Source: Candidatus Burarchaeum sp. (GTDB taxonomy: Archaea > Micrarchaeota > Micrarchaeia > Burarchaeales > Burarchaeaceae). Taken from it: a stretch of 34,868 nucleotides of DNA. The stretch is taken from NCBI RefSeq assembly GCF_030646255.1, contig NZ_JAUSNF010000016.1:1-34868 (forward strand). The letters are read 5' to 3'. Positions 1 through 34,868 of the stretch are shown piece after piece (the first letter of the stretch is position 1; every line of letters begins with the position of its first letter). Made by a program: the position numbers and the translations under genes. The notes under the pieces were generated by a model. The model saw only the letters and a program-made list of their open reading frames with translations. It made no database searches and was not told the origin of the DNA.

Positions 1-513
1 CCTGTAGTAAATGGCCCGCGCGCCGAACAGCGAGGCCCAGCACTTTTTTACGGCATCAATAACTTCCCGCGCACCCTTAATGTTCAGGTAGGTTTCCTGC
101 TGTCCTGCAAAGCTGGCCTCGGGCAAATCTTCCGCAGTCGCGCTCGAGCGCACTGCCACATAAATTTCCTGCTGTTCTGTTGGAATCGTGACGCCGCAGA
201 GCATGTTGTAGGCTGAAGTTATGTCCGCCTCCAAATCCTCATTCATCCTGCCAGCCATTATCGCGGCCTTCACTTCCTCGGCAACGCGGTTCAGCTTGGC
301 CGTATCCTGCACGTCGAGGCCTTTCGTAAGCTCCGCTATCTTCTTGTCAATCCCGTTAGCGCGCACGAACTTGAAGTATGCCTCGCTCGTAACGATGAAG
401 CCGGGCGGCACCGGGAATCCGGCAGCGGTCATCTCGCCGAGATTGGCGCCCTTTCCGCCGCACGTGCCCACGTCCGCTCTCCTTATTTCCTTGAACCAGA
501 GTATGTCTGCCAA
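1..513 (-). CDS. ppsA: Phosphoenolpyruvate synthase, N-terminal part (cut by window edge)
   Basis: The first 171 residues of PEP synthase, which makes PEP from pyruvate and ATP and is the entry to gluconeogenesis. What is visible is the start of the ATP-grasp-like nucleotide-binding domain (PPDK_N type): GGKGANLGEM at residues 19-28, FPVPPGF at 33-39, and the conserved block VRSSATAEDLPEASFAGQQ at 121-139, which includes the ATP-binding arginine region. The start is a TTG (513-511) because the only nearby ATG in another frame meets a stop at once. A GGGGTGAAAGG ribosome-binding stretch lies just upstream. The swivelling phosphohistidine and PEP-binding domains lie beyond the window. It fits functionally with the gluconeogenic genes at 2357-5695, though other genes separate them. 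Confidence 0.93.
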   Translation of the reverse strand, partial: MADILWFKEIRRADVGTCGGKGANLGEMTAAGFPVPPGFIVTSEAYFKFVRANGIDKKIAELTKGLDVQDTAKLNRVAEEVKAAIMAGRMNEDLEADITSAYNMLCGVTIPTEQQEIYVAVRSSATAEDLPEASFAGQQETYLNIKGAREVIDAVKKCWASLFGARAIYYR

Positions 514-540
514 CCTTTCACCCCATGTTTATCGCCTGCC

Positions 541-560
541 GTTTTTTAAGCTTTTATATT
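541..560. promoter_or_regulatory. Divergent TATA region between ppsA and the zinc-protein gene
   Basis: On the plus strand CTTTTATATT (551-560) is centred about 26 bases before the ATG at 582, the spacing expected if that transcript starts at its start codon. On the minus strand the same stretch reads AATATAAAAG followed by CTTAAAAAAC, suitably placed for ppsA, which would then have a short leader carrying its ribosome-binding site. The sites are read by eye. Confidence 0.6.
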
Positions 561-581
561 CCGCGTACTCAAACGCCATGC

Positions 582-1199
582 ATGGAGTACGAGGAGGGCA
601 CCCTCAAGTGCTGGCGTTGCGGCATGCTCCTGCCGAGCCACGAGCTGAAGATGATGGAAGGCCAGCTGTACTGCGCCTACTGCTTCCAGGACGTGACGAT
701 GGAGCGCGAGGAGACTGAGGCCACGAGGCGGGCCCATAAGCAGGGCGGCCAAGGCGGGCACGGAGGCGAGGGCGGCTATGCGGGCGACTCGGGCCGCACG
801 TGCGAAGTCTGCGGCAGGACCGTCGAGCACGGCCATTACGCATTCAGCGGCAAGTTCGTGTGTGCGGACTGCTACCCTAAGGAATCTCACGCACTGCACG
901 GCGGCTACTGCAGCAGGTGCGGCCGCGAGTCGAACGAACTTTACATGCTGGCTGGCGGCCAGTTCTGCCCCGACTGCTTTGCCGAGGAGGGAGGCCACGG
1001 CGGGGGAAAGGACTGGGGCACTGCCATAAGGGAGAACGTCGAGCGGCTGTTCGGCATACGCAAGCGCGTTCCGCCCAAGATGCCAAAGGGCGAGATGGAC
1101 CGCAGGTTCCGCGAGGAAGTTCTGAAACGCGAGAAGGAGAGGAAGGAGAAAGAGAAGAAAACTGGTGCGGGAACGGTCGGAGAAGGAAAAAAGAAGTAG
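582..1199 (+). CDS. Protein with three C4 zinc modules and a charged tail
   Basis: A 205-residue protein with three repeats of C-x2-C-x(15-17)-C-x2-C: cysteines 10/13/31/34, 74/77/94/97 and 110/113/129/132. Each cluster looks like a LIM-like or zinc-ribbon knuckle that would bind one zinc by four cysteines. A glycine- and histidine-rich linker (residues 55-70) separates modules 1 and 2. The end (about 180-205) is a Lys/Glu-rich, probably helical tail. The start at 582 was chosen over an in-frame codon at 525 because a TATA box lies about 26 bases before it and there is no ribosome-binding site, which implies a leaderless message. The function is unknown. Such clusters usually mediate protein or nucleic-acid contacts, and that is inference here. 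Confidence 0.8.
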   Translation: MEYEEGTLKCWRCGMLLPSHELKMMEGQLYCAYCFQDVTMEREETEATRRAHKQGGQGGHGGEGGYAGDSGRTCEVCGRTVEHGHYAFSGKFVCADCYPKESHALHGGYCSRCGRESNELYMLAGGQFCPDCFAEEGGHGGGKDWGTAIRENVERLFGIRKRVPPKMPKGEMDRRFREEVLKREKERKEKEKKTGAGTVGEGKKK

Positions 1200-1275
1200 C
1201 GCGGCAGATGCAAGAAGAAAACCTGCGGACAGAAGGAAAAATAGTCATTCCTGCCCCCGTCAGCACGACAAAAAG

Positions 1276-1285
1276 CTATTTATAC
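1276..1285 (+). promoter_or_regulatory. TATA box for the 1307 gene
   Basis: CTATTTATAC is centred about 27 bases before the ATG at 1307, and no Shine-Dalgarno sequence precedes that ATG, so the message is probably leaderless. Confidence 0.6.
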
Positions 1286-1306
1286 TCCTGGCGCGCAAAT
1301 AGGCAC

Positions 1307-1984
1307 ATGAATTGCCTGCGCGCATTCGGCGTTACCATTCTGCTTCTCACAGTTCTATCCTCATTCTCGTTTGCCTATGCCAACCTCAACCCTCTCGCCA
1401 TTCCGGCGAAGCTCGAGGCTTCGGTTTCAGTCGAATCCCCTCAGATTTACGGAACTGCCGCGCTCTTCAAGTGCATTTACACCGGCACAGAAGGCCAGGA
1501 AATTCCGAATGCCGACTGCTTTGTGCTGATAGACGGCAAGCGCAATACCGCATCGCGCGGAACTACTGAACATTCATATGGTGAGATAGTGTCTGCAGGC
1601 CAGCATTCCTGGTACTGTGCCTGCTCTGCAAAGGGCTATGAGGCCAAGGAAAGCTCGCCCACGCTTCATGTGGTCCTGCCTGCGCAGCAGACCGCGGACC
1701 TGCGGGACAGCGCAGTAGATGCGGTGAACAAGGCTGAGGTGCGGCTGGCCGATGCCAAGGATAGGGGCGAGGCGACTGCAGATGCTGAGAAAGTTCTCTC
1801 GCAAGCAAAGGATGCGCTCATGCAGGGCGACTTCAGGCTTGCGAACACACTAGTGGATAATGAGAAGCTGCTGTCCGGCGCGGGCGCGCGGAATACTTTG
1901 GGCGACTTGGGCCTGCTGATTGTGCCCATGCTATTCATCGGCGTGGTCGTAGTCGCGATGCTGTTTATTTTTATAAGGAAGTAA
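1307..1984 (+). CDS. Secreted protein with C-terminal membrane anchor, function unknown
   Basis: A 225-residue protein. Residues 1-25 form a signal peptide: a short basic start, then a hydrophobic core ending in SFAYA. Residues of about 30-125 look like an Ig-like beta domain with three cysteines (IYGTAALFKC, then GQHSWYCAC). Residues of about 130-195 are predicted helical, with many Ala, Lys and Asp, and could form a coiled or bundled stalk. One transmembrane segment (LLIVPMLFIGVVVVAMLFIF) ends in RK, which would leave the main domain outside the cell. The ATG is placed about 27 bases after a TATA box. No family is recognised. The layout is that of an archaeal cell-envelope protein. Confidence 0.8.
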   Translation: MNCLRAFGVTILLLTVLSSFSFAYANLNPLAIPAKLEASVSVESPQIYGTAALFKCIYTGTEGQEIPNADCFVLIDGKRNTASRGTTEHSYGEIVSAGQHSWYCACSAKGYEAKESSPTLHVVLPAQQTADLRDSAVDAVNKAEVRLADAKDRGEATADAEKVLSQAKDALMQGDFRLANTLVDNEKLLSGAGARNTLGDLGLLIVPMLFIGVVVVAMLFIFIRK

Positions 1985-2019
1985 ATTAGCCTGAACTTAA
2001 TAGAACCGGAGCAGCCTTC

Positions 2020-2346
2020 ATGCGAACAAAACAAGAAAAAGGAGCTGCTTGCACGCCATCCGGACTAGTTAAATATCAGAAAGGCGCGATTGTCAGCAAG
2101 GAAATTGCAAAAGCTAACGGAGGAACCGTGACTGTTTTTGCATTCTGGCAAGGCGAAGGGCTGAGCGAGCATACTGCCCCTTTTGACGCTCTTGTACAAA
2201 TATTGGACGGCGAGGCATCCATAACTGTTTCTGGAAAGCGGGAACTGGTTAGAAAAGGCGAGATGCTGCTCATGCCCGCAGGCAAGCCGCATTCGCTGAA
2301 AGCCGAAAAAAGATTCAAGATGCTGCTGACTATGATAAAGAAATGA
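2020..2346 (+). CDS. Small cupin-domain protein
   Basis: 108 residues forming a single cupin barrel. The second half carries the typical pattern of a glycine turn (QILDGEASITVSGK) followed by GEMLLMPAGKPHSL, where the histidine is the usual late metal ligand. The first motif has only one clear histidine (EHTAPFDALVQ), so metal binding is plausible but unproven. Small cupins of this kind are often sugar isomerases, dioxygenases or ligand sensors, and this one cannot be assigned further. A weak TATA-like stretch (ACTTAATAG, about 1995-2003) lies about 20-25 bases before the ATG and there is no Shine-Dalgarno, so it may be leaderless. It ends 10 bases from the end of the convergent pgk. Confidence 0.88.
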   Translation: MRTKQEKGAACTPSGLVKYQKGAIVSKEIAKANGGTVTVFAFWQGEGLSEHTAPFDALVQILDGEASITVSGKRELVRKGEMLLMPAGKPHSLKAEKRFKMLLTMIKK

Positions 2347-2356
2347 TATTTTTTAT

Positions 2357-3565
2357 TTACTTCTTCCCCGCATATTCCTCAAGCATTTTCACTCCTGGTA
2401 GTTCCTCACCTGAAAGGAACTCAATGAGCGCCTTGCCCGACAAGCTCACATAGCCCATGCCGCTCGTGTCTATTTCAAAGCGCGCGAGCGCGGCGAGCGT
2501 GTGGCCTCCGCCCAGAAGCGAAAAACCGTGCGCATGCTCTATTGCGCGCAGTATGTACTTTGTGCCGTCTGCAAAAGCCTCGCTCTCATAGACACCCGCA
2601 GGCCCATTCATCATCACAGTGCCCGCCCCGCCAATTTCCTTCACATATGCTTTCGAAGTCTCGAGCCCAATGTCCTTTACCTGCCCCTTTGCCGGCAGCT
2701 TGGCAACCGCAAGCTCAACCCGCTTCCCATTTTCGTCAACAGCCACATCGGAAGGATACATTATGCGCCCCCCGTATTTTGCAAGCAATTCCTTTGCCTT
2801 GGGCGCATCCTTCAGCACATCCTTTTTCTCGAGGAATTTTTCCGTTTCTGCGCCCAGCTTCCTTCCGCTCGCCATGAGGAACAGGTTGCCTAGTACGCCG
2901 CACGTCAGCGCCTTGTCGAGCCTTCCTTCCTTGAGCCAGCGCTCGAGCACAGGCAAAGAGTCCTCGGGCTTCGCGCCCCCAAGCACAAACACAACCGGCT
3001 TTTTCGGGTTCTCAAACTTCGTGAGCGCCTTCAGCTCGCGCTCCATCACCCTGCCCGCGAGCACTGGCAGCTTGCCCGCAAATCCGACCACCGAAGCCTG
3101 CGCGCGGTGCGCCATGGAAAATGCATCAAGTATGAATACGTCTGCAAGAGGCGCAAGCGCCTTCACTATCTCAGCATCCGCAGGATTGCCCTTTGTCTCG
3201 TCCGCCAAAAATCGCACGTTATCTAACAAAATCACATCGCCCGGCCTCATTTCCTTTATTGCTTCCTGCGCCTTCGCGCCTGCCACATCGGGCACGAATT
3301 TTACGTGCATAGCTATTTTCTCCGATAGAATTTCGGCGTGCTGCTCAAGGGGCAGGAAATCATACTCGCCTTTCCTTCCCTGGTGCGCGAGCAGCACAGT
3401 CTTCGCATTCTTCCTGGCCAGCTCAACAACTGTCTGCGCGTGAGCGTCCATGCGGCCGCCCGGCGTGACCTTCTTCGTCTTCTCATCCACCTCTGAATTC
3501 AGGTCAACGCGCACGAGCGCAACCTTGCCATCGAACTCAAAGTCATCCATTGTTTTGAATTTCAT
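2357..3565 (-). CDS. pgk: Phosphoglycerate kinase
   Basis: 402 residues, the usual length. It interconverts 3-phosphoglycerate plus ATP and 1,3-bisphosphoglycerate plus ADP in the cytoplasm. Family marks are LVRVDLNSE near residue 17, GGRMDAHAQT near 37, LAHQGR for substrate binding, the DAFSMAHRAQAS segment, LGGAKPEDSL, and LLGGGHTLAAL near the end for the nucleotide phosphates. The start at 3565 was chosen because the preceding GGTGGGG is well placed for the ribosome and the next 15 codons upstream do not resemble the family. It is the last gene of a minus-strand cluster with fructose-bisphosphatase and aldolase, which suggests a gluconeogenic transcription unit. Confidence 0.96.
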   Translation of the reverse strand: MKFKTMDDFEFDGKVALVRVDLNSEVDEKTKKVTPGGRMDAHAQTVVELARKNAKTVLLAHQGRKGEYDFLPLEQHAEILSEKIAMHVKFVPDVAGAKAQEAIKEMRPGDVILLDNVRFLADETKGNPADAEIVKALAPLADVFILDAFSMAHRAQASVVGFAGKLPVLAGRVMERELKALTKFENPKKPVVFVLGGAKPEDSLPVLERWLKEGRLDKALTCGVLGNLFLMASGRKLGAETEKFLEKKDVLKDAPKAKELLAKYGGRIMYPSDVAVDENGKRVELAVAKLPAKGQVKDIGLETSKAYVKEIGGAGTVMMNGPAGVYESEAFADGTKYILRAIEHAHGFSLLGGGHTLAALARFEIDTSGMGYVSLSGKALIEFLSGEELPGVKMLEEYAGKK

Positions 3566-3610
3566 TTCCCCACCATCGTTTCCCTCTTCGCTTCCGTGCC
3601 TTCCATTCAA

Positions 3611-3898
3611 CTACTTGCCGCACGCCTTTCTCAGCGTCGCAAGATACACGACGGACATTATGAACCTCAGCTCATGCTTCATCCCCATGAGTTCATAGAC
3701 AACCATCTTCACCTGCACCTTGCCCAGCGCAAGCTCGCGCTCGGGCGTAATGCTCTCCACATAGTCTATAGGCACCATGTAGGTCTGGTCATCGACAGCG
3801 GCGCGCAGCCCCCCTTCGTACAGGTCAATCGCGCCAATCGGCGTGCCCGTCGCATCGCTGTAGAGCGGCATGTGCTCGAGCAGTTTTCCAAGTTCCAT
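3611..3898 (-). CDS. Unknown 95-residue protein between aldolase and pgk
   Basis: A small protein preceded by a good GGGTGAAAAA ribosome-binding sequence. The first part (LYSDATGTPIGAIDLYEGG, then YMVPIDYVESI) reads like a small beta-barrel and is vaguely like a PRC-barrel, with a turn after a conserved-looking glycine. The second half is helical and ends in several basic residues. No catalytic motif is visible. Its place inside a gluconeogenesis cluster, 18 bases after the aldolase gene, suggests a regulatory or accessory role in that pathway. That is inference from position only, and the PRC-barrel suggestion is weak. Confidence 0.7.
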   Translation of the reverse strand: MELGKLLEHMPLYSDATGTPIGAIDLYEGGLRAAVDDQTYMVPIDYVESITPERELALGKVQVKMVVYELMGMKHELRFIMSVVYLATLRKACGK

Positions 3899-3916
3899 TT
3901 TTTCACCCGCCCAAAC

Positions 3917-4681
3917 TCAGTCCTTGAATATGACCTTGTGCAGCGCCGCGCTTATTTTGAGCGGGTCCTTGTTCTGCCACACGTTGCGGCCCACTGCAAA
4001 GCCAGCCCCTCCGGCCCGCATGACCTCGCGCGCCTTTGCGAGGAACTCGGCATCGGTGAGCTTGCCGCCTCCGCTCGAGATTACCAATGTTTTCTGCGCA
4101 GCCCGCACAACATGCTTGAAGCTGTCCACGCTGCCAGTATAATTGACCTTCGTCACATCCGCGCCGAGCTCGAGCGCCACGCGCGCGGCATAAGCTATCA
4201 TCTCGGGCTTCTTCTCATCAGGCACGTGCTTGCCTCGCGGATATGCCCACACTATTGTCGGAATTCCGTAGTCCATGGCCTCGCTCTGTATGTGCGCGAA
4301 CTCGCGGAACATCTGGGACTCAAGCGGAGAGCCCACGTAAATCGTGTAGCCAATCGCATCCGCGCCCAGCTTCACCGCATCCTTCACCGTGCCGAGCGGC
4401 GCGCTGTACACGTCGTCCTTTGGCACAATCTCAGTCCTGCCGTTCAGCTTGAGCACAAGCGGGGTCTTCCACCTGTTGGCATAATCGTACTTGTACGCAA
4501 TTCCCTTCTGCACAACCATGCCCGTGAAGCCGCCCCTGTCCGCAATCTTGAAAACATACTCCGGGTCAATATTCTTGTCGTTAAAGTCGCGCGGCCCGTG
4601 CTCCATTCCCTGGTCCATCGCGCACAGCATTATCTTGCCCTTCTTGCAAATCTTTCCAAATTTCTTCTCGAACTCGCCCAT
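3917..4681 (-). CDS. fba: Archaeal class I fructose-bisphosphate aldolase (DhnA/FbaB type)
   Basis: 254 residues. The reaction joins glyceraldehyde 3-phosphate and dihydroxyacetone phosphate into fructose 1,6-bisphosphate (reversible). The family is recognised from AMDQGMEHGP near residue 21, MVVQKGIAYKY at about 56, the Schiff-base lysine in VTKVNYTG (Lys178), the phosphate-binding turn ISSGGGK at about 201, and GFAVGRNVWQ near the end. It is the DhnA-like archaeal form. The start at 4681 has a GGGGTGAAAA ribosome-binding stretch; an in-frame ATG 18 bases earlier lies just beyond the fructose-bisphosphatase stop and is less likely. It sits directly after the phosphatase that would consume its product in gluconeogenesis. 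Confidence 0.95.
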   Translation of the reverse strand: MGEFEKKFGKICKKGKIMLCAMDQGMEHGPRDFNDKNIDPEYVFKIADRGGFTGMVVQKGIAYKYDYANRWKTPLVLKLNGRTEIVPKDDVYSAPLGTVKDAVKLGADAIGYTIYVGSPLESQMFREFAHIQSEAMDYGIPTIVWAYPRGKHVPDEKKPEMIAYAARVALELGADVTKVNYTGSVDSFKHVVRAAQKTLVISSGGGKLTDAEFLAKAREVMRAGGAGFAVGRNVWQNKDPLKISAALHKVIFKD

Positions 4682-4705
4682 GTTTTTCACCCCTCGCAAC
4701 GCAAC

Positions 4706-5695
4706 TTACTTCCTCTTCACATGGAACTTATGAATCGCATGGATGAACCTTACAGTGCCGCTCCTCGACCTCATCACCATCGAGTGCGTCTCGCAGCCAG
4801 TGCTCGTGAAGTGCACGCCCTTCAGCAGCGTTCCATCTGTCACGCCGGTTGCCACAAACAAAACAGTGTCGCCCTTGGCCATGTCATCCATGGTGAGCTT
4901 CCTGTCAAGGTCGCCCGAGCCCACGCCCATGTCCTTTGCCCTTTCCTTCTCCTTCTCATTCCTCCACTTGAGCCTGCCCTGAATCTCGCCGCCCAGGCAC
5001 TTGAGCGCGGCTGCCGAAATCACGCCCTCGGGCGCGCCTCCGATGCCCATCAGCATATCAATTCCGCGGCTCTCGAGAGAAGGCACAATGGCGCCCGAAA
5101 CATCGCCATCGCCTATGAGCATTATGCGCGCGCCGGTCTTGCGCACCTGTTCAATGAGCTCCTTGTGCCTGTCTCTTTCCAGAATCACGACAGTCATATC
5201 ATCAATGGCCTTGCCCAGCTTGTCCGCAACCGCGTGCACATTGTCCTTCACGCTTGCATCCAGGTCAATCGCGCCAACAGCCCGAGGGCCAACGGCAATC
5301 TTGTCCATGTAAGTATCTGGCGCGTGCAGCAGCCTGCCCGCAGGCGCAGCTGCAAGAACTGAAATAGCGTTAGGCTGACCTTTCGAAGTTATGGTGGTGC
5401 CTTCAAGCGGGTCGACCGCAATGTCGAACTTCGGCAATCCGGCCGCGCCACCTTCTCCCCCTGCCTTTGCGCCCCGCCCAACCTTCTCCCCTATATATAA
5501 CATAGGGGCCTCGTCCCGCTCGCCCTCGCCAATCACTATCCTTCCCTCAAAGTCGAGCGAGTTCATGCGCGCGCGCATCTCCTCGACGGCAGCTCGGTCG
5601 GCAGAGTCCGAATCCCCGCGGCCCATCCACTTCGAGCTCGAAATGGCCGCAGCCTCGGTCACGCGCACGAATTCCAGAGCAAGGTTCCTGTCCAT
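4706..5695 (-). CDS. glpX: Fructose-1,6-bisphosphatase, class II (GlpX type)
   Basis: 329 residues. It hydrolyses fructose 1,6-bisphosphate to fructose 6-phosphate, an irreversible step of gluconeogenesis. The start of the protein matches GlpX (MDRNLALEFVRVTEAAA), followed by KWMGRGDSDSAD, IVIGEGERDEAPML at 54-67 and the metal-binding DPLEGT at 95-100. The start at 5695 is supported by GGAAGGTGG 7-8 bases upstream; a codon at 5749 would add 18 residues that do not resemble the family. It is the first gene of the minus-strand cluster and shares an AT-rich divergent promoter region with the membrane protein at 5765. GlpX is mainly known from bacteria and some archaea, where archaea more often use other phosphatase types. 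Confidence 0.95.
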   Translation of the reverse strand: MDRNLALEFVRVTEAAAISSSKWMGRGDSDSADRAAVEEMRARMNSLDFEGRIVIGEGERDEAPMLYIGEKVGRGAKAGGEGGAAGLPKFDIAVDPLEGTTITSKGQPNAISVLAAAPAGRLLHAPDTYMDKIAVGPRAVGAIDLDASVKDNVHAVADKLGKAIDDMTVVILERDRHKELIEQVRKTGARIMLIGDGDVSGAIVPSLESRGIDMLMGIGGAPEGVISAAALKCLGGEIQGRLKWRNEKEKERAKDMGVGSGDLDRKLTMDDMAKGDTVLFVATGVTDGTLLKGVHFTSTGCETHSMVMRSRSGTVRFIHAIHKFHVKRK

Positions 5696-5727
5696 CAAAA
5701 GCCACCTTCCATACGTCTGCATATCTC

Positions 5728-5746
5728 GGCATATATTTTTAAAGCT
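5728..5746. promoter_or_regulatory. Divergent promoter, glpX and the 5765 membrane gene
   Basis: An AT-rich stretch (ATATATTTTTAAAG on the plus strand) can serve as TATA box in both directions. It lies about 28 bases before the ATG at 5765, which would give a leaderless message, and about 40 bases before the glpX start, leaving room for its ribosome-binding site. Confidence 0.6.
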
Positions 5747-5764
5747 CAAATGAGCAGTGTATGC

Positions 5765-6781
5765 ATGGACTTCGACGCAATAGTTTCCACGACTGAAGTT
5801 TTCCTGAAGAAGTACTTTGTCGACACGCTGAAGTTCAGCTATGTGTGGGCCTTCAGCAAGGACTCTCAGAAGATTTTCCTCAAGGTCGCGCTGGCCTACT
5901 TCATCGGCTTCCTGCTTCTCATGGGCGGCATAGCTCTCCCGGTTTTCGGCACTGCGCTGCTCGCATCCTCGCTGCCCTCGGGCGCCGTGCTTGCGCTCAT
6001 CCTCGGCATCGTACTTGCAGTCCTTGGCATCGGCATTCTCGGCTACTACGGCGTACTGCCGATTTTCAACGCGCTGAACGTGCGGGGCTATCCGCAGATG
6101 GACTGGACAATCCCGTCGTTCATAAACTTCGTCCTGCTGAAAATCCTTTCCAGCATCTATGCAATGCTGAGCGTTCTCAACAGGCGCCTCTGGCCCCTTG
6201 CGGCTGCCGAAGTGCTGATGCTAATCGCATTCCTCTATGCAGTATTTGTAATGCGCCCTGGCGCCGCCGCCATGCTCGGTCTAGTATTCCTATTCTTCTT
6301 CCTCAGCATCCCCTACCTCCTGCTCGTGGTCTATAATAATACGAGGCAGCTGGCCGCAGCCCCGATTTTCCTGCAGGGCGGCAAAGGCAAGCGCCAGGCG
6401 CTCGAAGAATCGTGGAACCTTACGCGCGGCAAGGCCCTGCCAGTTTTTATAACAGACTATGGGATAAATTTCATATGGAACACGCTTGTGCAGGTGCTCA
6501 TGCAGATGCTTCAGTTTTTCCTGATGCCTCTTATATGGGTGGGCATGCTTCTGGGCTTCCTCGCCCCTGTGGTCTTATATGCCTTCATAATAATTCTTCT
6601 CATAGTTGGCAGCCTGCTGATGGCCGCTTTCTCAGCCGCCTTTAACTTTATAATGGCCTTTGTGCTGGTGGGCGTTTATGACGGGCTCGTGAAGTATGAG
6701 AAGGAAAAGGCCGGGTCGGCTCTGCCTGGCGTGGCGCGAAAATCCACGGACCTTAAGACTCTGCGGCCGAAGCGCAGGTAG
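5765..6781 (+). CDS. Polytopic membrane protein, function unknown
   Basis: 338 residues with about six to eight hydrophobic segments. After an amphipathic start (about 1-40), membrane stretches are seen near residues 45-70, 75-105, 135-165, 170-200 and two or three more at 235-300. A basic, hydrophilic tail ends in RPKRR. The segment between the middle membrane spans (about 210-228: GGKGKRQALEESWNLTRGK) resembles the helix found in archaeal DUF4013- and glycerophosphodiesterase-membrane-domain-like proteins, but I cannot assign a family firmly. The ATG at 5765 is preferred to one at 5750 because of its distance from the TATA box. It diverges from glpX. Confidence 0.8.
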   Translation: MDFDAIVSTTEVFLKKYFVDTLKFSYVWAFSKDSQKIFLKVALAYFIGFLLLMGGIALPVFGTALLASSLPSGAVLALILGIVLAVLGIGILGYYGVLPIFNALNVRGYPQMDWTIPSFINFVLLKILSSIYAMLSVLNRRLWPLAAAEVLMLIAFLYAVFVMRPGAAAMLGLVFLFFFLSIPYLLLVVYNNTRQLAAAPIFLQGGKGKRQALEESWNLTRGKALPVFITDYGINFIWNTLVQVLMQMLQFFLMPLIWVGMLLGFLAPVVLYAFIIILLIVGSLLMAAFSAAFNFIMAFVLVGVYDGLVKYEKEKAGSALPGVARKSTDLKTLRPKRR

Positions 6782-6808
6782 CTGCCAACTGGCGCAAGCA
6801 CAACAAGC

Positions 6809-6817
6809 TATTTAAAT
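6809..6817 (+). promoter_or_regulatory. TATA box of the large ribosomal operon
   Basis: TATTTAAAT lies well ahead of uL3, so transcription would begin near 6837-6840 and leave a leader of about 100 bases. No closer TATA box precedes uL3. Confidence 0.6.
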
Positions 6818-6839
6818 CCCTTCCCCCCTAATAGAGCCA

Positions 6840-6932
6840 CTTCTTCGTCGAAAGACTTGGACGAATTCTGAAGTACGGCAGACAGGTTGAATCTGAAGAC
6901 ACTCTTCGCCTTGCAGGCGGAAAAATCTTCGG
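6840..6932 (+). promoter_or_regulatory. Structured leader ahead of uL3
   Basis: Two stem-loops can be drawn in the untranslated leader. One pairs TTCGTC (6844-6849) with GACGAA (6860-6865), extendable by CTTC/GAAG across a small bulge. The other has an outer GAAGA/TCTTC (6895-6899 with 6926-6930) around CGCC/GGCG (6907-6910 with 6916-6919). No ribosome-binding sequence precedes the uL3 ATG. Such a leader could be a binding site for one of the operon's ribosomal proteins, but this is inference. Confidence 0.4.
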
Positions 6933-6941
6933 GTTGTTTAA

Positions 6942-7916
6942 ATGGGTCACCTTAAGGGCCATAAGAGGGGCTCCCTTGCATTCAGGCCGCGCAAGCGCGC
7001 AAGTACGCTTATGCCGCGCATCTCGAGCTGGGCTCCTACAGACATGCCATGTACTCTGGGCTTTGCGGGCTATAAGGCCGGCATGACCTCTGTTTCTTCC
7101 ATCGATGATTCGACCGCCCCTTCGAAGGGGCTTGAAATCTCTTCTGCTGCAACTGTTCTTGAAGTTCCTCCCATGACTGTTTACGGCTATCGCGCATACC
7201 TCGTAGGCTATGGCGGCAAGCGCGCCCTCGCTGACGTGGTGGCGCAGGATGAAAAAATACTCAAGCAGATTGGCTACGCCAAGGCGCCGAACGGCAGCGC
7301 CGCAATAGAGAAGCACATGGACCAGCTCTCGGATTTCACGCTGCTCGCATTCGCAAACCCCACGACCACCAGCACAGGCGCGAAGAAGCCCGTGCGCATG
7401 GAGCTCGGCGTGGGCGGCAAGAGCGCGAAGGAGAAATATGATTATTGCAAGACAGTCCTAGGCAAGCAGCTGCGCGTTTTCGATGTTTTCAAGGACGGCG
7501 AGTTCGTCAACGTTGTTGCAGTTACTACTGGCAAGGGCTGGCAGGGCGCTGTCAAGCGGCTCGGCGTAGCCCTGCAGAGAAGGAAGGCAACGGGCAGGCG
7601 CAGGCACGTAGGCACACTCGGCCCCTGGCACCCGGCAAAAGTCATGTACACTGCTCCGATGGCAGGCCAGATGGGCTTCCACACGCGCACCGAATATAAT
7701 AAGAGGATTCTGAAGATGGGTTCCGATCCCAAGGATGTCGTGCCTGCGGGCGGCTTTTTGCATTACGGCGTTTTGAAGAATGACTATGTAATTTTGAAGG
7801 GCTCAGTGGCAGGGCCTGTAAAGCGGTTCGTGCGCCTGTGCAAGGCAACGAGAATCAGAACGCCCGTGAAGAAGCCCGAGATCAAGTTCATTTCGCTGAG
7901 GTCAAAGCAAGGCTGA
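6942..7916 (+). CDS. rpl3: Large-subunit ribosomal protein uL3
   Basis: 324 residues, archaeal length. It binds 23S rRNA near the peptidyl-transferase centre and is an early assembly protein. The start matches the family (HKRGSLAFRPRKRAS), followed by GFAGYKAGMTSV. The central loop that reaches the catalytic centre is seen around GKGWQGAVKR and RRHVGTLGPWHPAKV, then the GQMGFHTRTEYNKRI block. A stop codon lies directly before the ATG in frame, so the start is fixed. It opens the large ribosomal operon and has the structured leader described separately. Confidence 0.97.
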   Translation: MGHLKGHKRGSLAFRPRKRASTLMPRISSWAPTDMPCTLGFAGYKAGMTSVSSIDDSTAPSKGLEISSAATVLEVPPMTVYGYRAYLVGYGGKRALADVVAQDEKILKQIGYAKAPNGSAAIEKHMDQLSDFTLLAFANPTTTSTGAKKPVRMELGVGGKSAKEKYDYCKTVLGKQLRVFDVFKDGEFVNVVAVTTGKGWQGAVKRLGVALQRRKATGRRRHVGTLGPWHPAKVMYTAPMAGQMGFHTRTEYNKRILKMGSDPKDVVPAGGFLHYGVLKNDYVILKGSVAGPVKRFVRLCKATRIRTPVKKPEIKFISLRSKQG

Positions 7917-7944
7917 TGAGTGCGTGGCACAACGGTTGATGGTT

Positions 7945-8739
7945 ATGAAAGCAAACGTCTATAATCTGGCGGGCGAGGAGCGCGGTGCGGTGGAGCTACC
8001 ATCGGTCTTCAGCGAGCCCATGCGCTCAGACCTTATTACGCGCGCAGTGCTTGCAGAGGAGAGCAGGACCTACCAGCCCAAGGGTTCGTACAAGTGGGCG
8101 GGCCTTGAGACGAGCGCAGAGTACCGGGGCCGCAAGGAAGCGTACGGCTCTATAAAGAACAAGGGTATTTCGCGTCTGCCGCGCGAGAAGTTTCCGAAAG
8201 GGAAGTTCGGCAAGGTAAGGCGCGTACCGTTTTCAGTGAAGGGAAGGAGGGCGCACCCGCCGAAGCCCGAGAAAATAATCGTTGAGAAGATTAACGAGCG
8301 CGAGAGGCAGAAGGCCATAAGGAGCGCGCTCGCAGCTACTGCGAACAAGGCGATTGTAAAGAAGCGCGGCCATGTGGTGGATGCGGTCAAGTCCTACCCG
8401 CTCGTGATTGAAAATGCATTCGAGTCGCTTTCCAGGGCAAAGGAAGTTGTTTCAGTGCTCACAAAGCTCGGATTCTCCTCGGACATGCTGAGGGCGAAGA
8501 GGAACTCAAAGCCTCGCAGCGGCGTGATGGCCAACAGGCGCGGAGGCACGCACAGGCCGCGCTCGCTCATAATAATAGTGGGTGAGGACAAGGGCATTGT
8601 GAAGGGCGCCCGCAACATTTCGGGCGTTGACGTTGTGCAGGTCGAGAAGCTCTCGGCGCACATGCTCGCACCCGGCACGCACGCCGGCCGCATCGCGGTT
8701 TACAGCGAGGGCGCGATTGAGAAGCTAAGGAAATGGTAA
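7945..8739 (+). CDS. rpl4: Large-subunit ribosomal protein uL4
   Basis: 264 residues from the preferred start. uL4 binds 23S rRNA and lines the exit tunnel. Family signs are the VYNLAGEERGAVELPSVF beginning, the basic loop with GRRAHPPKPEKI, and NRRGGTHRPRSLIIIVGED toward the end. The start is uncertain: ATG 7945 (MKANVYN) matches the family best, while ATG 7939 and GTG 7924 are in frame and also possible, and none has a clear ribosome-binding site. It follows uL3 by fewer than 30 bases and is probably translated from the same message. Confidence 0.95.
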   Translation: MKANVYNLAGEERGAVELPSVFSEPMRSDLITRAVLAEESRTYQPKGSYKWAGLETSAEYRGRKEAYGSIKNKGISRLPREKFPKGKFGKVRRVPFSVKGRRAHPPKPEKIIVEKINERERQKAIRSALAATANKAIVKKRGHVVDAVKSYPLVIENAFESLSRAKEVVSVLTKLGFSSDMLRAKRNSKPRSGVMANRRGGTHRPRSLIIIVGEDKGIVKGARNISGVDVVQVEKLSAHMLAPGTHAGRIAVYSEGAIEKLRKW

Positions 8740-8783
8740 GCGCGATGCGATTGGGAAATGGTTGAAAATTGAATGTGATTTGC

Positions 8784-9032
8784 ATGGTATTGCTTTATCC
8801 AATAACAACTGAAAAAGCGGTCGGCATGATCGAGCGCGAGAACAAGATCATCTTCGTGGTCGAGAAGGGCGCGACAAAGGACCAGATAAGGAAGGAGGTT
8901 GAGCGCGAATTCGGCGTGAAGGTCGAGAGCGTGAACACGCTCATAACCTTCGACGGCAGGAAGAAGGCGTTCGTGAAGCTCAAGGAAGGATTCTCCGCAG
9001 ACGACGTTGCGGCCAAGCTCAAGATAGCGTAG
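8784..9032 (+). CDS. rpl23: Large-subunit ribosomal protein uL23
   Basis: 82 residues. uL23 sits at the tunnel exit and docks the signal recognition particle and SecY. The sequence LLYPITTEKAVGMIERENKIIFVV and FGVKVESVNTLITFDGRKKAFVKL is typical of the archaeal protein. The ATG at 8784 gives the family's usual beginning; in-frame TTG 8769 and GTG 8775 lie in the repetitive spacer and are less likely. That spacer (8740-8783) has GCGATG-like repeats similar to others in this operon. Confidence 0.95.
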   Translation: MVLLYPITTEKAVGMIERENKIIFVVEKGATKDQIRKEVEREFGVKVESVNTLITFDGRKKAFVKLKEGFSADDVAAKLKIA

Positions 9033-9042
9033 GTGCATTGCT

Positions 9043-9825
9043 TTGGGAAAACCACTTAACCAACAGAGGCGCGGAAAGGGCTCGCCGTCATACAGGCGGC
9101 CATCGCACAGGTTCAAGGCGGACGTGAACTTCCGCGGCTACGATGCGGCAGAGCGCGAGGGAGTCGTGAGCGGCACCGTCTCTGACTTTGTCGACGACCC
9201 TTCAAGGACTGCGCTCCTGATGAACGTGAAGTTCCAGACCGGAGAGCAGAGGATGCTCATAGCTCCCGAAGGTGTGCGGCTGGGCGCGGGCCTGGAGATG
9301 GGCACAAAGGCCGGCGTGGCACCGGGCAACGTGCTGCCGCTTTCGCTAATACCCGACGGCACTCCTATATATAACATAGAATCCTCAATGGGGGACGGCG
9401 GCAAGTTCGTGCGCAGCGCTGGCACAACCGCATTCGTAATTGCGCACGAGGAAAAGTCCGTTACCGTGCGCATGCCCTCGAAGCAAGTGAAGACTTTTGA
9501 TCCCCGCTGCCGCGCGCAGATAGGAGTTGTATGCGGAGGCGGGCACACTGAGAAGCCGATGATGAAGGCAGGCAAGATGCACTACAAGGCGCATGCACGC
9601 AACATGACGTGGCCGCATGTGCGCGGAGTCGCGATGAACGCAGTGGACCACCCGTTCGGTGGCGGACAGCACCACCCGGGCAAGTCGACAATCGTTGGCC
9701 GCGGAACCCCGCCGGGCAGGAAGGTGGGCCACCTTGCAGCGCGCACTGTCGGCAGGCTGACTGCTGCCAAGCAGGAGCTCAAGAGGCAGCAGAGGATTGA
9801 CCGGAGCGGCAGAAACAACAGGTGA
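9043..9825 (+). CDS. rpl2: Large-subunit ribosomal protein uL2
   Basis: 260 residues. uL2 is needed for subunit association and peptidyl-transferase activity. It begins GKPLNQQRRGKGSPSYR as in archaea and carries the invariant region near the C-terminus, VDHPFGGGQHHPGK (the histidine-rich GGG loop), followed by RGTPPGRKVG. The start is a TTG at 9043: AGGTG lies seven bases upstream, and no ATG or GTG gives the family beginning. It is one of three genes here whose best start is TTG. Confidence 0.97.
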   Translation: MGKPLNQQRRGKGSPSYRRPSHRFKADVNFRGYDAAEREGVVSGTVSDFVDDPSRTALLMNVKFQTGEQRMLIAPEGVRLGAGLEMGTKAGVAPGNVLPLSLIPDGTPIYNIESSMGDGGKFVRSAGTTAFVIAHEEKSVTVRMPSKQVKTFDPRCRAQIGVVCGGGHTEKPMMKAGKMHYKAHARNMTWPHVRGVAMNAVDHPFGGGQHHPGKSTIVGRGTPPGRKVGHLAARTVGRLTAAKQELKRQQRIDRSGRNNR

Positions 9826-9829
9826 ATGA

Positions 9830-10231
9830 ATGGCACGCAAATTCATGTTCAAGGGAAAAAGCATCGAGGAGCTGAGGACTCTCACGATAGAAGAGTTCAT
9901 GGTCCTGATAGACTCGAGGAAGCGGCGCGCGCTCAGGCGCGCCGGCCCCAAGATCAAGATGCTGCTCGAGAAGATTGCGCACGCCAAGAAGATGATTGCG
10001 GCGGGCAAGGACAAGACCGTGAAGACGCAGACGCGCGAGGCCGTCATCCTGCCTGACTGGGTCGGGATGAAGTTCGGCATCCACAATGGCAAGGAGTTCA
10101 AGCCAATACTCATACGCGAAGAGATGGTCGGAAGGAGGCTGGGCGAGTTTGCGCACACAACGGGCAGGGTTCTGCACAGCGGCCCCGGTGTAGGCGCAAC
10201 GCGCGGCAGCAAGTTCATCCCGCTGAAGTAG
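9830..10231 (+). CDS. rps19: Small-subunit ribosomal protein uS19
   Basis: 133 residues, archaeal length. uS19 lies in the 30S head and contacts the A-site finger. It shows the archaeal helical front (residues 1-60), then VILPDWVGMKFGIHNGKEF and the C-terminal GEFAHTTGRVLHSGPGVGA with GATRGSKFIPLK. It begins four bases after the uL2 stop, and the last codons of uL2 provide AACAGGTGA just ahead of the start, so translation is probably coupled. Confidence 0.96.
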   Translation: MARKFMFKGKSIEELRTLTIEEFMVLIDSRKRRALRRAGPKIKMLLEKIAHAKKMIAAGKDKTVKTQTREAVILPDWVGMKFGIHNGKEFKPILIREEMVGRRLGEFAHTTGRVLHSGPGVGATRGSKFIPLK

Positions 10232-10276
10232 ATTATGAGAGCGGATATGCAAGCATGTTGGAAACTGGTGAATGGC

Positions 10277-10846
10277 GTGGTGGAATTCAGATACGGATAT
10301 GTTGGAAAGGCGGGCGAGAAGGCTGCCAAGGCGCAGACCTACGACGTCGACGCCTCCTACAAGGACCTCTGCGAAATGTGCTCGGACATCCGCGGCACGC
10401 TCGCCGAGCCTGCGCTCACAAGGCTTGCGCTGGTTGCAAAGGGAAAGACGGCAGTGTACTTTGCGCGGCACAACAAGCGGCTCGGCCACAGGCACGAGCT
10501 CGGCGGAAAGAAGGGCAGGTACCCTGAGAAGGCCGCGAAAATCGTGCGCAAGGTCCTCGAGAACGCGCTTGCGAATGCGGCCGCAATCGGCATCCAGACG
10601 CCGTACGTGGCGCACATATGCGCGAACAAGCACCGCATCTTCCCGCGGCTTGCGCCCAAGGGCAGGCGCGGAAGGAACGACTACGAGACTGCGCGCGTTG
10701 AGATTGTGCTCAAGGAAATGGAAGTTGAACGGGCTGAAATTACGAAGAAGGAACCAAAGCTCCTGAAGGTGAAGATGGAGGCAGAGAAGATGCAAAAGGA
10801 GCAGAACGCAGCGAAGAAGGAGAACAAGGCAAAACTACCCGCGTGA
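10277..10846 (+). CDS. rpl22: Large-subunit ribosomal protein uL22 with charged C-terminal tail
   Basis: 189 residues from the preferred start. uL22 lines the exit tunnel with uL4. The core is seen in YKDLCEMCSDIRG, then HNKRLGHRHELGGKKGRYPEKAAK, and the tunnel-reaching loop with RIFPRLAPKGRRGRN. The last 40 or so residues are a Lys/Glu/Ala-rich tail beyond the usual end. The start is a GTG (10277 or 10280) because GGTGA at 10267-10271 is at the right distance. An in-frame ATG at 10235 would add a cysteine-containing stretch encoded by spacer-like sequence and has no ribosome-binding site. Confidence 0.93.
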   Translation: MVEFRYGYVGKAGEKAAKAQTYDVDASYKDLCEMCSDIRGTLAEPALTRLALVAKGKTAVYFARHNKRLGHRHELGGKKGRYPEKAAKIVRKVLENALANAAAIGIQTPYVAHICANKHRIFPRLAPKGRRGRNDYETARVEIVLKEMEVERAEITKKEPKLLKVKMEAEKMQKEQNAAKKENKAKLPA

Positions 10847-10851
10847 TTTGA

Positions 10852-11520
10852 ATGGCAATTGAAAGAAAATTCATCGAGGATGCTATAGGCATACACAACA
10901 TAGTGAAGTTCCTTGAGGTCGAGCTGGACCGCGCGGGCTTCACGGGCGTCGAGATTCAGCGCACGCCCATGGTCACGCGCATAGCGGTTGCAGTAACCAA
11001 CCCCGGCCGCGTCATCGGCAAGAAGGGCAAGTCCATTAGGGACCTGACTGACCAGATACACCAGCAGTTCGGCATACAGAACCCGCAGATCAGCGTAGTT
11101 GACGTTACCAATGTTGATTTGGAGCCGCGGCTCGTGGCGAAGAAGACCGTGAAGATGATTGAGATGGGCAAGAACATCCGCAGGATCCTGCACGGCTCGC
11201 TCAAGACAATCATGGGTGCAGGCGCGCTCGGCGCAGAGATAGTTGCGAGCGGCAAGATTGCCGCAAAGGGCGGGAGGTCGAAGAGGCTCCGCGTATTTGC
11301 AGGCTACCTGCCCAAGGCAGGCGAGCCCGCGCGCCTCGTGAAGCGCGGCCATGTTACTGCTTACCCGAAGTCGGGTGCAATCGGAGTGCTCGTGCGCATT
11401 GTGCTGCCTGGCACGGTTTTCCCGGACAAGAAGCCGATTACAAAGGTCGAACTGCCCCGCATAATTTCCGAGGCAGAGGTCGAGGTGGACAGCGGGGATG
11501 CGGGCGCGAGGCGAGGATAA
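10852..11520 (+). CDS. rps3: Small-subunit ribosomal protein uS3
   Basis: 222 residues. uS3 is at the mRNA entry of the 30S subunit and helps unwind mRNA. The N-terminal type II KH domain has the signature VIGKKGKSIRDL near residue 54. The C-terminal domain has RILHGSLKTIMGAGALGAEI and the conserved KGGRSKRLRVFAGYLPKAG. The ATG follows the uL22 stop by five bases. Nothing odd is seen. Confidence 0.97.
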   Translation: MAIERKFIEDAIGIHNIVKFLEVELDRAGFTGVEIQRTPMVTRIAVAVTNPGRVIGKKGKSIRDLTDQIHQQFGIQNPQISVVDVTNVDLEPRLVAKKTVKMIEMGKNIRRILHGSLKTIMGAGALGAEIVASGKIAAKGGRSKRLRVFAGYLPKAGEPARLVKRGHVTAYPKSGAIGVLVRIVLPGTVFPDKKPITKVELPRIISEAEVEVDSGDAGARRG

Positions 11521-11542
11521 GCATTAGTGAAATGTGATGGCC

Positions 11543-11959
11543 ATGGCAATCATAAGAATCCGGGACATGAAGGAAATGGATGCCAAGACAATGGCAGGCA
11601 AGCTGGCCGAGCTGAAGCGCGAGCTCAGCATTGAGCGCAGCTCCGCAGCCGGCGTGGGCAGGAAGGCCAACCCGGGCATGATACGGACTTTGAAGCGCAC
11701 GATTGCGCGCCTTCTCACGCTTGCACAGCAGAAGGGCTTCAAGCTCGAGGCTGTTGCAGTTGCCCCCATGGCGGCACAAGCGCCGGTGAAGGCGGTGAAG
11801 GCCGACGCGAAGGCGGAGACAAAATCAACTGCAAAAGAAACTCCAAAGCAGCCGCAGAAAACGGCAATGGAGGCAAAGCCCGTAAGCAAGCCTGAAAGCA
11901 AAAACGTTTCTCCGGAATTTTCAGAATTGATTGATGACAAGGCAAGCGAGAAGAAGTGA
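11543..11959 (+). CDS. rpl29: Large-subunit ribosomal protein uL29 with long low-complexity extension
   Basis: 138 residues. uL29 is a two-helix protein near the tunnel exit, usually about 65-70 residues, and here that core (residues 1-75) ends with the typical NPGMIRTLKRTIARLLT. Another 60 or so residues rich in Ala, Lys, Pro and Thr follow and have no homologous domain that I recognise. The start was taken at 11543 (MAIIRIRDMKEM), with GTGATG as ribosome-binding sequence; GTG 11534 and ATG 11537 are in-frame alternatives. The stop overlaps the start of the next gene (GTGA). Confidence 0.93.
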   Translation: MAIIRIRDMKEMDAKTMAGKLAELKRELSIERSSAAGVGRKANPGMIRTLKRTIARLLTLAQQKGFKLEAVAVAPMAAQAPVKAVKADAKAETKSTAKETPKQPQKTAMEAKPVSKPESKNVSPEFSELIDDKASEKK

Positions 11960-12285
11960 AACAAGAGGTGAATGCGAAAGTGAACGAAATATGTCCCAAA
12001 TGCGGACTGCCGCTCGAGATCTGCGCCTGTGAGGCGCTCGAGAAAGAAGAGTCCAAGAAGATCAAGGTGTACGAGACCAAGAAAAAGTTCAAGAAGCTCG
12101 TGACCGTGGTCGAAGGGCTCGACGATGCCGATCTCAGCAAGACGGCGAAGGCGCTTAAGCAGAAGCTCGCGTGCGGCGGAACTGCCAAGGACGGGCTGAT
12201 AGTGCTGCAGGGCGGGCACAAGGAGAAGGTGAAGGGCCTTCTGGTGTCGCTCGGCTACCTGGCCGAAAGCATAAACGTGATCTGA
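11956..12285 (+). CDS. sui1: Translation initiation factor aIF1 (SUI1 family)
   Basis: 109 residues. aIF1 guards start-codon choice on the small subunit. The archaeal-type front has a zinc-knuckle-like cysteine cluster (CPKCGLPLEICAC, cysteines 13, 16, 23, 25), and the SUI1 fold follows with KLVTVVEGLDD, CGGTAKDGLIVLQGGHKEKV and LVSLGYLAESINVI. The GTG start overlaps the uL29 stop by four bases, so translation is likely coupled; GTG codons at 11968 and 11980 are alternatives. A SUI1 gene next to rnp1 within the uL29-uS17 region is a common archaeal arrangement. Confidence 0.94.
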   Translation: MKQEVNAKVNEICPKCGLPLEICACEALEKEESKKIKVYETKKKFKKLVTVVEGLDDADLSKTAKALKQKLACGGTAKDGLIVLQGGHKEKVKGLLVSLGYLAESINVI

Positions 12286-12330
12286 GCCGTGAAATGCCCG
12301 GCCGCGCAATGCGCGGCGAGGGGCGATGGT

Positions 12331-12642
12331 ATGAGAACGCCTGCAAACCTGGCACAACATGAGCTCATGGGCCTCGCAGTGGAAGTCGCCGGCAGCGCGG
12401 ACCGCAAGCAGAAGGGCGTGCGCGGCACGGTGGTGGACGAGACCAAGAACATGCTCGCCGTGGAATTGGCGGATGGGCGTGTCGTGCACATAGCAAAAAT
12501 TGGAAGGACCTTCCGCTTCAATGTCGGTGGCGCGAAGTGCGAGATGGATGGAAGCAAGATTGCCTTCGACCCGGTCGAGCGCGTGAAGCGTTGTGCGGGC
12601 GTGAAGGTCCGCGTGCAGGGGAAAAAGATGCAACGGAAATGA
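12331..12642 (+). CDS. rnp1: RNase P protein component 1 (Pop4/Rpp29)
   Basis: 103 residues. It is a protein subunit of RNase P, which trims the 5' leaders of tRNAs. The Sm-like barrel is seen in LMGLAVEVAGSADRKQKGVRG, VVDETKNMLAVELADGR and KIGRTFRFNVGG. The ATG at 12331 was chosen over GTG 12289 because the extra residues contain cysteines and look like translated spacer. Rnp1 between aIF1 and uS17 is the standard archaeal place. It has obvious relevance to the odd tRNA genes in this window. Confidence 0.92.
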   Translation: MRTPANLAQHELMGLAVEVAGSADRKQKGVRGTVVDETKNMLAVELADGRVVHIAKIGRTFRFNVGGAKCEMDGSKIAFDPVERVKRCAGVKVRVQGKKMQRK

Positions 12643-12716
12643 TGATGGCGTGAATGCGGGGAAAACTGAACTGAAAATGATGGCGGGAAAACAGCGGAAA
12701 AAAATAACCGGTGGTT

Positions 12717-13079
12717 ATGATGGTAGAATGCAATGATGTGAATTGTTTCGTGCACGGCTCGCTCAGGACCAGGGGCTCCATATTGGAAGGCCGCGTGGTG
12801 AGCGACAAGGGCAAGCGCACGGTTATAGTCGAGCGCGAGCTTGTGAGGCTGGTGCCCAAGTATGAGCGGTACGCGCGCTCGCGTTCGCGCATCCCGGCGC
12901 ACAATCCCGAGTGCATAGGCGCGAAGCTCGGAGACCTTGTGCGGATTGCGGAGTGCAGGAAGATAAGCAAGACAAAGGCATGGACTGTCGTCAAGGTTCT
13001 GGCGCATGGTACGGAGCCCGCCGTGGCCGGGAAGAAAGCAACGGGCGTGAAAGCGAAAAATGAGGGAAAGGGGGCTTGA
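12717..13079 (+). CDS. rps17: Small-subunit ribosomal protein uS17
   Basis: 120 residues. uS17 is an OB-fold protein that binds 16S rRNA early in assembly. The archaeal form is clear: [17 protein letters not shown] at the front, then [36 protein letters not shown] and [18 protein letters not shown]. The start is ATG 12717 or 12720, just after GGTGGTT; GTG 12711 is less likely. The last 20 residues are a Lys/Gly/Ala tail. The 74-base spacer before it contains ATGATGGCG-like repeats. Confidence 0.95.
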
Positions 13080-13083
13080 GAAT

Positions 13084-13485
13084 ATGACAAAGGGCGTTGC
13101 AGCAAGCATACCAAAAGCGCTTCACACGGCCAGCAGGCTGCTGTGCGATGACAACAGCGGCGCGCGCATAGTGCAGATAATCGGCGTGCTGGGATGGCAC
13201 GGCGACCGCGCGCAGTACCAGTCGGCGGGCATAGGCAACGTCGTAATCGTGGCGGTGAAAAAGGGCTCTCCACAGATGAAGAAGAAGGTCGAGAGGGCGC
13301 TCATAATCAGGCAGAAGAAGGAGTTCAGGCGCGCGAACGGCCTGCGGGTGAAGTTCGAGGACAACGCGGCAGTGCTGGTCGATGACCAGGGCCTGCCGAA
13401 GGGCACTGAGATAAAGGGCGCGATTGCCCGCGAAGTTGCGGAGTGCTTCCCGAAGGTCGCGGCCATTGCCGCAGCTGTAGTGTAA
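13084..13485 (+). CDS. rpl14: Large-subunit ribosomal protein uL14
   Basis: 133 residues, the archaeal length. uL14 takes part in the subunit interface and binds IF6. Signs are LLCDDNSGARIVQIIGVLG, then GNVVIVAVKKGSPQMKKKVE, LIIRQKKEFRRANG, FEDNAAVLVDDQGLPKGTEI and the ending AREVAECFPKVAAIA. The start at 13084 matches the family; a start at 13060 would overlap uS17 and has no support. Confidence 0.96.
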   Translation: MTKGVAASIPKALHTASRLLCDDNSGARIVQIIGVLGWHGDRAQYQSAGIGNVVIVAVKKGSPQMKKKVERALIIRQKKEFRRANGLRVKFEDNAAVLVDDQGLPKGTEIKGAIAREVAECFPKVAAIAAAVV

Positions 13486-13516
13486 TTTATTGATTGAGAT
13501 AATGCAGATAGGGTAG

Positions 13517-13945
13517 ATGAAAATGGAACTTGTAAGTACAAAACCCAGGAAGCAGAGGCTTGCGCGCTACGAGGCGCCGCTGCACATGCGCAGGCACTAC
13601 ATGTCCGTGCACCTGAGCAAGGAGCTCAGGCAGAAGCTTGCCACCACGCGCAGAAGCATTCCGGTCGTGAAGGGCGACAAGGTCAAAATCATGCGCGGCA
13701 GGCGCAGGGGCACGACGGGCAAGATTAGTGAGGTCGACCTTTCCTCGTGCAGGGTTTACGTGGAGGGCGTGGGCAAGGGCAAGGCGCGCGGCACAGAGGT
13801 GCTGATACCCGTCGAACCCTCGAACCTGCTGCTGCTCGATGGCGATTTCAACAAAAAGGGAAGGAAGGAAGTCATTGACAGGACAAGGGCGAAGGAAAAA
13901 ACAGCGGCAAAAGTCGTGAACGAAGCGAAGCCGCAGACAGGATAA
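13517..13945 (+). CDS. rpl24: Large-subunit ribosomal protein uL24
   Basis: 142 residues. uL24 is an assembly initiator near the exit tunnel. The archaeal front STKPRKQRLARYEAPLHMRR is followed by the KOW motif (VVKGDKVKIMRGRRRGTTGK) at about 50-69 and by EPSNLLLLDGDFNKKGRKE. The start may be ATG 13517 or 13523, with GGGTAGATG just before. The tail after about residue 118 is Lys/Ala-rich. Confidence 0.95.
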   Translation: MKMELVSTKPRKQRLARYEAPLHMRRHYMSVHLSKELRQKLATTRRSIPVVKGDKVKIMRGRRRGTTGKISEVDLSSCRVYVEGVGKGKARGTEVLIPVEPSNLLLLDGDFNKKGRKEVIDRTRAKEKTAAKVVNEAKPQTG

Positions 13946-13978
13946 GCGCGGATATTTGGAAAATAAAAGGTGTTTGAA

Positions 13979-14677
13979 TTGGGCAACAAGGGTGGATCGA
14001 AGCACTTGAACCGGATTGCGGCGCCGGAGTTCGCGGCCCCTGAGCGCAAGACAGCCATCTGGCTGGCCAAGCCCTCGCCGGGCAGGCATGCACTGGTTTA
14101 TGCAGCCTCGCTGCGCGCCATTGTGCGCGACTCGCTCGGGCTTGCGTCCGATGCGCGCGAAACCGAGAAAATCGTGCAGGCCGGTGAGATACTCGTGGAC
14201 GGCAAGGTTGTGAAGGATTCCAAGGCCGCCATAGGCCTGATGGACATAATCGCGATTCCAAAGATCAACAAGTACTACCTTGTGCTCCTGGACAAGAAGA
14301 GCCGCATGCTGTTGAAGGCAATCGACAAGGCAAAGGCGGGCGTGAAACTGTGCAAGATAGTCGGCAAGCACACGGTTGCGGGCGGAAAGGTGCAGCTGAG
14401 CCTGCACGACGGCAAGACCCTGCTGGCGGACAAATCTTACAGTGTTGGCGATTCAATCAAGCTGAAGGTTCCTGAGTGCACAATCGCGGGCACGCTGCGG
14501 CTCGAGCCCGGCGCGCGCTGCTTCATCATGCGCGGCAAGCACGCGGGCGGGGCGGGCAAGCTGGGCGAGATAACCACGGGCACCGAGGCGCTCGAGGCCC
14601 GCGCGACATTGGATGTTGATGGCCAGAATATAATCACGCTGAAAGATTACCTGTTCGTAGTCGGTGACGAGATATGA
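13979..14677 (+). CDS. rps4e: Small-subunit ribosomal protein eS4
   Basis: 232 residues. eS4 is an archaeal and eukaryotic protein with an S4-type RNA-binding domain, a KOW segment and a C-terminal barrel. The start is a TTG at 13979: it gives GNKGGSKHLNRIAAPEF, the expected beginning, and AGGTG lies six bases upstream. The GTG at 13970 is itself part of that ribosome-binding site. The S4 domain is seen at about 45-100 (VQAGEILVDGKVVKDSKAAI), and the KOW-like GKHAGGAGKLGEI lies toward the end. The stop overlaps the uL5 start (ATGA). Confidence 0.95.
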   Translation: MGNKGGSKHLNRIAAPEFAAPERKTAIWLAKPSPGRHALVYAASLRAIVRDSLGLASDARETEKIVQAGEILVDGKVVKDSKAAIGLMDIIAIPKINKYYLVLLDKKSRMLLKAIDKAKAGVKLCKIVGKHTVAGGKVQLSLHDGKTLLADKSYSVGDSIKLKVPECTIAGTLRLEPGARCFIMRGKHAGGAGKLGEITTGTEALEARATLDVDGQNIITLKDYLFVVGDEI

Positions 14678-15213
14678 GCAACGAAAAGAATGCAAACGCA
14701 GGGCAGAATGCAATGCGCGGGCTTGCAGTGGAGAAGCTTACACTCAATATAGGTGTCGGCGGCTCAGGCCAGCCCTTGGAGAACGCGAAGTCCCTGCTCA
14801 AGAAGATTACGGGCAGGATCCCTGCCACGACCTATGCCCGCGACAGGAACCCGGTATTCAAGCTCAGGAAGGGCGATGCCATCGGCGCAAAGGTCACGCT
14901 GCGCAGGGCGCCCGCAGTCGAGCTGCTGAAGCGGGGCCTGGAATGCATCGGCCGCAGGCTCTCATCACGTTCCTTCGACCGGCGCGGCAACTTCGCATTC
15001 GGCATCCGCGAGTACATCGACTTCCCGGGCATAAAGTACGACCCGCAGATAGGCATGATGGGCTTCGAAATCGCGGTCACAATGAAGCGGAAGGGCGGCG
15101 AACGCGTGCTCGCGCGCAGGCGCGGAAGGGTAAGGCCGCGCAGAAGCTATGCCGTGACCAAGGAAGAGTCAATCGAGTTTGTGAAGAATATGTTCAATGT
15201 TGAAGTAGTCTGA
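14674..15213 (+). CDS. rpl5: Large-subunit ribosomal protein uL5
   Basis: 179 residues. uL5 binds 5S rRNA and contacts the P-site tRNA. Signs are VEKLTLNIGVGGSGQPLENA, GRIPATTYARDRNPVFKLRK, GDAIGAKVTLRR and FGIREYIDFPGIKYDPQIGM. The start overlaps the eS4 stop by four bases, so translation is probably coupled. The next gene, uS14, is separated by an unusually long 115-base repetitive spacer. Confidence 0.96.
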   Translation: MSNEKNANAGQNAMRGLAVEKLTLNIGVGGSGQPLENAKSLLKKITGRIPATTYARDRNPVFKLRKGDAIGAKVTLRRAPAVELLKRGLECIGRRLSSRSFDRRGNFAFGIREYIDFPGIKYDPQIGMMGFEIAVTMKRKGGERVLARRRGRVRPRRSYAVTKEESIEFVKNMFNVEVV

Positions 15214-15328
15214 TGAATTGTGTGCGATGCGAAACGTGCGATGGAAAAATGTGCGATGATGGACGGCGTGCGATGAGAAATGTGTGCGATGAAAAATATG
15301 TTCGACCGGAAAAAGCTGATGTGATAAC
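15214..15328 (+). repeat. GTGCGATG-rich spacer between uL5 and uS14
   Basis: This 115-base spacer consists largely of degenerate copies of a GTGCGATGNAAAA-like unit: GTGCGATGCGAAAC, GTGCGATGGAAAA, GTGCGATGATGG, GTGCGATGAGAAA and GTGCGATGAAAAA follow each other with short spacers. It ends with GATGTGATAAC just before the uS14 ATG, which supplies the ribosome-binding site. The spacer has no long open frame. Related units occur before uL15 and uL23. Confidence 0.7.
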
Positions 15329-15517
15329 ATGGTTGAGGAAAAGAAAACGAAAACCGAGAAAATAAGCCTTAAGATACTCTCCCGTTTCAAGGGCAGGGGC
15401 ACGAGAAAGTGCCGCTTCTGCGGGAATGCGCGGGGCATCGTGAGGCGCTACGGGCTGAACATCTGCAGGCGCTGCTTCCGCGAAGTCGGCGAGAGCATAG
15501 GTTTCAGGAAGTTTTAG
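15329..15517 (+). CDS. rps14: Small-subunit ribosomal protein uS14 (zinc form)
   Basis: 62 residues, the short zinc-binding archaeal form. Cysteines 28/31 (CRFC) and 46/49 (CRRC) form the zinc site. [16 protein letters not shown] and [18 protein letters not shown] match the family ending. It has a Lys-rich N-terminal arm of about 12 residues. GTGATAAC precedes the ATG. It is placed between uL5 and uS8, as is standard. Confidence 0.95.
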
Positions 15518-15538
15518 TCATGATTAAGGTGATGAAAA

Positions 15539-15928
15539 ATGGTTAACGACCCGTTGGCTGACGCCCTCAACACGATAAAAACGCACGAGATTGCGGGCAA
15601 GCCCGAGTGCACAATCCTGCCGGCGAGCAAGATAGTGCGCGAGGTGCTGCTCATCTTCCAGCGCAAGGGCTACATCGGCGAAATGGAGTTCGTGGACAAT
15701 GGCACGAGCGGCGCGTTCGAGGTCCAGCTGGTCGGCAAGATAAACTCATGCGGCACAATCAAGCCCCGCTTCGCGGTGAAGAAGACCGACTGGAACAAGT
15801 GGGAGCAGCGGTACATACCCAGCAAGGATTTCGGCCTGCTCATAGTCTCGACCCCGAAGGGCATGATGACCAATTCGGAGGCAAAGGACAAGAATACCGG
15901 TGGAAGGTTGATTGCTTATGTCTACTAG
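15539..15928 (+). CDS. rps8: Small-subunit ribosomal protein uS8
   Basis: 129 residues. uS8 binds the central domain of 16S rRNA and, in other organisms, represses its own operon. NDPLADALNTIKTHEIAGK, ILPASKIVREVLLIFQRKGY, and the C-terminal GLLIVSTPKGMMTNSEAK with GGRLIAYVY are typical of archaea. GGTGATG lies close upstream. Its last codons overlap the next gene by 11 bases. Confidence 0.96.
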   Translation: MVNDPLADALNTIKTHEIAGKPECTILPASKIVREVLLIFQRKGYIGEMEFVDNGTSGAFEVQLVGKINSCGTIKPRFAVKKTDWNKWEQRYIPSKDFGLLIVSTPKGMMTNSEAKDKNTGGRLIAYVY

Positions 15929-16436
15929 CGAGCTATTATCCGAGAGCGTGAAGCTGCCCGAGGGCGTCAAGGCCCAGCTCGAGGCTTCGACTCTCGTGCT
16001 CAGCGGCAAGGGCGGCAAGGTCAGCCGCTCCTTTGATGCCCGCACGCTCAAGATGGAAGTCAAGGGCAGCGAGGTCGTGCTGCAGAGCGTGAGCGTGCCC
16101 ATGATCAACACCTACAAAACGCACGTGATGAACATGGCGAAGGGCGCGGGCGAGGGATACTCTGTTCTAATGAAGACTGTGCACTCGCACTTCCCGATGT
16201 CGTTCGAGGTCAAGGGCCGCGAACTGCTCGTGAAAAATTTCCTCGGCGAGAAGATGCCGCGCCACGCGCCGATAGCGGGCGAGGTCAAGCTCGAGGCCAA
16301 GGGGCAGGAGGTCAGGATAACCGGCGCGAGCAAGGACGATGTGGGCCAGACGGTCGCGAACATCAAGACCGCGCTCCGCATCCGCAAGCGCGACTCGCGC
16401 GTATTCCAGGACGGCCTGTATGTAACCGAAGAGTAA
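15918..16436 (+). CDS. rpl6: Large-subunit ribosomal protein uL6
   Basis: 172 residues with the usual two similar domains. uL6 lies near the factor-binding site. Signs are LSGKGGKVSRSF, NMAKGAGEGYSVLMKTVHSHFPM and the second-domain VKNFLGEKMPRHAPI, which carries the conserved GEK. The ATG at 15918 overlaps uS8; the TTG at 15912 is unlikely. GGTTGATT serves as ribosome-binding sequence, a GGTGAT variant with one extra T that recurs in this operon. Confidence 0.95.
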   Translation: MSTSELLSESVKLPEGVKAQLEASTLVLSGKGGKVSRSFDARTLKMEVKGSEVVLQSVSVPMINTYKTHVMNMAKGAGEGYSVLMKTVHSHFPMSFEVKGRELLVKNFLGEKMPRHAPIAGEVKLEAKGQEVRITGASKDDVGQTVANIKTALRIRKRDSRVFQDGLYVTEE

Positions 16437-16464
16437 ATGATGGCGTAATATTCACGTGATTGAA

Positions 16465-16812
16465 ATGAAAACCAACGTAAAAAAGAAAAAGCACCCGACG
16501 TTTGCGCGCATGAACTACGGCAGGACCAAGCGCTGGCGCATAGGCGAGGCATGGCGGCGCCCGCGCGGCCACGACAACAAGCAGAAGGTCGCAAAGGCGT
16601 ACGTGCCGGCAAGCCCTAAGATAGGCTACAGGCAGACGCGCGAAGTCAGGGGCGTGCACCCGTGCGGAGAAAAGTCCGTGCTCGTGCGCAACATTGCGCA
16701 GGCAATGACTGCAAAGGGCGCCATCATAATTGCGGCGGGCCTCGGCAGGAAAAAGCACGAGGCGATTGTCAAGATTGCAGGACAGAAGAAAATCAAGGTG
16801 ATGAACCCATGA
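16465..16812 (+). CDS. rpl32e: Large-subunit ribosomal protein eL32
   Basis: 115 residues, archaeal and eukaryotic. It is recognised by KKKHPTFARMNYGRTKRW, WRRPRGHDNKQKV and GYRQTREVRGVHPCGEKSVLV. The ATG at 16465 is preceded by GTGATTG. The core is complete; archaeal forms are of similar length. The stop codon overlaps the start of eL19 (ATGA). Confidence 0.95.
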   Translation: MKTNVKKKKHPTFARMNYGRTKRWRIGEAWRRPRGHDNKQKVAKAYVPASPKIGYRQTREVRGVHPCGEKSVLVRNIAQAMTAKGAIIIAAGLGRKKHEAIVKIAGQKKIKVMNP

Positions 16813-17294
16813 GCGTTTCAACAGCAAAGCGCCTCGCGGCGAGCATCCTGAAGGTGGGCGAGAACCGCATAAAGATAGCCGGCGGCGAGGACAAGGCGGC
16901 GGCAGAGGTGCTCACGCGCGATGACGTGCGCGGCCTCATAGACCGCGGCGCGGTTTACGCCGAAGCGGCGCGGGGCGTCTCGCGCCTGCGCGGAAGGATG
17001 CATGCAAAGCAGCGCGCGCTCGGAAGGCGCACGGGCCGGGGCAACCGCAAGGGAAAGCGCTATGCCAGCGTCTCGCAGAAGGAGCAGTGGATGCAGCGCG
17101 TTCGCGCGCAGCGCACTCTCCTGTGCGACCTGTTCGCAAAAGGCATGATAGACCAGAAGACATACCGGCACACTTACAGCATGATAAAGGGCGGAAACTT
17201 CAAGAGCCGCGCGAGCATGCTTTCGCACCTCAGGGATGGCGGGCTGCTCAAGGAAAAATCAGCCGCATCCGCGGGAAAAGCAGGGACAAAATAA
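16809..17294 (+). CDS. rpl19e: Large-subunit ribosomal protein eL19
   Basis: 161 residues, a long helical archaeal and eukaryotic protein. AKRLAASILKVGENRIKI, DDVRGLIDRGAVY, GRMHAKQRALGRRTGRGNRK and the C-terminal KGNFKSRA-like region mark the family. The ATG overlaps the eL32 stop by four bases. The end has a short Ala/Lys/Gly tail. Confidence 0.95.
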   Translation: MSVSTAKRLAASILKVGENRIKIAGGEDKAAAEVLTRDDVRGLIDRGAVYAEAARGVSRLRGRMHAKQRALGRRTGRGNRKGKRYASVSQKEQWMQRVRAQRTLLCDLFAKGMIDQKTYRHTYSMIKGGNFKSRASMLSHLRDGGLLKEKSAASAGKAGTK

Positions 17295-17306
17295 AGGTGA
17301 ACTAGA

Positions 17307-17837
17307 ATGGCAAAAGCAACAGGACCGATATACCGTGTGAAATTCAGGCGCAGGCGCGACAACAAGACAAATTATGCGCGCAGGCTCGCGCTCCTAAAGT
17401 CGGGCAGGACGAGGCTGGTAATCAGGAAGACCAACCGGCAGGTGCTCGTGCAGTTCGTGAATTTCGGGGAGAAGGGCGACAATACTGTGTGCTCCATGAG
17501 CTCGCACGCACTCGCGAAATTCAACTGGCCTGCGAAGCGGAATTTGCCGACAGCCTATCTGACCGGCCTGCTCGCGGGCAAGTCTGCGCTGAAGAAGGGC
17601 GTGAAGGACGCGCTGCTTGACTCGGGCCTGAGCACGCCGTCAAAGAGCTCGCTGCTCTTCGGCGCCCTGCACGGCGTGGTTGACGCCGGGGTTACGGTGC
17701 CGCATGGCGAGGAGCTGGTGGACGCGGCCAGGATCAAGGGAACTCACATGGACGCTTATGCAAAGGCAAAGGGCAAGTCGGCTGCGGTTGAGGCTGAGTT
17801 CGAGAAGGTGAAGAAGGCGATAATGGCTGGTGGTTAG
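17307..17837 (+). CDS. rpl18: Large-subunit ribosomal protein uL18
   Basis: 176 residues. uL18 binds 5S rRNA with uL5. The basic front GPIYRVKFRRRRDNKTNYA is followed by RLALLKSGRTRLVIRKTN, then LPTAYLTGLLAGKSAL and the C-terminal LDSGLSTPSKSSLLFGALHG. GGTGA stands ahead of the ATG. It is the archaeal type with a C-terminal helical extension. Confidence 0.96.
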   Translation: MAKATGPIYRVKFRRRRDNKTNYARRLALLKSGRTRLVIRKTNRQVLVQFVNFGEKGDNTVCSMSSHALAKFNWPAKRNLPTAYLTGLLAGKSALKKGVKDALLDSGLSTPSKSSLLFGALHGVVDAGVTVPHGEELVDAARIKGTHMDAYAKAKGKSAAVEAEFEKVKKAIMAGG

Positions 17838-17839
17838 CG

Positions 17840-18628
17840 ATGGTTGCAAGGAGAAATCCAAGATACGAAGAAGAGGAGGAGGCACCGTGGACGCCCAAGA
17901 CGGATATTGGAAAGAAGGTTGCTAACCACGAAATAGTCTCGATAAAACAGGTGCTTGAGTCAGGCAAGCCCATACGCGAGCACCAGCTGGTCACTGCGCT
18001 CCTACCCAACCTTACGCAGGAGACCTTGGAGATTAAGAACACGCAGAGGATGACTGGCAACGGAAGGAAGATGCAGTTCCGCGCGGTCGTGCTTGTGGGC
18101 GATGGCAATGGCCACCTTGGCATAGGTGCGGGCAAGGCCGACGAAGTGAGGCCTGCAATCAGCAGCGGCGCGAAGCTGGCCAAGCGGAACATCATACACG
18201 TTCCCCTCGGGTGCGGCAGCTGGGAATGCGGCTGCAAGACGCGGCACACGGTCCCGATAAGGGTCGTCGGAAAGAACGGCAGCGTTGAAATCATGCTCAA
18301 GCCAGCGCCCCTCGGGGTAGGCATAGTCGCGAATGCCACCGTGCGGAAAGTGCTGCACGCGGCGGGCGTGAAGGATGTCTGGACATTTTCGCGCGGCAGG
18401 ACAAGCAGCATCTACAACACCACCATGGCCGTGTTCAAAGCGCTCGACTCGCTCAACAACATGAAGTATTATGATGACTGGGAACGGAATTTGAAGTCCG
18501 CGGAGCCTGCAAACCCTGCCGCCGAGACAAAGGAAACCGCGGCGCAGGATGGCGAGAATGCGGCGAAAGAGAAAGAAGGGGAAAAGAAAACCGAAGCGGG
18601 CAAGGAAGAAACGAAGGAGGCTGGCTAG
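17840..18628 (+). CDS. rps5: Small-subunit ribosomal protein uS5 with charged tail
   Basis: 262 residues. uS5 is at the mRNA entry and affects decoding accuracy. The double-stranded RNA-binding-like front is seen around FRAVVLVGDGNGHLGIGAGK (about 77-96), followed by the archaeal cysteine pair in GSWECGCK, then RTSSIYNTTMAVFKALDSL. From about residue 215 the protein ends in a long Glu/Lys/Ala tail of around 45 residues, which is extra compared with most relatives. Only two bases separate it from the uL18 stop. Confidence 0.96.
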   Translation: MVARRNPRYEEEEEAPWTPKTDIGKKVANHEIVSIKQVLESGKPIREHQLVTALLPNLTQETLEIKNTQRMTGNGRKMQFRAVVLVGDGNGHLGIGAGKADEVRPAISSGAKLAKRNIIHVPLGCGSWECGCKTRHTVPIRVVGKNGSVEIMLKPAPLGVGIVANATVRKVLHAAGVKDVWTFSRGRTSSIYNTTMAVFKALDSLNNMKYYDDWERNLKSAEPANPAAETKETAAQDGENAAKEKEGEKKTEAGKEETKEAG

Positions 18629-19081
18629 ATGAAACTTTACGCATTGGTTCTTGTAAGGGGAAGAGTCAACCTGAGCAGGCGCGAGAAGGATGCGCTCGAC
18701 AGCCTTAGGCTTACGCGCGTCAACCATTGCTCGCTCATGAACGAGTCCCAGAAAGGCATGCTTCTGTCGTGCAAGGACTACATGACTTGGGGCGAGATAG
18801 ACGAGCCCACACTGGTGCAGCTCATAGAAAAGCGCGGCAGGATGCCCGGCGACAAGCCAGTAGATGCAGCTGCTCTCGCAGTAGGCAAGTTCAATTCCAT
18901 CGGCGATTTCGCAAAGGCTTTGCTTGAGGGCAAGGCCAAGATGGATGCTTTTGGCATGAAGAAAGTCTTCAGGCTGCACCCTCCAAAAAGCGGCTACAGG
19001 GAAACAAAAGTCCATTACCCGCGCGGCGCGCTAGGCTACCGGAAGGAAAAGATAAACGACCTGCTCAGGTCGATGATGTAA
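18629..19081 (+). CDS. rpl30: Large-subunit ribosomal protein uL30
   Basis: 150 residues, archaeal length with the extra C-terminal part. LVLVRGRVNLSRREKDALDSL, RVNHCSLM, GMLLSCKDYMTWGEID and HPPKSGYRETKVHYPRGALG are characteristic. The ATG begins immediately after the uS5 stop; GGAGGCTGG in the last uS5 codons acts as ribosome-binding site. Confidence 0.95.
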   Translation: MKLYALVLVRGRVNLSRREKDALDSLRLTRVNHCSLMNESQKGMLLSCKDYMTWGEIDEPTLVQLIEKRGRMPGDKPVDAAALAVGKFNSIGDFAKALLEGKAKMDAFGMKKVFRLHPPKSGYRETKVHYPRGALGYRKEKINDLLRSMM

Positions 19082-19186
19082 GTGCGATGGGCGCGATGGG
19101 AACGATTATGTAAGCTCGATGGAACTGATGAATGTACGTGCGATGCACGCGATGGAAACGATGATGGATTTACCGAGGTTGATGAC
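19082..19186 (+). repeat. GCGATGG-rich spacer between uL30 and uL15
   Basis: Copies of a GCGATGG(A)AACGAT-like unit fill this 105-base stretch: GTGCGATGG, GCGCGATGGGAACGAT, GCTCGATGGAAC, GTGCGATGC and GCGATGGAAACGATGATGG. It is open in the uL15 frame, so a longer uL15 could be read, but that would add cysteine-rich, non-family residues. It closes with GAGGTTGATGAC, the likely ribosome-binding site of uL15. It matches the spacers at 15214 and 8740 in style. Confidence 0.65.
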
Positions 19187-19669
19187 GTGACGCTAAGACA
19201 CAGGAAAAGAAGCAGGCACAAGTACATGGGCACGCGCAGCTGGGGCGGCGGCAACATAAAGAACAGGAGAGGCAAGGGCAGCCGCGGAGGCGTGGGGCTA
19301 GGCGGCGGGCAGGACCAGAAATGGACCTACATGGTCAAGTACATGCCCGACCACTTCGGCAAGCACGGCTTCCACCCTGTCGTCCGCGAGCCAAACGCAG
19401 TCATAAATCTAGGTGAGATAGATGCGCTGGCAGAGCTGGGCAGGCTCAAGCAGGAAGGCGGCAAGTATGTTTTCAATTTCAGCGGCAAGGTGCTTTCAGG
19501 CGGCAAGCTCTCGCACCCAGTCGTAATTCATGCAGACGAGTTCTCAAAGGGCGCCGAAAAGAAGATAACTGCGGCGGGCGGACAGGCAATTGCTAAAAAG
19601 GCGCCGGAGCGGGTCGGCGAGGGAGCCGGGAAAGGCAAGGATGCCAAGAGAGGCAAGAAAGCCAAGTAG
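19187..19669 (+). CDS. rpl15: Large-subunit ribosomal protein uL15
   Basis: 160 residues from a GTG start. uL15 is a late assembly protein of the large subunit. The glycine-rich front RKRSRHKYMGTRSWGGGN with GKGSRGGVGLGGG is typical, and the C-terminal half has VLSGGKLSHPVVIHADEFS. The GTG at 19187 is preferred over the upstream ATG at 19082 because GAGGTTGATG stands just before it and the upstream codons are spacer repeats. A short Lys/Gly tail ends the protein. Confidence 0.93.
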   Translation: MTLRHRKRSRHKYMGTRSWGGGNIKNRRGKGSRGGVGLGGGQDQKWTYMVKYMPDHFGKHGFHPVVREPNAVINLGEIDALAELGRLKQEGGKYVFNFSGKVLSGGKLSHPVVIHADEFSKGAEKKITAAGGQAIAKKAPERVGEGAGKGKDAKRGKKAK

Positions 19670-19698
19670 GCAGGCGGCGCAGCGGCAACAAACCAAAA

Positions 19699-19707
19699 CT
19701 TAAATAT
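19699..19707 (+). promoter_or_regulatory. TATA box ahead of secY
   Basis: CTTAAATAT would start transcription near 19730, giving a short leader to secY at 19756. secY may therefore be transcribed separately from the ribosomal genes as well as with them. Confidence 0.55.
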
Positions 19708-19755
19708 CCTGCTGTCGATAGGGTGCGTTACTAGGCTGTAGAACGGGGTTAGCCA

Positions 19756-21231
19756 ATGAGACTTGATTTTCTAAGGCCATTCATAAAATTCCTGCCCGAG
19801 ATCGCTCCTTCATCAAAGCCCGTGCATCTCAAGGAAAAGCTGATGTGGACAGTTGCCGCACTCGTCATATTTTTCATAATGTATCACGTCTACCCGATAG
19901 GCGTGAATACGTTGCTCCTGCAGGGACAGGGCGCAGAATTTTTGCAGGTAGTGACTGCAAGCAAAATAGGCAGCCTCATCACATCTGGTATTGGCCCCAT
20001 AATCCTTGCATCCATATTCCTGCAGCTCTTCATGGGCGCCAAGATAATTGAGCTCGACACGCGCGACCCCGACCAGCGCGCACTTTTCCACGGCACGCAG
20101 AAGCTGCTAGCCATCCTGCTCAGCTTCTTTGAGGCCGCAGTTTACGTCGGCATAGGCGGCATACCTGTCTTTGGCGCAGTAGGCTCTGGCACGCTGCCGC
20201 TTTTCGGCAGCCTCGTGGCCACCACTTTATTCGTAATCCTCCAACTCGCCATGGGCTCCATCATTCTGCTCTACCTCGACGAAATAGTTTCGAAGTACGG
20301 AATAGGCTCGGGCATCAGCCTGTTCATCGCAGCAGGTGTCTCGCTTTCGATAGTGCAGGGCACACTAATCTTGCTTTTTAGCTCGGATAGAGGCGCGCTC
20401 GGGAAGCTGCAGACCGGCTCCGCAACTGCAATACCGGATGCAATCATTGCCTTGCTGCCTCTCGGCTTCACGGCCTTAGTGTTCTTCGTAACTGTTTTCG
20501 TAGAGGGCATGAAGGTCGAGATTCCTCTTTCATTCGAAAGGGCGCGCGGCTTCATGGGCCGCTTCCCCATCAAGTTGCTCTATGTATCAAACATTCCTGT
20601 AATTCTTGCCTCTGCGCTTCTGCTAAACTTGCAGGTGTGGGCGCGGTTCTTCTATGAAAAGAGCATTGTAATCGGAGGCACGGACTACCTTCCGTATCTG
20701 ATCAACGTGCAGAACGGGCAGTTCGGCCCGCGCATAGCGGACGGCCTTCTCTACCTCATCACACCCATTCAGCTCAGTCCATTAACCTCATCTGGCGGCT
20801 ATCCTACCTATCTATATGAGCTCATAAATACGCCCACGCCCATGCTCGGCATACCTGAATGGGTGCACGCCATCACCTATGTAATTTCGCTTACAATTCT
20901 CTGCGTAATCTTCGGAAAGTTCTGGATTGAAACTACGGGCATGGGGCCGCGCGAGGTGGCCGAGCAGCTGAACAAGTCTGGCATGCAGGTGCCAGGCTTC
21001 AGGCGCGACCCTCGCGTGGTTGAGAAGGTGCTCGAGAAGTACATACCCACCATCACAATCCTGGGCAGCATTTTCGTGGGCCTGCTCGCCAGCTTCGCAG
21101 ACCTCACAGGCGCGCTCGGGACTGGCACAGGCATCCTGCTTACTGTCGGCATACTGCACAAGATGTACGAGGAGCTGAGTGCACAGCACATGTTCGACCT
21201 TTATCCCGACCTCAGGAAGTTCATGGGATAG
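19756..21231 (+). CDS. secY: Protein translocase subunit SecY (Sec61 alpha)
   Basis: 491 residues with about ten transmembrane segments. It forms the protein-conducting channel of the cytoplasmic membrane. The archaeal front LRPFIKFLPEIAPSSKPVHL is followed by the plug region near HVYPIGVNTL, LDEIVSKYGIGSGISLFIAAG, the cytosolic loop EIPLSFERARGFMGRFPIKL used for ribosome docking, and the C-terminal GMGPREVAEQLNKSGMQVPG. Toward the end, LGTGTGILLTVGILHKMYEEL and the HMFDLYPDLR tail match archaeal SecY. GGGGTTAG precedes the ATG. The standard downstream neighbour, adk, follows. Confidence 0.97.
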   Translation: MRLDFLRPFIKFLPEIAPSSKPVHLKEKLMWTVAALVIFFIMYHVYPIGVNTLLLQGQGAEFLQVVTASKIGSLITSGIGPIILASIFLQLFMGAKIIELDTRDPDQRALFHGTQKLLAILLSFFEAAVYVGIGGIPVFGAVGSGTLPLFGSLVATTLFVILQLAMGSIILLYLDEIVSKYGIGSGISLFIAAGVSLSIVQGTLILLFSSDRGALGKLQTGSATAIPDAIIALLPLGFTALVFFVTVFVEGMKVEIPLSFERARGFMGRFPIKLLYVSNIPVILASALLLNLQVWARFFYEKSIVIGGTDYLPYLINVQNGQFGPRIADGLLYLITPIQLSPLTSSGGYPTYLYELINTPTPMLGIPEWVHAITYVISLTILCVIFGKFWIETTGMGPREVAEQLNKSGMQVPGFRRDPRVVEKVLEKYIPTITILGSIFVGLLASFADLTGALGTGTGILLTVGILHKMYEELSAQHMFDLYPDLRKFMG

Positions 21232-21277
21232 ATTAAGCACAAGCAGCACGAACAGCAAGTTGTGGGAGGTGGCTGAG

Positions 21278-21838
21278 ATGATCATAATAATGGGAACTCC
21301 GGGTGCAGGCAAGTCAACAGTGCTCAGCGAGGCGAGCAAGGACAGGAAGCAGTGGAGCATCGTGAATTACGGCGACCTGATGATTGAGATAGCGACTGCA
21401 AAGGGCTATGCGACGAACAGGGACGAACTGAGGCGGCTCGAAGTTGCGAAGCAGCGCGAGGTGCAGGCGGCTGTTGCCGAGCGGCTCGCAGGCATGAAGG
21501 GAAAGGTCGTGCTCGACACCCACTGCTCCATAAATACGCCTCAGGGCTATTATCCCGGCTTACCCTACTCGCTCCTGGGCAAGCTGAAGGTAGATGCTCT
21601 CGTGCTCGTGACCGCGCCGTTAGAGCACATTTTGGGCAGGCGCAAGAAAGATACGACGCGCGTGCGCGACGCGCAACAGAACGAGGAGCTGGCCGAGCAC
21701 ATGCGGTTAAACGAGGCGATGCTCGCAGCCTACTCTGTGCTGAGCGGCGCGCCCGTAATGATTGTTGAGAACGCGGACGGGAAACTTGATGTCGCAGTCG
21801 ACAGGCTCGAGGCGCTTCTCGACTCGTTCGAGGCATAG
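21278..21838 (+). CDS. adkA: Adenylate kinase, archaeal AdkA type
   Basis: 186 residues. It interconverts ATP plus AMP and two ADP. The P-loop GTPGAGKST is at residues 6-14. VNYGDLMIEIATAKGYATNRDELR and VVLDTHCSINTPQGYYPGLP match the archaeal AdkA family rather than bacterial Adk, and there is no zinc or LID insertion. The start at 21278 has an excellent GGAGGTGG six bases upstream. secY-adk adjacency is typical of archaea and bacteria. Confidence 0.95.
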   Translation: MIIIMGTPGAGKSTVLSEASKDRKQWSIVNYGDLMIEIATAKGYATNRDELRRLEVAKQREVQAAVAERLAGMKGKVVLDTHCSINTPQGYYPGLPYSLLGKLKVDALVLVTAPLEHILGRRKKDTTRVRDAQQNEELAEHMRLNEAMLAAYSVLSGAPVMIVENADGKLDVAVDRLEALLDSFEA

Positions 21839-21851
21839 TGGTGATTTTGTT

Positions 21852-22430
21852 ATGGACACTTATGCAGCATTCTTCGTAATTTCTGCCATCGGCATAATGT
21901 ATGCCATGATTTCGCTGGCTATTACAAAACGCTTCGGCAACCGCGAGCGCGTGAAGCAGATACAGAAGGATATCAGCGACATCACGAAGAAGCAGCAGGC
22001 GGCGATAAAGAAGAACGACGAGGCGGAGCTCAAGCGGCTCGAAGCCGAGAATGCGCGCATACCTGCGCTGCTAAAGGAATCCATGATAATGCAGTTCAAG
22101 CCCCTTATATTCCTCCTTCCCTTCCTTCTCGTTCTTCCCGCACTCGCGCGCATGCTCTACCCTGACTTTGTCATAACCCTCCCGTTCCAGCTGCCGGTTT
22201 TCATACAGCATTTCGAGCGCTTCCCGAACTGGCGCAGCGAGTTCGGCGCAGTGGGCTGGTTCTGGCTCGCCTTCCTTTTCTCAAGCCTCATGGCGCAGGC
22301 GCTCGTAGATCGTCTTCCGAAAATGGTTGCGAAAATGAGAGGCAAGACTGATGAGAAACCAAAAAACCAAATACAAGAATCAACAGATATAATCCAAACA
22401 CAAAAAAGCGAAACAATTCTTGAAGCGTGA
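21852..22430 (+). CDS. EMC3/TMCO1-like (DUF106) membrane insertase of the Oxa1 superfamily
   Basis: 192 residues with three membrane spans: about 5-24, 84-103 and 132-152. Between the first and second lies a charged coiled-coil (about 28-75: EAELKRLEAENAR and neighbours), the layout of archaeal DUF106 proteins related to YidC/Oxa1, Get1 and EMC3. Members assist insertion of membrane proteins at the ribosome, and the place after secY and adk fits. The start at 21852 has GGTGATTT just upstream, a full match to the archaeal anti-Shine-Dalgarno. The tail after about residue 165 is polar. Confidence 0.92.
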   Translation: MDTYAAFFVISAIGIMYAMISLAITKRFGNRERVKQIQKDISDITKKQQAAIKKNDEAELKRLEAENARIPALLKESMIMQFKPLIFLLPFLLVLPALARMLYPDFVITLPFQLPVFIQHFERFPNWRSEFGAVGWFWLAFLFSSLMAQALVDRLPKMVAKMRGKTDEKPKNQIQESTDIIQTQKSETILEA

Positions 22431-22434
22431 TTGC

Positions 22435-22959
22435 ATGACAATAATCTGCATCTCAGGCCTGACGGGCTCGGGCAAGAATGCCGCAGGCGAGGCGCTGGCC
22501 AAGCGGCTCAACCTCCGGCTCGTGAGCCTTACTTTCAAGGACGATGCCAAGAAGCGCGGAATCAGCCTTATGCAGCTCCAGGGCGCTGCGGACAAGGACA
22601 AGAAGATAGATGTAGATTTCGATGCGCGCGTCGTGAATGAGGCATCAAAGGGCAACTGCATCGTCACAACCTGGCTCGGCCCGTGGATGGTGAAGGCTGC
22701 TGATTTGCGCGTCTGGATTAATGCCGAAGAAAATGTGCGCGCAGCGCGCATAGCAAAGCGCGACGGCATGGGCGCAAAGGAGGCGCTTGAGCACCTGCGC
22801 ATGCGCGACAATGACAACCGGGCGCGCTACAAAAAATATTATGGCATAGGCCTCGACGACCATTCAAACTTTGATCTTGAAATCGACTCGGGCAAGCTTT
22901 CTCCAGAAGAAATTGCGGCGCTCATCGAGAAGGCCCTGCGCGCCAAGGCGAAAAAGTAG
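22435..22959 (+). CDS. cmk: Cytidylate kinase, archaeal type
   Basis: 174 residues. It phosphorylates CMP and dCMP using ATP. The P-loop is GLTGSGKN at residues 8-15, followed by AAGEALAKRLNLRLVSL, ARVVNEASKGNCIVTTWLGPWM and a C-terminal RYKKYYGIGLDDHSNFDLEI block seen in archaeal Cmk. The ATG at 22435 is preceded by GTGATTG overlapping the stop of the previous gene. In many archaea the gene for eL34 lies before cmk and eL14 after it; neither is here. A 21-base tandem duplication covers the stop codon. Confidence 0.93.
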   Translation: MTIICISGLTGSGKNAAGEALAKRLNLRLVSLTFKDDAKKRGISLMQLQGAADKDKKIDVDFDARVVNEASKGNCIVTTWLGPWMVKAADLRVWINAEENVRAARIAKRDGMGAKEALEHLRMRDNDNRARYKKYYGIGLDDHSNFDLEIDSGKLSPEEIAALIEKALRAKAKK

Positions 22960-22985
22960 GAACGCAAGGCGAAAAAATAGGGACG
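22944..22985 (+). repeat. 21-base tandem duplication across the cmk stop codon
   Basis: CAAGGCGAAAAAGTAGGAACG (22944-22964) is followed directly by a near copy ending GAAAAAATAGGGACG (22965-22985) with two changes. The first copy contains the cmk stop TAG, and the second repeats it. It shows how spacer in this region can grow by copying gene ends. Confidence 0.75.
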
Positions 22986-23040
22986 AACGTGAAAACGCAG
23001 GGAAGGAAAGTGAAAAGCAGGAACTAGGACGGCGCTTCGC

Positions 23041-24054
23041 ATGGTTGAACTTATTGAACACATTTCCGCTGAGACTGACCCGAGCCATGGCAAGGTGCCG
23101 CGCGACCGCACCATGGCTGAGCGCATGCAGCTCGGCATAATTCCCATCAACAAGCCGTGCGGCCCGAGCAGCCACGAGGTCGGCGCCTGGGTGCAGCGCC
23201 TCACGGGTGCAATAAAGGCAGGGCACTCGGGAACGCTCGACCCCCAGGTGAGCGGCGTCCTCCCGGTTGCGCTCGACGATGCGACAAAGGCACTCACATT
23301 CATGCTCAAGAGCGACAAGGAGTATGTCGGCATAATGCGCTTCCACCGCGCAGTTGACGCGGCCCGCGTGAGGCGGCTGTTTGCTGAGCACGTGGGAAAA
23401 ATAAAACAGCTCCCGCCCGTGCGCTCCGCCGTCAAGCGGGTGCAGCGCGAGAGGGAAATATATGTGCTTGAGCTGCTCGAGCTCGACGGCCGCGACGCTC
23501 TCTTCCACGTCTCGTGCGAGGCGGGCACCTACATTAGAAAGTTATGCCACGACTTGGGAAGGAGCGCGGGCACGGGCGCGAACATGGTCGAGCTCAGGCG
23601 CACGCGCGCCGCGGGCTTCAGCGAGGTGCAGTGCTGCACGCTTCAGCAGCTGAGCGACGCGCTCTGGCTTTGGAAGGAGCGGGGCGACGAGAGCGAGCTG
23701 CGCAAGTATGTCCTGCAGCCTGAGCAGGTTCTGAAGTTCAAGCGCATCATCATAGTCGACGGCGCCATCGAGGCGCTGTGCGCGGGCGCGCAGCTTGCGC
23801 TTCCCGGCGTTGCGAAATTCGAGAAGGGCATTGCGAGGAACGAGACGGTAATGCTTCTGTCGCTCAAGGGCGAGATGGTAGCCATAGGCGCTGCGCTGAT
23901 GAGCGAGAAGGAGATGAAGGAGGGCACGAAGGGGCTGGCAGTCAAAACCGTGCGCGTCGTAATGCGGGCCGGCACATATCCCCGGCTATGGAAGAAGCAC
24001 GAAGGCAGTGTGCACGACGGCGAAGAAGGGCGAACGTCAGAGAAAGACGGATAA
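23041..24054 (+). CDS. cbf5: tRNA/rRNA pseudouridine synthase Cbf5 (TruB family)
   Basis: 337 residues. Cbf5 is the catalytic subunit of H/ACA ribonucleoproteins and can make pseudouridine 55 in the tRNA T loop. The catalytic aspartate is in GHSGTLDPQVSG (Asp67). IPINKPCGPSSHEV, then QLPPVRSAVKRVQREREIY and CEAGTYIRKLCHDLG complete the TruB fold. The C-terminal PUA domain runs from about residue 235 (KRIIIVDGAIEALCAGAQLA, then KGEMVAIGAA). The gene stands just upstream of tRNA-Ser, whose T loop is split by an intron next to the very base Cbf5 would modify. The last 15 residues form a charged tail. Confidence 0.96.
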   Translation: MVELIEHISAETDPSHGKVPRDRTMAERMQLGIIPINKPCGPSSHEVGAWVQRLTGAIKAGHSGTLDPQVSGVLPVALDDATKALTFMLKSDKEYVGIMRFHRAVDAARVRRLFAEHVGKIKQLPPVRSAVKRVQREREIYVLELLELDGRDALFHVSCEAGTYIRKLCHDLGRSAGTGANMVELRRTRAAGFSEVQCCTLQQLSDALWLWKERGDESELRKYVLQPEQVLKFKRIIIVDGAIEALCAGAQLALPGVAKFEKGIARNETVMLLSLKGEMVAIGAALMSEKEMKEGTKGLAVKTVRVVMRAGTYPRLWKKHEGSVHDGEEGRTSEKDG

Positions 24055-24189
24055 ACGTCAGGGAACAGGCATTCCTCAGCAGAGGACTGGCGTGCACTCT
24101 CCCTGCGGGGAAAGGCATCCCTTTTCCGATTCGTCGGAAAAGAGGACCCCTTTCGGCGTGAGCAGAAAGCGGGCCTCAGTTCCTTACGT
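24055..24189 (+). repeat. Structured multi-hairpin element between cbf5 and tRNA-Ser
   Basis: This stretch begins directly after the cbf5 stop. An outer stem pairs ACGTCAGGGAAC (24055-24066) with GTTCCTTACGT (24179-24189), with one bulged base and one G-U pair. Inside are TCCTC/GAGGA around AGCA, a 9-base-pair hairpin CTTTTCCGA-TTCG-TCGGAAAAG (24121-24142), and CCCCTTTC paired across a loop with GAAAGCGGG. The same order of inner hairpins (TTTCCG/CGGAAA, then CCCCTTTC/GAAAGCGGG) is found in the element after tRNA-Leu (27380-27452). No coding frame here is credible. Confidence 0.65.
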
Positions 24190-24221
24190 CGTAAATATCT
24201 TGCAAAGGGCCTTGAAAAGCA

Positions 24222-24231
24222 TTATATACTT
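24222..24231 (+). promoter_or_regulatory. TATA box of tRNA-Ser
   Basis: TTATATACTT is centred about 28 bases before the first base of the tRNA (24254), so the primary transcript would begin only a base or two ahead of the mature end. Confidence 0.7.
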
Positions 24232-24291
24232 AACTCGTGCAATAATGTACCCTGCCGGGGTGGCGGAACCTGGTATCGCGCATGCCTGGAA

Positions 24292-24343
24292 AGAAACTTT
24301 TTCAGAAAAGTTTCATGTAATGACATTAGATGTTGTGCCGGAT
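24292..24343 (+). other. tRNA-Ser intron 1, canonical 37/38 position (52 bases)
   Basis: The exon bases CTGG (32-35) pair with intron CCGG (24338-24341, one G-U) as the central 4-base-pair helix. A three-base bulge AAA (24290-24292) and a three-base bulge ATA (24342-24344) flank it. Cutting each after its second base gives the standard archaeal splice. The intron body holds a 9-base-pair hairpin GAAACTTTT-TCAG-AAAAGTTTC (24293-24314). Confidence 0.88.
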
Positions 24344-24372
24344 AGCATGTGCCCGCAAGGGCTTATGGGTTC

Positions 24373-24467
24373 GGGCCCTTCTTTCTTTTCAAAAAAGAAA
24401 GAAGCCCCGGGGTAAGAAAGAAAACAAGTTTCCCGGGATTTGAAAACAAGAAAGGAAGGCCGCTCAA
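24373..24467 (+). other. tRNA-Ser intron 2, T-loop position 56/57 (95 bases)
   Basis: A bulge-helix-bulge can be drawn: central helix GGGT (24367-24370) with GCTC (24462-24465, two G-U or U-G pairs), bulge TCG (24371-24373) and bulge AAA (24466-24468), and inner helix GGCC (24374-24377) with GGCC (24458-24461). Cutting after the second base of each bulge restores a consensus T loop TTCAAAT. Inside are a 12-base-pair hairpin (24378-24404, loop CAA) and CCCGGGG (24406-24412) able to pair with TCCCGGG (24431-24437). Its two ends resemble the element at 27453-27490. Confidence 0.85.
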
Positions 24468-24484
24468 AAATCCCATCCCCGGCG

Positions 24485-24493
24485 CTTTAAATC
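24485..24493 (+). promoter_or_regulatory. TATA box for the uS13 operon
   Basis: CTTTAAATC starts at the base after the tRNA-Ser discriminator. It is about 25 bases before 24513, where GAGGTTTT supplies the ribosome-binding site for uS13. The promoter therefore abuts the tRNA 3' end. Confidence 0.6.
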
Positions 24494-24520
24494 GACGCTG
24501 AATTGCATTCATGAGGTTTT

Positions 24521-25312
24521 ATGATGAAAAACGAAGAGTCCAAGACGCACGGGAAGGAGCAACACAAGGAGCATGGCAAGGAACAGCCCAAGCCAGCTGA
24601 AGGCGGAAGCCAGCAGGCCAAATCCTCGCAGAAGCACGAGGGAAAGAAGCCTGACCAGCGGCCAACCGCGCCGGCGAAGCCGATGAAGGATTACGGCCAG
24701 GATTTCCGCGGTGTAGTCCGCCTTGCGGGCAAGGATTTGAAGGGTGAAGTGCCCGTGCGCCGCGCGCTCTCGCGCGTGAAGGGGATTGGCGACAGGCTAG
24801 GCCCGGTTCTGAGCGAGATAGCCACCCAGCAGATGAAGATTGCAAATGATACTGTCATCGGCCTGCTTACTGAAGAGCAGATGAAACAGCTTGAGGACAT
24901 TCTTTCGCACCCTGAAAAGTACGGCGTGCCAAACTACCTGCTCAACCGGCAGAAGGATCCTGAGACTGGCGTGGACCGGCACATCATCAGCACTGACGTT
25001 AATTTCCTCATGAGGCAGGACATCGAGCTTGACAAGACGCTGAACACTTGGCGTGGTTACAGGCACCTCTATGGCCAGAAAGTGAGGGGCCAGCACTCGC
25101 GCACGAGTGGAAGGACGGGCATGACCGTCGGCGTCCAGCGAAAGACCCTCATGGCGGCCAAGGAGGCCGCAGTGGCGGCAGAGGCCAAGCCAAAGGGCGG
25201 CAAGATTGCGGGCGCGGAAGAGAAGGCGGCAGCCTCGCCGGCAGAGGCAGGCAAGCCCGGGGCCAAGACCGATGCAAAGCCGGCCGCGGCGAAGAAGGAA
25301 GAGAAGAAGTGA
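24521..25312 (+). CDS. rps13: Small-subunit ribosomal protein uS13 with extensions at both ends
   Basis: 263 residues against the usual 150 or so of archaeal uS13. The core (about 60-210) is clear: FRGVVRLAGKDLKGEVPV, ALSRVKGIGDRLG, the archaeal DPETGVDRHIISTDVNFLMRQ segment, and the basic end GQKVRGQHSRTSGRTGMTVG. The front 57 residues are Lys/His/Gln/Glu-rich and the last 50 or so are Ala/Lys/Pro-rich, both without structure motifs. The start may be ATG 24521 or 24524; GAGGT at 24513-24517 favours the second slightly. It opens the uS13-uS4-uS11-rpoD group. Confidence 0.95.
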   Translation: MMKNEESKTHGKEQHKEHGKEQPKPAEGGSQQAKSSQKHEGKKPDQRPTAPAKPMKDYGQDFRGVVRLAGKDLKGEVPVRRALSRVKGIGDRLGPVLSEIATQQMKIANDTVIGLLTEEQMKQLEDILSHPEKYGVPNYLLNRQKDPETGVDRHIISTDVNFLMRQDIELDKTLNTWRGYRHLYGQKVRGQHSRTSGRTGMTVGVQRKTLMAAKEAAVAAEAKPKGGKIAGAEEKAAASPAEAGKPGAKTDAKPAAAKKEEKK

Positions 25313-25350
25313 TGAGCGCAAATGCATTTTTGCACAAGATGTGATTATCA

Positions 25351-25929
25351 ATGGGAGACCCGCGAAAACTCACGAAAAAGTACGAGATACCTAAGCGCAT
25401 CTGGGATACTGAGCGCATAACTGAGGAAGGCGAGCTCAAGAAGGAGTATGGGCTCAAGAACACGCGCGAGCTGTGGATAGCCCGCAAGGTGCTCAGGAAA
25501 ATAAGGCGCGAGGGCCGCAGGCTTCTCTCATTGGGCGGCCGCGGCCAGGAGGAGGCAAAGGAACTGCTCGCGAGCACTGTGAGGCTCGGGTTCGCAAAGC
25601 CGGGCACAACCCTCGACGGCCTTCTTGCGCTCAACATGCGTGACATCCTAGAGAGGCGCCTGCAGACGCGCGTCACGAAGCTTGGGCTCGCAAAGACAAT
25701 GCCTCAGTCGCGGCAGCTCATAACCCATGGTTTTATCGCAATCAACGGCCGCAAGTTTTCCGCTCCCAGCTACACTGTGCCAATTTCCGAAGAGCTCGGC
25801 ATCGTGCTCTACAAGCCGATAGACCTCAGCACGCCGGAGCCAAAAGCGCGCGAGGCCAAGAGGCACGGCTCGACTGCGGACCAGCTGGCGCCAAAGGCGC
25901 CGCCCGTGGATGCCGGAGTAGCAGCATAA
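25351..25929 (+). CDS. rps4: Small-subunit ribosomal protein uS4
   Basis: 192 residues. uS4 nucleates 30S assembly. The archaeal front GDPRKLTKKYEIPKRIWD is followed by RLLSLGGRGQEEAKELL, and the S4 RNA-binding domain lies at about 104-165 (ILERRLQTRVTKLGLAKT, RQLITHGFIAINGRKFSAPS, YTVPISEE). It follows uS13 as in most archaea. GTGATTATCA stands before the ATG. Confidence 0.96.
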   Translation: MGDPRKLTKKYEIPKRIWDTERITEEGELKKEYGLKNTRELWIARKVLRKIRREGRRLLSLGGRGQEEAKELLASTVRLGFAKPGTTLDGLLALNMRDILERRLQTRVTKLGLAKTMPQSRQLITHGFIAINGRKFSAPSYTVPISEELGIVLYKPIDLSTPEPKAREAKRHGSTADQLAPKAPPVDAGVAA

Positions 25930-25955
25930 TATTTCCGATGATTGAGTTGATTTGA

Positions 25956-26564
25956 ATGGCAGAAGAAACGAAAACAAACCCGGCACCCGCAAAAGAGCAG
26001 CCTGTCCAGGCACCCGTACCTATTGAAAAGGCCGTGCAGCCTGTTGCACCGCCGGCAACGCCTTCAACAGCTGCAACTGCGGCTCCCGCACCTGCTGAAA
26101 AGGCAGTGCAGCCTGTTGCACCGCCGGCAACGCCTTCAACAGCTGCGACCGCGGCAGCCCCAGTGCGCATCCCGATGAGGGAACTCCAGTGGGGCATTGC
26201 CCACATCTATTCATCCAAGAACGACACGATCATAACTATTACGGATATGAGCGGCGCCGAAACTATTGCAAAGGCAAGCGGTGGCATGATGGTGAAGAGC
26301 GACCGCGAAGAGGGCTCGCCCTATGCGGCCATGCAGGCAGCATTCAAGGCAGCAGACCAGGCCAAGATGCGTGGCATAACTGCAATTTACGTGCGCATCC
26401 GCGCGCCAGGAGGCCATCTGGACCGGACGCCGGGCGCAGGCGCGCAGGCCATGGTGAGGGCTCTTGCCCGCTCAGGCCTTCGCATAGGCAAGATAGAGGA
26501 TGTCACGCCGATACCGACCGACACCACAAAGAGGCCGGGCGGCAGGAGAGGAAGGCGCGTGTGA
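25956..26564 (+). CDS. rps11: Small-subunit ribosomal protein uS11 with repeated Pro/Ala N-terminal arm
   Basis: 202 residues. The usual uS11 core begins at about residue 73 ([22 protein letters not shown]) and includes [21 protein letters not shown], then [19 protein letters not shown] and the C-terminal [20 protein letters not shown]. The front 70 residues are an added Pro/Ala arm containing two exact-looking 24-residue copies ([20 protein letters not shown] and on), encoded by a 72-base tandem duplication. The arm lies on the platform side of the 30S subunit if it keeps the usual position. The core is normal. Confidence 0.95.
26025..26165 (+). repeat. 72-base tandem duplication inside uS11
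   Basis: GAAAAGGC at 26025 and again at 26097 begin two adjacent units of 72 bases with very few differences (for example GCCGTG/GCAGTG and GCAACTGCG/GCGACCGCG). The unit keeps the reading frame, so the protein gained 24 residues. The near identity suggests a recent event. Confidence 0.85.
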
Positions 26565-26573
26565 GGTGTTCAT

Positions 26574-27155
26574 ATGAAAGTCGAGCACGTAAAAAGTGGC
26601 AATGGCGGAATGTTCCTCACGTTCACGCTCAAGAATACGGGCACGGCGCTCGCGAACGCGATAAGGCGCATAAGCATGGGCCAGGTTCCCGTGCTCGCCA
26701 TAGATGCGATAACCATGTACGAGAACAACTCCGTATTCTTTGATGAATATATTGCAAATCGCATCGGGCTAATACCGCTCAAGACGCCGGACGGGTACGC
26801 GGAAGGCGAGGACGTGCTCTTCAAGCTCTCGGCAGAAGGGTCCGGCACCGTCTACTCAAAAGACCTGACGAGCACCGAGCGCGGGGTTTCATGCGTGTCG
26901 AAAAAGATACCGATAATCGAGCTCGTCGAGGGCCAGCGCCTGAGGTTCGAGGGCCGCGCAAGGCTCGGCAGGGGCAGGGAGCACGCGAAATTCCAGGCGT
27001 GCCTTGCCTCGTATGGCTTCGATGAGAAGACCAAGGAATTCAACTTCACCGTAGAATCTTTCGGCCAGATGACGGCTGGCGAAGTGATGCTGAAGACTGG
27101 AGAAATACTGCAGAACAAGTGCGAGGAGTTCCTCGCGCAGATGGGAAAGAAATAG
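26574..27155 (+). CDS. rpoD: RNA polymerase subunit D (alpha-like), without Fe-S domain
   Basis: 193 residues. With subunit L it forms the assembly platform of archaeal RNA polymerase. The dimer domain shows LKNTGTALANAIRRISMGQVP, then NNSVFFDEYIANRIGLIPLK and the C-terminal FNFTVESFGQMTAGEVMLKT. Longer archaeal RpoD forms carry a ferredoxin-like insertion of cysteine clusters; here only three isolated cysteines are present and the length is short, so the Fe-S domain is missing. GAGGTG precedes the ATG. It ends the uS13-uS4-uS11 group. Confidence 0.95.
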   Translation: MKVEHVKSGNGGMFLTFTLKNTGTALANAIRRISMGQVPVLAIDAITMYENNSVFFDEYIANRIGLIPLKTPDGYAEGEDVLFKLSAEGSGTVYSKDLTSTERGVSCVSKKIPIIELVEGQRLRFEGRARLGRGREHAKFQACLASYGFDEKTKEFNFTVESFGQMTAGEVMLKTGEILQNKCEEFLAQMGKK

Positions 27156-27211
27156 CCGAGGTGGATGGACGGAAGGACGACGTAGCAACTGGCACTTGTA
27201 AAGGGAGGATA

Positions 27212-27292
27212 ATAAGGAACAAACATTCCGCCGCTGCGGAATGTTGCATCATTCCGTCTTTCGAGACGGAATGCTTGCCGTAGGTTCCTTAT
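27212..27292 (+). repeat. Structured element flush with the 5' end of tRNA-Leu
   Basis: Terminal repeats ATAAGGAAC (27212-27220) and GTTCCTTAT (27284-27292) form a 9-base-pair closing stem. Inside, AACATTCCGC-CGCT-GCGGAATGTT (27222-27245) makes a 10-base-pair hairpin and CATTCCGTCT-TTCG-AGACGGAATG (27250-27273) another with a TTCG loop. The closing stem ends exactly at the base before tRNA-Leu begins (27293). No TATA box is visible at the right distance for the tRNA. Confidence 0.8.
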
Positions 27293-27379
27293 GCGGGGGT
27301 GTCAGAGCCAGGTCAAATGAGCAGGACTGAGGCTCCTGTGCCTTTAGTGGCTGCGTGGGTTCAAATCCCATCCCCCGCA
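27293..27379 (+). tRNA. tRNA-Leu(GAG)
   Basis: 87 bases, no intron. Acceptor GCGGGGG (27293-27299) pairs with CCCCCGC (27372-27378), and the discriminator is A as in leucine tRNAs. Anticodon stem CAGGA/TCCTG encloses CTGAGGC, anticodon GAG. A long variable arm (GCC-loop-GGC) and T arm GTGGG-TTCAAAT-CCCAT complete the class II cloverleaf. No CCA is encoded. The D stem is short (TCA/TGA). A tRNA-Leu ahead of eL18-uL13-uS9 is a known archaeal arrangement. With no promoter of its own it is probably processed from the rpoD message. Structured elements touch both ends. Confidence 0.95.
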
Positions 27380-27452
27380 TTTTCTCGGCGCCGTATTTCC
27401 GCCGTGCGGAAATCGGCCCCTTTCCCGCAAGGGAAAGCGGGCACCGAGAAAA
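27380..27452 (+). repeat. Structured element flush with the 3' end of tRNA-Leu
   Basis: Terminal repeats TTTTCTCGG (27380-27388) and CCGAGAAAA (27444-27452) form a 9-base-pair closing stem that starts at the base directly after the tRNA. Inside are ATTTCCGC-CGT-GCGGAAAT (27395-27413, extended by CCG/CGG) and CTTTCCC-GCAA-GGGAAAG (27420-27437) with a GNRA-type loop. The plan is the same as at 27212-27292, and the inner hairpins resemble those at 24055-24189. Confidence 0.8.
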
Positions 27453-27490
27453 GGGCCCCTTCTGCTCGGGCAGAAAGAAGGCCGCATAAA
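27453..27490 (+). repeat. Hairpin related to the tRNA-Ser T-loop intron
   Basis: GGGCCCCTTCTGC-TCGG-GCAGAA makes a 6-base-pair hairpin, and GAAGGCCGCATAAAAA follows. The left end resembles GGGCCCTTCT at the start of the T-loop intron (24373) and the right end resembles AGAAAGGAAGGCCGCTC at its finish (24450-24465). The middle of the intron is absent here. It lies between the 27380 element and the eL18 gene. Confidence 0.6.
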
Positions 27491-27510
27491 AAACGTAAGC
27501 ATGTGATATT

Positions 27511-27870
27511 ATGAAAAGAGGAACAACGAATGAGAATTTGGCTGCGCTCATAGTGCGGCTCGAGAAGGCCTCGAAGGCCAACAAGGCCCCGTTGTGGGCG
27601 GCGTTAGCGAGGCGGCTCTCAAAGGCCCACCGCGCGATGGCCGAAGTGGATGCAATGTCCCTCGACAAGCGTGTGCCGCAGGGCTCAGCCGCAGTCGTGC
27701 CTGGTGTGGTGCTGGGCTCGGGCAAGGCAGGGTATACGGGCACCGTGGCCGCGCTGCGATTCAGCGCCTCTGCGCGCGCCTCGCTCGCAAAGGCGGGCGC
27801 AAAGCCGCTCACAATCGAGGCCCTGCTCGCAGCGAATCCGAAAGGCACAAACGTAGCGATAATTGTATGA
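27511..27870 (+). CDS. rpl18e: Large-subunit ribosomal protein eL18
   Basis: 119 residues, the archaeal eL18 size, a relative of uL15. TNENLAALIVRLEKASKANK, LWAALARRLSKAHRAMAEV, VVPGVVLGSGKAGYTGTVAA and FSASARASLAKAGAKPLTIE are typical. The ATG is preceded by GTGATATT. It starts the eL18-uL13-uS9-rpoN group after tRNA-Leu. Confidence 0.94.
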   Translation: MKRGTTNENLAALIVRLEKASKANKAPLWAALARRLSKAHRAMAEVDAMSLDKRVPQGSAAVVPGVVLGSGKAGYTGTVAALRFSASARASLAKAGAKPLTIEALLAANPKGTNVAIIV

Positions 27871-27909
27871 TTGGAACTTGAAAAAACGTTGATGAACATG
27901 GTTGATAAA

Positions 27910-28335
27910 ATGATGATTGTGGATGCCGAAGATGCGGTTGTCGGAAGGCTTGCAGCCGACGTTGCGAAGCTACTGCTCAATGGGCAGGAAGTGAGCGTCG
28001 TGAACTGCGAGAAGGCCGTGATGTCTGGCGAGCCGAGCGGCATAATTGCGAAGTACGCGCGGAGGCGCCTGCAGAAGGACAAGGCCAACCCCGAGCACTC
28101 GCCCCACATTTCGCGCAGGCCCGACTATTTCGTGAAGCGGATAATACGCGGCATGCTGCCGTTCAAGCAGCCCCGGGGCATGATTGCGTTCAAGAAGCTC
28201 ATGGTCTACATGGGCGTGCCCGCAACAATGTCGCTCACAAAACCTGAAAAGCTGGGCTTCAAGAAGAAGGATGCGCTGCACGCGCGCTACATAACTGTCG
28301 CCGACCTGTGCAAGAGGCTCGGCTACAACGGATGA
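27910..28335 (+). CDS. rpl13: Large-subunit ribosomal protein uL13
   Basis: 141 residues from the preferred start. uL13 is an early assembly protein. IVDAEDAVVGRLAADVAKLL, EVSVVNCEKAVMSG, HISRRPDYFVKRIIRGMLPF and KKLMVYMGVPATM are typical of archaea. ATG 27910 and 27913 follow GGTTGAT; ATG 27898 and TTG 27871 are also in frame but extend beyond the family. GGTTGAT in place of GGTGAT is also seen before uL6 and uL15. Confidence 0.94.
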   Translation: MMIVDAEDAVVGRLAADVAKLLLNGQEVSVVNCEKAVMSGEPSGIIAKYARRRLQKDKANPEHSPHISRRPDYFVKRIIRGMLPFKQPRGMIAFKKLMVYMGVPATMSLTKPEKLGFKKKDALHARYITVADLCKRLGYNG

Positions 28336-28372
28336 GATGACTTTACTGAAATGAATGATGGGGTTTGATTGA

Positions 28373-28843
28373 ATGGCAAGAGTGAAAAAAGAAAAGACGC
28401 CCGGCGAGAAGAAGGAGAGCACGCCCAGGGCATCGAAGAAAAAACTACATACGCTTGTCGCGCGCGGGAAGCGCAAGGAGAGCATCGCCCGTGCGAGCGT
28501 GAAGAAGGGCAAGGGCGTGGTGAGGATTAACAGCCAGCTTCTAGACTCAATTTCACATCCGTATGCGCGCGAAATGATGCGCGAGCCCCTGCTCATGGCA
28601 GGCCCGCTTGCGAGCGAGCTTGACATCAGCGTGAATGTGCACGGCGGCGGGCAGATGGGCCAGGCCGAGGCTTCGCGGCTCGCAATAGCGCGGGCAATCG
28701 TGCAGTTCACGGGCAATGAGGAGCTGAAATCCCGCATGCTCGAGCGCGACAGGAGCATGGTTGTCGAGGATGTGAGGCGCGTCGAGCCCAAGAAGTACCT
28801 GGGTCCGAAGGCGCGCGCGAGGTTCCAGAAATCGTACAGGTAA
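28373..28843 (+). CDS. rps9: Small-subunit ribosomal protein uS9
   Basis: 156 residues; the core is about 130 and the first 25 form a Lys-rich arm. uS9 ends with a basic tail touching the P-site tRNA: FQKSYR at the very end, preceded by KKYLGPKARAR. GKRKESIARASVKKGKGVVRIN and VHGGGQMGQAEASRLAIARAI are the core signatures. GGTTTGATTGA precedes the ATG. Confidence 0.95.
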   Translation: MARVKKEKTPGEKKESTPRASKKKLHTLVARGKRKESIARASVKKGKGVVRINSQLLDSISHPYAREMMREPLLMAGPLASELDISVNVHGGGQMGQAEASRLAIARAIVQFTGNEELKSRMLERDRSMVVEDVRRVEPKKYLGPKARARFQKSYR

Positions 28844-28868
28844 ACTCCGCCGGCGAGGTGGTGCCACT

Positions 28869-29063
28869 ATGTTGTTCCCAGTAAGATGTTTCACTTGCGG
28901 CTCGGTCATAGGGGACAGGTACGAGGAGTACGTGGACCTTCTGAAAAAGAGCAAGCCGGCCGCTGCGCTGGAAAAGATGGGCGTCAAGAGGTACTGCTGC
29001 AGGCGCATGTTCCTGAGCCACATAGACCTCGTGGACGAGGTTACGAAGTACACGAGATTCTGA
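28869..29063 (+). CDS. rpoN: RNA polymerase subunit N (Rpb10 type)
   Basis: 64 residues. It binds zinc in the D-L assembly platform of RNA polymerase. Cysteines 7/10 (CFTCG) and the adjacent pair 43/44 (YCCRRMFLSH) are the unique Rpb10 zinc ligands. GDRYEEYVDLL and HIDLVDEVTKY complete the fold. GAGGTGGTG lies about 10 bases before the ATG. The rpoK gene that often follows in archaea is not found after it here. Confidence 0.96.
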   Translation: MLFPVRCFTCGSVIGDRYEEYVDLLKKSKPAAALEKMGVKRYCCRRMFLSHIDLVDEVTKYTRF

Positions 29064-29115
29064 TGGAGGAAAAAATGAAATGCTAAACGGGGTTGCTTTG
29101 GGCTTTGTTTTCGCA

Positions 29116-29188
29116 GGGGCCGTGTGCTAGCCTGGTATGCTTCCGGCTTGGGGTGCCGGCGACCTGAGTTCAAATCTCAGCGGCCCCA
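29116..29188 (+). tRNA. tRNA-Pro(GGG)
   Basis: 73 bases, no intron. Acceptor GGGGCCG (29116-29122) pairs with CGGCCCC (29181-29187), and the discriminator is A. Anticodon stem CCGGC/GCCGG encloses TTGGGGT, anticodon GGG. T arm CTGAG-TTCAAAT-CTCAG is perfect. The D stem has been altered to TGC with GCT compared with the common GGG/CCT, which keeps two pairs. CCA is not encoded. It sits between rpoN and uS2 and is probably cut from their message; no structured elements flank it. Confidence 0.95.
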
Positions 29189-29206
29189 TTTGAACTGAAT
29201 GATGCA

Positions 29207-29248
29207 AATGAATGTTTGAATGAATGAGAAAATGAATGTTTGAATGAA
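29207..29248 (+). repeat. Two 18-base direct repeats ahead of uS2
   Basis: AATGAATGTTTGAATGAA occurs at 29207-29224 and again at 29231-29248. The surrounding spacer (29189-29306) is built mostly of TGAATG and CTGAC/CTGAA units and ends in GGTGAT, the ribosome-binding site. It has no coding frame. Confidence 0.75.
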
Positions 29249-29309
29249 CTGCTGACTGAAAAACGAATAACTGACCGAAAGTTTGAATGCGTGAAATAAT
29301 GGTGATATG

Positions 29310-30125
29310 ATGGCTGACATGCTTTTGCCGCAGGAAAAATACCTGGAATCCGGCATACACATCGGGACAAAGATGAAGACTCCTGACATGAAGAAGTACA
29401 TTTACAAGGAGCGCCAGGACAAGCTCTATGTGCTCGACCTCAAGCAGGTGGACGAGCGCATACGGCTGGCCGCCAGGTTCATAGCGCGCTATGAGCCCCA
29501 GGGCGTCTATATTGCCGCTTCCAGGACCTACGCGGGCCTGGCCGCTTCAAAATTCGTGCAAATAACTGGCTGCAATATGATAAAGGGCCGCTTCATACCC
29601 GGCAGCATGACCAACCCGTCGAGGGACAACTTCTGCGAGCCCACCCTCCTCGTAGTGTGCGATCCGAAGAACGAATGGCAGGCCATACGGGAAGCGACGA
29701 CCATAGGCGCACCCGTAATTTCTCTGTGTGATACTGACAACGTTATCAAGTTCATAGACCTCGTAGTCCCGTGCAACAACAAGGGCAAGAAGGCGCTGGC
29801 GCTGATTTTCTTCCTGCTCGCGCGCGAAGTCCTGAAGGCAAGGGGCACGATTGCAAACGACGGCGAATTCGGCCACACGCTCGAGGAGTTCGACGTTCCG
29901 CTCGAGCTGCAGGCCGGCCCCGCGGTCGCACCTTCTGCAGTGGCCTCGAAGCCAGCCGCCCCTGCGCAGTCCGCTGCCGCACCCGCTGTTGCGGTTGCTG
30001 CGCCAAACGAGGGCGAGGAAAAGAACAAGCACAAGGCAAAGCGCGCCGTGAAGAAGAAGGACGAGGAACCCGGCGCAGCGGAAAAGGGCGCTGAAGAAAA
30101 AGGAGCCGAGGAGCCCAAGAAGTAG
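29310..30125 (+). CDS. rps2: Small-subunit ribosomal protein uS2 with Ala/Lys tail
   Basis: 271 residues from the preferred start. The core (1-200) includes EKYLESGIHIGTKMKTPDM, IYKERQDKLYVLDLKQVDER, GRFIPGSMTNPSRDNFCEP and VSLCDTDNVIKFIDLVVPC-type blocks of archaeal uS2. From about residue 205 the chain becomes an Ala/Pro stretch and then a Lys/Glu-rich end with GAEEKGAEE repeats, an addition relative to most archaea. The ATGs at 29307 and 29310 both follow GGTGAT; the second has better spacing. It ends the ribosomal region. Confidence 0.96.
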   Translation: MADMLLPQEKYLESGIHIGTKMKTPDMKKYIYKERQDKLYVLDLKQVDERIRLAARFIARYEPQGVYIAASRTYAGLAASKFVQITGCNMIKGRFIPGSMTNPSRDNFCEPTLLVVCDPKNEWQAIREATTIGAPVISLCDTDNVIKFIDLVVPCNNKGKKALALIFFLLAREVLKARGTIANDGEFGHTLEEFDVPLELQAGPAVAPSAVASKPAAPAQSAAAPAVAVAAPNEGEEKNKHKAKRAVKKKDEEPGAAEKGAEEKGAEEPKK

Positions 30126-30197
30126 AACGGAGGCCGAGCAAGAATTACGAATAAGCGACGCTGAAGAAGAAAGAAGTCTAATTTATCGGCCCGCAGC

Positions 30198-31877
30198 TCA
30201 ATTCCCTGCTTTTCTTATGCACAGCCCCCTGGTTCCAACCGTGATGAGCTGGGGTTTTTCAGATATAATCGTCTCTGCGCTTGCCGGTATGCTGTCGCAC
30301 AGCGCCAAATAATGCTCCCGTACCGCAAGCTCTGCAACGCAATCCCATTTCCTGTTCTCCTGCGAAATCTTCATGCACTGCTCCAGCGTGTAGGTGTAGT
30401 TCTGCCCGTTCGCGTCCGTGCCCATTATTATCTGCGCATAGCAGAACTTGTCCCGCGTGACATTGTCCGCTATGTTGTTGCAGATGCTCGGGTCGCCGAA
30501 CCTCTTTGCCACGTCCCTGTAGCACCCCTCCTGCTCGACTTCCGTTTCAAGCGTGGCGCATTGCCGGTAGTCTGTGACATCGGCGTTAAAGTTGGACTTC
30601 GAAAGGCACGTGCTCTTCGTGGACGCAAATTCTGCCTTGTCTGGTATGAGCCCGCACATGGTGCTGTTCTGCTCGCGCCTCGCCAGCTCTGACACGCACT
30701 CCCATTTCATGTCCGGACTGTAAACTGCAAGGCACCCTGCGAGCGTGAAGTTGTACGCCTCCTTCAGCTCCGCATCCCTGCCCGTGATTATGGGCGAATA
30801 GCAGAACCTGTCCCGCGTCCCGGTGTCTGCTATCGGGTTGCACACGGACGGGTCGCTCAGCATCTTGGCCACGTCCCGGTAGCACACATCATGCTTTGTC
30901 GTTATTATCGGGGTGCCGCCGTCGCTCACAAGGAAGTATATCTGCCCGCAGGCATCGGGCAGCAGGGCCCCCCGCGCAACCGTGTCGTAGCACGAGTCCC
31001 GGTCTATGCCGCTCGCGAGCTGTGCGCACACAGTATAATTCTTCAGCGTTATGCCTACTGCCGCATAGCACTGTACGATGTAGCTTATGGTTCCCTGCAC
31101 GCTGTAACCAAACTGGCCCGAAGCGCCCAACACGACGCCCTGGCACACGCTTACATCGCCAGTCTCACGCGCAACTGTTATTCTGCAGAGGTCCTTGCCC
31201 TCTGCCGTACTCGCACTTTCACAGTAGGTCGAATTATTCGAGAATATTGTAAGGCAGGCGTATCTCAGCGACTCCTCACCTATTGCGCCGCACGCGCTCC
31301 CGTCATCCATTATCATCGCATACTCGAATGCGCACGCGCTCTCCAACGTGCCGCCGTCAAGGCACTTCGAGACATTCCTTGAGAAATTGGCCTCGCACAG
31401 CGTGCGGTTGTAGCCAACGGTGCTCACATCCTCGCACGGCCCCTTAAACTGCTCGACGCACTGCGCATTCTTGGCAGCGTCAAATACGAGCGCGCAAAAA
31501 TCCTTGTCATCCGTGGTGAATGCGGCGTTGAGGTAGCAGTCGTCCCACAAATCCCCGCCCAGGTCCGCGCACAGCTCGGGCGTCTTGAGCGCGAACCCGT
31601 ATATGCACGACTCCTTGGTTGAGTTGCTCACAATAAGATAGCACCAGTCGGCCTTCCCCTGCTGCGCAGCCTCGGTGGCAAAGCAGTCGTCCCTCTGCCC
31701 GCCGGCAAGCGCCCAGCAGTCGGCTACCACCGGCGGAAGGTCCGGGCCTTCCTCCGGAGGCAGCAATTCGGCCGGCTTCTGCTCCGGCGGAACCTCGGCC
31801 TGCCTGGCGCAGCCCGCCAGTGCAAAGGAAATCACAAATAGCGCCGCAATCAAAACAGCGAATTCTCTCTGTTGCAT
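30198..31877 (-). CDS. Cysteine-rich repeat lipoprotein, function unknown
   Basis: 559 residues. It begins with a lipoprotein signal: a hydrophobic stretch, then LAGC, with Cys23 as the likely lipidated residue. A Pro/Glu linker follows. The rest contains about 37 cysteines, mostly at spacings of 10-20 residues in C-Y or D-x-C contexts, with several N-x-S/T sites. Two clear internal copies are seen, about 332-425 and 452-541: CYRDVAK, then DPS-x-CN-x-IAD, TRD-x-FCY, a WxCV(S/A)ELA segment and a CGLIP/CDSIP end, spaced by 120 residues. Earlier parts repeat the same theme more loosely. It is probably outside the cell and held by disulphides. A TATA box (31901-31911) about 27 bases before the ATG implies a leaderless message. 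No known family is recognised. Confidence 0.85.
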   Translation of the reverse strand: MQQREFAVLIAALFVISFALAGCARQAEVPPEQKPAELLPPEEGPDLPPVVADCWALAGGQRDDCFATEAAQQGKADWCYLIVSNSTKESCIYGFALKTPELCADLGGDLWDDCYLNAAFTTDDKDFCALVFDAAKNAQCVEQFKGPCEDVSTVGYNRTLCEANFSRNVSKCLDGGTLESACAFEYAMIMDDGSACGAIGEESLRYACLTIFSNNSTYCESASTAEGKDLCRITVARETGDVSVCQGVVLGASGQFGYSVQGTISYIVQCYAAVGITLKNYTVCAQLASGIDRDSCYDTVARGALLPDACGQIYFLVSDGGTPIITTKHDVCYRDVAKMLSDPSVCNPIADTGTRDRFCYSPIITGRDAELKEAYNFTLAGCLAVYSPDMKWECVSELARREQNSTMCGLIPDKAEFASTKSTCLSKSNFNADVTDYRQCATLETEVEQEGCYRDVAKRFGDPSICNNIADNVTRDKFCYAQIIMGTDANGQNYTYTLEQCMKISQENRKWDCVAELAVREHYLALCDSIPASAETIISEKPQLITVGTRGLCIRKAGN

Positions 31878-31888
31878 AACGAGATAGT

Positions 31889-31912
31889 AATTTAAACTCT
31901 TGATATAAAAAG
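31889..31912. promoter_or_regulatory. Divergent promoter of the lipoprotein and the 31943 gene
   Basis: GATATAAAAAGG (31902-31912 and flank) serves the plus-strand gene, leaving a short leader with GGGAGATT. Its complement TTTTTATATC serves the lipoprotein gene at leaderless distance. One AT-rich core may thus drive both genes. Confidence 0.6.
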
Positions 31913-31942
31913 GTTTGCGACAAGAAGGTCAAGGGAGATTTA

Positions 31943-32224
31943 ATGGGCGAAGAACTACTCGGGATAATACCTGCCAGGAAGGAACTGCACGCCATTGACA
32001 GGCTCAAGGCCGAGCAGGTGCTTGAGGAAAAGTTCGGCCACGATGCCCTGCGCGTCTACGTGAAAATCAACGGAGCCCGGAATGCGGAAGAGATACGCGG
32101 GGAACTTGCGATGGATGAGAAGAAGTTTCTTGAAATACTGGGCTTTCTCGAGGACGGCGGGCTGATAACGACCAAGACCGTGTTCGAGGCCGAGTTCGAG
32201 CAGAAGCCTGAGAAGAAGATATAA
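31943..32224 (+). CDS. Small winged-helix-like protein
   Basis: 93 residues. The segment from about 27 to 80 (LEEKFGHDALRVYVKINGARNAEEIRG..., given here in parts: EEKFGHDALRVYVKI, then ELAMDEKKFLEILGFLEDGG) matches the repeated domain of the next protein. The pattern is two helices, a short helix pair with a turn, and a wing-like LITTKTV, as in winged-helix domains. It may bind DNA or protein. GGGAGATT is the ribosome-binding site. It is likely cotranscribed with the 409-residue protein 56 bases downstream, and its function is unknown. Confidence 0.78.
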   Translation: MGEELLGIIPARKELHAIDRLKAEQVLEEKFGHDALRVYVKINGARNAEEIRGELAMDEKKFLEILGFLEDGGLITTKTVFEAEFEQKPEKKI

Positions 32225-32280
32225 GGGCCGTTGGCAGAAGGCCGAGTGCGAATCTGAGTTACAGTTGCAGGTGCTTTTTG

Positions 32281-33510
32281 ATGGCAGAAGAACTTGAAGC
32301 GGTCCTGAAAAAAAACGAGCAGGGGCCGCTTGACAAATTCAGGAACGAGAGCCTGATTTACAAGCAGTTTGGCAACGAGGGCGTGCGCGTCTATTCCTTG
32401 ATTACGAGCGGCAGCAAGGCGCGCGACCTGCTCGCACAGATGAGCATGAATGAGGGCAAGCTCATTGAGCTCCTGGAATTCATGGACTCGCGCGGCCTGG
32501 TAACTATTGAGCACGAGGGCGCAGCCGCGCAGGCCGTAGCATCCCAGCGGCGAACAGAGGCCGAGCACGAGATAGCCCACGAGCTTGAGGGCCGCGAAAA
32601 GGAGATAAGGCGCGAGGCCCTGCCGCCCCTCTCCCGTACATCTCCATTTTCGACTCCATCTGCCCGCCCGGGCCTTCCTTCAGCCACCGCTCCTTTCGCA
32701 CCATCTGCAATGCCCTCCACGCCCGCAGCTCCAGCCGCGGCCCTGCAGGCCGAGCCAGCACCGCCTTCGCTCAGCCCGCTCGAGAAGACTATTTACAAGA
32801 AGTTCGGCAAGATAGGCCTGAATGTCTACAACCTGATAGACGGCGAGAAGACTGCGGAGGAAATTCTGCAAGATACCGGCATAGGCGAGGTCAAGCTTGT
32901 CGAGATACTCGAGTTCATGGACAAGGAGGGCATCATACGGCTCGAGAAGCCGGGCGGCGAGGAGAAGCCGAAGGACAAAAAGCCCAAGTTCGAGCCGCTT
33001 CACGAGGAGAAGCGCGAGGTCGAGGAAAGGCTCTCGCCCGACGCAATACCTATAGACCTGCCAGTGCTCCAGAATATGGGGCTCGCGCAATCGATTATTT
33101 TGCGCGTCGAGCTTGCAACCCGTTTCCCGTCCTATGGGCTGAAGGTCCATGCTCAAATAAAGGCGCAAAAAGATGTGGTCGAGATTGCGCGCGACCTCGG
33201 GCTCTCGCTTGACCAGGTGGACAGCGTGCTGGCATTGCTCGGAAAGCGCGGCGCAGCGCTCATGAAGGCATACAAGCCCAAGGATGCGCGGGCAAAATAC
33301 GGCGATGACGGCCTTGCAATATACACCAAGTACGGCCGCGACGGCATTTTGATTTACGAGCTCGTGGGCAAGGAGGACTCCATAAAAGACATAGTCAAGA
33401 AGAGCGGCATAGACAAGAGCCTTGCAGTCGACATATTCCTCTACATCCACAAGATTCTTGGCATGGAGCTGCCCATAGACCGCAACTCGCTGCTCAGGCA
33501 ATTCGGATAG
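32281..33510 (+). CDS. Four-repeat winged-helix-like protein
   Basis: 409 residues with four related domains at about 25-77, 170-222, 282-330 and 350-398. The first two and last share (K)(F/Y)G-x-x-G-(V/L)-x-(V/I)-Y at the start and LLEFMD-x-(R/E)G-(L/I) near the end, the same domain as in the 93-residue neighbour; the third is more diverged. A Pro/Ala/Ser linker (about 115-165) and a charged linker (about 225-255) separate the parts. No membrane segment or enzyme motif is seen. The pair could be a regulator built by domain duplication, perhaps scaffold-like. The ATG at 32281 has AGGTG seven bases upstream. No known family is recognised. Confidence 0.82.
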   Translation: MAEELEAVLKKNEQGPLDKFRNESLIYKQFGNEGVRVYSLITSGSKARDLLAQMSMNEGKLIELLEFMDSRGLVTIEHEGAAAQAVASQRRTEAEHEIAHELEGREKEIRREALPPLSRTSPFSTPSARPGLPSATAPFAPSAMPSTPAAPAAALQAEPAPPSLSPLEKTIYKKFGKIGLNVYNLIDGEKTAEEILQDTGIGEVKLVEILEFMDKEGIIRLEKPGGEEKPKDKKPKFEPLHEEKREVEERLSPDAIPIDLPVLQNMGLAQSIILRVELATRFPSYGLKVHAQIKAQKDVVEIARDLGLSLDQVDSVLALLGKRGAALMKAYKPKDARAKYGDDGLAIYTKYGRDGILIYELVGKEDSIKDIVKKSGIDKSLAVDIFLYIHKILGMELPIDRNSLLRQFG

Positions 33511-33525
33511 GTGGGAGGCGGAATC

Positions 33526-34047
33526 ATGGACTTCTCGGATTTGCTCAATGCACGGCGCTCTGTGCGGAAATTCAAATCAACCCCTGTGAAATCGGAAGCG
33601 CTCGTGCGCATCCTCGAGGCGGCAAACTCCGCGCCCTCTGCGCACAACCTCCAGGCCTATCAAATCGTCGTAGTCAGGGAAAAGGAAAGGCGCAAGGCGC
33701 TCGCAGCTGCCTGCATGGAGCAGGAAAAGATCGTACAGGCCCCTATCACACTAGTATTCTTCGCCGACCCCTCCTGCGTAGTCGGCAAATACAGCAAACT
33801 GAATGGTGAAAAATATTGCATACTCGATGCCACCATCGCCGCGTCGTACGCCCAGCTCGCAGTCGCAAACGAGGGGCTCGGCACGGTGTGGGTCGGCGCA
33901 TTCGAGGCCGAGGCCGTGAAGAAGGCCCTCAATGCTCCGGAATACTCGATACCTGTTGCAGTATTTCCCATAGGCTATGCCGCAGAGACGCCAGGCAAGC
34001 AGACGCGGCGCACATTGCGCGACCTCGTGAAGCAAGAGCACTTTTAA
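33526..34047 (+). CDS. Nitroreductase-family flavoprotein
   Basis: 173 residues, a compact member of the FMN-dependent nitroreductase family. LLNARRSVRKFKSTPVKSEAL at the start (FMN-phosphate arginines), ILEAANSAPSAHNLQAYQIV, and a C-terminal GLGTVWVGAFEAEAVKKALN followed by VAVFPIGYAAETP are standard. Substrates of this family vary widely (quinones, nitro compounds, flavins), so the reaction is not assigned. The ATG at 33526 is preceded by GGGAGGCGG. It follows the winged-helix gene by 15 bases and may share its message. Confidence 0.92.
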   Translation: MDFSDLLNARRSVRKFKSTPVKSEALVRILEAANSAPSAHNLQAYQIVVVREKERRKALAAACMEQEKIVQAPITLVFFADPSCVVGKYSKLNGEKYCILDATIAASYAQLAVANEGLGTVWVGAFEAEAVKKALNAPEYSIPVAVFPIGYAAETPGKQTRRTLRDLVKQEHF

Positions 34048-34049
34048 AC
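34042..34049 (+). promoter_or_regulatory. TATA box of the C/D box RNA
   Basis: TTTTAAAC overlaps the nitroreductase stop and lies about 26 bases before 34072, the first base of the C box, the correct distance for transcription to start next to it. Confidence 0.6.
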
Positions 34050-34069
34050 CTCCGCTTCCTAATTCCAAT

Positions 34070-34130
34070 CTGTGATGATAACGGTGATCTCGGAGGCGCA
34101 AGCCTATGACGATAGACGGACGGTCTGACG
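34070..34130 (+). ncRNA. C/D box guide sRNA candidate
   Basis: The order of motifs is that of an archaeal C/D sRNA: C box GTGATGA (34072-34078), a 12-base guide (34079-34090), D' box CGGA (34091-34094, one change from CTGA), a GGC-GCAA-GCC mini-hairpin, C' box ATGACGA (34106-34112), a second 12-base guide (34113-34124) and D box CTGA (34125-34128). Equal 12-base guides are the archaeal norm. The second guide contains GACGGACGGT, one base from the complement of the universal 16S sequence ACCGCCCGTC, which may indicate a decoding-site target; the mismatch makes this uncertain. Methylation of an rRNA base would be the role. Confidence 0.75.
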
Positions 34131-34158
34131 CATATTACTATCATAGACCAACAGAAAT

Positions 34159-34210
34159 GGTTAGGCAATTGACGAGATTTCGAACGAAAAATACCGTTGA
34201 TTGCCTAACC
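34159..34210. repeat. Perfect 11-base inverted repeat
   Basis: GGTTAGGCAAT (34159-34169) and ATTGCCTAACC (34200-34210) with a 30-base loop. It lies about 200 bases ahead of an integrase gene and directly next to a second inverted repeat, so it may be a recombination or binding site. Confidence 0.75.
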
Positions 34211-34247
34211 CGCGTTATTTCCTAGGAAAAACATAGGAAAAAACGCG
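34211..34247. repeat. 14-base inverted repeat adjoining the first
   Basis: CGCGTTATTTCCTA (34211-34224) pairs with TAGGAAAAAACGCG (34234-34247) with one mismatch. The two repeats are immediately adjacent, giving two neighbouring hairpins or protein sites upstream of the integrase. Confidence 0.7.
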
Positions 34248-34334
34248 GTTTCAAGGCTAGTTTTTACCCTACATTTTCATGCTAGTGGTGATTGACCAAC
34301 GCTCACTCGAGAATTCGTCGAATAGAGCAGCAAG

Positions 34335-34344
34335 CTATAAATAG
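34335..34344 (+). promoter_or_regulatory. TATA box of the integrase gene
   Basis: CTATAAATAG, a near-perfect archaeal TATA box, would start transcription near 34365 and leave about 40 bases of leader with GGGTGAT just before the start codon. Confidence 0.65.
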
Positions 34345-34407
34345 CCCTTCGAGCAGGAGCAGGCAGGCGCTACGAAAACAAACAGTAGCGGACGCAAGGG
34401 TGATAAC

Positions 34408-34868
34408 GTGAGGGTAAGCGACGGGCGCACTCCAAAGCGCTTTTTCGAGAACGAACGCAATTGGCCGGGCGTTGGCCCGGAAAACCGGACCATGCTAGAG
34501 GACTTCGACCGCGAGAAGGCCGCTCAAGGCGCGAGCGAGGGAACCAGGTACATGTACTTGTTTTGCCTGACGAAGCTCGCGCGGCACTTCAACGGCAAGG
34601 CCTTCAGGGCGCTGTCCAAAGCCGATTTAATTGACTTTTTCGAGCACTGGAAGGCTTACAAAAGCCCGAGCCTCAAAGTCGGCGTTAAGGCTTTCTTCAC
34701 GTGGCTGAACAACGGCTCTTATCCGGAGCAAGTCGCTTGGCTGAAAACCCACGGCTTCGAGAGACGCAAGCTTCCTGAAGACATTCTCACGCAGGAAGAA
34801 GTCAAGCAACTGGCCGACACCGCCTTAAACCCGCGGGATCGCGCGTTGATCTTATTGCTTTACGAAAG
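34408..34868 (+). CDS. Tyrosine recombinase (integrase), N-terminal part, cut by window end
   Basis: The first 153 complete codons of an integrase of the tyrosine recombinase family, which cut and join DNA at specific sites. About residues 25-115 form the SAM-like core-binding domain: RYMYLFCLTKLARHFNGKAF, then ALSKADLIDFFEHWKAYK and KVGVKAFFTWLNNG. The catalytic domain begins near LPEDILTQEEVKQLADTALN, and PRDRALILLLYES is the run-up to the first catalytic arginine, which lies beyond the window. The start is a GTG with GGTGATAAC just before it. Codon use (TTA, CTT and AAT mixed with GC-rich codons) is somewhat less GC-biased than in the neighbours, which fits a mobile gene. Confidence 0.88.
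   Translation, partial: MRVSDGRTPKRFFENERNWPGVGPENRTMLEDFDREKAAQGASEGTRYMYLFCLTKLARHFNGKAFRALSKADLIDFFEHWKAYKSPSLKVGVKAFFTWLNNGSYPEQVAWLKTHGFERRKLPEDILTQEEVKQLADTALNPRDRALILLLYE

Follow-up and report, generated by a model that had tools for sequence, protein, structure and literature searches.

The window, by which we mean the whole 34,868-nt stretch analysed, is a contig of a 1.21-Mb Micrarchaeota MAG (G000). It carries three tRNA genes in a chromosomal context that includes a ribosomal protein operon, and its protein genes encode Cbf5, the ribosomal proteins S13, S4, S11, L18e, L13, S9 and S2, and RNA polymerase subunit D. Rfam matched two tRNAs in the window and no other RNA family. The features considered here are listed below; R1 and R3 are covariance models of the double-hairpin element and of the beta intron family, respectively.

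24118–24173, plus strand: double-hairpin element within a larger composite hairpin, 24055–24189 (R1 42.4 bits, E 2e-9; outside the training set)
24254–24484, plus strand: tRNA-Ser(GGA) with two introns (sequence reading: anticodon GGA at 24288–24290, G73, long variable arm)
24292–24343, plus strand, ends approximate: anticodon-loop intron of tRNA-Ser(GGA) (sequence reading; conserved in the congener)
24373–24467, plus strand, ends approximate: T-loop intron, beta family (R3 match at 24374–24421, 33.8 bits, E 2.4e-6)
27220–27277, plus strand: double-hairpin element in the loop of the tRNA-Leu 5' leader hairpin (R1 37.2 bits, E 4.5e-8; outside the training set)
27293–27379, plus strand: tRNA-Leu(GAG) (ARAGORN, Rfam)
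27391–27441, plus strand: double-hairpin element in the loop of hairpin 27381–27452 (R1 63.2 bits; copy in the training set)
27454–27495, plus strand: hairpin with weak similarity to the beta intron family (R3 16.9 bits, E 0.022, second in the window)

The gene at 24254–24484 is missed by both ARAGORN and Rfam; because it displays the anticodon GGA and G73, we assign it to tRNA-Ser and not to tRNA-Leu. Its exons and anticodon intron are near-identical in a congener (G001), and the spacer between Cbf5 and tRNA-Ser in that genome (L031, reverse complement, about 2640–3800) exceeds that of the window by ~1 kb and is unrelated in sequence. The element at 24118–24173 is located upstream of the tRNA-Ser(GGA) TATA box, and the hairpin 27381–27452 lies directly 3' of tRNA-Leu. 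A sequence-only reading had described closing stems enclosing two or more hairpins, all with TTCCG/CGGAA stems, at 24055–24189, 27212–27292 and 27380–27452. Folding against shuffled sequences bears this out, with z-scores of −4.6 (24055–24189), −6.6 (27212–27292) and −4.4 (third element, folded as 27378–27495) and 0/200 shuffles folding equally well for each of the three. The hairpin CCCCTTTC/GAAAGCGGG, which had been noticed in both the first and the last element, is also real. The 5' leaders of many tRNAs display a conserved AAAGGRAGKT-like motif followed by a hairpin (stem-AACC-GTA-GGTT-stem), which terminates at tRNA nucleotide 1 or no more than a few bases from it (window 27201–27292; L082, L086, L090–L094, L098, L102, L106); motif and hairpin are at times in tandem and are found within tRNA introns too (L104, L238, L239).

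A multi-copy family of double-hairpin elements

The element consists of two abutting hairpins spanning ~50–59 bp. Both have a base of 3 bp, a bulge of one nucleotide on the outer side and a stem that varies between copies yet is perfectly paired, so that [NNN + 1-nt bulge + stem] is directly followed by [stem + 1-nt bulge + NNN]. CCCnCTTTC..GAAAGGGG|CCCCTTTC..GAAAGnGGG is one example, and variants start with ATTCCG or ATTTCCG hairpins. The pattern CCCTTTCN{3,30}GAAAGSGG gave 9 matches in G000, 10 in the congener and 3 in a confamilial genome (G002), with none for the reversed control. Across 21 aligned elements 97.2% of cells are paired, with 42 double-changed cells observed vs 10.6 in shuffles. 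R1 was trained on 21 elements, 27391–27441 being the sole member from the window, and it recovers both untrained window elements, 24118–24173 and 27220–27277. The genome search with R1 thus upholds the proposal that the hairpin elements at the three window sites belong to one multi-copy family, with at least about 32 loci in G000, at least about 25 in G001 and more in G002.

The census combined whole-genome model searches, with up to 150 scored candidates for each genome, with the reading of selected stretches, and the genomes compared, which include the further relatives G003, G004 and G007, are all drafts. R1 matches occur in at least 24 of 196 genomes across the class, with a patchy distribution, and related forms with another core (CGCGATTTGCGC..GCGCAAATGCGCCC..) are present in other families of the order. 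The strict doublet stays within this archaeal family, in 3 of 60 relatives. A GTDB r220 scan, from which the window genome's own records were possibly missing, returned the strict palindromic doublet only from CABMJK01 (uncultured archaeon LFW-281_7, the congener G001) and QMVF01 (Ca. Micrarchaeota B9_G16, the confamilial G002). Over the 60 relatives and the GTDB scan, the strict form is restricted to Micrarchaeota.

Placement of the elements and empty sites in relatives

At 37 bits or more, 32 non-overlapping listed loci of G000 were counted by hand. Inside a tRNA gene or within ~200 bp of one lie 13 of these 32 listed loci, namely within tRNA-Gln and tRNA-Cys introns, at or close to 5' leaders, or just 3' of the gene. 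A further 9 interrupt conserved protein genes in frame and 10 are found elsewhere; the clustering at tRNA genes is therefore real but not exclusive. Enrichment at tRNAs has a p of about 1e-14 against the whole genome (a total of 33 instead of 32 was used, which is slightly conservative), and for noncoding copies p ranges from 2e-8 to 2e-4 under assumed backgrounds of 9–20%, which are estimates (total 24 instead of 23, again slightly conservative). The expected gathering of elements around tRNA genes was hence found as an over-representation, but not as a tRNA-specific one, given the listed copies in protein genes. One element, L145 (G000:C36:3110-3164), lies between, or fuses, apparent HEPN- and MNT toxin-antitoxin-like frames as one open frame.

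The genes interrupted in G000, named by sequence reading, are those for HisRS, fumarase/aspartase, PRPP synthetase, TruD, an acetyltransferase, GlmS, a MetRS-type tRNA-binding domain, an aIF1A-like protein and a Trm5-like methyltransferase; in G001 they encode GAPDH, ArgRS, a sugar epimerase, mevalonate kinase, apgM, acylphosphatase, a NurA-like nuclease and PurL. Together, about 17 protein genes of the two genomes carry in-frame elements. Insert length is divisible by three in 12/12 single coding copies vs 18/45 noncoding ones (p 1.2e-4), and the GAPDH insert splits two blocks that are contiguous in the solved GAPDH chain 1hdg_O.

Comparison of the same loci in close relatives, as had been suggested, revealed an insertion/absence polymorphism, with elements present in some genomes and absent from others. 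The syntenic tRNA-Leu(GAG) leader hairpin of G001, AATAAGAACC-GTA-GGTTCTTATT, is insertion-free, and the window hairpin corresponds to it with 58 additional bases (27220–27277); deleting these restores AATAAGGAA|CCGTAGGTTCCTTAT and a perfect stem. The syntenic G001 region also lacks 24055–24189 and 27381–27490. Empty orthologous sites were found for tRNA-Leu, GlmS, an acetyltransferase, an epimerase and others, and the examined orthologs of insert-bearing protein genes have no insert. Where aligned empty sites in sister genomes resolve the junction, no target-site duplication was seen.

These comparisons bear on the possibility that the hairpins do not move and instead serve as RNA signals (terminators, processing signals or guide RNAs) tied to tRNA and ribosomal-operon expression. 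Strong folds and positions at operon junctions and in tRNA leaders and trailers would fit such a role. However, the orthologous sites are empty in the congener, which refutes it as a general account and leads us to reject it; the elements also sit in frame in many unrelated enzymes and the window has no Rfam match except tRNAs, so that this explanation is hardly credible.

A local birth of palindromes, through template switching and fold-back replication where hairpins already exist and without transposition, would account for inner stems that differ between copies yet remain perfectly paired, and for the frequent nesting of copies in the loops of other copies. Nevertheless, the base sequence (CCCCTTTC..GAAAGnGGG) is conserved at unlinked loci and insertion at empty sites is clean, which requires copying from a template and makes this origin very unlikely, although fold-back and template switching may be a source of stem turnover. 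General targeting of hairpin loops was also considered and dismissed: the ranks showed no significant loop preference (noncoding mean rank 0.58, p 0.095; coding 0.40), although single leader and intron cases are clear.

Intron families and nested elements

Two intron families, alpha and beta, were delineated from tRNA loci read in three genomes, the tRNA identities being assigned by sequence reading. Alpha introns, with the motif AAGGGGGCACG..CGCCCCCTT and AACCCC.., occupy anticodon loops (His, Leu, Ser, Arg, Gly) and T loops (Ala, Met, Ser, Gln). Beta introns, with the motif GGCCCTTTTC..GAAAAGCGCC and GCGGAAAA, are found in D loops (Ala, Val, Arg), anticodon loops (Thr, Gly, Asn, Gln, Lys), T loops (Lys, Asp, Ser, Ile) and 23S rRNA, where L240 (G000:C12:5948-5993) is a beta-family intron-like unit in an apparent 23S rRNA. 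Every beta copy checked is in sense orientation within a tRNA or rRNA loop. Alpha copies also occur outside tRNAs, in spacers, antisense to genes and once within an OTCase reading frame of G001. One of these extragenic alpha copies, L245 (G000:C53:15457-15507), has a 14-bp direct repeat, TATAAACTAGTCTT, on its two sides, whereas the double-hairpin elements show no duplication. Some tRNA genes harbor two introns (L153, L167), for instance tRNA-Gln (anticodon and T loop) and tRNA-Arg (D and T loop).

The T-loop intron of the window had been grouped with the three hairpin elements in one family; this holds for those three, but the intron belongs to a separate family. R1 gives it only 23 bits over a 35-nt stretch vs 33.8 bits for R3, which was built without this intron, and we thus discarded it as a copy of the double-hairpin element. 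It ranks best for R3 in the window, followed by 27454–27495; accordingly, the match proposed between the intron ends and 27453–27490 is modest but above chance, 4/2000 shuffles reaching the alignment score. The nearest copy of the intron, identical at 84/95 positions, is the T-loop intron of tRNA-Ser(CGA) (G000:C47), and the syntenic tRNA-Ser(GGA) T loop in G001 contains an unrelated 37-nt intron instead. Gene conversion may explain the identity between the introns of these two tRNA-Ser genes; it offers no ready account of alpha and beta introns across isotypes and loops.

Sequence reading places 24373–24467 at a splice-competent T-loop position, where it interrupts the tRNA gene. A canonical bulge-helix-bulge could not be drawn by eye at its exon-intron junctions, relaxed motifs being possible. 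Since a splicing endonuclease gene (PF01974) is present in both G000 and G001, and the Micrarchaeum enzyme has a broad specificity (PMC12397907), removal of the intron is plausible and the splicing endonuclease is presumably responsible.

Double-hairpin elements are nested in tRNA introns of Gln and Cys in G000, and in G001 of Gly and of two Arg genes, one with the intron in the anticodon loop and the other in the D loop, as well as in the T-loop introns of Pro, Lys and Leu. For tRNA-Pro(GGG) and tRNA-Lys(TTT), the element-bearing T-loop intron of G001 is absent from the syntenic G000 genes. The idea that such elements enter tRNA genes is thus correct for tRNA introns, including T-loop ones, but not for the T-loop intron of the window, which is not itself a copy of the element. 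Similarly, the suggested link between mobile hairpins and the origin of tRNA introns survives in a changed form: introns host elements and alpha copies exist in and outside tRNAs, so the two are intertwined, yet they are distinct families.

The sense orientation of the checked beta copies in tRNA and rRNA loops, together with the nesting of elements within introns, would be consistent with spread at the RNA level, by which the splicing endonuclease and an RNA ligase would reverse-splice excised introns or hairpins into RNA loops, to be copied into DNA again afterwards. Copies in protein genes and alpha copies antisense to flanking genes argue against this route, which we regard as unlikely. 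It is conceivable, if less likely than not, that the non-canonically placed tRNA introns of Micrarchaeota are structured elements, either domesticated or mobile to this day. Alpha, with its anticodon- and T-loop introns and its free copies outside tRNAs, would then be the bridging family, and introns would be landing pads for further double-hairpin elements.

Proposed mode of spread and comparison with known elements

Altogether, we consider it probable that a small non-autonomous mobile element has been copied to the hairpin sites, and that the T-loop intron represents a separate family of structured introns, beta, copied between tRNAs. The element would insert cleanly, without target-site duplication, and be kept at sites that tolerate its transcript or allow its removal, that is in tRNA leaders and trailers, in introns at D, anticodon and T loops, in spacers and in loops of earlier copies. 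Coding copies, being in frame, would add ~17–20 residues to the protein if translated. The beta introns would themselves be copied between tRNAs and loop positions. With tolerance at tRNA sites and intron copying, tRNA genes would therefore act as reservoirs whose introns shelter hairpin elements.

Movement would be in trans by an enzyme, likelier at the DNA than at the RNA level, and the bulged hairpins without target-site duplication suggest a single-strand hairpin mechanism, to which the non-significant general loop preference runs counter. A specific version, transposition of single-stranded DNA in trans by an HUH/Y1 enzyme, IS200/IS605-derived or of the REPIN type, would agree with the paired imperfect hairpins, their outer bulges, the absent duplication and one IS200-like Y1 gene in G000. 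However, Y1 transposase (PF01797) was detected in 2/12 genomes, G000 and G004, and not in the element-carrying G001, G002, G003 and G007, and the hairpins beside the G000 gene are, by eye, unlike the elements. Its distribution does not track the elements, so we set Y1 transposase aside as mobiliser and hold the HUH/Y1 route to be unlikely. The lineage bears on the open question of how introns come to occupy unusual positions in archaeal tRNA genes. It provides recent changes whose orthologous sites are empty in one genome and filled in another, introns common across loops, and a small mobile element in both introns and essential enzymes; gain, loss and tolerance are therefore directly testable. 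If the inserts are translated, they would also constitute a natural record of protein loops accepting a new 17–20-residue peptide.

A literature search, with most subscription journals outside its scope, retrieved no report of such elements in Micrarchaeota and no element family joining tRNA introns, leaders and coding insertions. Several known systems resemble parts of the picture. Rickettsia palindromic elements are in-frame palindromic inserts of about 150 bp in many unrelated protein genes (PMC10969869); the archaeal palindromic units are likewise in frame in unrelated ORFs, about 17 genes, but they are 50–59 bp long, consist of two abutting hairpins, occupy tRNA leaders and introns too and reside in Micrarchaeota. 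REP/REPIN elements, which go with RAYT transposases (PMC3116915), share the inverted pair of short imperfect palindromes and the dispersal through the genome, whereas the archaeal elements have no consistent Y1 association, vary their stems in a compensatory manner and have many copies in genes. Unlike classical MITEs, they show no target-site duplication at the aligned empty sites that resolve the junction.

Comparable too are the mitochondrial double-hairpin elements (DHE) of Allomyces (Paquin et al. 2000, as cited in PMC5910586) and the repetitive hairpin-forming elements of sponges, which are present in rRNA genes too and for which a hairpin-forming insert without frameshift is reported from a coding gene (PMC2800124). 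To the extent that DHE are described in the citing source, these are small (double-)hairpin units in multiple copies that differ between close relatives, and the archaeal elements display the same DHE traits, with two adjacent hairpins as the unit and insertions that vary among close genomes. They differ, on that same description, in residing on an archaeal chromosome and not in organelle DNA, in being often in frame in enzymes and in being nested in tRNA introns, and we claim no sequence relationship. As for the introns, the alpha and beta families behave like the transposing tRNA introns of Thermoproteales (Fujishima et al. 2010), as far as the review PMC4090602 presents them; the differences from that account are the Micrarchaeota host, the copy in 23S rRNA, the alpha copies that lie outside tRNAs and the nesting of another mobile element within the introns. 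In-frame palindromes, mitochondrial double hairpins and tRNA intron transposition in Thermoproteales were thus already known, each separately.

Follow-up and report, generated by a model that had tools for sequence, protein, structure and literature searches.

A tRNA-Ser(GGA) gene with a second, T-loop intron in Candidatus Burarchaeum sp. and related T-loop introns in Micrarchaeia

The window analyzed here is a 34,868-nt stretch of Candidatus Burarchaeum sp. DNA (contig NZ_JAUSNF010000016.1). We refer to the genome it comes from as G000; its relatives, all of class Micrarchaeia, are coded from G001 onward, with G001 belonging to the same genus. A tRNA-Ser(GGA) gene at 24254-24484 is divided by two introns into three exons (Table 1). 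An earlier annotation of the window, made from the sequence without database searches (the first-pass annotation), had placed cbf5 just upstream, and profile matches confirmed this neighbor.

Table 1. Features of the tRNA-Ser(GGA) locus in the window and two further serine tRNA genes of genome G000
Feature	Position	Strand	Description and evidence
cbf5, pseudouridine synthase subunit of H/ACA RNP	23041..24054	+	NF003280 E 4e-118, TIGR00425 E 7e-114; upstream neighbor, also in relatives
tRNA-Ser(GGA) exon 1	24254..24291	+	acceptor 5' strand, D arm, anticodon stem 5' strand, CTGGAA; ARAGORN on joined exons
Intron 1, canonical 37/38, 52 nt	24292..24343	+	sequence; pairs checked
Intron 1 BHB	central helix 24286-24289 with 24338-24341; bulges 24290-24292 and 24342-24344		helix CTGG with CCGG; bulges AA^A and AT^A
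Exon 2	24344..24372	+	anticodon stem 3' strand, long variable arm, T stem 5' strand ATGGG, TTC 54-56
Intron 2, T loop 56/57, 95 nt	24373..24467	+	unique cut in BHB scan; covarying consensus arms; relative in tRNA-Ser(CGA)
Intron 2 BHB helices	central 24367-24370 with 24462-24465; inner 24374-24377 with 24458-24461		central GGGT with GCTC; inner GGCC with GGCC
Intron 2 bulges	24371-24373 and 24466-24468		TC^G and AA^A
Exon 3	24468..24484	+	AAAT 57-60, T stem 3' strand CCCAT, acceptor 3' strand CCCCGGC, discriminator G
rps13, ribosomal protein S13	24521..25312	+	PF00416 E 9e-30; syntenic downstream neighbor
tRNA-Ser(CGA)	G000:C47:1538-1681 (L071)	-	T-loop intron 56/57
tRNA-Ser(TGA)	G000:C57:25801 (L287)	+	T-loop intron 58/59

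The removal of both introns had been proposed to yield a complete serine cloverleaf. We found the proposed boundaries exact to the base: the joined exons (84 nt) were recognized by ARAGORN as tRNA-Ser(gga), and the unspliced gene had no match in either ARAGORN or Rfam RF00005. ARAGORN isotypes are unreliable for two-intron genes (with intron 1 kept, this gene was called Pro), and isotype counts given below are rough. The proposed geometry, a four-base-pair central helix between two three-base bulges with the cut site past the second base of the bulge, was present at both introns once the pairs were checked for each.

Intron 2 is cut out between C56 and A57, and the exon strand of its central helix is the GGGT of positions 51-54. 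Of the cuts compatible with a normal T loop, 56/57 alone produced a paired central helix. The sole other cut leaving a canonical loop, 57/58, was rejected, with three of the four central bases mismatched and one paired. As a control for chance, a much looser scan for a T arm, a BHB and an acceptor stem returned a single match in 0.75 Mb of shuffled DNA.

The central helix of intron 2 (GGGT with GCTC) is made of two Watson-Crick and two G-U pairs, with one of the G-U pairs located at a covarying pair. The strict hBHBh' form was not found at this intron: the exon-side outer helix looks to be essentially absent, and by inspection only U50-A58 could pair. This helix is missing because the central helix takes T-stem bases 51-53. 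Judged from its pairing, the motif is a BHB of the relaxed rather than the strict form, and with two G-U central pairs and no exon-side outer helix it would be, on paper, a weak substrate. The archaeal BHB intron family is accepted to include relaxed forms (PMC6379350).

When the full cloverleaf was imposed together with both BHBs (the imposed elements being the acceptor stem, the anticodon stem and the two BHBs), the precursor folded at -82.4 kcal/mol, 2.9 above the unconstrained minimum. An alternative with the T stem formed around the intron folded at -81.8 kcal/mol, approximately equal to the fold with both BHBs. Since GGG 51-53 is used by both the BHB central helix and the T stem, and cannot serve the two structures at once, the pairing suggests that the T arm matures only after excision of intron 2, as the first-pass annotation had argued.

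For comparison with relatives we used 15 genomes of the order with a readable tRNA-Ser(GGA) in the slot linked to cbf5. The first 38 bases of the orthologous genes were 90-95% identical, and the exons of tRNA-Ser(GGA) were conserved with all arms intact. The T-loop intron was located at 56/57 in G000, G002, G003 and G008, and at 59/60 in G001, G006 and G007, where the central helix is TTCA with TGAA or TGAG. In the remaining 8 of the 15 genomes the T-loop intron was absent and the plain T loop TTCAAAT was observed, which is the loop that removal of intron 2 had been said to restore. Such intron-less orthologs are an independent record of the spliced tRNA-Ser(GGA) sequence.

The G002 ortholog was 81% similar to the G000 gene over its whole length. 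In G001 the first 135 bases were 93% identical to those of G000, yet the T-loop intron was the one at 59/60. Therefore, within the genus, the T-loop intron was either replaced, or one was lost and another gained.

To see how far the 56/57 introns extend, we searched the 13-base junction pattern GCYCAA^AAATCYC in 295 Micrarchaeia genomes, and the matches were then required to have both T and acceptor stems. The pattern was matched in 71 of the 295 genomes. The junction was found within 57 tRNA genes with shared BHB arms, distributed over 28 genomes and 11 families; since the pattern covers one subclass, only tRNAs with G51, R52 and G53, these 57 genes are a lower bound for T-loop introns. Intron lengths varied from 19 to about 150 nt, with one 232-nt assignment being doubtful. 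Another 63 of the 120 distinct matches had no tRNA context and were set aside; those inspected were coding or other sequence. In the control with shuffled upstream sequence, the tRNA-context test was passed by 6 of 585. Outside the class, the junction pattern was matched 12 times in 35 archaeal genomes (e.g. Aenigmatarchaeota, Pacearchaeota, Nanoarchaeota), and no match had tRNA context. The 95-nt T-loop intron that the first-pass annotation had called unusual is a real 56/57 intron, but that word is somewhat too strong, as in Micrarchaeia introns at 56/57, 19 to about 150 nt long, are common across isotypes.

Covariation was assessed on 52 distinct junctions, with two rows having a mispicked T stem left out (alignment A3). 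In the central and inner BHB helices 95.9% of the cells were paired, compared to 78.8% in shuffles; cells changed on both sides numbered 77 versus 21 in shuffles, and the covariation score was 0.52 versus 0.16. In every control with a slid partner, pairing was below 50%. The T-loop BHB helices are, then, backed by strong compensatory pairing. The exon base 52 and its intron partner occurred as GGGT:GCCC in 52 cases, GAGT:GCTC in 3, GGGT:GCTC in 2 and GAGT:GCCC in none. By its junction sequence, the T-loop intron of tRNA-Ser(GGA) is assigned to this Micrarchaeia set with the fixed 3' arm GCYCAA^.

Several further features of the introns were observed. In one genome of family f7 (G059; L195, L199-L203), seven or more tRNA genes, covering several isotypes, were interrupted at 56/57, and the short hairpin differed from one intron to the next. 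Beside CTTTCTTT hairpins, introns of several families (L035, L074, L082, L086, L204-L206) had purine runs of the AAAGAAAGAAA type; the T-loop introns of family f6 instead were 19 nt long and capped by a GAAA tetraloop. An intron-like array of CTTTCTTT/AAAGAAAG hairpins was also seen in G008 (C16:4797-4843, L077) between protein-coding frames, with no obvious tRNA.

All three serine tRNA genes recovered in G000 (GGA, CGA, TGA) have T-loop introns. The mature sequences of tRNA-Ser(CGA) and tRNA-Ser(TGA) are identical at 84 of 85 positions, differing in the anticodon only, yet their T-loop introns are unrelated and located at different sites (56/57 versus 58/59). Conversely, between tRNA-Ser(GGA) and tRNA-Ser(CGA) the T-loop introns are 88% identical (84/95), compared to 75% for the exons (63/84). 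About 50 bases of an apparent tRNA-Trp(CCA) (G000:C56:26461-26510; L072, about 930-1220) are 89% identical to the T-loop intron of tRNA-Ser(GGA). They belong to a partly related intron near 30/31, a position read by inspection, and at least one further intron seems to be present in that gene. Related introns across the isotypes of G000 thus comprise one clear pair, Ser(GGA) and Ser(CGA), and a partial copy in the apparent tRNA-Trp. We also observed that introns in Leu, Ser and Trp genes of G008 had similar hairpins.

Because the introns of the GGA and CGA genes are more alike than their exons, and a gene nearly identical to the latter holds an unrelated intron, the comparison points to intron copying between tRNA genes as the simplest reading. 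The copying may have proceeded through reverse splicing and recombination, or through local gene conversion. The likeness could instead come from common descent of the two genes with no copying at all, as both are serine tRNAs with related exons; we consider this rather unlikely, given that descent would have to account for introns diverging less than exons, for the unrelated intron at another T-loop site of tRNA-Ser(TGA), and for the partly related intron at a different position in the apparent tRNA-Trp.

Under the copying reading, T-loop introns with a fixed 3' arm would spread, or be exchanged, between tRNA genes. A wider version can be put forward only tentatively, as a possibility that we regard as the less likely one: a mobile family throughout Micrarchaeia, in which the GCYCAA^ arm pairs with the T-arm GRGU that many tRNAs have, the intron's own splice arm picks the next target, a separate exon tetramer goes with each of the sites 56/57, 58/59 and 59/60, and one intron may displace another even within a genus.

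The type of splicing endonuclease, a check suggested by the first-pass annotation, was clear. G000 has one match for a tRNA-intron endonuclease (386 aa, at G000:C13), a one-chain alphaN-alpha-betaC protein that aligned end to end with the ARMAN-2 epsilon-2 EndA (4fz2, E 2.4e-136). The catalytic residues Y236/H251/K282 and the ASL residues Y160/K161, as read from the alignment, are all kept. By sequence, then, the G000 enzyme is classed as epsilon-2 (ARMAN-type). In published assays, changing the ASL Tyr-Lys pair to alanine abolished detectable cleavage (PMC12397907), and epsilon-2 enzymes accept relaxed motifs (PMC4033280, PMC6379350). An intron 2 lacking the outer helix fits such an enzyme because of this tolerance.

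We infer the following course of cleavage and ligation. The precursor would form two BHBs: one spanning the anticodon loop (37/38), the other, of relaxed form, in the T loop (56/57), where the T-arm GGGU of positions 51-54 would pair with GCUC near the 3' end of intron 2. The epsilon-2 endonuclease, its ARMAN-specific loop permitting relaxed substrates, would cut each bulge past its second base, after which the three exons would be sealed by a tRNA ligase. The T stem (49-53/61-65) would form only once the introns are out.

Pus10 is the usual archaeal enzyme for Psi54/55. Among the genomes of the order, we detected Pus10 in G003, G007, G008, G009 and G013; it was not detected in G000-G002, G004-G006, G010-G012, G014 and G015, which include G000 and two genomes of the same family. 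Cbf5, which the first-pass annotation had named for the modification of position 55, may thus make Psi55 in genomes where Pus10 is missing.

tRNA-Ser(GGA) is the expected reader of UCU and UCC. An intact copy elsewhere in the genome, together with a lack of spliced reads from this locus, was the observation that, according to the first-pass annotation, would make the locus a broken copy; we found no second tRNA-Ser(GGA) in the 1.21-Mb assembly, which is 84% complete. Splicing of this gene would thus be required for growth, unless an intact copy is hidden in the missing 16% of the genome. We predict with high confidence that this is a working tRNA-Ser(GGA) gene, present in one copy and carrying two BHB introns, the T-loop one being of the Micrarchaeia set, and that it is processed by EndA cleavage and ligation.

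The incompleteness of the assembly and the weak central helix of intron 2 leave some room for a gene inactivated by the 95-nt insert, with an intact tRNA-Ser(GGA) active elsewhere. We consider this very improbable: beyond the missing second copy, the exons are conserved with every arm intact, the same intron type sits at the orthologous locus of G002, G003 and G008, and T-loop BHB introns occur in all three tRNA-Ser genes found. That the insert is a transposable element, a MITE-like hairpin or an assembly error, as its internal purine/pyrimidine hairpins (CTTTCTTTTC...GAAAGAAAG, common to some other introns) and the similar G008 stretch outside any obvious tRNA might hint, is hardly credible given that the insert falls exactly at the cut in every case and the exon and intron arms covary, that related copies inside G000 sit in tRNA genes, that intron-less orthologs join perfectly, and that the insert recurs in many independent assemblies.

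The two-intron gene at 24254-24484 was missed by ARAGORN and Rfam, and because T-loop introns hide genes from general finders, Micrarchaeia genomes can look short of tRNAs. In G000 (84% complete), Rfam found 20 tRNAs above the cut-off, and RF00005 with E up to 10 added four weak matches; noncanonical introns probably conceal many of its tRNA genes. At L005:1219-1396 (G000:C28), just upstream of a tRNA-Asp gene, lies a gene resembling tRNA-Tyr (GTA anticodon, read by inspection); it has an insert in the anticodon loop and, at 58/59, a T-loop intron whose central helix is GTTC/GAAC.

The three serine genes, two with the same exons and different introns and two with different exons and nearly the same intron, would provide a clean record of intron movement outside Thermoproteales. 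The conserved junction yields a rule, open to testing, on the tRNAs that could take up a T-loop intron, and the introns themselves would be natural relaxed substrates for the epsilon-2 endonuclease.

Introns at noncanonical tRNA positions were rightly described by the first-pass annotation as known in some archaea. The sites 53/54, 56/57 and 59/60 are among the known noncanonical archaeal BHB intron sites, including those in Thermoproteales (PMC4090602, citing Sugahara 2008), and multiple introns per tRNA, the ARMAN epsilon-2 enzymes and Thermoproteales intron transposition have been published as well. In the mostly open-access papers searched, we found no report on Micrarchaeia that describes T-loop introns throughout the class or an exchange of introns. 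Relative to these papers, the novelty lies in how widely the Micrarchaeia T-loop introns occur and in the rules of their sequences; their kind was already known.

With Thermoproteales and other archaea (PMC4090602) the present gene shares the 56/57 site, the BHB geometry, a second intron beside the one at 37/38 and the occurrence of multiple introns per gene. It differs in its host, a micrarchaeon (DPANN), and in the enzyme, which is of the epsilon-2 type and not the crenarchaeal (alpha-beta)2 type, and in Micrarchaeia one junction, GCYCAA^AAATCYC, recurs across the class. Similarly to Thermoproteales intron transposition, near-identical introns are found in different tRNAs and intron likeness does not track exon likeness; here, however, the case is in Micrarchaeia, and G000 has a single clear pair besides the partial copy in the apparent tRNA-Trp. 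Atabeyarchaeia and Freyarchaeia (PMC11291895) also have most tRNAs interrupted, many of them at noncanonical sites and often by more than one intron per gene, but they are Asgard archaea, and the main text of that report gives no T-loop detail. The multi-intron tRNAs of ARMAN-1 and ARMAN-2 (PMC4033280, PMC6379350, PMC12397907) share with the present case the endonuclease type with its ARMAN-specific loop, the relaxed substrates and the phylum.
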